In this document: positions 1 to 64,000 of the stretch, in pieces
Layout of the letters: the number at the start of each line of letters is the position of its first letter
How positions within the stretch are numbered: position 1 is the first letter of the stretch
Program-made: the position numbers and the translations under genes
Assembly: GCF_946892675.1 (NCBI RefSeq)
Contig: NZ_CAMPOV010000001.1
Coordinates: forward strand, 1,834,033 to 1,898,032
Direction of reading: 5' to 3'
DNA length: 64,000 nt
Source of the DNA: Arthrobacter sp. Marseille-P9274
GTDB lineage: Bacteria; Actinomycetota; Actinomycetes; Actinomycetales; Micrococcaceae
The notes under the pieces: generated by a model
What the model saw: the letters and a program-made list of their open reading frames with translations, nothing else
Database searches by the model: none
What the model was told of the DNA's origin: nothing

Positions 1-99
1 CTGCCCACCGACATCCGGCACAACTCCAAGATCGACCGGGCGAAGCTGTCCGCCTGGGCGTCCCGGGCCCTGGCCGGCGGCAGGATCTCCGCGCCATGA
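1..99 (+). CDS. C-terminal end of an AMP-dependent acyl-CoA/beta-lactone synthetase, probably OleC or OleBC (partial)
   Basis: Only the last 32 codons are inside the window; the gene begins to the left. The visible tail starts LPTDIRHNSKIDR and continues with KLSAWAS, which resembles the C-terminal lysine-containing end of ANL-superfamily ligases and in particular OleC of olefin synthesis. OleC converts a 2-alkyl-3-hydroxy acid to a beta-lactone in head-to-head hydrocarbon synthesis; in actinobacteria it is often fused to OleB. The TGA stop overlaps the ATG of the next gene (ATGA), and that gene looks like OleD, which supports the call. With so little sequence an ordinary acyl-CoA ligase cannot be excluded. 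Confidence 0.6.
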   Translation: MPTDIRHNSKIDRAKLSAWASRALAGGRISAP

Positions 100-1178
100 G
101 CGGCGGCGTGGAAGGGACAAACCGCCGCAGCATCCTGGTCACCGGCGCCAGCGGCATGCTCGGCGGCGCCGTCGCCCGGTTGCTGCTGGACCAGGGCCAC
201 CGCGTCCGCACCTTCCAGCGCCGGCCAGCCGCCGTTGCCGGTCCCATACCCGGGACCGCGGGAGTTGGCGGCCAGGCCGGGACTGGCGGCACTCCCGCCG
301 CCGAGCAGGTCCTCGGCTCGCTCGCCGATCCGGCCGCCGTCGCCCGCGCCGTGAAGGGCATGGACGCGGTGATCCACCTGGCCGCCAAGGTCTCCTTCAC
401 GGGCGAGTGGGACGAGTTCGTCGCGGTAAACATCGAGGGCACCCGCACCCTGCTGGACTGTGCCCGGGCCGCCGGCGTCACGGACCTGGTCTTCGTTTCC
501 TCCCCCTCCGTGGCGCACTTCGGCGAGCCGATCGCCGGGGCCGGCGCGGGGGCGGCGGACCCGGAACGCGCCCGCGGCTACTATGCCCGGTCCAAGGCGT
601 CCGCCGAGCTGCTCGCCCTGGGCGCCGACGCCCCCGGCTTCCGGGTCGCGGCCATCCGCCCGCACGTCGTCTGGGGCCCGGGCGATACGCAGCTCGTGGA
701 ACGCGTCCTCGAACGCGCCAAGGCCGGCCGGCTGCCGCTGCTGGACCACGGCGCCGCCCTGATCGACACCACGTACATCGACAATGCCGCCGCGGCGACC
801 GTCCGGGCCCTGCACCGGATGGAGCACGCCCACGGGCAGGCCCTGGTGGTGACCAACGGGGAGCCCCGGACGGTGGGCGAGCTGCTGGCCGGCATCTGTG
901 CTGCGGGCGGCGTCAAGCCTCCGGCCTGGCGCGTCCCCGGGCGGGTGGCACGCGGCGCCGGGGCCGTGCTCGAGCGGGCCTGGCTGGCCGCGGGCCGCCG
1001 CGGGCTGGTCCGGGACGAGCCGCCCATGACGCGGTTCCTGGCCGAGCAGCTGTCCACATCGCATTGGTTCGACCAGCGCCGGACCCGCGAGGTGCTCGAC
1101 TGGTCTCCCGCCGTGAGCATCGACGACGGCCTGCGCCGGCTTGCCGAACACTACAACCGTCCCGGCCGGACGGCCTGA
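96..1178 (+). CDS. oleD: OleD-like 2-alkyl-3-oxoalkanoate reductase (extended SDR)
   Basis: A 360-residue extended short-chain dehydrogenase. The N-terminal Rossmann motif TGASGMLG is at residues 16-23 and the catalytic YARSK (Tyr163, Lys167) is in the middle; a proline- and glycine-rich insert follows the first beta-alpha-beta unit. In olefin synthesis OleD reduces the beta-keto acid made by OleA with NADPH, giving the hydroxy acid that OleC converts to a beta-lactone. It overlaps the upstream OleC-like gene by 4 bases, so the two are translationally coupled. Close relatives include 3-beta-hydroxysteroid dehydrogenase/isomerases and NAD-dependent epimerases, so the OleD call rests partly on the neighbour. 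Confidence 0.72.
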   Translation: MSGGVEGTNRRSILVTGASGMLGGAVARLLLDQGHRVRTFQRRPAAVAGPIPGTAGVGGQAGTGGTPAAEQVLGSLADPAAVARAVKGMDAVIHLAAKVSFTGEWDEFVAVNIEGTRTLLDCARAAGVTDLVFVSSPSVAHFGEPIAGAGAGAADPERARGYYARSKASAELLALGADAPGFRVAAIRPHVVWGPGDTQLVERVLERAKAGRLPLLDHGAALIDTTYIDNAAAATVRALHRMEHAHGQALVVTNGEPRTVGELLAGICAAGGVKPPAWRVPGRVARGAGAVLERAWLAAGRRGLVRDEPPMTRFLAEQLSTSHWFDQRRTREVLDWSPAVSIDDGLRRLAEHYNRPGRTA

Positions 1179-1189
1179 GGAGGATACGC

Positions 1190-2005
1190 ATGGACAGCGT
1201 CACGCAGATCGACCAGTGGCCGGTGGCGAATGCCTCCACCGCCCTCGTGGGCAGGGACGGCACGGTGCTGGACGCGCACGGCAACCAGCACCGGCCCTAC
1301 CGGCTGGCGTCCGTGACCAAGCTGCTCAGCGCGTACGCCGTGCTGGTCGCCATCGAGGAGGGCGCGCTCGAGCTGGACCAGCCGGCGGGTCCGGAGGGCT
1401 CGACCGTGCGCCACCTGCTGGCCCACTCCAGCGGCTACGACTTCGGCGACCGGACCGTCCGCTTCGCCCCGGGCACCCGCCGGCTCTATTCGAACGCGGG
1501 CTTCGACGTGCTCGGCGAGACGCTCGAGCGGGCCACCGGCATGCCGTTCGCCGACTACCTGGGCGAAGGAGTCCTTCAGCCACTGGGCATGGGCGCCACG
1601 GAACTCAACGGCTCACCCGCCGCCGGTGCAACGTCAACGGTGGGGGATCTGTCCATCTTCGCGGCCGAACTACAGCAGCCGAAGCTCCTGGACCCGGCGA
1701 CGCTGGCCGAGGCCACCACCGTCGTGTTCCCGGGGCTCGCGGGCGTCCTGCCCGGCTTCGGCCGCCAGCCGCACAACGACTGGGGGCTCGGCTTCGAGAT
1801 CCGCAACGCCAAGGATCCGCACTGGACCGGCTCAGCCAGCTCGCCGGCGACGTTCGGACACTTCGGCCAGTCCGGGACCTTCCTCTGGGTAGATCCGCAA
1901 GCCGGTGCTGCGTGCGTGGTGCTGACGGACCGGGATTTCGGACCGTGGGCCGCCGAGGCCTGGCCGACGTACACCGACGCGCTGCTCGCGGACCTCGCCA
2001 ACTGA
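1190..2005 (+). CDS. Serine hydrolase of the beta-lactamase class C / esterase family
   Basis: A 271-residue protein of the beta-lactamase-related (penicillin-binding-protein fold) family. The catalytic Ser41-Val-Thr-Lys44 tetrad, the Tyr100-Ser-Asn motif and a late HFG motif take the places of SxxK, YxN and KTG. The ATG start is chosen because a strong AGGAGG-like site directly follows the oleD stop, 11 bases earlier. No signal peptide is visible, so the enzyme is probably cytoplasmic and more likely an esterase or peptidase than a beta-lactamase. It appears co-transcribed with oleD. A role in olefin or lipid turnover is only a guess from position. Confidence 0.8.
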   Translation: MDSVTQIDQWPVANASTALVGRDGTVLDAHGNQHRPYRLASVTKLLSAYAVLVAIEEGALELDQPAGPEGSTVRHLLAHSSGYDFGDRTVRFAPGTRRLYSNAGFDVLGETLERATGMPFADYLGEGVLQPLGMGATELNGSPAAGATSTVGDLSIFAAELQQPKLLDPATLAEATTVVFPGLAGVLPGFGRQPHNDWGLGFEIRNAKDPHWTGSASSPATFGHFGQSGTFLWVDPQAGAACVVLTDRDFGPWAAEAWPTYTDALLADLAN

Positions 2006-2081
2006 ACTACGACGGCGGCGCCCGGGTACGGGAGCCAGGTCGCCGGCGGCGCACGTCCTGCCGGCGGAGGCGGTCAGCAGC

Positions 2082-3074
2082 TCACCAGCGGCCGTTGCGC
2101 GGGCGGCGCTGGCACACCGGGCAGGTGTAGGACGAGCGGTTCATGAAGGAGTCGCGGCGGATCCTCGTGTCGAGGCCCAGGCCGGCGCAGCGCTGGCAGG
2201 GCAGGCCCTCCCGGCCGTAGGCATTCAGGGACCGGGCGAAGTAGCCGGAGGCCCCGTTGACGTTGACATAGAGCGAGTCGAAGCTTGTTCCGCCGGCCTC
2301 CAGCGCCCGGTTCATCACGTCCCGGGTCGCCTCGACGAGCGCCAGGGCCTCCTTGCGGCGCAGTGTATCCGTGGGGCGGGCGAAGTGAAGCTTGGCGGCC
2401 CACAGCGCCTCGTCGGCATAGATGTTCCCCACGCCGGAGATCAGGCCCTGGTCCAGCAGCGCGCGCTTGATGCCCGTCTTGCGGGCCCGGAGCCGCCGGT
2501 AGAAATCGTCGAAGGAGAAGGCCGGGTCCAGCGGGTCGCGGGCGATGTGCGCGGCTTCCGCGGGGACCAGAGGCAGCGGCGTCTCCGCCAGCCCGCCGGG
2601 GTGGCCGTCCGCCGTGGGCACCAGGTCGGCCAGGAACATCCCGCCGAAGATCCGCTGGTCCACGAACCGGAGCTCGGCCGGCATGGCCCGGCCCTCGGCG
2701 TCCAGGGCCGGACTCAGGTCCAGGCGGACCTTGAGGTGCTTTTCGTCCGGAGCGTCGGCGTCTTCGACCAGCAGCTGGCCACTCATGCCCAGGTGGGCCA
2801 TCAGCGCCAGGCGCGGCGCACCGCCGTCGTTATTTCCGTCCCCGGCGTCCCCGCAGGGATCACCGTCCGCGGACAGGGGCAGCCAGAGGAACTTGCCGCG
2901 CCGGACGGCGTCGACCACGGTGGCGCCTTCGAGGTTGCCGCGCAGGTCCTCGGCGCCGAGGACGTGGCGGCGGACGGAGCGCTCGTCGAGAACCTCGGCC
3001 CGGGTGATGGTGCGGCCGCGCACCCAGCGGGCGAGGCCCCGGCGGACGACCTCGACCTCGGGCAGTTCAGGCAT
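2082..3074 (-). CDS. mutM: Formamidopyrimidine-DNA glycosylase (Fpg/MutM)
   Basis: A 330-residue base-excision repair glycosylase/AP lyase that removes 8-oxoguanine and ring-opened purines. The mature N-terminus PELPEVE supplies the catalytic proline and glutamate; RRGKFLW carries the conserved lysine loop. The C-terminal zinc finger has CQRC and CPVC pairs about 20 residues apart. The protein is longer than the usual 270-290 residues because of acidic and glycine-rich inserts after RRGKFLWL and near the middle. It is the last gene of the tight yceD-rpmF-rnc-mutM run, 8 bases after rnc. Confidence 0.96.
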
Positions 3075-3082
3075 CGGACAGT

Positions 3083-3778
3083 TCAGGCATCGGCGGTTTC
3101 AGCGGCCCGCAGCTGGCGCCAGGAGACTGCCGCGGCTTCCTGCTCCGCTTCCTTCTTGGAGTGGCCCGTGCCCTGCCCGTAGGCGGTGCCGCCGATGTGC
3201 AGGGTGGCCACGAAGGTGCGGGCGTGGTCCGGGCCGGAGCCCTGGACGGCGTATTCAACGCCGCCCATCTTCCTGGCCGCGGCGAGCTCCTGGATGCTGG
3301 TCTTCCAGTCCGTGCCGGCGCCGAGGGCTTCGGCGTCCGCCAGCAGCGGCGCAATGAGCCGCATGACCATCTGCCGGGCCACCTCGATGCCGCTGGTGAG
3401 GTAGGTGGCCCCGATCAGCGCCTCCACGGTGTCGGCCAGGATCGACGACTTGTCCGCTCCATTGGTGAGCTTCTCGCCCTGGCCCAGCAGGATGTGCTGG
3501 CCGATGCCCAGCTCGCGGGCGATCCCGGCCAGTGCGCGGGTACTGACGACGGCGGAGCGCCGCTTGGCCAGGTCGCCTTCCGGCAGTTCCGGGTTGTCGC
3601 GGTAGAGCGCGTCCGTCACGGAGAAGCCGAGGATCGAATCCCCCAGGAACTCCAGCCGTTCGTTGGTGGGCAGGCCGCCGTGCTCGTAGGCGTAGGAACG
3701 ATGTGTGAGGGCAAGACGAAGCGTCTCGGCGTCGATATCGACGCCGAGACGCTCCAAAAGCTCTTCAGTTGAAGGCAT
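3083..3778 (-). CDS. rnc: Ribonuclease III
   Basis: A 231-residue double-stranded-RNA endonuclease that processes rRNA precursors and some mRNAs. The signature [10 protein letters not shown] at residues 39-48 holds catalytic carboxylates, a second acidic motif lies in [10 protein letters not shown], and a C-terminal dsRNA-binding domain occupies about residues 155-225. The gene sits 11 bases after rpmF and 8 before mutM, so all are likely one transcript. Codons 9-20 ([12 protein letters not shown]) are encoded by a perfect 34-bp palindrome, so the start of this message should fold into a long hairpin; see the separate entry. Confidence 0.97.
3720..3753 (-). repeat. Perfect 34-bp palindrome within the 5' coding end of rnc
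   Basis: The half AGCGTCTCGGCGTCGAT is followed immediately by its exact reverse complement, with the centre between 3736 and 3737. It covers bases 26-59 of the rnc coding sequence. Because it is a palindrome, the opposite strand encodes the same peptide [11 protein letters not shown]. In RNA it could form about 15 uninterrupted base pairs closed by a tight loop. Confidence 0.95.
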
Positions 3779-3789
3779 GCCGGACGGGA

Positions 3790-3993
3790 TTAGACGTCGG
3801 CGACCTTGCGGCCCTTGTACTCAAGGAACAGCGCAGTACCGGCCGAATCGGTGACAACCTTGGCCTGGTGCGGCAAGCTGTAGGTCACGCGGCCGTTTTC
3901 GACGGTCTTGACCAGGTTGGGGGCGGTAGCCTTCCACTGGGAACGGCGTGCGCGCGTATTCGAGCGGGACATCTTCCGCTTGGGAACAGCCAC
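3790..3993 (-). CDS. rpmF: 50S ribosomal protein L32 (cysteine-free form)
   Basis: A 67-residue basic protein beginning [20 protein letters not shown], the L32 hallmark. It has no cysteine, so it is the zinc-independent type, unlike zinc-ribbon L32 with two CxxC pairs. It follows yceD by 2 bases, the classic yceD-rpmF arrangement, and precedes rnc by 11 bases. Confidence 0.97.
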
Positions 3994-3995
3994 GG

Positions 3996-4595
3996 CTAAC
4001 TCTCTTCTCTCTCGTCTGACTCTGTACTTGTTGGTGCCTTGTCGGCAACCGTGCCGGCCAGCCCGGCGAGGGCTGCCCAGCGAGGATCCAAGACCTCATG
4101 GTGGTGACCCGGATCCTCTTCAAGGCGCATCCCGCATTCAGGGCACAAGCCTTGGCAGTCTTCCCGGCACACCGGCTGGAACGGCAGGGCTGTCACCACT
4201 GCGTCCCGCAACACCGGTTCGAGATCGATGGAATCGTGCTCAACCCGCCGCTGCTCTTCAGCCTCTTCATCATCCGGGCCCTGATCCTGAGAATCAAATC
4301 CCTCGAAGTAGAAGAGTTCCTGCACCCGAACGGCCTGCTCGTAGGCGATGGGATCCAGGCAGCGCCCGCATTCACCTTTGACGGTGACGGTGGCGGTGCC
4401 GGAGACCAGGACACCTTCGTGGACAGACTCAAGCCTGAGATCCAGCTCCATGTCGGAGCCTTCCTCCACGCCAATGAGTGCCACACCGAAATCCTTCGGC
4501 GTTGGTACATGTTCATTCAGGGTCCGCATGCTGCCGGGGCTGCGCCCGACATCATTGACTCCGATGATCAATCGTGAATTCTGATCATGACTCAT
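3996..4595 (-). CDS. yceD: YceD/DUF177 family rRNA accumulation protein
   Basis: A 199-residue DUF177 protein. Members are needed for normal 23S rRNA accumulation and are almost always encoded just upstream of rpmF, as here. CGRC in the middle and [13 protein letters not shown] near the C-terminus look like metal-binding cysteine sets. I take the ATG at 4595 (MSHDQNSR); a GTG two codons upstream (4601) with a GGGAG further upstream is a possible alternative. The tail is acidic and lysine-poor. Confidence 0.93.
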
Positions 4596-4685
4596 GACCA
4601 CTTTGATGCGAACTCCCTACTGAACATACGACCGACGAACCATCATAGCCCGAACTGCGGCGCAGTCCCAAATGGGCGCACCGGG

Positions 4686-5165
4686 CTACTCGTCCTTCTC
4701 CTGGCGGATCCGCTCCAGCACGGCCTTCGGCACGAACTCCGAGATATCTCCGCCAAGCGCCGCCACTTCCTTCAGCAGGGTCGAGGACAGGTGGGTGTAA
4801 CTGCTCTCGGCCGGCAGGAAGATGGTCTCGACGCCGGTGAGGTGGCGATTCATGTGCGCCATCGGCAGTTCGTAGTGGTAGTCCTGCGTGGTCCGCAGGC
4901 CCTTGAGGATCACGTTCGCGCCGTGGCTGCGGCAGAACTCGGCGAGCAGCCCCTCCCCCATGGGCTCGACCGTGACGCCCCGCAGGTAGGAGAGGGTCTG
5001 GGTCGCCATCTGGAGGCGGGTCTGCAGGTCGAAGCGGTACTTCTTCGCGTAATTGGTCGAGACGGCGACGATGACCTCGTCGTACATGCTGGCGGCACGG
5101 GCGATGATCTCGACGTGTCCGTTGTGCAGGGGGTCATAGGATCCGGGGCAGACGGCGCGGCGCAT
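4686..5165 (-). CDS. coaD: Phosphopantetheine adenylyltransferase
   Basis: A 159-residue enzyme that transfers AMP from ATP to 4'-phosphopantetheine, the penultimate step of coenzyme A synthesis. The nucleotidyltransferase motif GSYDPLHNGH is at the N-terminus and the LSSTLLKE motif (usually ISSTxVR) near the C-terminus. The ATG at 5165 gives the usual family length; the open frame extends upstream but that part is not coding-like. It is transcribed toward yceD across a 90-base gap. In many actinobacteria coaD lies beside rsmD; here two plus-strand genes separate them. Confidence 0.96.
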   Translation of the reverse strand: MRRAVCPGSYDPLHNGHVEIIARAASMYDEVIVAVSTNYAKKYRFDLQTRLQMATQTLSYLRGVTVEPMGEGLLAEFCRSHGANVILKGLRTTQDYHYELPMAHMNRHLTGVETIFLPAESSYTHLSSTLLKEVAALGGDISEFVPKAVLERIRQEKDE

Positions 5166-5238
5166 ATCTACGAATCTAGCCCATCCAACCGGCAAGCTGC
5201 AGCAGCCGGGGCCCATACCAGTGGTATTACTGGGAAGC

Positions 5239-6480
5239 ATGAGCAGAACCGACAGGACTTTGGCCCAGGGACGCCCCGCCACCACCGATGCACCCTGGCG
5301 GCGGGCGGCCGCCGGTGCCAACCTGCTGGGCGCCGACGGACGCCTGGACGCGACCATCTTCGAGGAGATCACCACGCTGGCCGTCCGTACCGGGGCCATC
5401 AACCTGGGGCAGGGGTTTCCGGATGAGGACGGTCCCCGGATCATGTCCGAGGCGGCCCGCGACGCCATCGCCTCCGGTGCCAACCAGTATGCGCCGGGCA
5501 AGGGCATCCCCGCGCTGCGCGAGGCCATCGCCGCGCACCAGCAGCGCTTCTACGGTTTGGACCTCGACCCCGACAACCAGGTCGTGGTGACTACCGGCGC
5601 TACCGAGGCGATCGCGGCGGCGCTGCTGGCGCTCACCGGCCCGGGCGACGAAGTCCTGACTTTCGAGCCCTTCTACGATTCATACGGCGCGGTCATCGGG
5701 CTCAGCGGCGCCACCCACACCACCAGCCCGCTGGCCGCCCCGGACTTCCATCCGGACCTCGAGGCGCTGGAGGCAGCAGTCAGCGGCCGTACCCGCGTCA
5801 TCCTGGTCAATAACCCGCACAATCCGATGGGCAGCGTCTTCACGCGAGCGGAACTCACCCGGATCGTAGAGCTGGCGAACCGGCATGACGCAATCATCAT
5901 CACGGACGAGGTCTACGAACACCTGACCTTCGGCGTCGAGCACGTCCCGGTAGCCACCCTGCCCGGAGCCGCCGAACGCACCCTGACCATCTCCTCCGCG
6001 GGGAAGACCTTCTCCTTCACGGGCTGGAAGGTCGGCTGGATTAGCGGCCCCGCCGAACTCGTTGCGGCCGTCCGGACCGTTAAGCAGTTCCTGAGCTATT
6101 CCTCCGGCACGCCGTTCCAGCCCGCGGTGGCAGCGGGGCTGGCCCTGGAGCAGGACTTCTTCAGCGGCATCTCCTCGAGCCTGCAGGCCAAGCGGGACAT
6201 CCTCGCCGAGGGGCTGCGCGCCGCCGGCCTGGAGGTCTTCCTGCCGGACGGCACCTACTTCATCAACGTCGACGCCGCACCGCTGGGCGTCACGGACGCC
6301 ACCGCCCTGGCTTACCGGCTGCCCGAACTGGTCGGCGTCGCCGCCATTCCGGTCCCGGTCTTCTGCCACCCGGAAGGAGCAGAACGCACCAAGTCGCTGC
6401 TGCGCTTCGCCTTCTGCAAGCGCACGGAAGTCCTCGAGGAAGCCGCGTCCCGGCTCGCCGGGCTCGGGGAACGGCTCTAA
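5239..6480 (+). CDS. PLP-dependent class I/II aminotransferase
   Basis: A 413-residue fold-type I aminotransferase. The PLP lysine is Lys256 in SSAGKTFSFTGWK; NNPHNPMG (about 191-198) and TDEVYEH (about 222-228) are the carboxylate- and cofactor-binding motifs. The sequence resembles the kynurenine/glutamine transaminase and YbdL methionine aminotransferase group; N-succinyl-DAP aminotransferase (DapC) is also possible. An upstream in-frame GTG at 5221 exists, but the ATG at 5239 has a GGGAAG stretch near it. It is followed after 3 bases by a spermidine-synthase-like gene and so probably forms an operon with it. Confidence 0.88.
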   Translation: MSRTDRTLAQGRPATTDAPWRRAAAGANLLGADGRLDATIFEEITTLAVRTGAINLGQGFPDEDGPRIMSEAARDAIASGANQYAPGKGIPALREAIAAHQQRFYGLDLDPDNQVVVTTGATEAIAAALLALTGPGDEVLTFEPFYDSYGAVIGLSGATHTTSPLAAPDFHPDLEALEAAVSGRTRVILVNNPHNPMGSVFTRAELTRIVELANRHDAIIITDEVYEHLTFGVEHVPVATLPGAAERTLTISSAGKTFSFTGWKVGWISGPAELVAAVRTVKQFLSYSSGTPFQPAVAAGLALEQDFFSGISSSLQAKRDILAEGLRAAGLEVFLPDGTYFINVDAAPLGVTDATALAYRLPELVGVAAIPVPVFCHPEGAERTKSLLRFAFCKRTEVLEEAASRLAGLGERL

Positions 6481-6483
6481 CCG

Positions 6484-7251
6484 GTGGCCGGGCGCTTCCT
6501 GCGCGGCGCGGGGCTGCATGCAGAGATCTTTCCCGACGAACGGATTCCCGGCAGCTACATCCTCGCGATCGGCGGCGCCGAGCAGTCGCATGTGAACCTG
6601 AAGCACCCGCGGGAGGTCTTCTACGAGTACCTGCGGCGGATCGCCAACGTCGCGGACCTCGCGGCGCCGCCGGGGGCGCCCATGCGCTGCCTGCATTTGG
6701 GCGCCGGGGCGCTGACGCTGGCGCGCTACCTGCAGGCGACCAGGCCGGGTTCCGAACAGCACGCGGTGGAACTCGAACGCGAGCTGCTGGATTTCGTCGT
6801 CGACCAGTTGCCCCTGCCCGAGGGCACGGACCTGACCGTGTACATTGGCGACGCCCGGCACGAGGTGGCGTTCGGCGACGTCGACGGTCCATTCGACCTG
6901 GTCGTCCTGGACGTTTTCGCGGGCGAGGATGCACCGGAGCACCTGGCGACGGCGGATTTCTACGCCGAACTTCTGGAACTGCTGTCGCCGCGCGGCGTGC
7001 TGCTGGTGAACATCGGCGACGACCCGCCGCTCGCCTTCGCCAAGCGCCAGCTCGGCGCGGTGCTCGAGTCCACGCCGCATGCCGCACTACTGGCGGACGC
7101 CTCCATGTTCAGCTGCCGCCACCCCGGGAACGTGGTCGTCGCGGCGCGGCGCGAACCCTGGCCGCAGGAGTGGACGGCGGCGCTGCTCGCGGCCGGGCCG
7201 CATCCGGCCGGCGTACTGACCGGAGCCGAGCTCAGGAGTTTTGCGGGCTGA
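6484..7251 (+). CDS. Spermidine synthase-like (polyamine aminopropyltransferase fold) protein
   Basis: A 255-residue protein with a Rossmann methyltransferase-like core: LHLGAGALTLARYL (nucleotide loop), HAVELERELLDF, and DLVVLDVFAGEDAPEHL, the pattern of spermidine synthases. Many short actinobacterial members are annotated as spermidine synthase but lack proof of that activity, and I cannot confirm polyamine-binding residues. The GTG start lies 3 bases after the aminotransferase stop. The 3' end overlaps the convergent rsmD by 20 bases. Confidence 0.78.
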   Translation: MAGRFLRGAGLHAEIFPDERIPGSYILAIGGAEQSHVNLKHPREVFYEYLRRIANVADLAAPPGAPMRCLHLGAGALTLARYLQATRPGSEQHAVELERELLDFVVDQLPLPEGTDLTVYIGDARHEVAFGDVDGPFDLVVLDVFAGEDAPEHLATADFYAELLELLSPRGVLLVNIGDDPPLAFAKRQLGAVLESTPHAALLADASMFSCRHPGNVVVAARREPWPQEWTAALLAAGPHPAGVLTGAELRSFAG

Positions 7252-7819
7252 CCCCGGCGGGTTCGGCGAACCACAGCTGTGTTTCCCCGTACTTGCGGTC
7301 GGAGAAGCATTCCAGCCCGGCGGGCCATTGCGGCTGCGGCGAGCGCGACGAACGTTCGACTACGACGACTGCGCCCTCCGCGAGGACCGGCACCAGGAGC
7401 CCGAGGACGTGGGCGAGCTTGTCCTCAGTGAGCGGATAGGGCGGGTCCATCAGCACCAGGTTGAAGTGGCCCCCGGCGTCCAGTTTCGTCAAGAACCCTT
7501 CGACCCCGGTCCGGTGCACCTGGACCACGCGGCGCCGCAGCACGGTGTTGACCTGGTCGGCGTTGCGCCGGCATACGGACGCCGCCTTGTCCGCCTGCTC
7601 GACCAGCTCCACCCGTGCGGCGCCCCGGCTGGCGCATTCGACGCCGAGTGCCCCCGAGCCCGCGTAGAGGTCAAGCACGACCGCGTCGTGCAGGACATCG
7701 TAGGCCTCCAGCCGGGAGAACAACGCCTCCTTCACCCGGTCCGTGGTCGGTCTGGTCGCGGAACCCGGTACGTTCGCCAGCGCCAGTCCCCCGGCCGTGC
7801 CTGCAATGATCCGGCTCAT
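7232..7819 (-). CDS. rsmD: 16S rRNA (guanine966-N2)-methyltransferase
   Basis: A 195-residue SAM-dependent enzyme that methylates G966 of 16S rRNA. The SAM loop VLDLYAGSGALGVE and the catalytic DPPY motif (LVLMDPPYPLTEDKL) are intact. The start MSRIIAGTAGG is typical. It follows recG by 3 bases and is very likely co-transcribed with it; its end overlaps the convergent spermidine-synthase-like gene. Confidence 0.95.
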   Translation of the reverse strand: MSRIIAGTAGGLALANVPGSATRPTTDRVKEALFSRLEAYDVLHDAVVLDLYAGSGALGVECASRGAARVELVEQADKAASVCRRNADQVNTVLRRRVVQVHRTGVEGFLTKLDAGGHFNLVLMDPPYPLTEDKLAHVLGLLVPVLAEGAVVVVERSSRSPQPQWPAGLECFSDRKYGETQLWFAEPAGVSPQNS

Positions 7820-7822
7820 ACG

Positions 7823-10030
7823 TCAGCCCCGCTCAAGGAACGCCTCCTTCTCCGGGTTCAGGTAAAGCTCGATCGCCTCGGCCAGTTCCGGGTAGTCTCC
7901 GAGCAGCGCGTCGTGCTCGATAATTGCCGCCGCATCCCGGCGCGCCTGTTCGATGATGGGTTCGTCCTTGATGACCCGCAGCAGCTTCAGCGTGGACTTG
8001 CCGCCGGACTGCGTCGAGCCGAGGATGTCGCCTTCGCGGCGCAGCTTCAGGTCCTCCTGCGACAGGGCGAAGCCGTCCGTCGTCGATGCCACGGCCTGGA
8101 GCCGGTCCCGGCTGGGATGGCCGGGCTCCAGCTGGGTGACCAGCAGGCAGGTCCCCGGCAGCCCGCCGCGGCCCACGCGGCCGCGCAGCTGGTGCAGCTG
8201 CGAAATGCCGAACCGGTCCGCATCCTGGATCACCATGAGCGTGGCATTGTGCACGTCGACGCCGACCTCGATCACGGTGGTGGAAACCAGCAGGTCCAGC
8301 AGGCCTTCGGCGAACGCGGCCATCGTGGCGCTCTTATCCTCCGGGTCGAGCCGCCCGTGCAGCATCCCGATCCGCACCCCGGAGAGCGCCGGGAGCGAGG
8401 CGAGCGACTGGACGGTCTGCTGCACGGATGCCAGCGGCCGCCCTTCCTCATCGTCGTCCGCCGTCGGCTCCAGCGACGCGGGATCCTCGCTCTCGCCGTC
8501 CCCGATCTTGGGACAGACAACGTAGACCTGCCGCCCGGCGTCGATCTCTTCCCTGGCCCGCTCCCAAATGCGCGTGCCCCAGGCCGGGTGCTCGGCGAGG
8601 CCCACCATGTGGGTGCTGATGGGTGCCCGGCCCGCCGGCAGCTCGCGCAGCACGGATGTTTCGAGGTCGCCGAACACGGTCATCGCTACGGTCCTCGGGA
8701 TCGGGGTCGCCGTCATCACGAGCAGGTGCGGCGGGCGCACGGCGCGGGAACGGAGGGCGTCCCGCTGTTCGACGCCGAAGCGGTGCTGTTCGTCCACGAC
8801 GATCAGGCCCAGGTCGAAATACTGCACCTCGTCGGAGAGCAAGGCGTGGGTTCCGATGATGATGCCGGCCTCGCCGGAGGCGATGTCCAGCAGGATCTTC
8901 CGGCGGGCGGAGCCGGTCACCGATCCGGTGAGCAGCACCGCGCGGGTCCCGTCCGCGTCGCCGCCGAGCATGCCGGCCTCGGCCAGCGGTCCCAGGGTGC
9001 GCCGGATCGAGTCGTAGTGCTGGCCGGCGAGGACTTCGGTCGGCGCCAGCAGCGCGGCCTGCCCGCCCGCGTCGATGACCTGCAGCATGGCACGCAGGGC
9101 CACCAGCGTCTTGCCGGAGCCCACCTCGCCCTGCAGCAGGCGGTTCATCGGGTTGTCGGCGGCGAGTTCGCCGGACAGGGTTTCGCCGACCTCGCGCTGG
9201 CCCGCCGTCAGTGTGAACGGCAGCGACGCGTCGAACCGCTCCAGCAGGCCGCCGGGCTTGTGCGGGCGGGCGGTGGCCTCCTCCGCGGCCGCCTGCGCGC
9301 GTCGGCGGGCCAGGGCGGTCTGCAGGATCAGCGCCTCCTGGTAGCGGAACCGGTCCTGGGCCTTCAGCGCGGTCTCGAACTCGTCCGGCCGGTGGATGTT
9401 GCGGTAGGCGTCGCGCAGCGAGTAAAGCCGGTCCCGGATGGCGATGTCGGCCGGCACCGGGTCAGGGACCTTGTCGAAGTCGACACTGTCCAGCAGGACC
9501 TCGACCGCCGATCTGATCCGCCAGCTCGCCACCTTGGCCGTCGCGGGATAGACCGGCACCGGGCGGCGGACGGCCTCGGCGTCGAACTCGGATTCATCGC
9601 CGAGCAGCACGTACTCCGGGTTGGTCAGCGTCAGGCTGTCCCGGTAGGTGGAGACCTTGCCGGCGAACATGGCCAGCGTGCCGGGCGTCAGCTCCTTGGC
9701 CGCGCGGTAGGCGTTAAAGAAGGTGAGCGCGACCGAGCTGTGCCTGCCGCCGAGGCCGTCGGTGACAACAACATCGGTGATCGACCCTTTGCGGGCGCGC
9801 ATCTGGCGGGAGCGGCTGCTCAGGACGCGCGCCACGAGGGTTACGTCTTCGTCCATCGGGAGGTCGGCAATAGGCGTCAGCTCCCCGCGCTTGAGGTACT
9901 TGCGCGGGAAGTAGTTGAGCAGGTCCGCGGTGGCCCGCAGGCCGAGGTGCTTCTCCAGGATACTGGCGGTGCGTTTGCCGACCCGGCGCTCGAGGGGCAG
10001 CGCCAGTTCCGGGGGTTGCCGATCAGTCAT
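7823..10030 (-). CDS. recG: ATP-dependent DNA helicase RecG
   Basis: A 735-residue branch-migration helicase that rescues stalled forks. The order is an N-terminal wedge/OB domain (about residues 50-160), Walker A GEVGSGKT, helicase motif II DEQH followed by RFGVEQRDALR, and motif VI HQLRGRVGRGG. The ATG at 10030 overlaps the end of the upstream DAK2 gene by 8 bases, favouring this start (MTDRQPPEL) over longer in-frame options. rsmD follows after 3 bases. Confidence 0.96.
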   Translation of the reverse strand: MTDRQPPELALPLERRVGKRTASILEKHLGLRATADLLNYFPRKYLKRGELTPIADLPMDEDVTLVARVLSSRSRQMRARKGSITDVVVTDGLGGRHSSVALTFFNAYRAAKELTPGTLAMFAGKVSTYRDSLTLTNPEYVLLGDESEFDAEAVRRPVPVYPATAKVASWRIRSAVEVLLDSVDFDKVPDPVPADIAIRDRLYSLRDAYRNIHRPDEFETALKAQDRFRYQEALILQTALARRRAQAAAEEATARPHKPGGLLERFDASLPFTLTAGQREVGETLSGELAADNPMNRLLQGEVGSGKTLVALRAMLQVIDAGGQAALLAPTEVLAGQHYDSIRRTLGPLAEAGMLGGDADGTRAVLLTGSVTGSARRKILLDIASGEAGIIIGTHALLSDEVQYFDLGLIVVDEQHRFGVEQRDALRSRAVRPPHLLVMTATPIPRTVAMTVFGDLETSVLRELPAGRAPISTHMVGLAEHPAWGTRIWERAREEIDAGRQVYVVCPKIGDGESEDPASLEPTADDDEEGRPLASVQQTVQSLASLPALSGVRIGMLHGRLDPEDKSATMAAFAEGLLDLLVSTTVIEVGVDVHNATLMVIQDADRFGISQLHQLRGRVGRGGLPGTCLLVTQLEPGHPSRDRLQAVASTTDGFALSQEDLKLRREGDILGSTQSGGKSTLKLLRVIKDEPIIEQARRDAAAIIEHDALLGDYPELAEAIELYLNPEKEAFLERG

Positions 10031-10994
10031 GGGCCTCGTAGGCCGGCGCGGCCGCAAGGTCCGTCACGGACAGGTTACTCGGCTCCCCGAAGGACCGGAT
10101 GGCGGCCAGCGCCGGGTCAGCGGCGGGAACGTGGGCGTGGATCCGCCAGCGGTAGCCGCCCTCCACCTCCGTTACGGCGCTGAGGATCACGGAGTCCCCC
10201 AGCTCGTCCAGCTGCAGCCGCAGCGTCGCGGCGTCCAGCGGACTGAGGTTGATGGTGCACATGACCTCGACACCCTCGTGGGCATGGTCCAGGTGGATGT
10301 GCGGGTCCTGCACGCTGTACCCGTGGAGCCCGTCCAGCAGTTCCGGCTGGAGCTCCTGGCCAAGGGCGCTCGCCCGGAGGGTATCGAGGATGAGCAGGAA
10401 GCCCACGGCGCCGGCGTCCACCACCTGTGCGGCGGCCAGCGGGCCCAGCTGGTCCTCCGTCTCCACCACCGCTTCCAGGGCCGCGCCGACAACCGCCTCC
10501 AGCGTGGCGGCCAGGGCATGGTTCGAATGGTCGCCGGCATGCACCGGGTCCCCGGCATTGGCCGCGCGGGAGACCGCCTCGATCACGGACAGCATGGTGC
10601 CCGGCACCGGGTCGCTCAGGGCCGACCAGCAGCGGATCTCCGCCCGCTGCAGCGCCGCGGCCAGCAGCGGGCCGGTCATCCGGGTGGTCCCGTGCAGCGG
10701 CTCGGACAGCGCCGAGAGGAAAACCGAGAACAGGGTACCGCTGTTGCCCCGGGCATCCTCCATCGCCGCCTGGCCCGCGGCTGCCAGCAGCTCGCCCACG
10801 TCCGTGGTCTCCGCCTCGGCGGCCGCGAGGGCCGCGGACCGGACGGTGAGGTAGAGGTTGGTTCCGGTGTCACCGTCCGCGACCGGGAAAATGTTGATCG
10901 CGTTCAGCCTGTCGCTGTGATTGCCCAGTACTACTTCCGCTTTGCCGAGCCAGCGTTTCAACGCCTGCGCATTCGCGGCTACTTTTGTCTGCAA
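10023..10994 (-). CDS. DAK2 (DhaL-like) domain protein, FakA-like but short
   Basis: A 323-residue protein. The N-terminal DhaL-type nucleotide-binding domain has NIFPVADGDTGTNLYLT, whose aspartates bind the Mg-ADP in dihydroxyacetone kinase and fatty-acid kinase FakA. A second region from about residue 240 (DELGDSVILS and WRIHAHVPAAD) matches the middle domain of FakA. The C-terminal FakB-interacting half of the roughly 550-residue family members is absent. It overlaps recG by 8 bases. Whether it phosphorylates fatty acids is unproven. Confidence 0.82.
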   Translation of the reverse strand: MQTKVAANAQALKRWLGKAEVVLGNHSDRLNAINIFPVADGDTGTNLYLTVRSAALAAAEAETTDVGELLAAAGQAAMEDARGNSGTLFSVFLSALSEPLHGTTRMTGPLLAAALQRAEIRCWSALSDPVPGTMLSVIEAVSRAANAGDPVHAGDHSNHALAATLEAVVGAALEAVVETEDQLGPLAAAQVVDAGAVGFLLILDTLRASALGQELQPELLDGLHGYSVQDPHIHLDHAHEGVEVMCTINLSPLDAATLRLQLDELGDSVILSAVTEVEGGYRWRIHAHVPAADPALAAIRSFGEPSNLSVTDLAAAPAYEAHD

Positions 10995-11148
10995 GTCGGT
11001 CCGTTCCCGTGGCCGCCGGCGCGCTGGCCCGCGGCGTCTTTCAGTTCTGAGGCGTTAACCGAGCCTACAGCAGAGAATCTGCGGCGGGGATAACGTTTTG
11101 GCAAGCCGCGCGGAACGGCGGCCAAATTCTTCGGCATCCGGCAGCCGA

Positions 11149-11160
11149 TAGGCTGGATCC
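11149..11160 (+). promoter_or_regulatory. Putative -10 element giving a leaderless start
   Basis: TAGGCT (11149-11154) ends 6 bases before the ATG at 11161. There is no Shine-Dalgarno sequence. The spacing suggests transcription starts at or near the start codon. No good -35 element is visible. Confidence 0.45.
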
Positions 11161-11646
11161 ATGCCCCGAAATCCGTCCGTCAAGCGCGTGCCCCTCCTGC
11201 TCCTCGGTGCCGGGGTGATCCTGGCGGCCTCCGCGTGTTCCCCGATCGTGGATGTCGATCCGGCCGAAGACGCGGCCAACCCGGCCTGCGCTCCCATGAT
11301 GGTCATACTCCCCCAGTTTGTTGCCGACTTCCCGCGCCGCGAGACCTCCAGCCAGGCGACGGCCGCCTGGGGCGACCCGTCCCGCGTGATCCTCAGGTGC
11401 GGTGTTCCGGCCCCCGGTCCGACGACGGACCAGTGCGTCAACGTCAACGGGATCGACTGGGTGCTGCGCGAAGGCGACGGCTCCTGGACCGCCGTCACCT
11501 ACGGACGTACCCCGGCCACCGAACTGGTCTTCAATCCGGACGAGGTGGCGGAAAGCACCATCCTGGTGGACCTGGCGGACGCCGCGGCGAAGATCCCGCA
11601 GACCGACCGGTGCTTGGGCGCCGGCGACACCCTCGACGTTCCGTAG
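11161..11646 (+). CDS. DUF3515 lipoprotein
   Basis: A 161-residue protein with a basic N-terminus, a hydrophobic stretch and a lipobox-like ASAC with Cys26, so it is probably lipid-anchored outside the membrane. The rest matches the actinobacterial DUF3515 family (conserved CAPMM and WGDPSRVILRCGVP), which commonly lies between ddl and thiL or DAK genes. Function is unknown. It is convergent with ddl, and the short gap contains a GC-rich hairpin. Confidence 0.85.
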   Translation: MPRNPSVKRVPLLLLGAGVILAASACSPIVDVDPAEDAANPACAPMMVILPQFVADFPRRETSSQATAAWGDPSRVILRCGVPAPGPTTDQCVNVNGIDWVLREGDGSWTAVTYGRTPATELVFNPDEVAESTILVDLADAAAKIPQTDRCLGAGDTLDVP

Positions 11647-11672
11647 GCCCCGCCCGCAGCGGGCCGGGGCCT
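11645..11672 (+). terminator. GC-rich hairpin between convergent DUF3515 and ddl genes
   Basis: AGGCCCCG and CGGGGCCT flank an inner CCCG/CGGG pair, giving a strong stem. No T tract follows, so it is only a candidate bidirectional terminator. Confidence 0.45.
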
Positions 11673-11753
11673 CCTGCCCGAGGCCTGCCGCCGGTGCGCA
11701 CGGGCAGAACCCGCCCGCGGCCTGGCGCCGGCCGGTCCAGCCGGACGATCCGG

Positions 11754-12902
11754 CTAGCGCAGCCCGATGGGCCGGCTGAGCGCCAGGTGGATCAGCTCGT
11801 CGATCAGCTCCGTGTACGGCAACCCGGACTTCGCCCACATCTGCGGGTACATGCTGATCGGCGTGAAGCCGGGCATCGTGTTGATCTCGTTGATGATCAG
11901 CCCGCCGTCGGGTGTGTAGAAGAAGTCTGCCCGCGAGAGTCCTTCGGCTCCCACGGCGTCGAAGGCCCGGGCAGCCAGCTCCCGCACCCGCGCGGTCGCA
12001 TCGTCAGGCAGCTCGGCGGGGCAGCTCAGCGCGGCCGCCGCGCCGTCCACGTACTTGGCTTCGAAATCGTAGAACGCATGCTCGCCCGGCTGCACCGCGA
12101 TCTCGCCCGGCAGGCTGGTGCGCGGGTCCTCGATGCCGCGGCCCTGCAGGACGGCGACCTCGATCTCCCGCCCGGGGATTCCGGCTTCCACGACCACCTT
12201 GGGATCATGCTCGCGGGCGGTTTCGACGGCGGACCGCAGCTGCGCGGGCTCCGTCACCCGGGTGATCCCCATGGAGGAACCGGCCCGGGCGGGCTTGACG
12301 AACACCGGGAAGTCCAGCGCGGCGGCGCGCTGCAGCGCCGCCTCCGGGTCCCGCTGCCACTGCCGGTCCGTGATGACCTCGTAGGGTCCGACCTCGAGCC
12401 CGGCGGCGGCGAAGGCCAGCTTCATGAAGTGCTTGTCCATCCCCACGGCGGACGCGAGCACCCCCGCGCCGACATAGCGGACGTCCGCCATCTCCAGCAT
12501 GCCCTGCAGCGTGCCGTCCTCGCCGAAGGGGCCGTGCAGCAGCGGCAGCACCACGTCGATCCGGCCCATGCTCCGGGTCGATTCGGGGCCGGTCCGAACC
12601 AGCAGCTCCGCGGCCGAATCCCGCGCGGCCAGCATCACATGCTCCGCCGAGTCCGGAACCTCCGGCAGCTGACCGGCCGTAAGCGTCCACTCCTGCGGAT
12701 TTCCGCTGACCAGCACCCACTGGCCGTTCCGCGCGATCCCCACGGGAACGACGTCGTACTTGTCCTTGTCAATGGCGGCGAGCACGCCCGCCGCGGTCAC
12801 GCAGCTGACCGAATGTTCGCTGGAACGGCCGCCGAACAGCACGGCCACGCGGGGCTTGGTGCCGGATTCCGGCTCGGTCGCGTCGAAAGAAGTCAAAGTC
12901 AC
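11754..12902 (-). CDS. ddl: D-alanine--D-alanine ligase
   Basis: A 382-residue ATP-grasp enzyme that makes D-Ala-D-Ala for peptidoglycan. VAVLFGGRSSEHSVSC opens the first domain, a glycine-rich ATP loop (KPARAGSSMGITR) lies in the middle, and the C-terminal metal-binding region reads INEINTMPGFTPISMYP. The ATG overlaps the gpsA stop by 4 bases, so the two are coupled. Confidence 0.96.
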   Translation of the reverse strand: MTLTSFDATEPESGTKPRVAVLFGGRSSEHSVSCVTAAGVLAAIDKDKYDVVPVGIARNGQWVLVSGNPQEWTLTAGQLPEVPDSAEHVMLAARDSAAELLVRTGPESTRSMGRIDVVLPLLHGPFGEDGTLQGMLEMADVRYVGAGVLASAVGMDKHFMKLAFAAAGLEVGPYEVITDRQWQRDPEAALQRAAALDFPVFVKPARAGSSMGITRVTEPAQLRSAVETAREHDPKVVVEAGIPGREIEVAVLQGRGIEDPRTSLPGEIAVQPGEHAFYDFEAKYVDGAAAALSCPAELPDDATARVRELAARAFDAVGAEGLSRADFFYTPDGGLIINEINTMPGFTPISMYPQMWAKSGLPYTELIDELIHLALSRPIGLR

Positions 12903-13936
12903 TGGTCCTGTTCGCCTTCTGATTTGAGTTCACGGGTCAGCAGCCGCGGTGCGAGGTCCTCGACGGAGATCTCCCCCTCCAGCACGGCCACGACGCTTTC
13001 GGTAATCGGCATCTCCACGCCCATGTGGTTGGCCAGGTCAAGCACCGCGCGGCCGGACTTGATGCCTTCGGCCGTCTGGGTCATGCGCAGGGTGACCTCA
13101 TCGAGGCTCAGCCCCTCGCCCAGCAGCCGGCCGGCGGTGTGGTTGCGCGAAAGCGGCGAGGAACATGTCGCCACCAGGTCGCCCAGGCCGGCGAGTCCGG
13201 CCATGGTTTCGACCTCCCCGCCCAGGGCGAGGGTCAGCCGCGTGGTTTCGGCGAGGCCGCGGGTGATGACGGAGGCCTTGGTGTTGTCGCCCATGTGCTT
13301 GCCGTCGCAGATGCCGACGCAGAGCGCGATCACGTTCTTGACGATCCCGCCGATCTCCACGCCGACCACGTCCGTGTTGGTGTACGGCCGGAAGTAGCGG
13401 GCGGTGCAGGTGTTCGCGATCCACTGGGCGACCTCGCGGTCCGTGCACGCGACCACGGAGGCGGTGGGTTCCTTCCGGGCGATCTCCATCGCCAGGTTCG
13501 GTCCCGAGATGACGGCCACCCGCTCGTCCGGCAGGCCGAGCTCCTCCTTGATCACCTCGCTCATGCGCGCGTCCGTGCCTCGTTCCAGCCCCTTCATCAG
13601 GGAAACAACGACGGCGGTGTCCCCCAGCAGGGGTTTCCAGCCCGCCAGCTGCGGGCGCAGGGTTTGGGCCGGAACGGCCAGGACCACCAGGTCCGCGCCG
13701 GCGAGCACCTTGGCCACATCCGCGGAGGCACCGAGGTTCTCCGGCAGGACGATGTCCTTGAGGTACTTGGAGTTGAGGTGGCTGGTATTGATCTCCTCCG
13801 CGACCTCGGCCCGGCGCGCCCAGAGGCGCACCTCCAGTTCCGGATGCGCGTCGGCAACGACCTTGGCAAACGTGGTGCCCCAGCTGCCGGCGCCGAGCAC
13901 GGCTACCGCGGCCGGCAGGCCGGCCCGCGCGCTCAC
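12899..13936 (-). CDS. gpsA: Glycerol-3-phosphate dehydrogenase [NAD(P)+]
   Basis: A 345-residue enzyme reducing dihydroxyacetone phosphate to sn-glycerol-3-phosphate for phospholipid synthesis. The Rossmann motif VLGAGSWGTTFAK is near the N-terminus, followed by VLAVPAQ and SLMKGLE; the C-terminal catalytic domain contains GLGDLVATCSS and SRN. The GTG start overlaps the plsC stop (GTGA), and the end overlaps ddl. Confidence 0.97.
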   Translation of the reverse strand: MSARAGLPAAVAVLGAGSWGTTFAKVVADAHPELEVRLWARRAEVAEEINTSHLNSKYLKDIVLPENLGASADVAKVLAGADLVVLAVPAQTLRPQLAGWKPLLGDTAVVVSLMKGLERGTDARMSEVIKEELGLPDERVAVISGPNLAMEIARKEPTASVVACTDREVAQWIANTCTARYFRPYTNTDVVGVEIGGIVKNVIALCVGICDGKHMGDNTKASVITRGLAETTRLTLALGGEVETMAGLAGLGDLVATCSSPLSRNHTAGRLLGEGLSLDEVTLRMTQTAEGIKSGRAVLDLANHMGVEMPITESVVAVLEGEISVEDLAPRLLTRELKSEGEQDQ

Positions 13937-14697
13937 GCCTGGTCCTCCGGCAGCGCCCGCTGCTCGAAGTCCCGGCCGGTGGCGCTCTGCCCGCGCTGCG
14001 CCGGATCCCAGCGGATGGCCGGAGCCTCCTCGTCGCGGAGCCCCTCCAGCAGCACGGTAATGGCATCCATGATCTTGTTCGTGGCCGCGTCAAGCACCGT
14101 CTTGGTCACCGGAAGCCCCTCGAACTCGCTCAGGTCCACCGGGGGACCCGCGACGACGCGTGCGGTCTTGCGCGGGAACAGGTGCAGCTTCTTCGCGTAG
14201 CGCGGGAGGAGCTCGTTGGCGCCCCAGTGCGCCACCGGCACTACGGGCGCCCCCGTCTGCAGCGCCAGCCGCGCTGCCCCGGTCCGGCCGCGCATAGGCC
14301 AGAGATCGGGATCGCGGGTGAGCGTGCCCTCCGGGTAGATGATGACGGCGCCGCCCTCGTCCATGACGCTGCGGGCGGTCTCCAGCGAGCTGTTGGCTCC
14401 GGCGCTGCTCCGCTCCACCGGGATCTGCCGGGACGCGCCCAGGATCGGGCCGACCACGGGAATCTTGAACAGCGACGCCTTCGCCAGGAAGTGCGGGAGA
14501 TGGCCGTGGTTGTAGACGTAGTGCCCCACGACCAGCGGATCGATCTCCGTGTTGTGGTTCGGGCAGACGATGAAGCCGCGGTCCTTGGGCAGGTGCTCGC
14601 CCCCGCTCCATTTCCGTCCCAGCGCCAGGTCCAGGACCGGCCGGACCAGCACGGCCACCGTTCCGAGGGTGGCGCGTTCCTTGCGTCCCGCTTTCAT
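13933..14697 (-). CDS. plsC: Lysophospholipid acyltransferase (PlsC family)
   Basis: A protein of about 254 residues with the acyltransferase block I NHNTEID (His48 and Asp53), block III YPEGT and a proline-containing block IV, as in 1-acyl-sn-glycerol-3-phosphate acyltransferase. It sits directly before gpsA, which makes the glycerol-3-phosphate backbone. I use the ATG at 14697. A TTG at 14721, overlapping the murA stop by 8 bases, would add 8 residues; neither has a well-spaced ribosome site, so the start is uncertain. Which acyl acceptor it uses is not determined. Confidence 0.88.
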   Translation of the reverse strand: MKAGRKERATLGTVAVLVRPVLDLALGRKWSGGEHLPKDRGFIVCPNHNTEIDPLVVGHYVYNHGHLPHFLAKASLFKIPVVGPILGASRQIPVERSSAGANSSLETARSVMDEGGAVIIYPEGTLTRDPDLWPMRGRTGAARLALQTGAPVVPVAHWGANELLPRYAKKLHLFPRKTARVVAGPPVDLSEFEGLPVTKTVLDAATNKIMDAITVLLEGLRDEEAPAIRWDPAQRGQSATGRDFEQRALPEDQA

Positions 14698-14713
14698 TCC
14701 TCTCGCCGGCGCC

Positions 14714-16030
14714 TCAGACAATGTCGAAATCCGCGCCGAGGCTTTCCAGCTTGGACTGGAACCGTTCGTAACCGCGGTTGATCAGCTCCAGGCCGGTCAC
14801 GCGGGACGTTCCGGTGGCTGCCAGGGCCGCGATGAGGTGGCTGAAGCCGCCGCGGAGGTCCGGGATGTCGATGTCCGCGCCGCGCAGCTGCGTCGGGCCG
14901 GAAATGACGGCCGAGTGCAGGAAGTTGCGCTGGCCAAAGCGGCAGGGCACGCTGCCCAGGCACTCGCGGTGCAGCTGGATGTTCGCGCCCATCCGGACCA
15001 GGGCCTGGGTGAAGCCGAAGCGGTTCTCGTAGACCGTCTCGTGCACGATCGACACGCCGGCGGCCTGGGTCAGGGCGACCACCAGCGGCTGCTGCCAGTC
15101 CGTCATGAAGCCCGGGTGCACGTCCGTCTCGAGCACGAGCGGCGAGAGCTTGCCGCCGGTGTGGCGGAAGCGGATGCCGTTGTCGTCGATATCGAATTCG
15201 CCGCCGATCTTGCGGAACGTGTTCAGGAACGCAGTCAGGTCGGACTGGTTCGCCCCCTCGACATAGATGTCCCCCTCGGTCACCAGCGCGGCCGATGCCC
15301 ACGAGGCGGCCTCGTTGCGGTCCGGCAGGGCCCGGTGGTTGAAGCCGCGCAGCTGCTCCACGCCCTCGATCCGAATCACGCGGTCCGTCTGGACGCTGAT
15401 AATCGCGCCCATCTTCTGCAGCACCGCGATCAGGTCCATGATCTCCGGCTCGATCGCCGCGCCGCTGAGCTCGGTGATGCCTTCGGCACGCGTGGCGGTC
15501 AGCAGGACCTGTTCCGTGGCGCCGACACTCGGGTAAGGCAGCGAGAGCTTCGCACCTTTCAGGCCCTTAGGCGCCGAAATCGAGATGCCGCCCTCGCGCT
15601 TGTCCACGACGGCGCCGAACTGGCGCAGCACCTCGAGGTGGTAGTCGATCGGCCGGTCGCCGATGCGGCAGCCGCCGAGATCCGGGATGAAGGCCTCGCC
15701 GATGCTGTGGATCAGCGGCCCGCAGAACAGAATCGGGATCCGGGAATCGCCGGCGTGCGCATCGATGTCCTTCATCTGGGCCGTCTTCACGTGCGACGGA
15801 TCCAGCGTCAGGTCACCCGAGACCGGGTCCTTCGCAACCTCTACGCCATGGAGGCGGAGCAGGCTGGTGACGACGTCGACATCCTTGATCTCCGGCACAT
15901 TCCGAAGCACCGACGGCTCGTTGCCGAGCAGCGAGGCGACCATCGCCTTGGGGACAAGGTTCTTGGCTCCCCGTACGGTTACCTTTCCCGTGAGCGGGAC
16001 TCCACCGCGAATGGTCAAAACGCTTGCCAT
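14714..16030 (-). CDS. murA: UDP-N-acetylglucosamine 1-carboxyvinyltransferase
   Basis: A 438-residue enzyme for the first committed step of peptidoglycan synthesis, transfer of enolpyruvate to UDP-GlcNAc. The conserved GAKN occurs at residues 21-24. The active-site loop GGCRIGDRP carries Cys121, equivalent to E. coli Cys115, the residue modified by fosfomycin; mycobacterial enzymes have Asp there. The ATG at 16030 is preceded by GGAACAGG at suitable distance; a GTG two codons upstream is possible. It precedes plsC by about 16 bases. Confidence 0.95.
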   Translation of the reverse strand: MASVLTIRGGVPLTGKVTVRGAKNLVPKAMVASLLGNEPSVLRNVPEIKDVDVVTSLLRLHGVEVAKDPVSGDLTLDPSHVKTAQMKDIDAHAGDSRIPILFCGPLIHSIGEAFIPDLGGCRIGDRPIDYHLEVLRQFGAVVDKREGGISISAPKGLKGAKLSLPYPSVGATEQVLLTATRAEGITELSGAAIEPEIMDLIAVLQKMGAIISVQTDRVIRIEGVEQLRGFNHRALPDRNEAASWASAALVTEGDIYVEGANQSDLTAFLNTFRKIGGEFDIDDNGIRFRHTGGKLSPLVLETDVHPGFMTDWQQPLVVALTQAAGVSIVHETVYENRFGFTQALVRMGANIQLHRECLGSVPCRFGQRNFLHSAVISGPTQLRGADIDIPDLRGGFSHLIAALAATGTSRVTGLELINRGYERFQSKLESLGADFDIV

Positions 16031-16143
16031 AAACACCTGTTCCTTAAATTGGCAGGGCCCTCGAGACTTCGCGAAGGCCTCAGCTAAGCATAGAAGCTAC
16101 CGCAATCATCTCGAAATACAGTGGCGTTCACCACCGTGGCGCT

Positions 16144-16743
16144 TTAGGTCCGGGCCGGCAGCGTCTTCGGCTTCCAGGCCGGCCTGGTCTGCTCGTAGGC
16201 CGTGATCTCCTCTTCGTGCTGCAGCGTCAGGCCAATGTCGTCCAGGCCCTCGAGCAGGCGCCAGCGGGTGTAATCGTCGATCTCGAACGGCGCGGTGAGG
16301 GTTCCGCAGACCACGGTCTTGGCCTGCAGGTCAACGGTGACCTCGGTGCCCGGGTGGTTCTCCAGTTCCTTCCAGATCAGCTCGATGTCGTCCTGCGCGA
16401 CCTCGGCCGCCAGCAGGCCCTGCTTTCCTGAGTTGCCGCGGAAGATGTCGGCGAACCGGGAGGAGAGGACCACCTTGAAGCCATAGTCCTTCAGGGCCCA
16501 GACTGCGTGCTCCCGGGAGGAGCCGGTGCCGAAGTCCGGGCCGGCCACGAGGACCGAACCGCGGCTGAACGGCTCCTGGTTCAGGATGAAGGTCTCCTGC
16601 TTCCGCCAGGCGGCGAAGAGGGCGTCCTCGAAGCCGCTGCGGGTGATCCGCTTCAGGTAGACGGCCGGAATGATCTGGTCCGTGTCCACGTTGGACTGGC
16701 GCAGCGGAACGCCGATGCCGGTGTGGGTCAAAAACTTCTCCAT
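16144..16743 (-). CDS. leuD: 3-isopropylmalate dehydratase small subunit
   Basis: A 199-residue swivel-domain subunit of isopropylmalate isomerase, in leucine synthesis. The [15 protein letters not shown] opening and [13 protein letters not shown] motif are family hallmarks. The ATG at 16743 gives [11 protein letters not shown]. It follows leuC by 15 bases and is surely co-transcribed with it. Confidence 0.97.
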
Positions 16744-16758
16744 AATCCTCAAAGCTCC

Positions 16759-18225
16759 TTAGGCAGCAGGCCGGGACACGGCGTCGTCGTTAATGGGGTC
16801 CAGGTCCGAAGGCGAGCTCAGCGTGCCGCGGACCGCGGTCGCGGCGGCGACCACGGGCGACACCAGGTGAGTGCGTCCGCCCTTGCCCTGGCGGCCCTCG
16901 AAGTTGCGGTTGGAGGTGGAGGCGCAGCGCTCCCCCGGGGCGAGCTGGTCCGGGTTCATGCCCAGGCACATCGAGCAGCCGGCGAACCGCCATTCGGCGC
17001 CGAACTCCTTGAAGACCTTGTCCAGCCCCTCGGCCTCGGCTTCCAGCCGCACGCGGGCCGAGCCGGGGACCACCATCATCCGCACGTTGGGGGCCTTGCT
17101 CCGGCCGCGGATGATGTCCGCGGCGATCCGCAGGTCCTCGATCCGGCTGTTGGTGCAGGAGCCGAGGAAGACTGTGTCCACGCGGATGTCCTTCATCGGC
17201 GTGCCGGCTTCCAGGTCCATGTAGGCCAGCGCACGCCGGGCGGCGGCCTTGGCGTTCTCGTCCGCGAAGTCGTCCGGATTGGGTACGGCCTGCGACAGCG
17301 AGACGCCCTGGCCCGGGTTGGTTCCCCAGGTCACGAACGGCTCCAGGGTGTCCGCGTCCAGGAAGACCTCGGCGTCGAATTCGGCGTCATCGTCCGAGTG
17401 CAAGGTGCGCCAGTAGTCGACGGCGGCGTCCCAGTCTGCGCCTTCGGGCGCGTGCGGGCGGCCCTTGAGGTAGTCGAAGGTGGTTTCGTCCGGCGCCACC
17501 ATGCCGGCGCGTGCGCCGGCTTCGATCGACATGTTGCAGATGGTCATGCGCGCTTCCATGCTCAGCGAGCGGATGGCCGAGCCACGGTACTCGAGCACGT
17601 AGCCCTGGCCGCCGCCGGTGCCGATCTTGGCGATCACGGCGAGGATGATGTCCTTGGCAGTGACACCCGGACGCAGCGAGCCTTCGACGTTGATGGCCAT
17701 CGTCTTGAACGGCTTCAGCGAGAGGGTCTGGGTGGCCATGACGTGTTCGACCTCGGAGGTGCCGATGCCGAACGCCAGCGCCCCGAAGGCGCCGTGGGTG
17801 GAGGTGTGGGAGTCGCCGCAAACCACCGTGAGGCCGGGCTGGGTCAGGCCGAGCTGCGGGCCGACCACGTGGACGATGCCCTGCTCCGCGTCGCCGAGGG
17901 AGTGCAGCCGCACGCCGAATTCCTTGCAGTTGGTGCGCAGGGTTTCGATCTGCGTGCGGCTGGTCGGATCCGCGATCGGCTTGTCGATATCCAGCGTCGG
18001 GGTGTTGTGGTCCTCGGTGGCGATAGTCAGGTCGGGCCTGCGCAGCTTGCGGCCGGTCAGCCGCAGCCCCTCGAAGGCCTGCGGGGACGTCACTTCGTGC
18101 ACGAGGTGGAGGTCGATGTAGATCAGATCGGGCTGGCGTGCGGCGCCTTCGCCTTCGCCCCGGCGCACGACATGCGCATTCCAAACCTTCTCGGCGAGCG
18201 TCTTGCCCGCAGTCGTACCGGCCAT
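16759..18225 (-). CDS. leuC: 3-isopropylmalate dehydratase large subunit
   Basis: A 488-residue aconitase-family protein. The [4Fe-4S] ligands are in CTNSR (about residue 355) and CSMCLGMN (about 415-418); [17 protein letters not shown] is also diagnostic. With LeuD it isomerises 2- to 3-isopropylmalate. A GGAGGGAG ribosome site stands 7 bases before the ATG. The gene is divergent from an IclR-type regulator, the same arrangement as C. glutamicum ltbR-leuCD and Streptomyces ndgR-leuCD. Confidence 0.98.
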
Positions 18226-18354
18226 AGCCAGCTCCCTCCGTCAGTGACAGCGCGGCCGCTCGAGGACAGGATTGCCGCATCGGCTCAGACCGCAGAAGTA
18301 TGTAGTTAAACTCTGTCAGCAACGCCCGATTGCGCGCTAGCGAGCCGACTTGCA

Positions 18355-18369
18355 TCTCAGATAATGAGA
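18355..18369. promoter_or_regulatory. Inverted repeat TCTCA-N5-TGAGA, probable NdgR/LtbR-type operator
   Basis: The 15-bp inverted repeat lies in the leuC/regulator intergenic region, 15 bases before the regulator ATG at 18385. It shares GTCTCATTAT (read on the minus strand) with a palindrome upstream of ilvB. Binding by the adjacent IclR protein is inferred. Confidence 0.6.
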
Positions 18370-18384
18370 CGTCAATATCATTTT

Positions 18385-19104
18385 ATGGACAATACTAGCG
18401 GCGTCGGAGTCATCGACAAGGCCGTCATGGTGCTGGATACCCTCGAAGCCGGACCGACGTCGCTCGCGCAGCTGGTCGCGGCCACCGGCCTCGCGCGGCC
18501 GACGGTGCACCGGCTGGCGCTGGCGCTGGTCCACCACCGCCTGGTCAGCCGGGACATGCAGGGGCGGTTCGTGCTGGGCCGGCGGCTGGTGGAACTGGCC
18601 GCAGCGGCCGGCGAGGACCGGCTCATCGCCTCGGCCGGGCCGGTACTCCTCAGCCTGCGCGACGCCACCGGCGAGAGCGCCCAGGTCTTCCGCCGCCAGG
18701 GAGACGCTCGCGTCTGCGTGGCATCGGCGGAACGGCCCGTGGGCCTGCGCGACACGATTCCGGTCGGAACGCAGCTGTCCATGAAGGCCGGCTCCGCGGC
18801 CCAGGTCCTGCTGGCCTGGGAGGACCACGAACGGCTGCTCGAAGGGCTGCGGGGCGCGCGGTTCACGCCGACTGTGCTCGCCGGGGTCCGGCGGCGTGGT
18901 TGGGGCCAGAGCCTGGGCGAACGCGAGCCCGGCGTGGCCTCCGTCTCGGCTCCCGTGCGGGGCCCCTCAGGACGCGTCATCGCCGCCGTCTCCATCTCCG
19001 GGCCGATCGAGCGGCTGAGCCGGCAGCCGGGCCGGATCCATGCCGAGGTGGTTGTCCAGGCCGCCCAGCAGCTCACCGAAGCCCTGCGCAAGAGCAACGA
19101 CTGA
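18385..19104 (+). CDS. ndgR: IclR-family regulator of leucine biosynthesis (NdgR/LtbR type)
   Basis: A 239-residue IclR protein: N-terminal winged helix-turn-helix (about residues 10-70, with LAQLVAATGLARPTVHRL) and a C-terminal ligand domain. The N-terminus MDNTSGVGVIDKA closely matches what I recall of Streptomyces NdgR and C. glutamicum LtbR, and so sets the start at 18385; an ATG at 18364 would lie within the operator-like repeat. Those relatives control leuCD and other amino-acid genes and sit divergent from leuC, as here. It probably also regulates itself and, from shared sites, ilvB and leuB. Confidence 0.9.
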   Translation: MDNTSGVGVIDKAVMVLDTLEAGPTSLAQLVAATGLARPTVHRLALALVHHRLVSRDMQGRFVLGRRLVELAAAAGEDRLIASAGPVLLSLRDATGESAQVFRRQGDARVCVASAERPVGLRDTIPVGTQLSMKAGSAAQVLLAWEDHERLLEGLRGARFTPTVLAGVRRRGWGQSLGEREPGVASVSAPVRGPSGRVIAAVSISGPIERLSRQPGRIHAEVVVQAAQQLTEALRKSND

Positions 19105-19162
19105 GGTTGGGGCCGGGTGTTGGGCTGAGCCTCGGGCCCGGCAGCCCGCCTCGGGGCCGCCG

Positions 19163-20161
19163 CTAGCCGCGGAAGTGGTCCCAGCCGAGCACTTCCGGCA
19201 CGGCGCCGTCCACGGTAACGGCCGGCGCTCCAGCCTGCACCGACCCGACCGCGTGGAAGCCTTCCGGCAGCTCCGCCTCCGGGCCGAAGGCCGCCAGCAG
19301 CCCGTGGTCCTCTCCCCCGCCGAGCACCCAGTTCCGCGGGTCGGCGCCCAGCAGTTCGGCGGCCGGGAGCAGCTCCGTTTCGAAGTCCCGGAGCAGGGCG
19401 CCGTCCAGGTCAAGGGCGACGCCGCCGGCGCGGGCCAACCGGCCGGCGTCGCGGACCAGCCCGTCGGAGATGTCCATCATGGCGTGCACGCCGGCCCGTG
19501 CGGCCAGCGGCCCCGCGGCCAGGGGCGGCACCGGCCGGGACTGCAGTCCGGTCAGCCGGCGCAGCGCCGACGGCAGGGCGGCGTAGTCGGGCGCCTTCTC
19601 GAGCAGCGCGAGGCCTGCGGCCGCGCGGCCCGGGGCTCCGGCCACCGCCAGGATGTCTCCCGGCCTCGCCCCCGAGCGCAGCACCGGCGCGCGGCCTTCG
19701 AGGTCACCGGTGACCGCCGCGGTCACGACGACGGCCGGCCCCTTGCCCAGATCTCCGCCGACCACTCCGCAGCGGTCCGCCCCCAGGCCCTCCAGTGCCG
19801 CGCGCAGGCCGTCGGCAAGCTCCTCGACCCAGCCCACCGGCGTCGTACCCGGCAGCGTCAGGCTGACGACCAGGGAGGTGGGAACCGCGCCCATGGCGTT
19901 GATGTCGGAAACGTTCTGCGCCGCGCACTTCCAGCCGACGTCGAACCCGGAACTGCGGTAGCCGCCGGCCCAGTCCAGCCGGAAATCCTGGTCCTGCACG
20001 AGCGTGTCGATGGACAGCACGGTGCGGCCGTCCGGGGCAGCGACAACGGCGGCGTCGTCGCCCGGACCGACCAGCGCGCCATCCGGGCCGAGCCGCGGGA
20101 AGATCAGCTCCAGCAGCCCGCGTTCATCCAGTTCGGCTACCGTGCCCCGGTCATCGGACAC
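19163..20161 (-). CDS. thiL: Thiamine-monophosphate kinase
   Basis: A 332-residue enzyme that phosphorylates thiamine phosphate to thiamine pyrophosphate. The opening GPGDDAAVV, then SIDTLVQDQDF and SDINAMGA, are ThiL metal- and nucleotide-binding motifs of the AIRS/PurM-like fold; the downstream MDISDGLVRDAGRLA is also conserved. The GTG start has GGGAG upstream. It stands alone, with its 3' end toward the regulator gene. Confidence 0.95.
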   Translation of the reverse strand: MSDDRGTVAELDERGLLELIFPRLGPDGALVGPGDDAAVVAAPDGRTVLSIDTLVQDQDFRLDWAGGYRSSGFDVGWKCAAQNVSDINAMGAVPTSLVVSLTLPGTTPVGWVEELADGLRAALEGLGADRCGVVGGDLGKGPAVVVTAAVTGDLEGRAPVLRSGARPGDILAVAGAPGRAAAGLALLEKAPDYAALPSALRRLTGLQSRPVPPLAAGPLAARAGVHAMMDISDGLVRDAGRLARAGGVALDLDGALLRDFETELLPAAELLGADPRNWVLGGGEDHGLLAAFGPEAELPEGFHAVGSVQAGAPAVTVDGAVPEVLGWDHFRG

Positions 20162-20285
20162 CCGTCACTCCCTTGTCCGCATCTATTCACGTCGTCTATT
20201 CACGTCGTCGGCCTGGTTGGCTTCCGCACTGGAACCTATCACGCGGCGGGAGCCGGGGACCCGGCAGGCAGCGTCCGGCGAGGCG

Positions 20286-20315
20286 CTGACACCTCCGCCG
20301 GCGCCCCGGTATGAT
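20286..20315 (+). promoter_or_regulatory. Promoter with likely leaderless start for the DUF1697 gene
   Basis: CTGACA (20286-20291) and TATGAT (20310-20315) are separated by 18 bases and resemble -35 and -10 boxes. TATGAT ends 7 bases before the ATG at 20323, which implies a transcript starting at the start codon. Confidence 0.6.
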
Positions 20316-20322
20316 CCGGCCC

Positions 20323-20850
20323 ATGACGAGCTATGCGGTATTCCTGCGCGGCGTGAACGTCGGCGGCATCAACCTCAAGATGGCGGACCTGCGGCAGGCC
20401 CTGGCCGAGCTGCCCCTGGCCGACGTGAAGACGCTGCTCGCCAGCGGGAACGTCGTCTGTTCCAGCGATGCGCCGCCCGGGGAGGTCAAGGCGCTGGTGG
20501 AGGCGAAGCTGCGCGAGCGTTTCGGCTACGACGCCTGGGTCATCGTGCTCACTGCGCAGCGGCTGGCGGAGCTGGTGGCCGACTGCCCGTACCCAGCGGA
20601 CACGCCGGACGTGCACGCCTACATCACCCTGGCGTCCGATCCCGCGGCGCTGAAGGAGCTCTACGACGCCGCCGCGGCCGCGGGCGCCGAACAGCACCTG
20701 CTCGGGCCGGAGGCCAGCGCGTGGACGGTGGCCAAGGGAAGCACGTTGGAGAGCCCCGTGAACAAACTGAGCGCCAAGCAGCGCTACAAGAGCACGACGA
20801 CGACCCGCAACGTGCGGACGCTGCACAAGGTGCTGGCCGCCATCACCTGA
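20323..20850 (+). CDS. DUF1697 family protein
   Basis: A 175-residue cytosolic protein of the DUF1697 family, recognised by FLRGVNVGGIN near the N-terminus and the C-terminal KQRYKSTTTTRNVRTL. Function is unknown. The ATG at 20323 is favoured over 20311 because the earlier ATG falls within the -10 element. Its 3' end overlaps the convergent GTPase gene by 8 bases. Confidence 0.85.
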   Translation: MTSYAVFLRGVNVGGINLKMADLRQALAELPLADVKTLLASGNVVCSSDAPPGEVKALVEAKLRERFGYDAWVIVLTAQRLAELVADCPYPADTPDVHAYITLASDPAALKELYDAAAAAGAEQHLLGPEASAWTVAKGSTLESPVNKLSAKQRYKSTTTTRNVRTLHKVLAAIT

Positions 20851-22483
20851 GCCCGGCCTTGGCGGCGCTGCCATTCCGCGCGGCCGCCACGGCCTGCCTG
20901 AAGCGGTTGCAGCGCTCGACCTCGTCCGCTACCGGGGTGACCACCTGCGTCTGCGCCACCTCGTCCACGCTGGCGCGCAGCCGCCGTCGTGCTTTCGCCG
21001 TCCGGGATCCCGCCACGGCCCGGGCCACGGCCGCTGAGAGCAGCGCCAGCAGCACGCCGAGCAGCACGCCGGCGACGAGCATGAGGGTCGGCGCGGGGAA
21101 GCCCTCGACGCGCGGCGCCGGCGGCACATCGAACTGCAGGTAGCCGAGCACCGCCAGGCCCAGCAGCCACAGCGCGCCGGCCAGCGCGGCGGCCAGGGCG
21201 ACCCATTGCAGCAGGCCGACCACCGGCCACCACCAGGATTTCCGGTTCGATCCCAGATCGGTGTGTGCCACGGCTTGATCCAGGGCGTCCGGAAGGACGT
21301 CCGCACTGGAGCGAGCCGCCCGCCTGATCGATGCGCGCCAGGCCTCGGGGGCGCCCCGGCCGGCCGCGTCGGCGAACTCGCGCAGCGCGGCATCGGCCTG
21401 GGCGCGCTGGGCCGGGCCGGGCGCGGGCAGCGAGGACCGGCTCAGCGCGGGATCGATGTCCCGGCGGTCGAGGTTGAGCCGCTTCAGCGGGTCACTGCGC
21501 AGCCGCCCGAGCCAGCGGGTCAGCGGCCAGCCGGTGTGCCGGTGCGACTGCCGCCGGTACGAGCGGCCGACCGTTTCGGCGACCCGCTCCACGCCGGCTG
21601 CGGAAGAAAGCGCGTTGGAGAGCCGGCGCCGGGCCTCCTTCGACGGCGCGGGCAGGTCCGAGTCCGAGGCGGCCCCGGCCAGGGCGTCGGCGCCGGCCGC
21701 TACGTCCGCAAGGAGCCGCTCGGTGCCAGCCCCGCGCTGCCGCACTACCTCGCCGATCCCCGCGCGCAGCCTGTCCACCCCGGCGCCGGTTGCCGCAGAC
21801 ACCGGATGGATCTGCACCTTGGCCAGGCCGTCCGCGGCGAGGATCTCCCGGAGGGAGGCCAGCACCGGCTGCACCTCGTCAGGAGCGAGCCGGTCGATCT
21901 GGTTCAGCACCACGATGGTCACGGCCTCGTGCGAGGCCAGCTGACGCAGGAAGCCGTGGTGCAGCGCGGCATCTGCGTACTTCTGCGGATCCACGACCCA
22001 CACGAGGACGTCCACCTGTCCCACGAGCCGTTCCACGATCCGCCGGTGGTCGGCCGCCGTGGAATCGAAGTCCGGAAGGTCCAGCAGGATGAGCCCGGGC
22101 GGGCTGTCCGCGGATCCGTCATCCGGAAGGACGTGCCGCTGGTTTACCTCCAGCCAGTCCAGCAGCGGCCCGCTCCCCTCGGGTGTGCGGATGCCGGCCA
22201 GCGGCTCCGCGGTCGTCGGCCGGCGGGCGGCCGCGACGGCGATGTCGCCGCCGGTCACGGCGTTGAACAGCGAGGACTTTCCGCCTCCGGTGGCGCCGAA
22301 GAAGCCGACGACGGTGTGATCGGCAGAGAGCGACCGCCGCGCGCTCGCCCGCTCAAGGACACCCAGGACCGGCGCAAGCTCCTCGTCCTGCAGCCTGTCC
22401 CTGGCCAGCTCCCGGGCCTCGGACAGCGCTTCCAGCCGCTGCTGCAGCGTCGAGGTTTCCGCGGCCCCGCGGTGGCGGCTCAT
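20843..22483 (-). CDS. Membrane-anchored GTPase, second of a tandem pair
   Basis: A 546-residue P-loop GTPase. G1 is GATGGGKSS (about residues 64-72), a G3-like LLDLPDFDS follows, and G4 is NQID. Two hydrophobic segments near the C-terminus (about residues 420-450 and 465-490) suggest insertion in the membrane as a hairpin, followed by a short basic tail. It resembles the YfjP/Era-like and dynamin-like GTPases that occur in tandem in actinobacteria, such as Streptomyces DynA/DynB and mycobacterial IniA/IniC. Its ATG overlaps the stop of the upstream GTPase by 4 bases, so both are probably made together and may form a heteromer. Confidence 0.82.
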   Translation of the reverse strand: MSRHRGAAETSTLQQRLEALSEARELARDRLQDEELAPVLGVLERASARRSLSADHTVVGFFGATGGGKSSLFNAVTGGDIAVAAARRPTTAEPLAGIRTPEGSGPLLDWLEVNQRHVLPDDGSADSPPGLILLDLPDFDSTAADHRRIVERLVGQVDVLVWVVDPQKYADAALHHGFLRQLASHEAVTIVVLNQIDRLAPDEVQPVLASLREILAADGLAKVQIHPVSAATGAGVDRLRAGIGEVVRQRGAGTERLLADVAAGADALAGAASDSDLPAPSKEARRRLSNALSSAAGVERVAETVGRSYRRQSHRHTGWPLTRWLGRLRSDPLKRLNLDRRDIDPALSRSSLPAPGPAQRAQADAALREFADAAGRGAPEAWRASIRRAARSSADVLPDALDQAVAHTDLGSNRKSWWWPVVGLLQWVALAAALAGALWLLGLAVLGYLQFDVPPAPRVEGFPAPTLMLVAGVLLGVLLALLSAAVARAVAGSRTAKARRRLRASVDEVAQTQVVTPVADEVERCNRFRQAVAAARNGSAAKAGLR

Positions 22484-24243
22484 ACCGCGTCCCCCGCTCC
22501 GATGCGCGCGGCAAGCTCGTCCAGCCGCGCGCGAAGCTCCCGCCATTCCGCGGGAGTACCCTCGGCCAGGGCCGGCAGCCTGTCCAGGAAGCGCCGGGCC
22601 TCCTCGTCCATCAGCTCCTGGGTCCTCTGCTGGAGTCCGGCGCGCGCCGTGCGGGCCAGCCTGCGCACCGCATCGTCGCCGAACACGGCCTCCAGCAGCT
22701 TCTGGCCCACCACCGCGGTGCCGCCGGCCACGCCGACCTCCAGGCCGGTGAGCCCTCCGGTAGCCGCGAAGACCACGATCATCAGCGCCACCCCCAGGCC
22801 GTTCACGCCGAAAGAGAGCATCCTCGCCTTGAACCGCTTGTCCGTCCCCTCGGTCCGGATCAGCTCCAGCAGGTCCCCCTGCCAGGCGCGGATCTGGGCG
22901 GCGGCCTTGTCCGCGAAGCCCTCTCCGGCGCCCGCCAGGTCCGCGCCGGCCAGCAGCTGCCGGCCCGCCGGGTCGTCCCGCCAGCGGGCTTGGGTGTCTT
23001 CGGCCGCCTTCTCGGCCTCCTCCACGATCACCGACTGCAGGCCGGATTCGATGGCCGTCTCCACCGTGGCGGACGGCTCCGGGCGGCCGCTGAAGAATGC
23101 CGCTATGCGGTCGCGCGCGCGGCCGATGCCGCTTTCCAGCGAGCGGAAGAATTCCCCGGTGCCCACGAAGTCCTGCCAGCGCGCCAGCACCTCTCCGCGC
23201 AGCAGCGTGCCGTCCTCGGTTGCGGCCAGTGCCCGCGCCGTTGCTGCCCGGTAGGCGCCGAGGGCGTCCGAGCGGAGCCGCTCGGCGGCCGCGGCCTGCT
23301 CCGACCCGGCCCGGGCCACGTCTGCGACCTTGGCACCGAGCAGTCCCACCGCGCCGCCGAGCGTCCGCCGCGCGACCCCGGCCCGGACCGGGGCGTCCGC
23401 GGCCAGCTGGGCGAGCCACTCGCGGATCGGCGCCACGGCCTCCAGCGGCAGCATCCCCCGCTCGTCCAGCTCGGTCTCCCCAACGACAAAAAGCCTGGCC
23501 GCGCCCAGGCCGCGCTGCTGCAGCATATCGGCCAGGTCCTCCCGTACCTCCTCCTCCACCCCCGCGGGCACGCGGTCCAGTACGACGGCGACCGTGATGC
23601 TGCGTCCGGCGGCTTCCGTGAGGAGGTGCCAGGGCACGGCGTCGGCATAGCGGTTGGCCGTGGTCACGAACAGCCACAAGTCCGCGGCAGAGAGCAGCTG
23701 CGCCGCCAGCAGCCGGTTCTGCTCGGAAACGGAGTCGATGTCCGGGGCGTCCAGCAGCGCGATACCCCTGGGGACCACGGAGTCGGCGACCAGGCGCAGG
23801 GAACCGCCGTCGTCGGACGCCGCGCCCTTGTCTCCGGAGGCGGGCGTGAGCCGGCTCAGTCCGGGGAGGATGCGCTGGTCCTCGAACCACCGCCGGTCGG
23901 CGGGGTGGTGGACCAGGGTCGGCTGGCGGGTGGTGGGCCGGATGGCTCCGGCCCGGGAGACTGGCCGCTGCACCAGCGCGTTGACCAGGGTCGACTTGCC
24001 CGCCCCGGTCGATCCGCCGACGACGGCGATCAGCGGGGCATCCAGGCTGCGCAGCCGGGGCAGGATGTAGTCGTCGAGCTGGACGGCCGCGGCGCGGGCA
24101 CTGTTGCGGGCGGCTGCCGCGTCCGGCAGGTCGAGGGGCAGCTCCACGGCGTCGAGCCTGTCCCGAACCTCCTGCAGCAGCGCCGCGCCCTCCGGCCCGG
24201 GGGCCGTCCCAGCTTCCGTCGTACTGTCCACGGACACCATCAT
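22480..24243 (-). CDS. Dynamin-like membrane GTPase, first of a tandem pair
   Basis: About 587 residues. The P-loop GGSTGAGKSTLVNAL lies near residue 75; LLDAPDIDS serves as the G3-like motif. Toward the C-terminus (about residues 470-505) a glycine-rich hydrophobic stretch, GVNGLGVALMIVVFAATGG, looks like a membrane segment, followed by helical sequence. The start is uncertain: ATG at 24243 or 24240, with no clear ribosome site. It is followed with a 4-base overlap by a second GTPase. Roles in membrane remodelling, septation or envelope stress are inferred from dynamin-like relatives only. Confidence 0.8.
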   Translation of the reverse strand: MMVSVDSTTEAGTAPGPEGAALLQEVRDRLDAVELPLDLPDAAAARNSARAAAVQLDDYILPRLRSLDAPLIAVVGGSTGAGKSTLVNALVQRPVSRAGAIRPTTRQPTLVHHPADRRWFEDQRILPGLSRLTPASGDKGAASDDGGSLRLVADSVVPRGIALLDAPDIDSVSEQNRLLAAQLLSAADLWLFVTTANRYADAVPWHLLTEAAGRSITVAVVLDRVPAGVEEEVREDLADMLQQRGLGAARLFVVGETELDERGMLPLEAVAPIREWLAQLAADAPVRAGVARRTLGGAVGLLGAKVADVARAGSEQAAAAERLRSDALGAYRAATARALAATEDGTLLRGEVLARWQDFVGTGEFFRSLESGIGRARDRIAAFFSGRPEPSATVETAIESGLQSVIVEEAEKAAEDTQARWRDDPAGRQLLAGADLAGAGEGFADKAAAQIRAWQGDLLELIRTEGTDKRFKARMLSFGVNGLGVALMIVVFAATGGLTGLEVGVAGGTAVVGQKLLEAVFGDDAVRRLARTARAGLQQRTQELMDEEARRFLDRLPALAEGTPAEWRELRARLDELAARIGAGDAV

Positions 24244-24392
24244 GCCAGCCAAGGGTGCCGCGATCCGGGAACAGGCCGGAAAACAGCCGTCACGGAAAAC
24301 AGGCAAACAGGAGCGCGGAAAACGGGGGTCGGGACAATTTTGGCCTATAACCCGGCCGATAAGCTATCGGCCGGCAAAGGCACCCCGAATAC

Positions 24393-24430
24393 AAAAAGCC
24401 GGTCCCGGACATTCCTGTCCGGGACCGGCT
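24393..24430 (-). terminator. Rho-independent terminator after tRNA-Glu
   Basis: On the minus strand a perfect 13-14 bp stem (AGCCGGTCCCGGAC and its complement) with a 6-base loop is followed by TTTTT. It directly follows the tRNA-Glu 3' end. Confidence 0.9.
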
Positions 24431-24435
24431 ATCGG

Positions 24436-24508
24436 TGACCCCAGCGGGATTCGAACCCGCGTTACCGCCGTGAGAGGGCGGCGTACTAGGCCGCTATACG
24501 ATGGGGCC
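24436..24508 (-). tRNA. tRNA-Glu (CTC)
   Basis: A 73-nt cloverleaf: acceptor GGCCCCA pairs with TGGGGTC, and the T loop is GGTTCGAATCC. The anticodon loop CCTCTCA reads CTC. The CCA end is not encoded. It lies on the gltX strand, near the synthetase that charges it. Confidence 0.95.
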
Positions 24509-24629
24509 TTGCACTTTTTCCTAACCGGCTTCCGCCGATCGGGCTAGAAGAGTATTTCATACCTTCTGCCCGGCTGCCAAATCCTTGGATTTGGTTCAAA
24601 TCCGCCGCAAAACAGCGGACTTGCCAGCG

Positions 24630-24701
24630 CTGGGATACCAGGACTCGAACCTAGAATGACGGTACCAGAAACCGTTGTGTTGCCAATTACACCATATCCC
24701 A
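24630..24701 (-). tRNA. tRNA-Gln (CTG)
   Basis: A 72-nt cloverleaf with acceptor TGGGATA/TATCCCA, anticodon loop centred on CTG (GTTTCTGGTAC) and T loop GGTTCGAGTCC. It lies between gltX and tRNA-Glu, all on one strand. Confidence 0.95.
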
Positions 24702-24853
24702 ATGGCACTTCCGGACCTTGCCCGCCAGGCCTTCCTGACCGGCTGAGCCCCTCAGCACGAGTAATTACTCTACCGGATGTCCCCGCCGTTTTTCAAAACG
24801 GGAAGGGCCTTTTTGGCTGAGCCGTGCGTCACACTGCCCGGGAGTGCCGCTCA

Positions 24854-26356
24854 TCAGGCGTTACGGAAGGCTTTGATGCGGGCCAACGACGAGTCCTTGC
24901 CCAGGATGACCATGGACTCGAACAGCGGCGGCGAGATCCGCCGGCCGGAAACGGCGGTGCGGACGGGCCCGAACGCCAGCCGGGGCTTGAGCCCGAGGCC
25001 GTCCACCAGGGCGCTGCGCAGCGCCTGCTGGATGTTCTCCGCCGTCCACTCCCCGACCGGCTCGAGCGCTGCCAGCGCGGCGTCCAGCGCCTCGGACAGG
25101 TTCTCCGGCAAACCCTTTCGCGCATCGGCCGCGACGTCGATTTCGTTGTCGGCCTTGAACAGGAAGGCCAGCATCTCGGGCGCCTCGCCCAGCAGGCCGA
25201 TGCGCTCCTGGACGAGCGGGGCGGCTTCGGTGAGGATCTCGTTTTCGCGGTCGGTCAGCGTCTCTCCGACGAGGCCTGCCGACTGCAGGTACGGCACCAG
25301 CCGGTTGCGGAAGTCCTCGGCTTCGAGCATGCGGATGTGGGTGCCGTTGATCGCCTCGGCCTTTTTCAGGTCGAAGCGTGCGGGGTTCGCCAGCACGTCG
25401 TGGACATCGAAGTTCTCGATCAACTGCTCGACGGTAAAGATGTCCTCGTCCGCCGAGAGGCTCCAGCCCAGCAGCGCCAGGTAGTTGAGCAGGCCCTCCG
25501 GGATGAAGCCGCGGTCCCGCAGCAGGAAGAGGTTGGACTCCGGATCCCGCTTGGAGAGCTTCTTGTTCCCCTCGCCCATGACGTATGGCAGGTGCCCGAA
25601 CTCCGGCATGTACTTGGCGATGCCCAGGTCCATCAGGGCGCGGATCAGCACGACCTGGCGCGGCGTGGAGGAGAGCAGGTCTTCGCCGCGCAGCACGTGG
25701 GTAATCCCCATCAGGGCGTCATCGACCGGGTTGACCAGCGTGTAGAGCGGTGAACCGTCGGCACGGACAATGACGTAGTCGGGGATGCTGCCGACCTTGA
25801 AGGTGATATCGCCGCGCACCAGGTCGGTGAAGGTTACGTCCTCGTCGGGCATCCGGACGCGCAGCACCGGTTCGCGTCCCTCGGCCCTGAACGCCGCGAC
25901 CTGCTCGTCGGTCAGGTCGCGGTCGAAGTTGTCGTAACCGAGCTTCGGGTCGCGCCCGGCCGCCTTATGCCGGGCCTCGACCTCGTCCGGGGACGAGTAG
26001 GACTCGTAGGCATAGCCCGCCTCGAGCAGCTTGGCCACGACGTCCTTGTACAGGTCCAGCCGACGGGACTGGCGGTACGGCTCGTGCGGCCCGCCCACTT
26101 CCACGCCTTCGTCCCACGTGATGCCGAGCCATTTCAGCGCCTCCAGCAGCTGCTGGTAGCTCTCCTCCGAATCCCGCGCCGCGTCGGTGTCCTCGATGCG
26201 GAAGACGAACGTACCCTTGGTGTGCTTGGCATGGGCCCAGTTGAAGAGCGCCGTGCGGATAAGGCCCACGTGGGGCGTTCCGGTCGGCGACGGGCAGAAC
26301 CGGACACGGACAGTCGTTTCGTCGGAGGTGGAGGCGGGGGCAGCATCAGTAGTCAT
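24854..26356 (-). CDS. gltX: Glutamyl-tRNA synthetase
   Basis: A 500-residue class I synthetase. The HIGH-type motif is [19 protein letters not shown] and the KMSKS-type motif is KKLSKRD; the helical anticodon-binding domain follows. Actinobacteria generally lack GlnRS, so this enzyme is expected to charge both tRNA-Glu and tRNA-Gln, with GatCAB amidating the latter. That is family knowledge, not seen here. Both tRNA genes lie just downstream on the same strand. Confidence 0.97.
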
Positions 26357-26388
26357 AGTGCCACCCAGTTTAGTGGACGAGCCGCCTC

Positions 26389-26832
26389 CTAGCCGGACGG
26401 TGCATCCTCCCCGTTCCCGCCGCGCTCCGGACGAAGCTTCCGCAGCGACAGCGCCAGCGACTCCCGCTCCTCGGGGGTGAGTACGCTGAAGTATTCATCG
26501 GCTTCGGCCAGCTGGGCCGCCCTGATATCCCTGCGCCGCTGTTCGCCCTCGGGCGTCAACGACACCACGGTGGCCCGGCGGTCCCCTGGATCGGGTTCGC
26601 GCGCTACCAGGCCCAAGGCCTCCAGCCCATCCACGACCTCGGTTGCGGAACGGGCCGCGATGCGAAGTCTTTCGGACAGGACGCCGAGACGCATCGGGCC
26701 GTGCCGCCCGAGTTCTCCCAGAGCCCGGGACTGCCAGGGCGAGATGCCCCACGGCTGCAGCATGCTGCGGGAGCGGCCGCGCAGGGCCCGGGCCACCGCC
26801 CAGAATGCATCCAGTAGGTTCTCTTCGGCCAT
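26389..26832 (-). CDS. MarR-family transcriptional regulator
   Basis: A 147-residue winged helix-turn-helix regulator. The recognition region [28 protein letters not shown] and wing [16 protein letters not shown] are clear. It is divergent from an ABC exporter gene; the 110-base gap holds an inverted repeat. MarR proteins next to exporters usually repress them until a ligand binds, so it likely controls the transporter and itself. Confidence 0.9.
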
Positions 26833-26863
26833 GGGAATAGGCTAGCAGAAATGCCTGTTGTAT

Positions 26864-26876
26864 CCTCATAGTGAGG
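26864..26876. promoter_or_regulatory. Inverted repeat CCTCA-TAG-TGAGG, candidate MarR operator
   Basis: A perfect 5+3+5 inverted repeat between the divergent MarR and ABC exporter starts, 32 bases from the MarR start codon. Binding is inferred from position. Confidence 0.5.
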
Positions 26877-26942
26877 CCACCTCATCAATACCGGCGGCGG
26901 CCCGTCCGCCGCTCCCCCTCAGCAGAACGGGGGTGATTCCGC

Positions 26943-28763
26943 TTGGAATCCTTCTCACCAGGTCCCTTGCCGGGGACAGACGGCGGCTCCGGCCGCCGGA
27001 ATGCCCGCGCGGTCACCGCGGCGGAGCGCGACCAGGCCCGGCACGTTCCCCTCCGCCGGATAGCGGCGCTCTTCAGGTCGCATCGCGGCGCGCTCGCCCT
27101 CGTCACCGTGGTCATCGTGGCGTCATCCATCGTCTCGATGGCCTCGCCGTTCCTGCTCCGCGCAGTGATCGACGACGCCCTGCCGGACCGCAACCTCGAG
27201 CTGCTCGCGGCGCTGGTCGCCGGCATGCTCGCCGTCGCCGTCCTCACCGCAGTGCTGGGCGTCGTGCAGACCTGGATCAGCACGCGCGTGGGCCAGCAGG
27301 TCATGCACCGGCTGCGCTCGGAGGTTTTCACCCACCTGCAGCGCCAGTCGGTGGGCTTCTTCACCCGCACCCGCAGCGGGGAAATCCAGTCGCGCATCAC
27401 CAACGACATCGGCGGCATGCAGCAGGTCGTGACCAGCACGGCGACCAGCATCGCCGCGAACCTGACCACCGTGGTTGCTACCGCCGCGGCCATGGCGGCC
27501 CTGTCCTGGCAGCTGTCACTGATCTCCCTGGTCGTCATGCCCCCGGCCGTGCTGCTGACCCGCAAGGTCGCGCAGCTGCGGCTCGCCGTCACCGCTGCCA
27601 AGCAGCGCGAGCTGGCGGACCTGAACGTGACGGTCGAGGAAAGCCTGTCCATCAGCGGAATCCAGCTCAGCAAGACCATGGGCACCGGCCCGGCCCTGGC
27701 CGACCGCTTCGCCCGTTCCTCGAGCCGGCTCATCGACCTGGAGCTGCGCTCGGAACTGGCCGGCCGCTGGCGCATGGCCACCATGAGCATCATCTTTGCG
27801 GCGGTCCCCGCGGTCATCTACCTCGCGGCCGGGCTGCCCGCCACCGCCGGCGCCCTGTCGATCGGCACCGTCGTTGCGTTCACTACCCTGCAGACGGGCC
27901 TCTTCCGACCGCTCATGGGCCTGCTGAACGTCGGTGTCCAGGTCATCAGCTCGCTGGCGCTCTTCGCCCGGATTTTCGAGTACCTCGACCTGCCGGTAGA
28001 GATCGCCGACCCGCCCTCGCCCCGAGCCATCGAACCGGCCGCGGTGCGCGGCGATGTCCGCTTCGAGGACGTCAGCTTCAGCTACCCGGGCAGCACCGGC
28101 AGGGCGCTGAGCGACGTCAGCCTCGACGTCCCCGCCGGCAGCACGCTTGCCCTGGTCGGTGCCACCGGGTCCGGCAAGAGCACGCTCGCCTCGCTCCTGG
28201 CACGGCTGCAGGATCCCGAGGACGGCCGGGTGACCATCGACGGCGTGGACATCCGCAGCCTGCGGCTTGCCGACCTGGCGCGGATCGTCGGCGTCGTCAG
28301 CCAGGACACGTACCTGATGCACGCCACCATCGCTGAGAACCTGCGCTATGCCAAGCCGGACGCCACCGACGCGGAGATCATGGAGGCCGCCCGCGGGGCC
28401 CGGATCCACGAGCTCATTGCGTCCCTGCCGGACGGCTACGACACGATGGTCGGCTCACGCGGCCACCGGTTCTCCGGCGGGGAGAAGCAGCGCCTTGCCA
28501 TTGCCAGGACGCTGCTGCGCAACCCCCGGATCCTGATCCTCGACGAGGCCACGAGCGCGCTGGACACCCGGACCGAGCGGGCCGTGCAGGAGGCCTTCGA
28601 GCAGCTGTCCGTCGGCCGGACCACTATCACCATCGCGCACCGGCTCTCCACCGTGCGAAACGCGGACCAGATCGCCGTGCTCGACGGCGGCAGGGTCGCC
28701 GAGGCGGGCACGCACCAGTCCCTGCTCGAGTTCGGCGGGCGCTACGCGGCGCTCGCGGCCTGA
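26943..28763 (+). CDS. ABC transporter, fused permease and ATPase (multidrug-type exporter)
   Basis: A 606-residue half-transporter: an N-terminal six-helix membrane domain (about residues 45-330) followed by an ATPase domain with Walker A GATGSGKST, signature FSGGEKQR and Walker B ILILDEATSALD. This is the MsbA/LmrA-like exporter layout and should work as a homodimer or with another half. The TTG start is preceded by GGGGGTG at 8 bases. The substrate is unknown; the divergent MarR gene hints at drug or toxic-metabolite efflux. Confidence 0.92.
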   Translation: MESFSPGPLPGTDGGSGRRNARAVTAAERDQARHVPLRRIAALFRSHRGALALVTVVIVASSIVSMASPFLLRAVIDDALPDRNLELLAALVAGMLAVAVLTAVLGVVQTWISTRVGQQVMHRLRSEVFTHLQRQSVGFFTRTRSGEIQSRITNDIGGMQQVVTSTATSIAANLTTVVATAAAMAALSWQLSLISLVVMPPAVLLTRKVAQLRLAVTAAKQRELADLNVTVEESLSISGIQLSKTMGTGPALADRFARSSSRLIDLELRSELAGRWRMATMSIIFAAVPAVIYLAAGLPATAGALSIGTVVAFTTLQTGLFRPLMGLLNVGVQVISSLALFARIFEYLDLPVEIADPPSPRAIEPAAVRGDVRFEDVSFSYPGSTGRALSDVSLDVPAGSTLALVGATGSGKSTLASLLARLQDPEDGRVTIDGVDIRSLRLADLARIVGVVSQDTYLMHATIAENLRYAKPDATDAEIMEAARGARIHELIASLPDGYDTMVGSRGHRFSGGEKQRLAIARTLLRNPRILILDEATSALDTRTERAVQEAFEQLSVGRTTITIAHRLSTVRNADQIAVLDGGRVAEAGTHQSLLEFGGRYAALAA

Positions 28764-28781
28764 GGGTCCCCGACCGGAGGA

Positions 28782-29381
28782 TCAGCGCACGGCCTGCAGC
28801 AGCAACGCATACGTCCCGCCGCAGACCGCCGCACCGGCCAGCGCCGAGCCGGCCAGAACCGCCGCCGTGCCGCGCCCGAGCACGTGCTGGGCCCAAAGTC
28901 CCGCGGCGGCGGCCGGCCATGCCGCCAGCCCCGGCAGGCCAAGCATGAGCGGCAGGATCGCCGCCATCGCCCCGCAGGACACGGCCGGCCAGCCGAGCCG
29001 GACCACCCTGGACAGCAGCAGGACCGCCCCGAGTCCCGCGCAGGCGGCGAAGATCACCGCCGCCAGGGACAGCGGCCCGTCGAGCCAGCGGATGGCGCGC
29101 AGCGTGCCGTACATCAGCGCGCCGGCGCAGACGACCAGCGGGGTCAGCCCGAAACGGCGGATCCCTTGGCGCAGCTGACCGTCCCGGTCCAGCTTCGTGA
29201 CGATGAGCCAGGGCACCAGGCAGATGAGGACGGCGGCACCGATCCCCCATGCCAACGCCCGGGCCCCGGACGAAGCGGTCGCGGCGCCGAGCACCATCGC
29301 CGCACCCCACACGACACCGGGCGACAGCACCGCCGCCACCAGCCGCGCGGCGCGCACCCGGGAGGGCACCGCCGTCGTCAT
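28782..29381 (-). CDS. Multi-span membrane protein of unknown function
   Basis: A 199-residue hydrophobic protein with about six or seven predicted membrane segments and short loops, one of which is charged (TKLDRDGQLRQGIRR). I do not recognise the family. Its ATG lies immediately after the stop of the upstream fumarylacetoacetate-hydrolase gene, so the two are probably co-transcribed. It is convergent with the ABC exporter. Confidence 0.7.
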   Translation of the reverse strand: MTTAVPSRVRAARLVAAVLSPGVVWGAAMVLGAATASSGARALAWGIGAAVLICLVPWLIVTKLDRDGQLRQGIRRFGLTPLVVCAGALMYGTLRAIRWLDGPLSLAAVIFAACAGLGAVLLLSRVVRLGWPAVSCGAMAAILPLMLGLPGLAAWPAAAAGLWAQHVLGRGTAAVLAGSALAGAAVCGGTYALLLQAVR

Positions 29382-30155
29382 TTAACGGCGGGCGGTATTG
29401 GAGAGTCGGCCGATCCCCTCGATCTCCACCTCGTAGCGCTGGCCGGCCTCGATGGTGCCGACGCCGGCCGGGGTGCCGGTCATGATGATGTCGCCCGGCA
29501 GCAGTGTGAAGGCCTGCGAGACATAGGACACCAGCTCGCGGACGCCCCAGATCATCTGCGACGTGCGGCCGTCCTGCTTCAGCTCGCCATCCAGCCGGCC
29601 GCGCACGGCCAGGTCCTCGGGGTCCAGTTCCGTCTCGATCCACGGACCGATCGGTGCCGAGCCGTCGAAGCCCTTGGCGCGGGCCCACTGGTTGTCGGTG
29701 CGCTGGGCATCGCGGGCGGTCAGGTCGTTGCCGCAGGTGTAGCCGAAGATGACCTCGTCGACGCGGTCGACCGGCACGTCCTTGCAGATCCGGCCGATCA
29801 CCACGCACAGTTCGGCCTCGTAGGAGACCTCGTCCGAGAACTCCGGCAGCGGCATCGGCTCGTTCGGGCCGATGACCGAGGTGTTGGGTTTGAGGAACAT
29901 CAGCGGAGCCGGCGGCGTTTCGTTGCCCATTTCCTTGATGTGCTCGGCATAGTTGCGCCCGATGCCCACCACCTTGCTCCTCGGGATGATCGGGGCCAGC
30001 AGCCGGACATCCTCGAGCTTGTGGCGGGTACCGGTGGGCTGGATGCCGGTGAAGAACGGGTCGCCGCTGATGACGGCGATTTCCTCGCTGCCTTCGTCTC
30101 CTTCGACAATGCCGAAGGCCGGGTCGGAATCAACTACAAATCGGGCTATACGCAT
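29382..30155 (-). CDS. Fumarylacetoacetate hydrolase (FAH) family protein
   Basis: A 257-residue protein of the FAH/HpaG family of metal-dependent hydrolases, isomerases and decarboxylases. VVGIGRNYAEHIKEMG opens the catalytic domain; the metal site is formed by SYEAELCVVIG and the TCGNDLTARDAQ region. LPGDIIMTGTPAGVG is the usual C-terminal motif. Substrates vary from acylpyruvates to oxaloacetate, so I do not assign one. A TAGGCT element ends 6 bases before the ATG, suggesting leaderless expression. Confidence 0.9.
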   Translation of the reverse strand: MRIARFVVDSDPAFGIVEGDEGSEEIAVISGDPFFTGIQPTGTRHKLEDVRLLAPIIPRSKVVGIGRNYAEHIKEMGNETPPAPLMFLKPNTSVIGPNEPMPLPEFSDEVSYEAELCVVIGRICKDVPVDRVDEVIFGYTCGNDLTARDAQRTDNQWARAKGFDGSAPIGPWIETELDPEDLAVRGRLDGELKQDGRTSQMIWGVRELVSYVSQAFTLLPGDIIMTGTPAGVGTIEAGQRYEVEIEGIGRLSNTARR

Positions 30156-30161
30156 GGGGTT

Positions 30162-30167
30162 AGCCTA
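30162..30167 (-). promoter_or_regulatory. Putative -10 element for a leaderless FAH gene
   Basis: TAGGCT on the minus strand is followed by six bases and then the ATG of the FAH-family gene. No Shine-Dalgarno site is present. Confidence 0.45.
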
Positions 30168-30226
30168 ACGTTTGGCGGTCCGATTCGCGGCGACGGCGCA
30201 GACTGCTGCAGGACTGCTGGAGGAAG

Positions 30227-31009
30227 TCAGCCGCGCAGGTAATCCAGCTGCGCCGCCACGGAAGCCTCCGCGGCCCCGCGGACCGACGGGTCGATGTCGA
30301 AGTAGACGTGGTCCGTCACGGCCGCCACGGAGGCGTCCCCGCCCAGCGCGCCGAGGGCGGCCCGGATCTGCTCGAGCCGCTGGTACCGGTGGTCGGAGTA
30401 CTCGCGGCAGACGGCGGCCAGGTCCGGCAAGGTCCCGCCGTGCGCGGGCAGCACCGTGGCCGGGCCCAGTGCCTGCAGCCGCGCGAGGGAGTCGAGGTAC
30501 GGCCCGAGCCGCCCGTCCGGGTAGGCGATGATCGTGGTGCCGCGGCCGAGGATGGTGTCGCCGGTCAGCACGGAACCGCGGGCGCCGTCCTCCGGCAGGT
30601 GGAAGGAGACCGAATCGGCGGTGTGGCCGGGCGTGGCGAGCACGTCGATCCGGACCCCCGCCGACTCGATGGTTTCTCCGTCGCGCAGCGGCTCCCCGCC
30701 ATGGCACAGTGCAGCGTCCAGCGCGCGCACCGGTGCGCCCGTTAGCTCGTGGAACCGGGCGCTGGCCTCCGTGTGGTCGATGTGGTGGTGCGTGATCAGC
30801 ACCAGCTCCACCCGGCCGGCGGCGGCGAGTTCCTGCAGGTGGGTCTCGTCCAGCGGTCCGGGATCGACGACGGCGACGCGCCCGCTTTCGGGGGCGGCGA
30901 TGACGTACGACTGGGTTCCCTCCAGGGACATCGGTCCCGGGTTCGGCGCGAGCCGGTAGCGGGTCAGGTCGCTGCTGCGGACCAGGGCGGAGTTCGTCTC
31001 TGCATGCAC
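30227..31009 (-). CDS. Metallo-beta-lactamase-fold hydrolase
   Basis: A 260-residue MBL-fold protein with the dinuclear metal motif THHHIDH, followed by GHTADSVSFHL and a late VLPAHGG. The layout resembles the LACTB2/hydroxyacylglutathione-hydrolase-like group, which includes thioesterases and nucleases. The start is a GTG without a clear ribosome site. It is 71 bases upstream of the FAH gene on the same strand. Confidence 0.87.
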   Translation of the reverse strand: MHAETNSALVRSSDLTRYRLAPNPGPMSLEGTQSYVIAAPESGRVAVVDPGPLDETHLQELAAAGRVELVLITHHHIDHTEASARFHELTGAPVRALDAALCHGGEPLRDGETIESAGVRIDVLATPGHTADSVSFHLPEDGARGSVLTGDTILGRGTTIIAYPDGRLGPYLDSLARLQALGPATVLPAHGGTLPDLAAVCREYSDHRYQRLEQIRAALGALGGDASVAAVTDHVYFDIDPSVRGAAEASVAAQLDYLRG

Positions 31010-31098
31010 GGCTCTATTGTGGCACCCGGCGGAGGCTGCGGGCGCGGACCTCGCGATCCGCGCCCGCAGCGGGTTCCAAGGACCCGGAGTCGGCGCCG

Positions 31099-32130
31099 TT
31101 ACTCGCTGCGGGTGTTCTGCTCGGCCAGCGTGTCCCAGAACGAGGTGTCTGCGTCGGCGATGGAGCCGTCAGCGATGGCCCGGGCGGTCGCCTCCAGGGT
31201 GGTGACGGTCTGCTTGATCAGGTAGCCGTTCGACTTCTGGCCCAGAACGTAGTCCTCCCGGTAGTGGTCGCTCATGCCGCGCATCTCGAACAGCAGTGTG
31301 GAGATGCCGTATTCCACCGCGATGCCGTTCCGGCTGATGGTTTCCGCGCTGCCGCCGACGTACTTGCCGAGGTGCCCCCAGCCGGTCGGGTCGATCGCGT
31401 CGAACACCACGGCGCCGAGCTTCTTGGAGCCCCCGAGGACCGAGGGATCGACGTTCGGCGTCGTCGGATGCAGGATGGAGCCGGAGACGAGCTGGCCGTC
31501 GCGTTCGCTCTGCGCGCCCTGATGGTGCAGGTCGATCATGTAGTCGATGCCGTACTTGCGCATGACGTTGTCATGCAGCGCGCGGGTCTCCGGCTCGACC
31601 TTGGCCACGTGGTCGCGGTTCAGGTCGACCTCGTTCGCGTTGTAGCGGGTCAGGTGCCTCCCGCCCGAGGCGATGTAGTCCTCCAGCGGGAAGTCGACAT
31701 CGCCCATCGCGCCGTCCGGGTTGAGCATCGGTACGACAAGGATGTTGACGCCGTCGAGCACGCCCTGGTTCTTGCCGGTGCCCAGGTGCTTGATGAACTC
31801 AAGGGCCCCCTCGGTGGTCAGCTGCTCGTTGCCGTGCTGCTGCGTCAGGTAGAGGATGGTCGGGTTGTCCGGGTTGGAGATGTACTTGGCCAGGTACAGG
31901 TCGCGGCCCTTGACGCTCTGGCCAATGACTTCAAGGTCCAGCCGCTCCTGCCGGGCGTCCTGGGTCTTGAGCTCTGCCACCAGCTCGTCATAGGTATGCA
32001 AGATGGACGTGTTCACGGTCTCGTTGCCGCCGTAGCCCGGGCCTTCCCCGACGGCGGCGACGGGTCCCGCGGTTCCGGCAGTGACGACAAGCGCGCCGGC
32101 GAAGGCTGCTGCAGCAAGGGTTTTCCTCAT
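31099..32130 (-). CDS. Secreted zinc carboxypeptidase-like M14 peptidase
   Basis: A 343-residue protein. A signal peptide (MRKTLAAAAFAGALVVTAG..., about 26 residues) predicts secretion. The M14 zinc motif HGNE lies in TQQHGNEQLTTEGAL; LNRDH, the DLHHQ histidine and a C-terminal LLFEMRG glutamate complete the site. A strong AGGAGG sits 7 bases before this ATG, which decides the start. M14 enzymes remove C-terminal residues from peptides or process wall peptides; the substrate is unknown. Confidence 0.87.
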   Translation of the reverse strand: MRKTLAAAAFAGALVVTAGTAGPVAAVGEGPGYGGNETVNTSILHTYDELVAELKTQDARQERLDLEVIGQSVKGRDLYLAKYISNPDNPTILYLTQQHGNEQLTTEGALEFIKHLGTGKNQGVLDGVNILVVPMLNPDGAMGDVDFPLEDYIASGGRHLTRYNANEVDLNRDHVAKVEPETRALHDNVMRKYGIDYMIDLHHQGAQSERDGQLVSGSILHPTTPNVDPSVLGGSKKLGAVVFDAIDPTGWGHLGKYVGGSAETISRNGIAVEYGISTLLFEMRGMSDHYREDYVLGQKSNGYLIKQTVTTLEATARAIADGSIADADTSFWDTLAEQNTRSE

Positions 32131-32517
32131 GGGTGGTCCTCCTGTGGACAGTGCGAGCGAATAGCGGACCGGAGACCGGCCCGATTGGGCTTTCCCAATC
32201 CCCCCTGCTGGCACGCTACCGGGGGCCACCGGCCCAAAGCTAGATAGAACGATCGATCAGCTGCAAACGGGCGCGAAAGGCTCTGCCGCTCTGGCCCTTC
32301 CGGAGCCGGTATGGGAGGATACGCTGCGCTGCGCCGGGAGGCGCTGGCCGCACGGAGAGCCGCGAGCCGGGTTCCGCACACGAAAAGGCAGAGCCCCCGC
32401 CCGCTTGCGCGGACAGGAACTCTGCCTTACGTTTCGCCCGCTCCACTCGCCCGGCCTCGAAGGGGTCAGGCGGCGAGGTGCCGCGAACTCCGGCCTGGGG
32501 CCGGCCAGTCGGCGGTG
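32131..32517. other. Intergenic region between the M14 peptidase and ilvE
   Basis: No gene is supported in these 387 bases. It should contain the peptidase promoter, which I cannot place, and the ilvE terminator. Confidence 0.6.
32383..32428 (-). terminator. Terminator downstream of ilvE
   Basis: AAGGCAGAG and CTCTGCCTT form a 9-bp stem around a GC-rich loop; on the minus strand it ends in TTTT. Confidence 0.75.
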
Positions 32518-33621
32518 TTACGCCAGGCGGGTCAGCCAGCCGTAGGTGTCCTCGACGTCCCCGGTCTGGATGCCCAGCAGCTGCTTCCGGATGGACATCG
32601 AGACCTCGCCCGCGCCGCTGCCCGGAGAGGCGATGGTTCCGTCCTTGGTCTTCAGTTCGCCAATGGGCGTGATGACGGCGGCCGTGCCGCAGGCGAACAC
32701 TTCGGTGATCTCGCCGGAGTCGACGCCGCTGCGCCATTCGTCGATGGTGATCTTGCGTTCCTGGACGTCCAGGCCGCGGTCCTTGGCCAGCTGGATCACC
32801 GAGTCGCGGGTGACGCCGTGCAGGATGTTCCCGTTGAGCTCGGGAGTAACCAGCCGCCCGTCGGCGAACACGAAGAAGATGTTCATGCCGCCGAGTTCTT
32901 CCACGGCATTGTCGTTGAACGGATCGAGGAACAGCACCTGCTTGCAGCCGTTGGCTTCGGCTTCCAGCTGCGGCGCCAGCGACGCCGCGTAGTTGCCGCC
33001 GCACTTGGCTTCCCCCGTGCCGCCGCGGCCGGCGCGAGCGTAGTTCTCCGACAGCCAGATCGACACCGGCTTGAGTTCGCCGCCGAAGTAGTTGCCGGCC
33101 GGCGAGGCGATCACGCGGAACGAGACTTCGCGGGCCGGGCGCACTCCGAGGAAGGCCTCGGTGGCGATCATGAACGGCCGCAGGTACAGGGCTGCGCCTT
33201 CTCCGCTCGGGATCCAGGCTTTGTCCACGCTGACCAGCCGGCGCAGCGACTCCAGGAAGGTTTCCTCCGGCAGTTCCGGCAGCGCCAGCCGCCGCGCGGA
33301 GAGGTTCATCCGCTTGGCGTTGGCCTCAGGACGGAAGGTCCAGACGGAACCGTCGGCGTGCTTGTAGGCCTTCATGCCTTCGAAGATTTCCTGCCCGTAG
33401 TGCAGGACCGCGGCCGCGGGATCCATCAAGATGGGGCCGTACGGCTCCAGCCGCGCGTTGGACCATCCGCCGTTGCCGTCCACGTCCACTTTGTAGTCGA
33501 CGACGACGGTGTGGTCCGTGAAGTGGTTTCCGAAGCCCGGGTCGGCCAGGATGGCGGCACGTTCTTCGGCGCTCTTCGGATGATCGGAGAGTTGCTGGGT
33601 GAATTCCAGCGTTGTTGTCAT
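32518..33621 (-). CDS. ilvE: Branched-chain amino acid aminotransferase
   Basis: A 367-residue fold-type IV PLP aminotransferase for the last step of valine, leucine and isoleucine synthesis. GQEIFEGMKAYKHADG and SLRRLVSVDKAWIP match the family, and the long C-terminal half contains ELGGMNIFFVF. The start MTTTLEF at 33621 is set by GGAGG five bases upstream. It follows leuB by 55 bases on the same strand and is probably its operon partner. Confidence 0.96.
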   Translation of the reverse strand: MTTTLEFTQQLSDHPKSAEERAAILADPGFGNHFTDHTVVVDYKVDVDGNGGWSNARLEPYGPILMDPAAAVLHYGQEIFEGMKAYKHADGSVWTFRPEANAKRMNLSARRLALPELPEETFLESLRRLVSVDKAWIPSGEGAALYLRPFMIATEAFLGVRPAREVSFRVIASPAGNYFGGELKPVSIWLSENYARAGRGGTGEAKCGGNYAASLAPQLEAEANGCKQVLFLDPFNDNAVEELGGMNIFFVFADGRLVTPELNGNILHGVTRDSVIQLAKDRGLDVQERKITIDEWRSGVDSGEITEVFACGTAAVITPIGELKTKDGTIASPGSGAGEVSMSIRKQLLGIQTGDVEDTYGWLTRLA

Positions 33622-33676
33622 TGGTCCTCCACGTCTGAACAGCACGACGTTGTGCAGAAAAGTTAATGATCGCTAA

Positions 33677-34744
33677 CTAGCGTACTGCCAAAAGAGACGC
33701 AATCGCATCGCCGGACTCCGCCGTGCTGCGCACCCCGGCGCCGCGCACGGCGATGTCCTTTTCGACCGCCTGCTCCACGCGGGCGGCGGCATCGGAGAGC
33801 CCGAGGTGCTCCAGCAGCAGCGCCACGGACAGAATGGCTGCGGTGGGATCCGCCTTCTGCTGTCCGGCAATGTCCGGTGCGGATCCGTGGACCGGCTCGA
33901 ACATCGACGGCGCGGTGCCCTCCATGTTGATGTTTCCGCTGGCCGCCAGGCCGATGCCGCCGGTCACCGCGGCGGCGAGGTCGGTGATGATGTCGCCGAA
34001 CAGATTGTCGGTGACGATGACGTCGAACCGCGACGGGTCGGTCACCATGAAGATCGTTGCCGCATCGATGTGCAGGTAATCGACGGCGACCTCCGGGTAC
34101 TCACGCGCGACTGCTTCGACAGTCCTTCGCCACAGGTGGCCGGCGTGGACCAGCACGTTGTGCTTGTGCACCAGGGTCAGCTTCCTGCGGCGCTGCTGTG
34201 CGCGGCGGAAAGCATCGCGGACCACCCGTTCGACGCCGTAGCCGGTGTTGACCGAAACCTCGGTGGCGATCTCGTGGGGCGTTCCGACCCGCAGCGCGCC
34301 GCCATTGCCGACGTAGGGACCCTCGGTGCCTTCACGGACCACCACGAAGTCGATCGCGCCGGGGTTGGCCAGCGGACTCCGGACACCGGCGAAGAGCTTG
34401 GCCGGCCGGAGGTTGATGAAGTGGTCGAGGCTGAAACGCAGCTTCAGCAGCAGCTCGCGTTCGATCAGCCCGGACGGGATCCGAGTGTCGCCCGGGGCGG
34501 CACCGATCGCGCCGAACAGGATGGCATCATGGCTGCGCAACTGGTCCAGGGTGTCGTCGGGCAGCGTCTCCCCCGTGGCCAGCCAGTGCTCGGCTCCCAG
34601 CCGGTACTCCCGGAGGTCGAAATCTACGGGCTCCTGCGCCGTGGCGGCCTGCAGGACCTTGACCGCTTCAGCGATGACCTCGGGACCGATGCCGTCGCCG
34701 GGAATGACTGCGAGGGAAATTACCTTGGAATCTGCTGCGCTCAT
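33677..34744 (-). CDS. leuB: 3-isopropylmalate dehydrogenase
   Basis: A 355-residue decarboxylating dehydrogenase acting after Leu[18 protein letters not shown] opens it; the region [15 protein letters not shown] is the substrate loop, and [20 protein letters not shown] the cofactor/metal region. The order leuB-ilvE places two later pathway steps together. Upstream lies a single copy of the TCTCA-N6-GGACA element found twice at ilvB. Confidence 0.97.
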
Positions 34745-34785
34745 ACTCCTAGTTTAGGAACCCGTCCCACATCCTGAGCAACGCA

Positions 34786-34801
34786 TCTCACTAAGTGGAC
34801 A
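34786..34801. promoter_or_regulatory. TCTCA-N6-GGACA element upstream of leuB
   Basis: TCTCACTAAGTGGACA lies 42 bases upstream of the leuB start. The same pattern occurs twice, inverted, at 53473-53513 upstream of ilvB. Proposed as a shared regulator site. Confidence 0.5.
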
Positions 34802-34917
34802 CAGCGCGCGGGAACGGCAGGCCGCGTGAAGCAGGGCGGAGGGCGCCGGCCTGGCGGAAAGGTCAGACTCCGGCATGACGCGCCCGGCACATGGCTGGCC
34901 CTAGAGTCGGTGTCATC

Positions 34918-36126
34918 ATGCGCGTTCACCACAAAATCTACCGCTGGCTCCAGGACAACCAGGGCAAGGTCGACCTGATTGCCATGCTGGTCGCCGTCGT
35001 CGCCTTCGTCCTGCCGTTCCTGCTGGTAGGCGACGCGGCGGCCTTCGCCCTCTCCGCCGCCATCGTGCTGCCGCTGGCGTGGCGCCGCACCCGGCCCTGG
35101 CAGTCCGGCCTGGCCATGGCCCTCGCATGCCTGGCCCAGGTACTCCTGATCGCCGAGCCGCTGCCGGCCGACGTCCTGGCGCTTGTCGCCGTCTATTCAC
35201 TCGCCGCCTATGCACCCCGCTGGGCCAGCTTCGGCGGACTCATCGCGGCACTGGTCGGCGGGCTGCTGTTCATCATCCGCTACTGGTTCATCCCGAGCGG
35301 CTACGGGTTCGACCCTGCCGGCACCGGCATCCAGGTGCTGATCCCCGTCTACATCATCGGGCTGATCGCGGTCGACGCCGTGGTCCTGGCGTGCTGGACG
35401 TTCGGCGACCTCGCCCGGACGCGCCGGCTTGCGGTGCAGGCCCTCGAGGACCGCGCCCGGCGGCTGGAAATCGAGCGCCAGCAGGAACGGGACCTCGCGG
35501 CCGCGGACGAACGCAGCCACATCGCCCGCGAAATGCATGACATCGTGGCGCATTCGCTCTCCGTCATCATTACCCAGGCCGACGGTGCCCGCTACGCCAG
35601 TGCCCATACGCCGGCCATCGCGGGGCAGACGCTGGAGACCATTGCGGAAACGGGCCGCTCGTCCCTGCGGGAGATGCGCCGGCTGCTGGGCGTGCTGCGC
35701 GGCGACGAAGTTGCCTCGACCCGGCCGCTGCCGTCCTTGGCGGATGTGGAAACCCTGGTCGAAGCGGTGCGCCGGTCCGGCCTGCAGGTCAGCCTGGAGT
35801 GGATCGGCCACCCGCGCCGCCCCTTGCCCGCGGGCGCCGAGCTCACCGCCTACCGGGTTGTCCAGGAGGCGCTGACGAATGTCCTCAAGCATGCCGGCCC
35901 CGACGCCCAGGCTGTGGTGCGCCTGGAGTGGACCGGCCGCGGGCTTCAATTAAACATTAACGACGACGGACGCGGCGCCGGCGCCGACCCGGCCACGACC
36001 GGCAGCGGCCAAGGCATCGTGGGCATGGCCGAGCGGCTGGCGCTCTACGATGGGACGGTGGAAGCGGCCCCTAGGAACGGCGGCGGTTTCCGCGTCTACG
36101 CGTTCATTCCCTACACGGAGGCCTGA
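34918..36126 (+). CDS. Sensor histidine kinase (HisKA_3 type)
   Basis: A 402-residue kinase. Five or six membrane segments fill residues 20-160 with little extracellular sequence; a short coiled coil follows. The phosphoacceptor is His207 in AREMHDIVAHSLSVI, the NarL/DesK-type dimerisation motif, and the ATPase domain has INDDGRG and GQGIVGMAERL. Such intramembrane-sensing kinases often detect envelope stress. The response regulator begins two bases after its stop. Confidence 0.92.
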   Translation: MRVHHKIYRWLQDNQGKVDLIAMLVAVVAFVLPFLLVGDAAAFALSAAIVLPLAWRRTRPWQSGLAMALACLAQVLLIAEPLPADVLALVAVYSLAAYAPRWASFGGLIAALVGGLLFIIRYWFIPSGYGFDPAGTGIQVLIPVYIIGLIAVDAVVLACWTFGDLARTRRLAVQALEDRARRLEIERQQERDLAAADERSHIAREMHDIVAHSLSVIITQADGARYASAHTPAIAGQTLETIAETGRSSLREMRRLLGVLRGDEVASTRPLPSLADVETLVEAVRRSGLQVSLEWIGHPRRPLPAGAELTAYRVVQEALTNVLKHAGPDAQAVVRLEWTGRGLQLNINDDGRGAGADPATTGSGQGIVGMAERLALYDGTVEAAPRNGGGFRVYAFIPYTEA

Positions 36127-36127
36127 A

Positions 36128-36868
36128 GTGAGTACCCCGCTGCCACGGCACGACCAGCATCACGACCCTGGCACCGGGCCCATCCGGGTCGCCCTGGTCG
36201 ACGACCAGCAGCTGGTCCGCGGCGGCTTCAAGATGCTCATCAATTCGCAGCCGGACCTCGAAGTCGTGGCGGAGGCCGGCAACGGCCACGAAGCCGTGAG
36301 CGCACTGGCCGCGGTGAGCGCCGACGTCGTACTGATGGATGTCCGCATGCCCGGCATGGACGGCATCGAAGCCACCGGGGCGCTGCTGGAACGGGCGGCC
36401 CGCAGGCCCGCGGGTTCGGGCGGCAGGGACCTGAAGGTGGTTGTCCTGACCACCTTCGACCTGGACGAATACGCCCTCTCGGCGATCCAGGCCGGGGCCA
36501 GCGGTTTCCTGCTCAAGGACGCGCCGCCGGAGGAACTGCTCGCCGCCATCCGCACCGTGCACCGGGGCGACGCGGTGATTGCGCCGTCGACCACCCGCCG
36601 GCTGCTGGACCATGTGGCTCCCCTGCTGCGCACGCCGTCGCCCGAGGTCAGCCGGCACACGGCCGCCGTGGAGTCGCTGACCGCCCGCGAGCGCGAAGTG
36701 TTCACGCTGATCGCCCGGGGACTGTCGAACCCGGAAATCGCGGCCGAACTGTTCCTGTCCGAGGCAACCGTCAAGACCCACGTCGGCCACATCCTGGCCA
36801 AACTGAACGCCCGGGACCGGGTGCAGGCCGTGCTCATCGCGTACGAGACCGGGGTCGTCATCCCGTAG
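36128..36868 (+). CDS. LuxR/NarL-type response regulator
   Basis: A 246-residue two-domain regulator. The receiver has Asp-Asp at 25-26, the phosphorylated Asp71 (VLMDVRMPGMDG) and Lys in FLLKDAPP. The C-terminal LuxR helix-turn-helix contains LTAREREVFTLIARGLSNPEIA. The GTG start follows the kinase stop by one base and has GGAGG upstream. It probably controls the ABC transporter genes just downstream. Confidence 0.94.
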   Translation: MSTPLPRHDQHHDPGTGPIRVALVDDQQLVRGGFKMLINSQPDLEVVAEAGNGHEAVSALAAVSADVVLMDVRMPGMDGIEATGALLERAARRPAGSGGRDLKVVVLTTFDLDEYALSAIQAGASGFLLKDAPPEELLAAIRTVHRGDAVIAPSTTRRLLDHVAPLLRTPSPEVSRHTAAVESLTAREREVFTLIARGLSNPEIAAELFLSEATVKTHVGHILAKLNARDRVQAVLIAYETGVVIP

Positions 36869-36980
36869 GCCGCGCTGCTCCTCTGCGGCGGGTCTCCCGC
36901 GGCCGACCTCCGCCCTAGGTATGAGTCCCGGCGGCCGAAGACCAGCCCCGGGTCCGATCCGCCGGCGCCCTGGCGCTCCA

Positions 36981-36992
36981 TAGCGTGGGGGT
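36981..36992 (+). promoter_or_regulatory. Putative -10 element before the ABC ATPase gene
   Basis: TAGCGT (36981-36986) ends 6 bases before the ATG at 36993. The intervening GGGGGT might act as a weak ribosome site, but the spacing fits leaderless initiation. No -35 was recognised. Confidence 0.4.
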
Positions 36993-37850
36993 ATGACCAC
37001 GAGAACCGAGCACTCATCCAATCTCCCCCGACCCGCCGACCGGTCCCGCGCGGACGCCTCCGGCCCGGATTCCTTCGGCACTTCGCCTTCCGGTGCATCC
37101 GGCCCCGGCTCCCCCGGCAGGGCGGCGGCCCCCGCGGCGGCGACCAGCCTACTCTGCAAGACCTACGGCAGCGGCGATACCCGCGTCCAGGCCCTCAAAG
37201 AGGTGACCGTCTCCTTCGAAAGCGGCAAGTTCACCGCGATCATGGGCCCCTCCGGATCGGGCAAGTCCACGCTCATGCACTGCCTGGCCGGGCTGGACAC
37301 GGCCGACTCCGGGAGCATCCGGGTAGGCGGCACCGAAATCACCGCCTTGGGCGACGCCCAGCTGACCAGGCTGCGCCGCGAACGCATCGGCTTCGTCTTC
37401 CAAGCGTTCAACCTCGTGCCGACCCTGACCGCCGAGCAGAACATAACGCTGCCCATCGCGCTCGGGGGCGGAAAGGTCGACACGGAGTGGCTGGATTACA
37501 TCACCGCCACGCTGGGACTCGCGGAGCGGCTCAAGCACCGGCCGCATGAGCTCTCCGGCGGCCAGCAGCAGCGCGTGGCGGTGGCCCGGGCACTGCTGAC
37601 CCGGCCTGACGTGCTCTTCGGCGACGAGCCCACCGGCAACCTGGATTCCCGTTCCGGGGCCGAGGTGCTCGCGCTGCTGCGGCGTTCCTCGCAGGAGATG
37701 GGCCAGAGCATCATCATGGTGACCCACGATCCCGTCGCCGCGTCCTATGCGGACCGCGTCGTCCTCATGAACGACGGCCGCCTGGTCGGGGACCTGGACA
37801 GGCCGGACACGGACAGCGTGCTCTCCGCGCTCGCCGGGCTGGGGGCCTGA
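36993..37850 (+). CDS. ABC transporter ATP-binding protein (MacB/LolD type)
   Basis: A 285-residue ATPase with Walker A GPSGSGKST, signature LSGGQQQR and Walker B VLFGDEPTGNLD. An N-terminal extension of about 45 residues rich in Ser, Pro, Gly and Ala is unusual and probably disordered. It is followed after 3 bases by the FtsX-type permease, its partner. With the upstream kinase and regulator it looks like an envelope-stress or peptide-antibiotic-response module. Confidence 0.93.
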   Translation: MTTRTEHSSNLPRPADRSRADASGPDSFGTSPSGASGPGSPGRAAAPAAATSLLCKTYGSGDTRVQALKEVTVSFESGKFTAIMGPSGSGKSTLMHCLAGLDTADSGSIRVGGTEITALGDAQLTRLRRERIGFVFQAFNLVPTLTAEQNITLPIALGGGKVDTEWLDYITATLGLAERLKHRPHELSGGQQQRVAVARALLTRPDVLFGDEPTGNLDSRSGAEVLALLRRSSQEMGQSIIMVTHDPVAASYADRVVLMNDGRLVGDLDRPDTDSVLSALAGLGA

Positions 37851-37853
37851 CCG

Positions 37854-40367
37854 ATGCTGAAAGTCGCACTCGCAGAGGTGAAGGCGCACGCACGCCGGTT
37901 TGTCGCCGTCGGAATTGCGGTCATGGTGGCCGTAGGCTTCCTCACCGCCACCCTCATGGTCAACGCATCCTCCGAAGCGTCGCTGGCGAACACCGTCGGC
38001 GCGGGCTTCAGGAACGCGGACCTCATCATCGCGCCCGGGCCGGATAAGCCGCTGGAGCCGGCAGCGGCCGAGGCTGCCGCCGCCGCGGCCGCTGCCACCG
38101 GCGGCGTGGCGCAGACCTACCTCCAGCGACAGGCCCACATTGCCTTCGGCGCAGCCGGGACGGCGGGATTCGGCGTGCTGCAGAACCTGTCGGAGGACGC
38201 CGGGCTGAATCCCGCCGAGCTGCTCACCGGATCCTGGCCCGCGGCAGGCGAAGTCGCCGTTGACGAGGCCACCGCCGAACGACTGCAGCTGGCCGAAGGC
38301 GCCACGCTCCGGCTGGCCCCCGCCGGCGGCAGCGTCGCGGCCGAGAGCCTCGCCGCCGGCCGCGACCTGACCGTCTCCGGCATTATCGAACCCTCCAACG
38401 ACCCGCTGACCATGGGCCAGCCGCAGTTCCTCGCGCCCGACGCCACCCTCAACGAGCTGTCCCCGGCGCAGGCTCCGGCAACAGTCCTCGCCATCCAACT
38501 CGGGCTCGCCGACGGCGCCGACGCCGGGAAGGTCCGGGACTCCGTCGCGGCCGTGCTGTCCGCGGCCGGTCTCCAGGGCGCGACGGTCAATACCGCGGCA
38601 GAGCAGACCAAGGAGCTGGTCGCCAGCCTCACCGGCGGCTCGGACCCGATCACCCCCGTATTGCTGGCGTTCGCCCTCGTCGCGATCCTCGTCTGCGGCC
38701 TGGTCGTGGGGAACACCTTCTCCGTGCTGGTCGCCCAGCGCACCCGCGACCTCGCCCTGCTGCGCTGCATCGGCGCCGACCGGCGACAGATCCGCCGTTC
38801 TGTCCTGGTCGAGGCGCTGCTGGTCGGCACGCTCTCGTCCGCAGCCGGCGTCCTCGCCGCCATCGCCCTGATGGCCGGCCTTGTCGGCTGGCTCCGGCAA
38901 CAGCCGGACACCAGCTTCGCGGCACTCGCAATCCCTCCGTTTGCGGTCCCCCTCGGAGCCGGCGTCGGCATCCTGATGACCGTGCTGGCCGCCCTGCCGC
39001 CCGCCCGCGCCGCCACCGCCGTCGCACCGCTGGCCGCGCTCCGCCCGTTCGAAGAGCCCCGCGCCGGCAACCGCAAAGGCAAGACCAGGCTGTGGATCGG
39101 CCTGGCACTCACGGCCAGCGGCACCGTCGTACTTGGCCTGGGCGCGGCCGGTGCCAGCCTGCTCGTGGCGCTCCCCGGGGGTCTGCTTTCCTTCGTCGGG
39201 CTGCTGATGTGTGCGAGCGTCTTCGTGCCGCCGCTGGTGAGCGCGGTCGGCGCCCCGGCGCGGGCATTCGGTGTGCCCGGCAAGCTCGCCGCCGTCAACG
39301 CCGTCCGCAATCCCGGCCGCACCTCCGCGACGGCGACCGCCCTGCTGATCGGCGTGACCCTCGTGACGATGATGATGACCGGTGCCCAGACGGCGCGCAC
39401 AGCCTTCGACTCAGAGCTGGCCACGCAGTACCCGGTCGACGTCAGCATTGCGGGCCCGGCCATGGACGGCACCGCGCTGGACGCCCGGGATGCGGCGGCG
39501 GCCGCGGAGTACGACGGCGTTGCTGCCGCCGGCCTGGTCACGCCCGGCGGCTTCGCGGAGGTCGATGGCATGCGCACCGGGGTCTACCGGCTGCTGCCGG
39601 AGCAGAAGCGGCTGCTGCAGGACCAGACGCTGGCGCTGGACGACGAGTCGGTGCTGATGGCGGAAGGGTCCGGCCTCAAGACGTTAACGGTCACGGGCAG
39701 CCGCGGAGAGAAGGAACTGACCGTGGTGGAAACGGGAAGCATGGCCTTTCCGCCGCTGATCTCCGCGGCCGCGGCCGAAGAGATCGGCGCGCCGGGCGGC
39801 GCCTCGCCTGACGCGCTCCCGCAGCTCTGGCTCGCCGTGGACCGGGACTTGGACCCAGCCGCACTGATGCAGCTGCGTGCCGACCTGGCCACCGGCCTAG
39901 GTGTCGAGGAATACCAGCTCAGCGGCGCCGCGATCGAACGCGCGGCCTTCAACCAGGTGATTGACGTGCTGCTCCTCGTGGTGACCGGGCTGCTCGCCGT
40001 CGCCGTGCTGATTGCGCTGGTCGGTGTGGCCAACACCCTGTCCCTGTCCGTGCTCGAGCGCACCAGGGAGTCCGCATTGCTGCGGGCGCTGGGGCTGACC
40101 CGCGGGCAGCTGCGCGGAATGCTGGCGCTGGAAGCCGTCCTGATCGCCGGCGTCGCGGCCCTGATCGGCATCGCACTCGGTGTGCTGTACGGCTGGCTCG
40201 GCGCGCAGTCCGCCCTGGGCGCCTTCGCAACCGTGACCCCCGACGTTCCCTGGCTCCAGCTGGGTTCGGTGCTGGCCGTCGCGGTCATCGCGGGCCTGCT
40301 CGCCTCGGTCCTGCCGGCACGCCGCGCCGCCCGGCTTTCGCCGGTGGAAGGACTGGCCATCGCCTAA
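37854..40367 (+). CDS. FtsX-like ABC transporter permease
   Basis: An 837-residue permease with an N-terminal membrane helix (about 17-35), a large outside domain, a first FtsX helix block (about 260-375), further helices near 405-450, a second outside domain and a final FtsX block (about 700-830). This duplicated MacB/YknZ-like layout goes with mechanotransmission or extraction rather than classical transport. It pairs with the ATPase encoded 3 bases upstream. Confidence 0.92.
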   Translation: MLKVALAEVKAHARRFVAVGIAVMVAVGFLTATLMVNASSEASLANTVGAGFRNADLIIAPGPDKPLEPAAAEAAAAAAAATGGVAQTYLQRQAHIAFGAAGTAGFGVLQNLSEDAGLNPAELLTGSWPAAGEVAVDEATAERLQLAEGATLRLAPAGGSVAAESLAAGRDLTVSGIIEPSNDPLTMGQPQFLAPDATLNELSPAQAPATVLAIQLGLADGADAGKVRDSVAAVLSAAGLQGATVNTAAEQTKELVASLTGGSDPITPVLLAFALVAILVCGLVVGNTFSVLVAQRTRDLALLRCIGADRRQIRRSVLVEALLVGTLSSAAGVLAAIALMAGLVGWLRQQPDTSFAALAIPPFAVPLGAGVGILMTVLAALPPARAATAVAPLAALRPFEEPRAGNRKGKTRLWIGLALTASGTVVLGLGAAGASLLVALPGGLLSFVGLLMCASVFVPPLVSAVGAPARAFGVPGKLAAVNAVRNPGRTSATATALLIGVTLVTMMMTGAQTARTAFDSELATQYPVDVSIAGPAMDGTALDARDAAAAAEYDGVAAAGLVTPGGFAEVDGMRTGVYRLLPEQKRLLQDQTLALDDESVLMAEGSGLKTLTVTGSRGEKELTVVETGSMAFPPLISAAAAEEIGAPGGASPDALPQLWLAVDRDLDPAALMQLRADLATGLGVEEYQLSGAAIERAAFNQVIDVLLLVVTGLLAVAVLIALVGVANTLSLSVLERTRESALLRALGLTRGQLRGMLALEAVLIAGVAALIGIALGVLYGWLGAQSALGAFATVTPDVPWLQLGSVLAVAVIAGLLASVLPARRAARLSPVEGLAIA

Positions 40368-40612
40368 CCAGGTCAGTGTGCGGCGCCGGCCACCGGCCCG
40401 CACCGCCAGCCGGATACCAGGTGGACTCGCGCTGATGGCAGCCGCCTGCACGGGCCTTCTTGCCCTTGTCTGGAGACAACGGCGGCGCCCGAATGCTAGG
40501 TTGGCCGAGACGGCGTGGGAGACGAGACCGCGCCGGAGTGCCTGCCATTCCTCATCCCTGTTAGCTCCGCGGTATGGTGCGGCATCGGAGCCTGGCCGGA
40601 CGGAGACTAGTG

Positions 40613-42019
40613 ATGACGGAACCCACAATCACCAGGGACCAGCCCGAGCTGAAACGGGCGATTGGGCCCAGGCTCCTGCTCCTGTTCATCGTCGGCGACA
40701 TCCTCGGAACCGGCGTCTACGCGCTTACCGGCCAGGTCGCCGGCGAAGTCGGCGGAGCTGCCTGGGCTCCGCTGCTGCTGGCCTTCGCCGTCGCGACGAT
40801 CACGGCCTTTTCCTACCTCGAACTTGTGACCAAGTATCCGCAGGCGGCTGGCGCCGCCCTCTACACGCACAAGGCCTTCGGCATCCACTTCCTGACGTTC
40901 CTGGTGACGTTCGCCGTCCTGAGTTCCGGCATTACCTCTGCCTCGACCGCCTCCAAGTTCCTGGCCGAGAACTTCATCGTGGGGTTCAACCTGGATTGGG
41001 ACCAAGGCGGCGTCACGTGGATAGCGATCATCTTCATGGCGCTCCTGGCGCTCATCAATCTCAGGGGCGTGAGCGAAAGCCTGAAGTTCAACGTGGTACT
41101 GACTCTCGTCGAGCTCACCGGCCTGCTCATCGTCATCTTCATCGGCTTCTGGGCGATGGCCCAAGGCAACGTCGACTTCAGCCGCACCATGATCTTCGAG
41201 ACGGCCGAGGACAAGGGCGTCTTCCTCTCCCTGACCGCCGCCACGTCCCTGGCGTTTTTCTCCATGGTCGGGTTCGAAGACTCCGTCAATATGGCTGAAG
41301 AGACCAAGGATCCGGTCAAGGTCTTCCCCCGGGTGATGCTGACGGGCCTGTGCATCACCGCCGTTGTCTACGTACTGGTCTCTATCGCCGCCGTCGCTAT
41401 TGTCCCGGTCGGCACCCTCGCGGACAGCCAGACACCGCTGCTCGAGGTGGTTCGGGCCGGGGCGCCGGACCTGCCCATGGACGTCATCTACCCGTTCCTG
41501 TCCATGTTCGCGGTGGCCAACACCGCGCTCATCAACATGCTCATGGCCAGCCGGCTCCTCTACGGCATGGCGCACCAGGACGTCCTCCCCCGCTCCCTCG
41601 GAAAAGTCCTGCCCAACAGGCGCTCCCCGTGGAGCGCCATCATCTTCACCACGCTCATCGCCTTCGCGCTGATCATCACCGTCACGAACTTCATGGGCGA
41701 GGAAACCGTCGCCGCGCTCGGCGGCACCACGGCGCTCCTGCTCTTGTGCGTCTTCACCATCGTCAACATCGCCGTTCTCGTCCTCCGGCGCACACCGGTG
41801 GACCGCGACCATTTCCGTGCCCCGCGGTTCCTTCCCTACCTGGGCGTCCTTACCTGCGCCTATCTGGTCGGCCCCTGGGCCCAGGACCCCGTCGAGTACC
41901 AGATCGCGGGCTTCCTCATCGGCCTGGGCGTCCTGCTGTGGGCGCTCACCTGGATCTGGAACCGGGCCGTCCGGGCCAAGCAGACCCGCATCCGGCACCC
42001 GGAGGATCTGGGCGGCTGA
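40613..42019 (+). CDS. APC-superfamily amino-acid permease
   Basis: A 468-residue protein with about 12 membrane helices. The first helix carries the loop motif IVGDILGTGVYALTGQVAGE, typical of APC transporters, and FFSMVGFEDSVNMAEETKDP is the conserved helix 6 region. The ATG at 40613 is preceded by GGAG at 8 bases. The substrate, an amino acid or polyamine, is not predictable. It is a single gene between the FtsX permease and a small uncharacterised gene. Confidence 0.9.
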   Translation: MTEPTITRDQPELKRAIGPRLLLLFIVGDILGTGVYALTGQVAGEVGGAAWAPLLLAFAVATITAFSYLELVTKYPQAAGAALYTHKAFGIHFLTFLVTFAVLSSGITSASTASKFLAENFIVGFNLDWDQGGVTWIAIIFMALLALINLRGVSESLKFNVVLTLVELTGLLIVIFIGFWAMAQGNVDFSRTMIFETAEDKGVFLSLTAATSLAFFSMVGFEDSVNMAEETKDPVKVFPRVMLTGLCITAVVYVLVSIAAVAIVPVGTLADSQTPLLEVVRAGAPDLPMDVIYPFLSMFAVANTALINMLMASRLLYGMAHQDVLPRSLGKVLPNRRSPWSAIIFTTLIAFALIITVTNFMGEETVAALGGTTALLLLCVFTIVNIAVLVLRRTPVDRDHFRAPRFLPYLGVLTCAYLVGPWAQDPVEYQIAGFLIGLGVLLWALTWIWNRAVRAKQTRIRHPEDLGG

Positions 42020-42153
42020 TCCTGCCCCGGCCAGAGTCTTCGCCTGCCAGCGGAATCCGGTCCGGCGGTTCCTATCTGCGGGGAGGCCAAGCATACTGAA
42101 AGCTGGACTTGGGGGCGGTTCCCTCGTGGCTGTTGACGTGTGAAGGAGTTGGC

Positions 42154-42666
42154 GTGACGTACTCGAGTTCCCGCGAGGGAAGGCTCAACCACCATGATCT
42201 GGCCTCCTACCTGGATGCCCACCTCCTGGGGGCCAAGGCGGGCATCCGCTTCTTCGATTCGGCCGTCGGTTCCCTGGAAGGTACCGGACAAGCGGATAGG
42301 CTCCGGCACATCAAGGACGAGGTGGTCTCGGCGCGCCGGGAGCTGAAGGTCCTGTTCGACCGCTTGGGCTATCGCAGAAGCGCCCCGAAGAAGGTCTCGG
42401 GCCTGCTGGGCGCGCTGGCCGGCAAGCTCAATCCGCTCAACCCGCTTCGCACGCGCGGGCATGCGGGGGCGCAGCTGGAACTCGAGACGCTGCAGTCGAT
42501 GCTGCGGGGCCAGGAGTGCCTGTGGCGGACGCTCCAGCTTCTCGCCGAGCACGAGCCGCGGCTCGACCGGGAACGGCTCGCCCAGCTGGAGAAGCAGGTG
42601 CAGCGGCAGCTGGGCACCGTCGCGGAGATCATGGACGAGACGGCCGAGGCCCGGTTCCTGCAGTAG
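42154..42666 (+). CDS. Uncharacterised helical protein
   Basis: A 170-residue protein starting at a GTG with AAGGAG 6 bases upstream. It appears all alpha-helical: two amphipathic helices, a basic proline-containing linker (around KLNPLNPLRTRG) and two more long helices near the C-terminus (LETLQSMLRGQ and LAQLEKQVQRQL). This could be a four-helix bundle. I do not recognise the family and see no membrane segment or catalytic motif. It is convergent with metG. Confidence 0.7.
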   Translation: MTYSSSREGRLNHHDLASYLDAHLLGAKAGIRFFDSAVGSLEGTGQADRLRHIKDEVVSARRELKVLFDRLGYRRSAPKKVSGLLGALAGKLNPLNPLRTRGHAGAQLELETLQSMLRGQECLWRTLQLLAEHEPRLDRERLAQLEKQVQRQLGTVAEIMDETAEARFLQ

Positions 42667-42704
42667 CAGGTCCTGCCCGGAGCGGTCGCGGACTACAACG
42701 ACGG

Positions 42705-42735
42705 CGGTGCGGGGCGTTTCACAGGCCCCGCACCG
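42705..42735 (-). terminator. Hairpin between convergent metG and the helical-protein gene
   Basis: CGGTGCGGGGC and GCCCCGCACCG form an 11-bp perfect stem 12 bases beyond the metG stop. It lacks a clear T run and could serve both genes. Confidence 0.55.
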
Positions 42736-42746
42736 TCCTGCGTCCG

Positions 42747-44309
42747 CTACTTCGCGGCGGGTTCCTCGTACTTGGGGAAGATGGGCGTCGGGGCGGGCAG
42801 GACCGTACCCGGCACAATAGCCGTGCCGATGGCAGAGAAGTCGCGGGCGCCGCCGTCGTTCTGGCCCAATACATCCAGCAGCTTGCCGGCGGAACCCGGC
42901 ATCACGGGCTGGACCAGGATCGCGACGATCCGCAGCACCTCGAGCGTCACATACAGCACGGTGTTCATGCGCTCCACGTCCGTCTTCCGCAGCACCCAAG
43001 GCGCCTGCTCCGCGAAGTAGGCGTTGGTGTCCCCGAGGACGGTCCAGATGGCCTCGAGCGAAGCATGGAAGTCCTGCTCCTCGTAGGCCGAGCGGGACTT
43101 TTCGAGCAGCCGTTCCGCCCGGGCCAGCAGCTCGTGGTCTTCCGCTGCCAGCGTGCCCGGCTGCGGGACCTTGCCCTCGCAGTTCTTGGCCACCATGGAC
43201 AGGGAGCGCTGGGCCAGATTGCCGAGGTTGTTCGCCAGGTCGGAGTTCATCCGGCCGACGATGGCGTCGTGGCTGTACGAGCCGTCCGCGCCGAAGGGTA
43301 CCTCGCGCAGCAGGAAGAAGCGCATCTGGTCCAGTCCGTACTGGTCCACCCAGTCCGAGGGGGCGATGACGTTGCCCAGGGATTTCGACATCTTGATGCC
43401 CTGGTTGTACAGGTGTCCGTGGATCATCACGCGGCGGGGCAGTTCCAGCCCGGCGGACATCAGGAAGGCCGGCCAGTAAATGGCGTGGAAGCGGGAGATG
43501 TCCTTGCCGATGACGTGGACGTCGGCCGGCCACCACTTGCGGAAGGATGCGGCCTCGGTGTCAGGGAATCCGACGCCGGTCAGGTAGTTGGTCAGGGCGT
43601 CGACCCAGACGTACATCACGTGCTTGGGGTTGCCCGGCACGGGGACGCCCCAGTCGAACGTGGTCCGGGAAATCGACAGGTCGGTGAGGCCGTGCTTGAC
43701 GAAGCTGATGACCTCGTTGAAGCGGGTGCGCGGGGCGGCGAACTCCGGCTGGTCCTCGTAGAGCTTGAGCAGCTTGTCCTGGTAGGCCGAGAGCCGGAAG
43801 AAGTAGGACTCCTCCTCCGTCCAGGTCACCTCGGTGTCGGTCTGGATGGAGTAGCGCTTGCCGTCCTCGCGGACCTCGGTCTCATCCTCGCCGTAGTAGG
43901 CCTCGTCGCGGACCGAATACCAGCCCTCGTACTTGTCGAGGTAGATGTCGCCGGCCTCTTCCATCCGCGTCCAGATCGCCTGCGCGGCGGTGTAATGGTC
44001 GGCGTCGGTCGTGCGGATGAACCGGTCGTAGCTGATCCCGAGCCCGTCCTGCGTGGACTGGAAGAGGTCCGAGTTCCGCTTGGCCAGCTCGAGGGGCGTG
44101 ATGCCCTCTTTCTGCGCGGTGTGCAGCATCTTCTGGCCGTGCTCGTCCGTGCCGGTCAGGAAGAAGACGTCGTAACCGTCCAGCCGCTTGAAGCGGGCCA
44201 TCGCATCGGTGGCGATGAACTCGTAGGCGTGGCCAATGTGGGGCACGCCGTTGGGGTAGGAAATCGCCGTGGTGATGTAATACGGGGGCTGGGAAACTTC
44301 AAACGTCAC
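42747..44309 (-). CDS. metG: Methionyl-tRNA synthetase
   Basis: A 520-residue class I synthetase, the short form without a C-terminal tRNA-binding extension. The HIGH motif is [12 protein letters not shown] and the KMSKS motif is KMSKSLGN. The GTG start lacks a ribosome site; TAACTT six bases earlier suggests a leaderless transcript. Confidence 0.97.
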
Positions 44310-44361
44310 CTATAGAAGTTACCGCGTGCGCTCGGCGGATGTCGAAACGCACGCGGCCTTC

Positions 44362-45066
44362 CTAGTTCATCAAGGTGCGGCTGTCCGCGACGTTGATGAG
44401 CTCCTGGTCGTGGGTGGCGACGAGGACCGCGATGCCGTCCTTCGTGGTGTCCTTCAGGATGCCGATGATCTGGTTGGCGTGCTCGCGGTCGAGGCTGGCG
44501 GTCGGCTCGTCGACGACCAGCACCTTGGTGCCCAGGATCAGAGCCCGCGCGATCGCGACGCGCTGGCGCTCACCGCCGGAGAGCTGCGCCGGGCGGTGCC
44601 GCATCCGGCGGCCCAATCCGACCAGGTCCAGCAGGTCCTTGGCCATCTCGGTCTTGGCCTCGACCTGCTTGTCCGGCACCGCGGGCAGCAGCACGTTCTC
44701 CAGCGCGCTCATCCCGTCGATCAGCGCGCCGCCCTGGTCCACGTAGCCGATCAGGGCGCGGCGACGCTCCGAGATCTCGTCATCCGACATGGCATCCAGC
44801 GAATCCCCCTGCCAGAAGACCTCGCCCGACGTCGGCAGCGTCAGGCCCGCGGCGACGGTCAGGATACTGGTCTTGCCGGAACCGCTGCGGCCGGCGAGGC
44901 AGTGCATGGTGCCGGCCTCGAGGCCCAGATCGAAATCCTGCGCCACGACCAGAGGCTCTCCCCCGCCGCCGTCGTAGCGGATGGTGATGCCGCGAAGCTC
45001 CAGCGGCATGGCGTGGTCCGCCGTCCGGCCGATCTTCTCGGCGCGTGTCTGGGGCTCTTCAATCAT
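44362..45066 (-). CDS. ABC transporter ATP-binding protein paired with the large FtsX permease
   Basis: A 234-residue ATPase with Walker A GRSGSGKTS, signature LSGGERQR and Walker B VLVVDEPTASLD. The start MIEEPQTRAEK at 45066 overlaps the permease stop by 4 bases. It differs from the ATPase at 37 kb in lacking a long N-terminal extension. Confidence 0.92.
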   Translation of the reverse strand: MIEEPQTRAEKIGRTADHAMPLELRGITIRYDGGGGEPLVVAQDFDLGLEAGTMHCLAGRSGSGKTSILTVAAGLTLPTSGEVFWQGDSLDAMSDDEISERRRALIGYVDQGGALIDGMSALENVLLPAVPDKQVEAKTEMAKDLLDLVGLGRRMRHRPAQLSGGERQRVAIARALILGTKVLVVDEPTASLDREHANQIIGILKDTTKDGIAVLVATHDQELINVADSRTLMN

Positions 45067-47870
45067 TTCCGTGTCCTTGTCATCAAGATAAACCAGAGAA
45101 TCACTGCCAGCACGCCCGCGATCGCGGCCCGGAACGCGGCGTGCGGCGCCACGGCCAGGGACACGCCGACGGCCCCGAGGATGGCCAGCGGCAGGGCCAT
45201 GCCGGCCAGGATGCCGGCCTCGCTGCGGCGCAGGCCCAGCAGCAGTCCCGGCCCCCAGCCCATGGCTTCGAGGATGTCCCATTGCTCGCGCTTGCGGGCC
45301 AGGTCGAACCGGCTGGTGATCAGCGTCAGGACCAGGGCCGTGACGACGCCGAGCACCGCCAGGGCCACGTTCACCCCGCCCACCTGGCTCAGCGCGAGCG
45401 ACCCAAGGGCCGTGCTGCCGGCGGCGCGCGGCAGGTCCAGGACGACCGCCACCAGCGCACCGGCGGCAGCACCCAGCACTCCGACGCCGACTGCTACGGC
45501 TCCGGTGTTGAACCGGTTGGTCCGCAGCTGCCGCGCCGCGAACTTCAGCGGCGAGTCCACCAGCGGAACGCCGGTGGCGCCCGGCAGCCCGTCCGCGGCG
45601 GGCGGATGCGGTTTCAGCAGCGCGGCGGAGATGAAGGAAGCGGCCAGGTAGATCACCAGTACGACGGCGGACACCAGCAGCGTGGTCAGGGTCCGGCTAA
45701 AGGCGTTGACGATGATCGCAACGACAAACAGTCCGGCGGCCCCGACCAGCAGCTCCGAGAGGAACCAGGAACGGATCCGCGGGCGGTTCCAGCCCATGGC
45801 CCGCAAGGTTACGGCTTCCGTGCGCCGTGCCCGGGTGAAGGCGACGGTGCTCGCCGCGGTCAGCAGGGCGGCGCCGCCGAGGGTGAGCATCAGCAGGACC
45901 GAGCTCGCCTGGCTCAGCGAGGTCTGCACCGCCGAAGCGGCGCCCTGGCGGAACCAGGACTGGCTGACGGTGCCGAGGTCCGATGCCGCACCGGAGGCGT
46001 CCTGCCGGTACTCGGGCACGTAGATGGAAGCGTCTTCGCGGGCGGAACCGGCGACGACCTGGACGTCCAGGCCGAGCTTTTCGATCGCCGCCGCCGCGGC
46101 ATCGATCTGGCCCGCTGCGTCCGCCCAGCTGCCGCCGGCGTCGACCTTGACCCGGACGGCGTCGATGACCGCGTCCTCGGCAGAGGTGCCGCGCACGGCC
46201 GCGAGGCCGCTGTAATCCGTGATGGCACCGGCGGACTGGACGGAGAGTCCCGCGCCGCTCAGGCCCGGCTGCAGTTCGACCGGATCGACGGCCTTGCCGT
46301 CTGCGTCCTTGGTGAGCTTGACGGGCGTGGGGTCGTAGCCGCCGAGCGGAAGGTAGTTGACGTCGCCCGCGGCGTCGCGGACAGCGTTGGCATTGAAAGT
46401 GCCGTAGACGAACGGCAGCGGCGCGGCAGCATCCCCCGCGCCGTCGAGGTTGGTCCGGTAGGACTGCTCGTTAACAGGCTCGCGCTGGCTCTGGTCCGGC
46501 TCCAGTTGCCACTGCAAGGTCTTCTCCGGCAGCTTGTTCACCTGGACCCAGCCCTGCGGAGTCACTGTCTGCTCGACGCTGCCGTCAGGGTTGGCCGCAC
46601 CGGCCAGGTACTCCGGCGTGGAGACAAAGTCCGTGCTCCAACTGGCCGGCTGGTGCAGGCCGGCAACGACCTGCACGCCGCCGGACCCGAGCAGGTTGTT
46701 GTAGTCCTCGCCGCCGGGCCAGCGCAGCTGGAAGGGCTTGGTCGAGGCGAAGGGCAGGTATTCCTCCCCCAGCGCCTTGCTGACGGTACCTACGTCCGCG
46801 ACCTTGTTGCCGGCGTCGTCGATTTCCTCGATCTGCACCGAGTAGGTGAGGTCCAGCGCAGTGCCGGAGCGGACCACGAGCGGAATGACCTGGGAGTCCT
46901 CGGTCAGGGAGCCGGCCTCCATGGCGGACTGGTACTGCATGACGAACGGGCTCCAGAACGCGAACGGGTGTCCGTCGATCTTCGCGGATTCCGTGCCCTC
47001 GCTGAATAAGCCCGGGGTCATCTGGCTGGAGAACTCCTGGCCGACCTCCATGGCGTTGCGTCCCGCGGCGCTGGGCGCCTCGGTCAGCGGGGCCAGGAAT
47101 CCGCCGGCATCGCCCAGCAGGGCCTGCTCCGCGGCGGGGTCGACGGCGACGACGGTTTCGCTGATCTGCGGCAGCATGGGCAGGGCAATGGTCACGTCGA
47201 AATCCCCGTGCGAGCTGCCGCCGGCGGGGTCCGGGAACTTGATGCCGGTCTCGCCCTCCGGGGCGACGGTGCGCAGGCTCTTGCCGCCCGGCACGTCGAG
47301 CTCCTGCAGCTTGGCCTGGCCGAGCGAGCCCTCCGCTGCCGTTTCGAAGAGCACGGTGTCCTCGACGCCGTCGGAGGTGACCGCCTTGGCGGTGATCCGG
47401 TACTTCTTCGGCTCCTCGCTCAGGACGGAATCCGGTTCCGGCCATTCCGACGCCGGAGTGGCATCCTTGATGTTCTGCTGCTCGAGGTAGGTGGCAATGT
47501 TTTCGTTGTAGCCGACGTAGTCCGTCGCCTTCAGCTGCGGGAACTCGATGTCCTGGACGACCTTGGAGACCAGGCTCACCGGGGCGGCGACGCCGATTCC
47601 CGACAGGCTGCGGATCTGTTCCAGCTGGTCGTTGGTGATGCCGCCGGCGCCGGAGAGGTAGTCCGGCTGCTTCAGGGTCTGGCCTTCACCGCCCTTGCCC
47701 TCGGGGAGCACGAGGATGTCGTAGAGGCCACGCGAATTGGTGTCGACGACCCGGCCCAACGAGGACTGGGCGCGGTCCTGGATGAAGACCGAAAGCAGCA
47801 TAGCGGCGACCAGGACAACGACTGTGATGACAAGCGAGCGGCTGCGTAGGAAGCGTGCTGCTGCATTCAA
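45063..47870 (-). CDS. Large FtsX-like ABC transporter permease
   Basis: A 935-residue protein: one N-terminal membrane helix (about residues 12-30), then nearly 600 residues predicted outside the cell, then three FtsX-type helices (about 635-770) and a second group of about four helices ending near the C-terminus. The outside region is unusually long. The TTG start is 8 bases after AGGGGA. It is the first gene of a pair with the ATPase and has no adjacent regulator. A role in moving lipids or peptides across the envelope is inferred from the MacB/FtsX family. Confidence 0.88.
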   Translation of the reverse strand: MNAAARFLRSRSLVITVVVLVAAMLLSVFIQDRAQSSLGRVVDTNSRGLYDILVLPEGKGGEGQTLKQPDYLSGAGGITNDQLEQIRSLSGIGVAAPVSLVSKVVQDIEFPQLKATDYVGYNENIATYLEQQNIKDATPASEWPEPDSVLSEEPKKYRITAKAVTSDGVEDTVLFETAAEGSLGQAKLQELDVPGGKSLRTVAPEGETGIKFPDPAGGSSHGDFDVTIALPMLPQISETVVAVDPAAEQALLGDAGGFLAPLTEAPSAAGRNAMEVGQEFSSQMTPGLFSEGTESAKIDGHPFAFWSPFVMQYQSAMEAGSLTEDSQVIPLVVRSGTALDLTYSVQIEEIDDAGNKVADVGTVSKALGEEYLPFASTKPFQLRWPGGEDYNNLLGSGGVQVVAGLHQPASWSTDFVSTPEYLAGAANPDGSVEQTVTPQGWVQVNKLPEKTLQWQLEPDQSQREPVNEQSYRTNLDGAGDAAAPLPFVYGTFNANAVRDAAGDVNYLPLGGYDPTPVKLTKDADGKAVDPVELQPGLSGAGLSVQSAGAITDYSGLAAVRGTSAEDAVIDAVRVKVDAGGSWADAAGQIDAAAAAIEKLGLDVQVVAGSAREDASIYVPEYRQDASGAASDLGTVSQSWFRQGAASAVQTSLSQASSVLLMLTLGGAALLTAASTVAFTRARRTEAVTLRAMGWNRPRIRSWFLSELLVGAAGLFVVAIIVNAFSRTLTTLLVSAVVLVIYLAASFISAALLKPHPPAADGLPGATGVPLVDSPLKFAARQLRTNRFNTGAVAVGVGVLGAAAGALVAVVLDLPRAAGSTALGSLALSQVGGVNVALAVLGVVTALVLTLITSRFDLARKREQWDILEAMGWGPGLLLGLRRSEAGILAGMALPLAILGAVGVSLAVAPHAAFRAAIAGVLAVILWFILMTRTRK

Positions 47871-47915
47871 CGAAAAAATCCCCTAAGCCAGGAACTGACA
47901 AGAAACACAAGAATG

Positions 47916-47960
47916 AAGGCCCGTTGAGCCGAAGGAAGCTTCTTTGGCTCAACGGGCCTT
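47916..47960 (-). terminator. Terminator between serA and the FtsX permease gene
   Basis: AAGGCCCGTTGAGCC and GGCTCAACGGGCCTT form a perfect 15-bp stem. On the minus strand it ends the serA transcript 14 bases after the stop; a T-rich stretch (TTCATTCTTG) follows. Confidence 0.85.
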
Positions 47961-47973
47961 GACCCCATCCAGT

Positions 47974-49563
47974 CTAGTCCTGGAGGTCGACCTCTCGGGC
48001 CAGCGATGCTCCGACCGTATCGCGCAGCTTTTCCAGCACATCCTGCGGAACCGAGCTGTCCACGGTCAGCAGCGCCAGGGCCTGCTTCCGGTCCTCGTTA
48101 CGGGAGACCTGCATGCCGGCAATGTTGATGTCATGCGCGCCCATCAGCTGGCCGAGGGTGCCGATGACGCCCGGGCGGTCTTCGTAGATGAAGACGACCA
48201 GGTGCTCGCTGATCGGGATCTCGACTTCATAGCCGTTGACGCACACAAGCTTCTGGATCTGCTTCGGTCCGGTCAAAGTGCCGGACACCGAGATCTGGCT
48301 GCCGTCGGAGAGTGCGCCCCGGACGGTGAGCACGTTCCGGTACTCTTCCGACTCAGTCGTGGTGATCAGCCGGGTGTTGATGCCGCGCTGCTCCGCGAGG
48401 ACCGGGGCATTCACGTAGGACACCTGCTCGGACACGATGTCCTTGAACACGCCCTTGAGCGCCGCCAGTTCCAGTGCCTTGACGTCCAGCTCCGCGATTT
48501 CGCCGGCAACTTCGACGTCGATCTGGGTAACCGAATCGTGCGTGAGGGCCGTGAAGATGCGGCCCAGCTTTTCGATCAGCGGGATGCCCGGGCGCACGTC
48601 CGGGGCGATGACGCCGCCGGCGACGTTGACGGCGTCGGGCACCAGTTCGCCGGCCAGCGCGAGGCGGACGGACTTGGCGACCGAAATGCCGGCCTTCTCC
48701 TGCGCCTCATCGGTGGACGCCCCGAGGTGCGGGGTGACGACCACATTGTCGAGGCCGAAGAACGGCAGGTCGGTGCTCGGTTCGGCGACGAAGACGTCGA
48801 TGGCGGCGCCGGCGATCTTGCCTTCCTTCAGCGCCGTGTACAGCGCGCCTTCGTCGATCAGGCCGCCGCGGGCGACGTTGATGACGTAGGCGCTTTCCTT
48901 CATCTTGTCGAAGGCCTCGTCGCCGATCATGCCCAGCGTCTCGGGGGTCTTGGGCATGTGGATGGTGATGAAGTCCGACTGCTCCAGCAGCTCGTCCAGG
49001 CCGACCAGCTGCACACCCAGCTGCGCGGCGCGTGCGCTGGTGACGTAGGGGTCGTAGGCGAGGATCTGGGTCTCGAAGGCCTGCAGCCGCGCCGCGATCA
49101 GGGCGCCGATCCGACCGAGGCCGATGATGCCGATCTTCTTTTCGTAGAGTTCGGTACCGGTGTACTTCGAGCGCTTCCATTCGCCGTTCTTCAGGGCGGC
49201 GTTGGCGGCCGGGATGTGGCGGGCCAGCGACAGGATGTGGCCCACGGTCAGTTCGGCGGCGGAGACGATGTTCGATGTGGGCGCGTTGACCACCATGACA
49301 CCGGCCTGGGTCGCGGCCTTGATGTCGACGTTGTCCAGGCCCACGCCTGCACGGGCGATCACCTTCAGGTTCTTGGCCGCGGCGATGGCCTCGGCATCGA
49401 CCTTGGTGGCCGAGCGCACGAGGATGGCGTCGACGTCCGCGATAGCCGGCAACAGCTGGGAACGGTCAGCCCCGTCGGTCTGGCGGATTTCGAAGTCGGG
49501 ACCGAGGGCCTCGACGGTGGCAGGTGAGAGTTCTTCGGCAAGGAGAACTACTGGTTTTTCCAC
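47974..49563 (-). CDS. serA: D-3-phosphoglycerate dehydrogenase
   Basis: A 529-residue long-form enzyme for the first step of serine synthesis. The NAD loop GLGRIGALIAARL, the arginine-containing NVARGGLIDEGAL and the catalytic histidine in VVTPHLGAST are present, followed by the intervening domain and a C-terminal ACT domain, usually the serine-feedback site. The GTG start has AAGGAA upstream. It lies downstream of ilvC, beyond a hairpin, and has its own inverted repeat upstream. Confidence 0.97.
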   Translation of the reverse strand: MEKPVVLLAEELSPATVEALGPDFEIRQTDGADRSQLLPAIADVDAILVRSATKVDAEAIAAAKNLKVIARAGVGLDNVDIKAATQAGVMVVNAPTSNIVSAAELTVGHILSLARHIPAANAALKNGEWKRSKYTGTELYEKKIGIIGLGRIGALIAARLQAFETQILAYDPYVTSARAAQLGVQLVGLDELLEQSDFITIHMPKTPETLGMIGDEAFDKMKESAYVINVARGGLIDEGALYTALKEGKIAGAAIDVFVAEPSTDLPFFGLDNVVVTPHLGASTDEAQEKAGISVAKSVRLALAGELVPDAVNVAGGVIAPDVRPGIPLIEKLGRIFTALTHDSVTQIDVEVAGEIAELDVKALELAALKGVFKDIVSEQVSYVNAPVLAEQRGINTRLITTTESEEYRNVLTVRGALSDGSQISVSGTLTGPKQIQKLVCVNGYEVEIPISEHLVVFIYEDRPGVIGTLGQLMGAHDINIAGMQVSRNEDRKQALALLTVDSSVPQDVLEKLRDTVGASLAREVDLQD

Positions 49564-49630
49564 GGAGCGTATTCCTTCGCAGCGTCGCAGGTGGGGGATG
49601 CATCAAGTGTAGGACGGAGCACCTCCGCAC

Positions 49631-49659
49631 TCACACTGTTACTGATCATCCCAGTGTGA
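49631..49659. promoter_or_regulatory. Inverted repeat upstream of serA
   Basis: TCACACTG and CAGTGTGA are perfect 8-bp arms separated by 13 bases that include TGATCA at the centre. It lies 68-96 bases upstream of the serA start, in promoter position. The binding protein is unknown. Confidence 0.5.
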
Positions 49660-49704
49660 ATCCGGCCATGCTCCTTCCGGACGCGGGCCAGGGTATTGGC
49701 CCGC

Positions 49705-49745
49705 AGGCGGGTTCCCGTGCCGGACTGCGGCGCGGGAACCCGCCT
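49705..49745 (-). terminator. Hairpin downstream of ilvC
   Basis: AGGCGGGTTCCCG and CGGGAACCCGCCT form a perfect 13-bp stem with a 15-base loop, six bases after the ilvC stop. No T tract follows, so termination may be partial. Confidence 0.6.
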
Positions 49746-49751
49746 CGCGCG

Positions 49752-50810
<1,059 letters not shown>

Positions 50811-51323
50811 TTAGGCGGAACGCAGGGCGCGGTCGCTCATCGACCGTGAACCGCGGCCGATGGCCAGCGTTCCGGATTGGACAATCTCGCGGATGCCAAA
50901 GGGCTCCAGCACTGAGAGCAGTGCATTGAGCTTTTCGGCGGTGCCGGTGGCTTCGATGACCAACGAGTCGGTAGAGACGTCGACCACTGAAGCGCGGAAC
51001 AGATCTGCTGCCTGGGTTACCTGCAGCCGTGTTGCGGCATCCGCGCGAACCTTGACCAAGATGTGGTCGCGTTGCACGGAAGATTCTGGAACAAGCTCGA
51101 CAATCTTGATGACGTTGATGAGCTTGTTGAGTTGTTTGGTGACCTGCTCGAGCAGGTCGCCCTCGGCCTCGACCACGACGGTGATGCGGGAGAACCCGTC
51201 TACTTCCGTCGGGCCGACGGCCAAAGAATGGATGTTGAAGGCCCGCCGCGCGAAGAGGCTGGCAACGCGGGTCAGGACGCCCGGCACATCTTCAACGAGC
51301 ACAGAAAGGGTATGGCGTGCCAT
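50811..51323 (-). CDS. ilvN: Acetolactate synthase small (regulatory) subunit
   Basis: A 170-residue regulatory subunit with an N-terminal ACT domain (HTLSVLVEDVPGVLTRVASLFARR) that binds valine for feedback inhibition, and the C-terminal domain found in the long form. It begins 3 bases after ilvB and precedes ilvC by 33 bases. Confidence 0.97.
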   Translation of the reverse strand: MARHTLSVLVEDVPGVLTRVASLFARRAFNIHSLAVGPTEVDGFSRITVVVEAEGDLLEQVTKQLNKLINVIKIVELVPESSVQRDHILVKVRADAATRLQVTQAADLFRASVVDVSTDSLVIEATGTAEKLNALLSVLEPFGIREIVQSGTLAIGRGSRSMSDRALRSA

Positions 51324-51326
51324 GGG

Positions 51327-53228
51327 CTAGTCCTCTTCTTCCCAGTCCGGGGTCATATTGCGGGCGATCTGGATCAAGTCATTGCTGACCCCGGCCGGGA
51401 CCATGGGCCAGACCATCGAATTCGGGCTGACCACGAAGTCGATGACGACTGGCCGGTCGTTGATCTCCAGGGCCTGCTTGATGGTCGCGTCGATGTCCTC
51501 GGCACGCTCGCAGCGCAGCCCGACGCAGCCGTAGGCGTCGGCCATCTTGACGAAGTCCGGAATCCGGACGGTCTCATGGCCGGTGTGCAGGTCCGTGTTC
51601 GAGTAGCGGCCGTCGTAGAACAGCGTCTGCCACTGCCGCACCATGCCCAGCGAGGAGTTGTTGATGACGGCGACCTTGATCGGAATGTTGTTCAGCGCGC
51701 ACGTCGCCAGTTCCTGGTTGGTCATCTGGAAGCACCCGTCGCCGTCGATGGACCAGACCACGCGGTCCGGGTTTCCCACCTTCGCGCCCATGGCCGCGGG
51801 CACCGAGTAGCCCATGGTCCCCAGCCCGCCGGAATTGAGCCAGGCATGCGGACGCTCGTACTTGATGAACTGCGCGCTCCACATCTGGTGCTGGCCGACG
51901 CCGGCCACGTAGACGCCCTCAGGGCCGGTCAGTTCGCCGATCCGCTCGATGACCCGCTGCGGCGCCATCAGGCCGTCTTCCGGTTCCGTGAAGCCCAGCG
52001 GGTAGGTCTCCTTGAGCCGGTTGAGCTGCGTCCACCAGTCGGTCAGGTCCGGCGCGCCCTCCTCGGCGAAGCGTTCGCGGCATGCCTGGATCAACTCGGG
52101 CAGGATCTCCTTGACCGAGCCCACGATCGGCACGTCCGCCGTGCGGTTCTTGGAGATTTCCGCGGGATCGATGTCCGCGTGAATCACCTTGGCGCCCGGG
52201 GCGAAGCTGCTCAGCACGCCGGTCACGCGGTCGTCGAAGCGCGCGCCGAGGGTGATCAGCAGGTCCGCCTGCTGGAGCGCGGTCACCGCGCTCACCGAAC
52301 CGTGCATGCCCGGCATGCCCACGTGCTGTGGATGCGAATCCGGGAAGACGCCCCGGGCCATCAGCGTCGTGGTGACCGGGGCACCGACGAACTCGGCCAG
52401 CTCGCGCAGTTCGGCCGAGGCGTGTGCCTTGACGACGCCGCCGCCCACATAGAACACCGGGCGTTCCGCGGCGGCGATCAGCTTGGCTGCTTCCCGGACC
52501 TGCTTGGAGTGGCCGCGGACCACGGTGCGGTAGCCCGGGAGGTCGATCTTCGGCGGCCAGGAGAAGGTCATCTTGCTCTGCTGGGCATCCTTGGTGATGT
52601 CGACCAGCACGGGACCGGGGCGGCCCGTGGTCGCAATGTGGAAGGCTTCGGCCAGCACCCGCGGAATATCGGCGGCCTTGGTTACCAGATAGGAATGCTT
52701 GGTGACGGGCATGGTGATGCCGACGATGTCCGCCTCCTGGAAGGCATCGGACCCGATCACGGCGCTGGAGACCTGGCCGGTGATGGCCACCATCGGCACC
52801 GAGTCCATGTGGGCATCGGCGATGGCGGTGACCAGGTTGGTGGCGCCCGGGCCCGAAGTGGCGATGCAGACGCCGGCGCGGCCGGTGACCATCGCATAGC
52901 CTTGGGCGGCGTGGCCTGCTCCCTGTTCATGGCGCACCAGGATGTGGTTGATCTTGGCGGAATCCATGAGCGGGTCGTAGGTGGGGAGGATGGCCCCGCC
53001 CGGCAACCCGAAGACGTCGTCGACGTCCAGTTCTTCCAGTGAACGGACAACGGCTTGTGAGCCGGTCATTTCCGTGGGCGGCACGATGTTGTTGGGCCCC
53101 TGGACAGGGCTGACCGCGTCCACGATGGAAGAGACAGAAGCAGCGACATCTTTGTTCTTGGCGGCGTCGGCCTGGGCCGGCGCCTTATTGGCCATCAGCG
53201 AGGGGCTGATCGGCGATCCCTTACTCAT
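51327..53228 (-). CDS. ilvB: Acetolactate synthase large (catalytic) subunit
   Basis: A 633-residue thiamine-diphosphate enzyme that opens valine, leucine and isoleucine synthesis. The catalytic glutamate is in [15 protein letters not shown], and the ThDP motif runs from [12 protein letters not shown] to the NN of VAVINN. A 50-residue N-terminal extension precedes the conserved start. AAGGAA stands before the ATG. A leader peptide and attenuator precede the gene. Confidence 0.98.
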
Positions 53229-53310
53229 CGAAATTCCTTCGCGGATCTGTGGTTATTCGGATGTGCCTGCCGCGCGCCGCGAGGCGCCCGGCTCTGTTCT
53301 CTTCTGCAAT

Positions 53311-53350
53311 AAAAAAACCCCGCCGAGCCGGTTGGCTCCGATGGGGTTCC
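53311..53350 (-). terminator. Attenuator terminator in the ilvB leader
   Basis: On the minus strand a GC-rich stem (GGAACCCCAT..GAGCC pairing with GGCTC..GGGGTTT) ends in a run of seven T. It lies 30 bases after the leader-peptide stop and 83 bases before ilvB. This is the position of an amino-acid-responsive attenuator. Confidence 0.85.
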
Positions 53351-53379
53351 GCGCGTGACGTGGTCTGGACCTGACGGGC

Positions 53380-53424
53380 TTACGCCACGCGCTCAATAAG
53401 GACGACCACGACTACGATTTGCAT
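53380..53424 (-). CDS. ilvB leader peptide (Val/Ile/Leu-rich)
   Basis: Fifteen codons encode MQIVVVVVLIERVA and a stop: six valines, two isoleucines and one leucine in 14 residues. The peptide precedes a terminator hairpin upstream of ilvB, as in transcription attenuation of ilv operons known in enterobacteria and corynebacteria. Ribosome stalling when charged Val, Ile or Leu tRNA is scarce should let polymerase read into ilvBNC. No good ribosome site precedes the ATG, so its translation may be leaderless. Confidence 0.88.
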   Translation of the reverse strand: MQIVVVVVLIERVA

Positions 53425-53472
53425 GGCTTCAGTCTGCTGGCCGACGGATATTGGTGTCAACCAGGGAACCCC

Positions 53473-53513
53473 TTGTCTCATTATACGGACAAAATGTCCG
53501 TCTATTGAGACAA
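53473..53513. promoter_or_regulatory. 41-bp composite palindrome upstream of the ilvB leader
   Basis: Outer arms TTGTCTCA/TGAGACAA and inner arms ACGGACA/TGTCCGT share one centre at 53493; 17 of 20 base pairs match. Each half reads TCTCA-N6-GGACA, so it can be seen as two inverted sites. It lies 49 bases before the leader-peptide ATG, where it could cover or flank the promoter. Confidence 0.7.
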
Positions 53514-53572
53514 CGCTGAAGCAGGAGATCCGGGAGGCCGCCACGGATACGCGGCGGCCTCCCGGAGCGTCG

Positions 53573-55276
53573 TCAGCCGCAGTAGGCGCCGGTCGACGCC
53601 GAGTTCACCAGCTTGGCGTACTTCGCCAGCACGCCGGAAGTGAACTTCGCCGGCAGCGGCGACCAGCCGACCTTGCGGGCCTCGAGCTCCGCCTCGTCGA
53701 CCAGCAGGTCGAAGGAACGGGCCGCGATGTCCACTCGGATACGGTCTCCGTCCTTGACGAAGGCGATGGGGCCGCCGTCGACCGCTTCCGGCGCGACGTG
53801 CCCGATGCACAGACCGGTGGTGCCGCCCGAGAAGCGCCCGTCGGTGAGCAGCAGGACGTCCTTGCCCAGCCCGGCACCCTTGATCGCGCCGGTGATCGCC
53901 AGCATTTCGCGCATGCCGGGTCCGCCCTTGGGGCCTTCGTAGCGGATAACGACGACGTCGCCCGCCTTGATCTGTCCGTTGTCCAGCGCTTCCAGCGCAC
54001 CCTGCTCGCGCTCGAACACGCGGGCGGTGCCTTCGAAGACGTCGGCGTCGAAGCCGGCGCTCTTGACCACGGCGCCCTCGGGAGCCATGGAACCGTGCAG
54101 GATGGTGATGCCGCCGGTCTTGTGGATCGGGTTGTCCAGGGCGCGCAGGATCTTGCCGTCGACGTCCGGCGGATTGATCTCCGCGAGGTTCTCCGCGACG
54201 GTCTTGCCGGTCACGGTCAGGCAGTCGCCGTGCAGCAGGCCCGCGTCGAGCAGCGCCTTCATGATCACAGGGACGCCGCCGATCTTGTCCACATCGGTCA
54301 TGACGTAGCGGCCGAAGGGCTTCAGGTCGCCCAGGTGGGGGATCTTGTCGCCGATGCGGTTGAAGTCCTCCAGCGTCAGCTCGACCTCGGCCTCGCGGGC
54401 GATGGCCAGCAGGTGCAGCACGGCGTTGGTGGAGCCGCCGAACGCCATGGTCACGGCGATGGCGTTCTCGAAGGCCTTCTTGGTCATGATGTCGCGGGCG
54501 GTGATGCCCAGGCGCAGCAGGTTGACCACGGCCTCGCCCGACTTGTGGGCGAACACGTCGCGGCGGCGGTCGGCCGAGGGCGGCGCGGCGGAACCGGGCA
54601 GGGACATGCCCAGTGCCTCGCCGATGCAGGCCATGGTGTTGGCGGTGTACATGCCGCCGCAGGCGCCTTCGCCCGGGCAGATGGCGCGCTCAATGGCGTC
54701 GAGATCCTTCAGGCTCATGCGTCCGGCCGCGCAGGCACCGACGGCCTCGAAGGCGTCGATGAGCGTGACTTCCTTTTCCGAGCCGTCTTCCAGCTTCACG
54801 AAGCCGGGCATGATCGAGCCGGCGTAGAGGAAGACGCTGGCGAGGTCCAGCCGCGCCGCGGCCATCAGCATGCCCGGCAGCGACTTGTCGCAGCCTGCCA
54901 GCAGGACGGACCCGTCGATCCGCTCGGCCTGCATGACCGTCTCCACGGAGTCGGCGATGACCTCGCGGGAGACGAGGGAGAAGTGCATGCCCTCGTGGCC
55001 CATGGAAATGCCGTCCGACACGGAGATGGTCCCGAACTGCATCGGGAAACCGCCGCCGGCGTGCACGCCTTCCTTGGCGCCTTGGGCCAGGCGGTTCAGG
55101 GAGAGGTTGCAGGGGGTGATTTCATTCCAGGAACTGGCGACGCCGATCTGCGGCTTCGCGAAATCGTCATCCCCCATTCCAACTGCTCGGAACATTCCGC
55201 GGGCCGGGGCTGCGTGAATGCCGTCGGTGACTACCCGGCTGCGGGGCTTGATATCTGGAGTTGCGTCGGCGCTCAT
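53573..55276 (-). CDS. ilvD: Dihydroxy-acid dehydratase
   Basis: A 567-residue iron-sulfur dehydratase of valine/isoleucine synthesis. Cluster cysteines lie at Cys56 (EITPCN), in [10 protein letters not shown] and in [12 protein letters not shown]; the C-terminal domain has GRFSGGTTG. The ATG at 55276 ([10 protein letters not shown]) gives the family length. It is transcribed toward ilvB, but 344 bases with a separate promoter-like palindrome and leader lie between, so ilvD and ilvBNC are probably separate units. Confidence 0.97.
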
Positions 55277-55377
55277 GAGTCTGATTCTATGACCAGCCCG
55301 CGGCGACCCATGACCATGTGACACGGCAACGACGGCGGGGCGGAGGCAACGCGCCGTAATCTGTCCGACCGGTTTCC

Positions 55378-55390
55378 TAGACTGGACCAT
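55378..55390 (+). promoter_or_regulatory. Putative -10 element with leaderless start
   Basis: TAGACT (55378-55383) ends 7 bases before the ATG at 55391 and no Shine-Dalgarno site is present. Confidence 0.4.
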
Positions 55391-55828
55391 ATGCCTCCAA
55401 CCCAACCCAGCAGCGACAAGCTCAAGGAGATCCTCAGCCGGATCTTCGATTCGCAGATCCCGAACCACGGTGACTACAACCTGGTCTTCGGCAGCAGTAG
55501 CCATCACGGCTGGCCGGGTCCGGCGGCATGGAAAAGCAAGTCCTTCGTCATCGGTTACCGGTGGCGGCCACGGGAGCTCGTCATCGCCCCGTTCGACGGC
55601 GCCCGGCTGACCGCGGGAGGCACCCCGTCGGCCATCAACATGACCAATCTGTCGCACGCCGTCGAACTGGCCGGCGGAGGCTACGAGGTCGGCACCAACA
55701 CCGGGACCACGTTCCGCTTCGGTGTGCAGCCGCGCGGGCAGCTTCCCGCGGCCGGCTACGTCATCGAGCAGGATGAGGACTGCGCCGATTTCAGCCGGTT
55801 CATGGACGGCATGATTGCGGCCGCCTAA
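55391..55828 (+). CDS. Uncharacterised 145-residue protein
   Basis: A small, cysteine-poor, soluble protein with no signal peptide or membrane segment. It begins with a helix ([17 protein letters not shown]) and then becomes beta-rich, with [18 protein letters not shown] in the middle. I do not recognise the family. It is divergent from ilvD with about 114 bases between starts. Confidence 0.7.
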
Positions 55829-55935
55829 GATCCGCGGTGCAAAATCGGCCGCGCACCCGGAACGGCGCTACGAAGGGTTGCCGCAGCCGGGCAAAAGCGT
55901 TCCGGCACGGCCTTCCAGCCGCGGCGGCTGCGCTA

Positions 55936-55964
55936 TGGACAGACCATCCGGCGGAAACTAACGT
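55936..55964 (+). promoter_or_regulatory. Promoter upstream of the small membrane protein
   Basis: TGGACA and TAACGT are separated by 17 bases and match -35 and -10 boxes well. TAACGT ends 7 bases before the ATG at 55972, so transcription should begin near that base. Confidence 0.6.
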
Positions 55965-56007
55965 ACGCATCATGAGCAACCGCCGCCGCCACCGGAAGGG
56001 GCCAACC

Positions 56008-56409
56008 ATGGAGTGGCTGATCTGGATCGGCATCATTGCCGGAATCGCAGCGCTCCTGGTGTGGCTCTTCACCAAAGGTTCTTCTTCCGGTGCGGCGCCG
56101 CTGCCGGCTGAGCGGGACGGCCGGTCCCCCGATGCCGCTCTTCCGGGCGAAGCTGCACGCGCGGACAAGTTCCCGCCCGCCATCGCCGAAGAGCCCGAAC
56201 CCATCGACGGCTGGACCGAGAGTGCCGCCGAAACCGCGCACTATGACCCCGCCACCGAGGACACCTACATCGAGGACCTGCCGGCGGAAGACCGGGACAA
56301 GGCACCGCTGTACGACGGCACCGAGTGGGGCCCGCACACCGGCGAGGCAATCGTCGAGCCCAAGGTCGACCCGGTCGACGGCGAGGAAAATGGCCGGCGG
56401 GCGGGCTGA
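56008..56409 (+). CDS. Single-span membrane protein with acidic tail
   Basis: About 133 residues: an N-terminal membrane helix (MEWLIWIGIIAGIAALLVWLF) and a long acidic, probably disordered tail rich in Pro, Glu, Asp and Tyr. I chose the ATG at 56008 because GGAAGGGG precedes it; an ATG at 55972, at the predicted transcription start, would add a basic 12-residue segment (MSNRRRHRKGPT). It overlaps the sugar dehydrogenase gene by 20 bases. Function unknown. Confidence 0.65.
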   Translation: MEWLIWIGIIAGIAALLVWLFTKGSSSGAAPLPAERDGRSPDAALPGEAARADKFPPAIAEEPEPIDGWTESAAETAHYDPATEDTYIEDLPAEDRDKAPLYDGTEWGPHTGEAIVEPKVDPVDGEENGRRAG

Positions 56410-57466
56410 TGCTCCGCGGACGGCCCTCCGCAACCTGCGCGCCGCCGTCGTTCTCTCCCTTGTTGCCGCAACCGCCGCCTGCACCGCGCCGCCCGCCTCA
56501 CCCGGACCTGGCAGAACCGGCACCGGCACCGGCGTATCGACCATCGCCGAAGGGCTGGCCGACCCGTGGTCCATCGCCTTCCTGCCGGACGGAAGCGCCC
56601 TGGTCTCCGAGAACAATACGGGCCTGATCAAGCAGCTGAAGGACGGCCGGATCGCTGCCACGGTCCCTGTCCCCGCGGAACTGGAGACGACCGGCGAGGG
56701 CGGACTGCTGGGCCTCGCCGTCGGCGAGGACTTCGCCGATGACAGCCGGCTCTTCGTGCACCTGACGACCCCACAGGACAACCGGGTGCTGAGCTACCGC
56801 TGGGACGGCGGCGAACTGGCGGACGGCCGCGAGATTGTGACGGGCATTCCCAAATCGCGCATCCACAACGGCGGACGGCTGGAATTCGGCCCGGACGGCT
56901 ACCTCTACATCGCCACCGGGGAGGCCGGGCAGCGCGAGCTGTCGCAGGATCCGGCGTCCCTGGGCGGAAAGATCCTGCGCGTCACCCGGGACGGCAGCCC
57001 GGCTCCGGGAAACCCGTTCCCCAACAGCCCCGTCTACAGCTACGGGCATCGGAATGTGCAGGGAATGGCCTGGGACTCCGAGGGGCGGATGTGGGCCTCG
57101 GAATTCGGGCCGGACCGGGACGACGAGCTCAACCTCATCGAACCGGGCAACAACTACGGCTGGCCGGAGGTCACCGGGGCGCCCGGAGACAACCGGTTCG
57201 TCGACGCCGTCGTGGTGTGGCCCTCCACCGCGGAGGCCTCCCCCAGCGGCCTGGCCATCGTCGACGACGTCGCATGGCTGGCCGCCCTGCGGGGAGAACG
57301 GCTGTGGCGGGTCCAGCTCTCCGGCGACGAGGCCGGCACGCCCACCGCCCTGCTGCAGGGCGAGTACGGCCGGCTCCGCGATGTCGAGGCCGCACCGGAC
57401 GGACGCCTCTGGGTGCTCACAAACGGCGGAAATCCGGACCGGATCCTCGCGGTTTCTGTGAAGTAG
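56390..57466 (+). CDS. PQQ-type glucose/sorbosone dehydrogenase-like lipoprotein
   Basis: A 358-residue protein with a signal and a lipobox-like TAAC at Cys31, followed by a six-bladed propeller typical of soluble aldose sugar dehydrogenases (GSDH family). Hallmarks are GLADPWSIAFLPDGSALVSE, EGGLLGLA, the histidine in IHNGGRLEFGPDGYLYI, and YGHRNVQGMAWD. The ATG lies inside the preceding gene (20-base overlap). Whether it uses PQQ here is unproven; many actinobacterial relatives lack known substrates. Confidence 0.86.
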   Translation: MAGGRADAPRTALRNLRAAVVLSLVAATAACTAPPASPGPGRTGTGTGVSTIAEGLADPWSIAFLPDGSALVSENNTGLIKQLKDGRIAATVPVPAELETTGEGGLLGLAVGEDFADDSRLFVHLTTPQDNRVLSYRWDGGELADGREIVTGIPKSRIHNGGRLEFGPDGYLYIATGEAGQRELSQDPASLGGKILRVTRDGSPAPGNPFPNSPVYSYGHRNVQGMAWDSEGRMWASEFGPDRDDELNLIEPGNNYGWPEVTGAPGDNRFVDAVVVWPSTAEASPSGLAIVDDVAWLAALRGERLWRVQLSGDEAGTPTALLQGEYGRLRDVEAAPDGRLWVLTNGGNPDRILAVSVK

Positions 57467-57576
57467 GCGACATTGGCCTTTTCGATTTCACTTTCTCCGA
57501 AAGAGCCTGTAGAGTTACATGTCGTTGCGGGGGACAAGCCCGAAGCACAAAGCTTCTGGAAGTCCTCGAAAACACT

Positions 57577-57649
57577 GCACCTCTAGCTCAACTGGCAGAG
57601 CAATTGACTCTTAATCAATGGGTTCCGGGTTCGAGTCCCGGGGGGTGCA
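57577..57649 (+). tRNA. tRNA-Lys (CTT)
   Basis: A 73-nt cloverleaf with acceptor GCACCTC/GGGGTGC, anticodon loop GACTCTTAATC (CTT) and T loop GGTTCGAGTCC. A terminator follows within 10 bases. Confidence 0.95.
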
Positions 57650-57656
57650 CTTCAGA

Positions 57657-57697
57657 CCCCGTCTGACTAGCGAAACGCTTGGTCAGGCGGGGTTTTT
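57657..57697 (+). terminator. Rho-independent terminator after tRNA-Lys
   Basis: CCCCGTCTGAC pairs with GTCAGGCGGGG (one T-G wobble) and is followed by TTTTT. Confidence 0.9.
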
Positions 57698-57795
57698 CGT
57701 GCTTTCCTTTACCTTCCGCTGCATCTGCACGATGCCGATCTGCTGCATCAGCCGCTATGGCAAGCAGTGGACCGGCATTCGGTAGGCTCCAGAAG

Positions 57796-58185
57796 GTGAA
57801 GACCCTCAAGCGATCTCCGATCCGGAAGGCGCCGCTGATCCTGCGGCTGGCGTTCCGCACGGCCCTGACCGTCCTTATCGCGTTCTTTGCAACAGGTTTC
57901 ATCGTCACCGTCATCGGCATCACCGATCCAGCGGGTGAGAACATCGTGCTGGCCGCGACGGTAGCGGTCTCGCTCGCACTGTTCCTATGCCTGACCTACC
58001 GCGCCGGCATCAAACGCAAAGCAGTACTGGGAGCCGCCGCACGCGACTTCTCCGGCGGAAGCCTTCTGCTGCTCGGCACCATGAAAACCGCGTCGGGGCC
58101 GGGCGGCGGGTCCTCCGGTTCGGGAGGAGACGGCGGCGGCTGGAGTGGCGGTGACTGCGGTGACGGCGGGGGCGGCGGCGACTGA
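57796..58185 (+). CDS. Membrane protein with glycine-rich C-terminus
   Basis: About 129 residues from a GTG start: a basic N-terminus, two membrane helices (about 20-40 and 50-65), then a tail of almost only Gly, Ser and Asp with one Trp and one Cys. The frame opens further upstream (ATG 57757), but that stretch has base use unlike coding sequence, so I favour the GTG. Not recognised. Similar Gly-rich tails occur in surface-exposed or low-complexity membrane proteins. Confidence 0.6.
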   Translation: MKTLKRSPIRKAPLILRLAFRTALTVLIAFFATGFIVTVIGITDPAGENIVLAATVAVSLALFLCLTYRAGIKRKAVLGAAARDFSGGSLLLLGTMKTASGPGGGSSGSGGDGGGWSGGDCGDGGGGGD

Positions 58186-58263
58186 GCCATCCTCGGCGTG
58201 AATGCCCGCTCTTCTCTGATGCGGGCAGCCCGCCGGGCGATCGGGGCCGCCAGCCGGAACCTG

Positions 58264-58644
58264 TCAGCGCGTTTCCGGGGACGATGCCGCCTCGGCCGCG
58301 GCCGCCGCCTTCTTCGCACCGATGAGGACCCACGCCAACAGCCACCCGGCTCCGAGGAGGACGGACGCCACGAACCCTGCCTTGCTTTCCTGGAGAAGGA
58401 ACGCCAGCACACCGGCCAGTCCTAGGCCCGCGGCACCGATGTCGGTGGGCCGCTGTGCTGCACGATGCCCGGCACGCCAGGCGGTGTCGCTCGAGAGCGT
58501 TGACGGTAGGCGGATACCGATCAGCCCGTTCCGCCGAAGCCGGCCGTCGGCCGCCCGCCTGCCCAGGACATGGAGCAGCAGGGCCGAACCGATCATCACC
58601 CCTGCGCCGACCAGAACGGCCCCCACGGGTACCTGCTCAGCCAC
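58264..58644 (-). CDS. SdpI-family membrane protein
   Basis: A 126-residue protein with three membrane helices. The loop RRNGLIGIRLPSTLSSDTAWRAGHRAA is the SdpI/YhfL-type signature. SdpI gives immunity to the SdpC toxin in Bacillus, but most actinobacterial members have no known role. The GTG start is supported by AGGAGG seven bases upstream. No toxin gene is visible nearby. Confidence 0.82.
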   Translation of the reverse strand: MAEQVPVGAVLVGAGVMIGSALLLHVLGRRAADGRLRRNGLIGIRLPSTLSSDTAWRAGHRAAQRPTDIGAAGLGLAGVLAFLLQESKAGFVASVLLGAGWLLAWVLIGAKKAAAAAEAASSPETR

Positions 58645-58788
58645 AATTCGTCCTCCTGCGTGAAGTGTCCGGCCGCGGCCAGTATCCCAGCTGCATCGGT
58701 CGGAGACACAAAGCCATGCGGGTCGAGGCGGTGGATCGCAGGCACGGCCTTCGGGGCGATAGCGGCCGTCCATAGCTGAACGCACCAG

Positions 58789-59577
58789 CTACGCGCGGGT
58801 TCCGACGACGATCGTGGCGTCCAGCTCGCCTGATGCGATGACGGCCGGCCTGAGTCCGTGCTCCGCGAAAAGCCCTGCGGACACCGGCGCCTGGGCCTCG
58901 CTGGCTTCGACGAGGACGTGGCCTCCCGGGGCAAGCCACCGGTAGGCTTCCGCGGCCACCCGGCGCTGGATATCCAGGCCGTCCGCTCCCCCGTCGAGGG
59001 CAGCCAGCGGTTCGTGCAGCCGTGCCTCCGGGGGCATCATGCGGATCCTGCCGGTCGGCACATACGGGGTATTGCTGACCAGGATGTCGACGCCGCCGCG
59101 CAGGGCTGCCGGCAGGGGCTCGAAAAGGTTGCCCTGGAAGACCCGGCCGCCCCACGGTACGAGGTTCCGGCGTGCGCAGGCCACCGCGGCGGAATCGATG
59201 TCGGAGGCGTACAGCGCGATACCCGGAACGGCCGCCGAGACGGCCGCCCCGAGTGCCCCGCAGCCGCAGCATAAATCGAGCACGGTAGCGCCGGGACCGG
59301 TCCTGCGGATCGCCTGCCCGGCCAGCAACTCCGTGCGGCGCCTGGGAACAAAGACGCCCGCACCGATTTCCAATTGCAGTCCGCAGAATTCCACGTACCC
59401 GAGAATGTGCTCGAGTGGGAAGCCCTCGGTTCGGCGGCGGACCATTGCCGCGAGTTCATCCTGGTCTGCCGCCGCCGCGAGGAGCAGCCTCGCTTCTTCC
59501 TCGGCGAACACGCAGCCGGCCGCGCGGAGCGTGAGGACAAGGGAGCCCTCGGTCAGCGGAACGGACGGTGGTGGCAT
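58789..59577 (-). CDS. PrmC/HemK-like protein N5-glutamine methyltransferase (NTPY variant)
   Basis: A 262-residue protein with the PrmC layout: an N-terminal helical domain with EHILGYVEFCG and a SAM domain (VLDLCCGCGALGAA). The catalytic NPPY motif reads NTPY (SNTPYVP). PrmC methylates the GGQ glutamine of release factors; the true prmC is usually next to prfA, which is absent here, so this is more likely a paralogue with another substrate. Confidence 0.83.
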   Translation of the reverse strand: MPPPSVPLTEGSLVLTLRAAGCVFAEEEARLLLAAAADQDELAAMVRRRTEGFPLEHILGYVEFCGLQLEIGAGVFVPRRRTELLAGQAIRRTGPGATVLDLCCGCGALGAAVSAAVPGIALYASDIDSAAVACARRNLVPWGGRVFQGNLFEPLPAALRGGVDILVSNTPYVPTGRIRMMPPEARLHEPLAALDGGADGLDIQRRVAAEAYRWLAPGGHVLVEASEAQAPVSAGLFAEHGLRPAVIASGELDATIVVGTRA

Positions 59578-59675
59578 CTGGCTTCTTCCGTATGGGCAGC
59601 TGGCCCCTCAACCGTAGCCGCTCCGGCTCCGGATGGCTCCTGCCCGGGAGCACCGCCGTCAGCGCACCGAGGCCG

Positions 59676-60599
59676 TCAGCGCACCGAGGCTCGCGTGCTG
59701 TCATGGACCCGCAACTGGGTCAGCGCGATCCGGGTCAGCGGTACGTCGACGCCCAGGGACTCAGCCGCGGCGACGTATTGGCCGATCAGGTGTTCCCCCT
59801 CGTGGGGTGCACCGGCCATCACGTCACGGTACAGCGACGAGGTGAAGACCGAGCCCTCTTCGGTGAACATCTCAAGGCTCGCCGCGTGCGCGCCCGCCGA
59901 CACCCTGTACCCCGCCGCTTCCGCCACCTGCTCGGTCTCCTCGATGACATCCTGGATGAACTCCTTGCCGCCCGGAACCGCGATGATGTTTCCGATGGCG
60001 CCGCGCATCGTCAGCGTGATGACGCCGCCGGCGGTGATAAAGGCCCACTTGTGCCACATGGAGGCCAGGATGTTGTCCGAGATGGTCCTGCTGAAGCCGG
60101 GGACAGCCATGGCCTCCCCGATCTCCTCGATGCGTCGGGTCGGCCTCCGGTCCTGGGCGCCGAACGTCATCGAGGCGTGCGGTTTCATCTGCAGGACGGA
60201 GCCGTCCTGCGGGACCGTACAGACCACGCGGACGATGCCGCCCAACACGGCCTCGCTGCCGAAGCGGTCGTTCAGCGTCTGCAGGTGGGCCAGCCCGTTG
60301 AGCAGCGGCAGGATCGTGGTCCCAGGGCCAACCGCGGGGGCCAGGTCGTTGAGCGCAGTTTCCAAGGACCAGGCCTTCACCATCAGCAGGACCAGGTCGT
60401 ACGGCCCGTCCAGTTCTTGCGCGGTGACGGTACGAACGGGCACCGTCTCGTCATAGCCCGGTCCACGCACGCGGAGCCCGTCGCGCAACTGCTCGGCTCT
60501 CCGCGGGCGGACCAGGAAAGTGATGTCCCGGCCGGCCTGTGCCAGTCGTGTGCCGAAGTATCCCCCGGTTGCCCCCGCCCCGACAATGAGGATCTTCAT
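59676..60599 (-). CDS. 2-dehydropantoate 2-reductase-like protein
   Basis: A 307-residue ketopantoate reductase (PanE/ApbA) family protein. MKILIVGAGATGGYFGTRLA binds NADP, KAWSLE contains the family lysine, and the C-terminal helical domain follows. The ATG at 60599 has GGAGGG upstream. Reduction of ketopantoate for coenzyme A synthesis is the type activity, but several paralogues of unknown substrate usually exist, and the gene stands alone. Confidence 0.88.
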   Translation of the reverse strand: MKILIVGAGATGGYFGTRLAQAGRDITFLVRPRRAEQLRDGLRVRGPGYDETVPVRTVTAQELDGPYDLVLLMVKAWSLETALNDLAPAVGPGTTILPLLNGLAHLQTLNDRFGSEAVLGGIVRVVCTVPQDGSVLQMKPHASMTFGAQDRRPTRRIEEIGEAMAVPGFSRTISDNILASMWHKWAFITAGGVITLTMRGAIGNIIAVPGGKEFIQDVIEETEQVAEAAGYRVSAGAHAASLEMFTEEGSVFTSSLYRDVMAGAPHEGEHLIGQYVAAAESLGVDVPLTRIALTQLRVHDSTRASVR

Positions 60600-60949
60600 T
60601 GCTGTTCCCTCCACATGGTCTCCTTCGGACCAGCCACACCCTACTCGCCCAGGTCGAGGCTCGTGAAGGCCAAATGGCAGTGGATGTCGGGTCTCGTAAT
60701 GCCCGGGCGACCTGCGAAAATGTTTCGGTCGGGCGGCGGTCCGCCACGACTGCGGGAACCTCGATCCGGTCCCGGGGACAACCTGCTCCCGGGAAGGTTT
60801 AAACGGCTGAGGACGGAAGCCCCTGAGCTTGGGCTTCCGTCCTCAGCTGCGAACAGACTGGCTCTCAGGCCGTGTGCAATGGAGTCGCTCCGTTCCGGCT
60901 GGCAATAGCCGGATGGACCAACGGTCGACGCCATCCTTTGGTCAGTCGG
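60600..60949. other. Intergenic region upstream of the ketopantoate-reductase-like gene
   Basis: No gene is supported in these 350 bases. They hold a strong hairpin at 60804-60849 and presumably the promoter of the gene starting at 60599. Confidence 0.6.
60804..60849 (-). terminator. Strong hairpin terminator
   Basis: A stem of about 19 bp (core CTGAGGACGGAAGCCC and its complement) with an 8-base loop lies 101 bases beyond the stop of the acidic membrane protein gene. On the minus strand only TTT follows soon after. Confidence 0.7.
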
Positions 60950-61837
60950 TTACTGCCCTGTACCAGTGCCGTCCGCGGGATCCTGGACGACACCGGGATC
61001 GGCAGGCGCCTCCACGCCGGAGGACTGGTCCATTCCGGTGCCATCTTCGGGGACCGGCTCGACCGTGGGCGCTGTTCCGGTGCCCGACCCGGTGTCGGTT
61101 CCCGTGCCGGTGTCCGTTCCCATGTCGGTCGGCTGGGTGGTGTCCGGAACGTCGGTTCCCGGCTCGACCGGGTCCGTGCTGCCATCATCCACGCTCCCGG
61201 GGGCGGTTTCTTCCCCGATGCTTCCTTCGGCTCCGCCGTCCCCATCCCCCTCGGACGGCGACTCCTGGTTTTCGTCGGCAGGAGGTGCTGAGTCATCCGA
61301 TACAGTCTGCTGGCCGGTCAGGGCCGCGCCAAGGGTCGTCCGGACGGCTCCGTCATCGGACGAGGTGCTGCTCGCGGTGACGAGACTCGAGATCGGCTTG
61401 CTGGTCCCGAATTCGAACGCCGTGATGCCGATGATCGCCACGGCGAAGGCCGCGGCACTGACCGAGGCGATCTTGATCCAGGCCTTGGGAGTGAGTTTCC
61501 GGGTCTGCTCCTTTTCGGCGGCGACGGCGGTGGCCACCGAAAGCGGCGTATCCTCCAACGGTTCCTCCGTGGGACCCTGTCGGCCAAGGCTCCGGCGCGA
61601 GCGTTCCAGCTTCCGCTTCGCCACGACCGCGGCCGAGTCCAGGGTGCGGGCGTACAGTGCGCCGGCGATCGTCGCAACGATGGAGCCCAAGGCGGCCCCG
61701 ATCAGCGTTCCGGCCACGCCGAGGAAGGAACCGACGACGGCGGATGTCACCGCTGCGAGCGCCGATCCCATCGTCTGGGTTCCGCTGAGGCCAAGGAACG
61801 GCTTGGGCTTGTCGTCGACAGGAGAGTCTTCAGGCAT
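60950..61837 (-). CDS. Membrane protein with long acidic Gly/Thr/Asp-rich tail
   Basis: A 295-residue protein: a glycine-zipper-like hydrophobic hairpin (about residues 25-65), a basic linker, one membrane helix (about 122-142) and a C-terminal acidic tail of roughly 130 residues with a GTGTDTGTGSGTGT repeat near the end. The tail is probably extracellular and disordered. I recognise no enzyme motif. Transcription is toward the strong terminator. Confidence 0.72.
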   Translation of the reverse strand: MPEDSPVDDKPKPFLGLSGTQTMGSALAAVTSAVVGSFLGVAGTLIGAALGSIVATIAGALYARTLDSAAVVAKRKLERSRRSLGRQGPTEEPLEDTPLSVATAVAAEKEQTRKLTPKAWIKIASVSAAAFAVAIIGITAFEFGTSKPISSLVTASSTSSDDGAVRTTLGAALTGQQTVSDDSAPPADENQESPSEGDGDGGAEGSIGEETAPGSVDDGSTDPVEPGTDVPDTTQPTDMGTDTGTGTDTGSGTGTAPTVEPVPEDGTGMDQSSGVEAPADPGVVQDPADGTGTGQ

Positions 61838-62007
61838 ACTGTTTCATTTCATCCGGGAAGAGATTACGGAGAGGTAACGGCGCCAGTCGGGGCCCGGTTC
61901 CCGGAAAAGAGGGTTTTTTGTGAGACGTTGATCACCCTTATGGGCCGAATGGGCTGGACCTGCGGTGATGCCCGGCAGCGCCATCCCGCGCCCGCCGGAA
62001 AGACAGC

Positions 62008-62036
62008 AGGACCCGGACCGTATGGGTCCGGGTCCT
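62008..62036 (-). terminator. Terminator downstream of the MarR gene
   Basis: AGGACCCGGACC and GGTCCGGGTCCT form a perfect 12-bp stem with a 5-base loop, 28 bases after the MarR stop; TCTTT follows on the minus strand. Confidence 0.75.
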
Positions 62037-62063
62037 CCTCGAAGGCTGCGTCGGCAGCGCGGA

Positions 62064-62546
62064 CTAGCCGTGGTCGGATAGCCCCTCGTTGCCGGCAAGT
62101 TCCATAGGCTCTGGCACGGTGCCGCCCCAACGGGTCGTCCCCAGGCGCCGGATCACCGACGCGAGCCGGTCGCGCAGGTCATCCGCCCCGGCATCGCCGC
62201 CCGGGGTGAGATTGCGCTCCAGCTCGCGAGACGACTCGAGGGCCTGCTGACCCAAATCGGAGATGCTGACAAGTTGGGACCGGCGGTCCGACTGGCTCCT
62301 GACCCGCGTGATGTGCCCGTGGGCCTCGAGCCGCGACAACGTCTTTCCCATCGTCTGCGCCTGGACCCGCACCTTCGCCGCAAGTTGGGCCTGCGCCAAA
62401 GCGCCCTCGGCATCGAGGACCTCCAACGCAATAACGCCCGCATGGGTCAACCCCAGCGAGGCGAGCTTCTCGTTCCAAGCATGTTCGACCAGCCGTGCCG
62501 CGGTTGAAAGTAACCGGGCGGTAGGCCAGTTCTGTAAATCCGGCAT
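62064..62546 (-). CDS. MarR-family regulator divergent from the peroxiredoxin gene
   Basis: A 160-residue winged-helix protein. LAQAQLAAKVRVQAQTMGKTLSRLEAHGHI is the DNA-binding helix region and SQSDRRSQLVSISD the wing. It has no cysteine, so it cannot sense peroxide by OhrR-type thiol oxidation. It is divergent from bcp, and the 95-base gap contains small palindromes. Confidence 0.88.
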   Translation of the reverse strand: MPDLQNWPTARLLSTAARLVEHAWNEKLASLGLTHAGVIALEVLDAEGALAQAQLAAKVRVQAQTMGKTLSRLEAHGHITRVRSQSDRRSQLVSISDLGQQALESSRELERNLTPGGDAGADDLRDRLASVIRRLGTTRWGGTVPEPMELAGNEGLSDHG

Positions 62547-62641
62547 TATCCAATTATAGCCAGTAGGCTTGCCGGTCGAGGACGAAATGACGAATCCGGA
62601 GGCCTCCAATAAGACTTCCGGAACTACCCCAGGAGCATCAG

Positions 62642-63124
62642 ATGGCCCAACGTTTGGCAACAGGCGACACCGCCCCGGACTTCACGCTGCAGGATTCGAC
62701 GGGTAAAGAGGTGTCGCTCGCCGAATTCCGCGGACGCAATGTCGTTGTCTACTTCTATCCCGCCGCGTCGACGCCGGGGTGCACGAAAGAGGCCTGCGAC
62801 TTCCGCGATAGCCTCTCTTCCTTGGCCGGGTCCGGGTACGACGTCGTGGGCATCTCTCCCGATGCCGCGCCCAAGCTCGTGAAGTTCGCCGAAGCGGAGC
62901 AGTTGAATTTCCCGCTGCTGTCGGACACTGACCATGCCGTTGCCGAGGCCTACGGTGCCTGGGGAGAAAAGAAGAACTACGGCAAAACCTATGAAGGCCT
63001 GATCCGCTCTACGATCGTCGTCGGCCCCGACGGCAAGGTCGCGCTGGCCCAGTACAACGTGCGCGCCACCGGCCATGTGGCCAAACTGCGCCGCGATCTG
63101 GGCCTCGAAGCGGCAAGCAAGTAG
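62642..63124 (+). CDS. bcp: Thioredoxin-dependent thiol peroxidase (BCP/PrxQ family)
   Basis: A 160-residue peroxiredoxin reducing H2O2 and organic peroxides. The peroxidatic Cys47 is in STPGCTKEACDFRD and the resolving Cys52 is five residues on, the alpha-helical BCP type. The ATG has AGGAG upstream. The divergent MarR gene may regulate it. Confidence 0.96.
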   Translation: MAQRLATGDTAPDFTLQDSTGKEVSLAEFRGRNVVVYFYPAASTPGCTKEACDFRDSLSSLAGSGYDVVGISPDAAPKLVKFAEAEQLNFPLLSDTDHAVAEAYGAWGEKKNYGKTYEGLIRSTIVVGPDGKVALAQYNVRATGHVAKLRRDLGLEAASK

Positions 63125-63186
63125 CTCAGGGCGATTCCCGAGCAGGTACAATTGACCTCGGCCTGCGGCACGCCCGCCGGCCGACT

Positions 63187-63268
63187 GCGCGAGTGGCGAA
63201 ATTGGCAGACGCGCTGGATTTAGGTTCCAGTGTCTTCGGACGTGCGGGTTCAAGTCCCGCCTTGCGCA
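63187..63268 (+). tRNA. tRNA-Leu (TAG)
   Basis: An 82-nt class II tRNA with a long variable arm: acceptor GCGCGAG/CTTGCGC, anticodon loop TTTAGGT (TAG) and T loop GGTTCAAGTCC. A GC-rich hairpin follows at 63280-63307. Confidence 0.95.
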
Positions 63269-63279
63269 CCTCATCGACG

Positions 63280-63307
63280 GGGAGCCGCGGCACCGGCCGC
63301 GGCTCCC
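63280..63307 (+). terminator. Hairpin after tRNA-Leu
   Basis: GGGAGCCGCGGC and GCCGCGGCTCCC form a perfect 12-bp stem with a 4-base loop 11 bases after the tRNA; only a weak T run follows. Confidence 0.7.
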
Positions 63308-63534
63308 TGTGCGTTTCATGGACGTCGCCTCCCTGCCCTGGCCGAAGCCACGCGCGCCGCGGCAACGCGGACACGCCGTGCACCCGCCGGCATCGCACAC
63401 TCTCCCGCCGCCCCCGCAGGCCACCTACTCCGCGCACCGCCCCGCCGCCGTCGTACACTCCCCCGCAGCCGTACTGCCGGCGTGACCGGATTGTGATGGA
63501 TTTCCCCGCCCGGCCGGAGCGAGGCGGTGCATTT

Positions 63535-63581
63535 AACCGCTTCATGTGATTAGGCTCTCATCAAGCGGTTGCGCTAACCGC
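63535..63581 (+). promoter_or_regulatory. Three AACCGC boxes around a -10 element
   Basis: AACCGCTT (63535-63542) and AAGCGGTT (63563-63570) are perfect inverted arms, and a further AACCGC at 63576 pairs with GCGGTT across 5 bases. TAGGCT at 63551-63556 lies between them. This looks like an operator region for the binding-protein gene. Confidence 0.5.
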
Positions 63582-63645
63582 GCGATCGCCCGGGCGTGCC
63601 GCACCCCGCACGGCCCAGCCATCACTCGTTGACGAGGAGCGATTC

Positions 63646-64000
63646 ATGTCTTTCAGTGGTCCTACACCCGCGCGGCGCAGGCCTCGACGGTTTGCCGCCA
63701 TCGCCGCGGGACTCGCCGCCGGCGCACTCATCCTGAGCGGTTGTGCCCAAAGCCAGCGCGGCGGGGCGGAAGGGACCGGGGACGACTCGGTCAACTCGAC
63801 GTTCATCTTTGCTGCCTCATCGGATCCGAAGTCCCTGGATCCGGCATTCGCCAGCGATGGTGAGTCCTTCCGCGTGAGCCGGCAGATCTTCGAGGGACTC
63901 GTCGGGGTGGAACCCGGAACGGCCGATCCTGCCCCGCTGCTTGCCGAATCTTGGGAGACGTCCAAAGACGGGCTGTCCTACACTTTCAAGCTCAAAGACG
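63646..64000 (+). CDS. Family 5 peptide/nickel-type ABC substrate-binding lipoprotein (partial)
   Basis: The first 118 codons; the gene continues to the right. The signal ends in the lipobox LSGC with Cys33, so the protein is lipid-anchored outside the membrane. FAASSDPKSLDPAFASDGESFRVSRQIFEGLVG is the start of OppA/DppA-like family 5 binding domains. GAGGAG precedes the ATG. Permease and ATPase genes would be expected downstream, outside the window. Confidence 0.9.
   Translation, partial: MSFSGPTPARRRPRRFAAIAAGLAAGALILSGCAQSQRGGAEGTGDDSVNSTFIFAASSDPKSLDPAFASDGESFRVSRQIFEGLVGVEPGTADPAPLLAESWETSKDGLSYTFKLKD

Follow-up and report, generated by a model that had tools for sequence, protein, structure and literature searches.

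A palindrome in the RNase III gene of Arthrobacter sp. Marseille-P9274 as the probable DNA image of a selected mRNA hairpin

Autoregulation of AbsB, the RNase III of Streptomyces coelicolor, was reportedly described by Xu et al. in 2008. Two publications on this enzyme, one of them a review, describe self-cleavage of its polycistronic transcript at two stem-loops, of which one lies within the rnc cistron and the other upstream of it (PMC10126417, PMC2936110). A study of S. aureus describes an RNase III that cleaves its own message at a stem-loop among the codons, catalytic mutants that accumulate two to three times more of the enzyme, and a proposed feedback on its own message (PMC3386247). 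That stem-loop, described there as conserved among relatives, is a bulged helix that is cut on one side, at nt +296 in vitro and with a stop at +306 in vivo. The same study places the E. coli site, rncO, in the 5' leader of rnc (PMC3386247); as described there, feedback also acts through cleavage of the enzyme's own message, but the site is a 5'-terminal stem-loop outside the codons and so does not conflict with the protein sequence.

Here we describe a stem at codons 8-21 of rnc in Arthrobacter sp. Marseille-P9274, and thus not in a 5' untranslated leader as in E. coli-type rncO. It shares with the S. aureus system a stem-loop in the coding sequence, conservation among relatives and a proposed feedback on its own message. 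Cleavage was shown in S. aureus; the Arthrobacter stem, a candidate substrate, spans nt +23 to +62 of the coding sequence in this strain and is nearly perfect. With S. coelicolor it shares an actinobacterial RNase III, its own message and a location in a stem-loop. However, a Streptomyces locus (L079) and two f37 loci that we take to be from streptomycetes (L258 and L264) have 9, 10 and 9 of 15 pairs, respectively, at the hairpin codons, and L079 and L258 form no more pairs than synonymous draws lead one to expect. Hence the site in S. coelicolor is probably a different element. The matches listed by our literature search, for which subscription papers were mostly outside the scope, included no description of an rnc hairpin in Arthrobacter or Micrococcaceae. 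The initial annotation of this DNA had proposed a self-substrate inside the rnc coding sequence; such substrates were already known in S. aureus (PMC3386247) and S. coelicolor (PMC10126417), and the arrangement is ordinary in principle.

The rnc locus and its palindrome

The window, meaning the whole stretch of DNA analysed, is 64,000 nucleotides long. Upstream of rnc lie ORFs that, from their sequences, we take to be yceD-like and rpmF, and downstream lies one that is presumably mutM-like; the ORF list places all four on one strand. Their spacing suggests that rpmF and rnc are probably co-transcribed. The rnc product is a ribonuclease III according to both the NCBIfam equivalog TIGR02191 (221.3 bits, cut-off 166.25) and a match to the solved RNase III structure PDB 2a11 (E 6.7e-81). 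These assignments and an inverted repeat scan confirmed the perfect 34-bp palindrome without spacer that had been noticed at codons 9-20 of this gene. Its arms (3720-3736 and 3737-3753) are 17 nt each and 100% complementary, with zero spacer. When the whole window was scanned for arms at most 10 nt apart, it was the sole fully complementary repeat among 25 listed of the 31 found. The features are collected in Table 1.

Table 1. Coordinates of rnc, rpmF and the elements of the rnc hairpin in the window
Feature	Position	Strand	Basis and remarks
rnc, ribonuclease III, 231 aa	3083..3778	-	ORF list and translation; host gene of the hairpin
rpmF (ribosomal protein L32), presumed identity	3790..3993	-	ORF; immediately upstream of rnc
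Perfect 34-nt palindrome	3720..3753	.	Inverted repeat scan; codon 9 base 2 to codon 20 base 2
5' arm of mRNA stem	3739..3756	-	Codon 8 base 2 to codon 14 base 1; fold, pair counts, codon alignment
Hairpin loop, AUAU in Arthrobacter sp. Marseille-P9274	3735..3738	-	Fold
3' arm of mRNA stem	3717..3734	-	Codon 15 base 3 to codon 21 base 2; fold, pair counts, codon alignment
Codons 20-22, CTT CGT CTT	3713..3721	-	Codon-choice divergence; 3' end of the stem and its flank, with synonymous choice frozen

The initial annotation had also expected a duplex of about 15 bp near the translation start. The fold does predict a duplex there, but with 18 pairs and a 4-nt loop (window 3756 to 3717; z = -5.32, with 0 of 200 shuffles equally stable). 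Of the 18-nt 5' arm in this strain, codons 9-13 are the portion retained in most relatives. A lower helix between codons 6-7 and codon 23, seen in the single-sequence fold, was dropped, as 79.2% of its cells were paired in relatives and zero two-sided changes were found. A scan of 1800-5600 with the covariance models of Rfam 15 gave no match at E<=10 over the hairpin and two chance-level matches elsewhere. On the plus strand, a 203-aa open frame (3161-3772) antisense to rnc repeats the palindrome peptide; this is a mechanical result of the palindrome, and the frame is not likely to be a gene.

Pairing and covariation under the coding constraint

The search for relatives covered the best 80 of 551 loci, and about 100 of the 291 family genomes with an rnc match were sampled, partly as best-scoring and partly to span genera, with membership of Micrococcaceae assigned by record titles or group codes. 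A codon alignment comprised 206 loci and a later one 303. The 178 family loci reduced to 161 distinct rows (74 from named records and 87 from coded genomes), and these rows plus three loci of another family, f6, make up the 164-sequence sets used for the G·U count, MI-APC and the tree. Alignment A1 holds 72 of 126 distinct regions and was hand-enriched for divergent ones.

Synonymous draws that held the peptide and the gene's own codon use produced all 15 stem pairs of the Arthrobacter sp. Marseille-P9274 gene in 0.026% of 100,000 draws (0.00026), in agreement with the earlier remark that the peptide alone does not demand the palindrome. Across the 161 distinct Micrococcaceae genes (3000 draws per gene), a mean of 14.9 of the 15 pairs were kept as Watson-Crick or G·U, against 9.9 in the draws. 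At least 14 pairs were kept in 157 of the 161, the full distribution being 15 in 147 genes, 14 in 10, 13 in 3 and 11 in 1. Individually, 157 of the 161 genes reached P<0.01 and the remaining four were not significant alone. The outer stem is intact and the inner part broken in four relatives (L124, L126 and L131 with 13 of 15 pairs, and L129 with 11). Codons 8-21 were the most stable 14-codon window in all 81 genes folded of the 161.

The initial annotation had asked whether the palindrome survives beyond peptide conservation. This is true of the stem but not of the perfect palindrome, which was retained in 13 of 161 distinct family sequences. It is rarely kept because the hairpin's loop falls at its centre: of 164 sequences, 103, 83 and 89 have a Watson-Crick match at the three respective pairs of codons 14/15. 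The perfection of the palindrome is incidental, and the conserved feature is an mRNA stem of 15-18 bp with a variable loop (codons 14-15). Loss of pairing in relatives with the same peptide had also been raised, and 19 of 19 rows encoding identical residues 10-20 retained 14 or 15 of the 15 pairs; these rows come from the 303 aligned loci with duplicates included, so that the window's own locus appears twice and at least two other genomes are probably present under two ids.

Codon choice in the 161 genes departs most from the rest of the gene in codons 1-24, where the top windows of seven codons come to 1.8 bits per codon, compared with at most 0.37 for windows starting past codon 24. Codons uncommon elsewhere in rnc occupy positions 10 and 19-22, and at codons 20-22 the divergence amounts to 2.62, 2.47 and 2.96 bits, the mean over the gene being 0.29. 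We rest the case for structure on pairing and not on codon bias by itself, because codons 2-5 share this bias, probably for translation start.

Some features of codon choice stand beside the stem itself. The most strongly fixed synonymous choices in rnc are at codons 20-22, codon 10 and codons 2-4. The CTT CGT CTT of codons 20-22 is only partly paired and is more frozen than pairing requires. At codons 2-5 (3764-3775, here CCT TCA ACT GAA), A- or T-ending codons are strongly preferred family-wide, which may come from the usual bias near a start codon or from a small hairpin upstream (CUUC/GAAG in the fold). In rpmF, a codon-choice scan for a second, upstream site gave a mean of 0.56 bits, above the rnc mean, and codons 2 and 3 have a very strong synonymous preference family-wide (3.21 and 2.15 bits).

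Among 219,453 column pairs in the 164 sequences, the pair 12.3-17.1 (the third base of Gly12 and the first base of codon 17) ranked first by MI-APC, and the hairpin column pairs 14.1-15.3 and 9.1-20.3 ranked 5 and 19. Codon 12 is invariant as Gly and codon 17 is variable, and the two bases are paired in 157 of 164 sequences. The combinations are GGC/GCC (Ala), GGA/TCC (Ser), GGG/CCC (Pro) and GGT/ACC (Thr), with GGT/GCC as G·U. Likewise, the third base of Leu20 tracks codon 9 (AAG/CTT, GAG/CTC and CAG/CTG, with GAG/CTT as G·U). Residues 10 and 19 change together as reverse-complementary codons: R/T (CGT/ACG), K/L (AAG/CTT), Q/L (CAG/CTG), H/M (CAT/ATG) and S/T (AGT/ACT). Codon pairs at 10/19 were not reverse complements in 8 of 199 loci; these loci, duplicates included, were preselected for at least 14 of 15 pairs, and the table therefore shows which codon pairs occur and not the frequency of pairing.

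On a tree built from codons 25-222, with a parsimony assignment that is one of several possible, the 16 stem pairs underwent 130 changes, including 34 double changes from one Watson-Crick pair to another, 68 single exchanges between Watson-Crick and G·U, and 19 changes from Watson-Crick to unpaired. Double Watson-Crick changes numbered 13 at 12.3/17.1; the third positions of 13 other Gly codons had 0-4, and no third position of codons 25-222 exceeded 5. In A1 (72 rows), 95.8% of cells were paired (97.7% in the main stem) and nine pairs had changed on both sides; 0 of 500 shuffles reached any of five measures, and 32-45% of cells were paired when the structure was slid. Coupling of codons 21-25 with codons 2-8 was rejected as an extension: its highest values, which involve the third bases of codons 23 and 25, do not resemble base pairing, and 8.3/21.1 alone stood out, weakly, where the stem ends. 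These comparisons show that the rnc mRNA structure is under strong selection, and the covariation suggests that the hairpin forms in the cell.

Distribution of the hairpin among relatives

A model of the hairpin built from many of the tested genes (R1) had its best match at the rnc position in 25 of 25 Micrococcaceae genomes (E<=1.2e-10), and its next matches away from rnc were 2.2e-5 or weaker. As scoring covered, in each genome, the 144 best of several thousand first-look candidates, weak copies elsewhere could be missed. R1 matches at rnc in other families were rejected as evidence of structure, as R1 also scores homologous coding sequence.

Outside Micrococcaceae, where loci were chosen partly because R1 matched them (those of f8 and f19 included), at least 14 of 15 pairs were found in 19 of 115 loci and fewer in 96, and class-wide conservation of the hairpin was rejected on this count. 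Three other Micrococcales families have the full stem. All 15 pairs were present in 8 of 8 genomes of f6 (L155, L157, L164, L287, L290, L291, L292 and L297) and in 6 of 8 of f8 (L244, L284, L294, L300, L302 and L304); the f8 exceptions are L303 with 12 pairs and L305 with 13, its codons read by eye. In f19 the full stem occurs in 2 of 7 genomes (L246 and L247), and the others have 9 to 12 pairs. Isolated among hairpin-free neighbours are a Pseudonocardia bin and two class-level genomes with 14 of 15 pairs (L076, L219 and L230) and L245 with 15. These four stems may be due to chance, and for L076, L219 and L230 independent gain is an alternative. On a rough protein tree, the hairpin state changed at least 10 times. 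The short core LGVxIDxE, self-complementary in GC-rich codons, is present in many other actinobacterial loci. Comparison shows that in Micrococcaceae, and in some neighbouring families of Micrococcales, selection has acted on the hairpin as RNA.

Two records stood out in these searches. A contig titled Vibrio cholerae strain 35D (L060) contains a Micrococcaceae-type rnc with 72% identity over residues 1-226, which is probably contamination or mislabelling, and the rnc match L132 in relative G011 contains an in-frame TAG.

RNase III feedback and its alternatives

On the sequence evidence, we put at about three in four the probability that the palindrome is the DNA image of a selected mRNA hairpin through which RNase III would cleave its own message as feedback. 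RNase III is our candidate reader of the hairpin because the host gene is rnc, no strong copies were found elsewhere in the genomes searched and there is precedent; by analogy, it most likely cuts its own message and so limits the amount of enzyme. The substrate would be a 15-18 bp stem with a short variable loop in codons 8-21 of the rnc mRNA. Its starting point would have been the LGVxIDxE core, which is nearly self-complementary in GC-rich codons. Comparison suggests that this core probably grew into the full stem through the choice of codons, through coupled replacements of the amino acids at 10/19 and 13/16, and through a synonymous base of codon 20 that follows residue 9. RNase III would cut this hairpin and lower its own level. 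A point against cleavage is that the stem is slightly under two helical turns, short for classical two-strand cleavage by RNase III, and cleavage as such does not explain the conservation of the CTT CGT CTT tail. We lean, with less assurance, towards the proposal that residues 9-13 and 16-20, with their largely reverse-complementary codon pairs, would be dictated by RNA self-recognition, the two codons of a pair changing in step to preserve the message as a substrate, and that CTT CGT CTT would be an element of cut specificity.

The chief rival of self-cleavage is that the hairpin is an operon-level element after rpmF, which RNase III may or may not cut, and which would block 3' exonucleases or slow polymerase to give an excess of L32 over RNase III. 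In each of the 161 distinct family loci an rpmF match precedes rnc, and gene order therefore does not distinguish autoregulation of rnc from an action on rpmF; rpmF is also upstream in the 19 of 19 outside loci with at least 14 of 15 pairs. However, it is also found upstream in 73 of the 96 hairpin-free loci. The hairpin is fixed to codons 9-20 of rnc while the end of the rpmF match lies 3 to 93 nt from codon 1 in the 161 loci, which argues mildly against an operon-level role, and no terminator-like site (a GC-rich stem followed by a U-tract, by the scan's rule) was present in 3000-4800. We consider this explanation unlikely.

We give still less weight to binding without cutting, in which RNase III or another protein would repress translation, or to a stem that paces early elongation. 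The stem begins at nt +23, close to an initiating or early elongating ribosome, and the authors of the S. aureus study suggest that structure in the coding sequence may alter elongation speed locally (PMC3386247). Pacing alone, however, would not require each pair to be conserved while the loop sequence varies freely, and among the best 144 candidates in each of 25 family genomes none outside rnc was comparably strong, which makes this pair of explanations rather improbable.

The strand-symmetric sequence in Arthrobacter sp. Marseille-P9274 could also be read at the level of DNA, as an operator for a dimeric DNA-binding protein or as a cruciform. Perfect palindromes occur in 13 of 161 sequences only, and mismatches follow the mRNA strand. 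Among 2460 cells (15 stem pairs in 164 sequences, with the loop pairs of codons 14/15 and the stem end at codon 8 left out), there were 159 G·U, 4 A·C and 16 other mismatches on that strand. Of the G·U cells, 67 are at 11.2/18.2 and are forced by the protein, as the Leu base cannot change; at 12.3/17.1, where both sides are freer, the count is 59 G·U against 3 A·C. All four Watson-Crick types are present at 12.3/17.1, unlike what an operator would show. In the loop codons 14/15, A·C is common (59 cells), as expected for unpaired bases. A search of the window's own genome gave no second site at E<=1 among the 144 best of 5168 first-look candidates that were scored. The bias towards G·U over A·C and the lack of a further genomic site among the candidates scored therefore speak for RNA and not a DNA operator, and we hold a DNA-level role to be very improbable. 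Codon choice, compensatory changes and the direction of wobble all point to mRNA as the conserved molecule. Finally, although LGVxIDxE is partly self-complementary (an expectation of 9.9 of 15 pairs) and pairing is not significant at 0.01 alone in four of 161 genes, the idea that the stem arises without function from a self-complementary peptide written in GC-rich codons is already refuted by the pair and codon counts, namely an observed mean of 14.9 of 15 pairs, a synonymous base that tracks another codon's base at 12.3/17.1 and 20.3/9.1, and the uncommon codons at positions 10 and 19-22.

The rnc hairpin is unusual in degree: a whole family keeps this mRNA structure at a cost to codon usage, and amino acids change in pairs along with it. 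It illustrates with unusual clarity how the structure of an mRNA prevails over codon choice and helps to set amino acids, in a gene whose product is itself the enzyme that reads structures of this kind. For Micrococcaceae, these genes would provide a family-wide natural alignment of a probable actinobacterial RNase III substrate.
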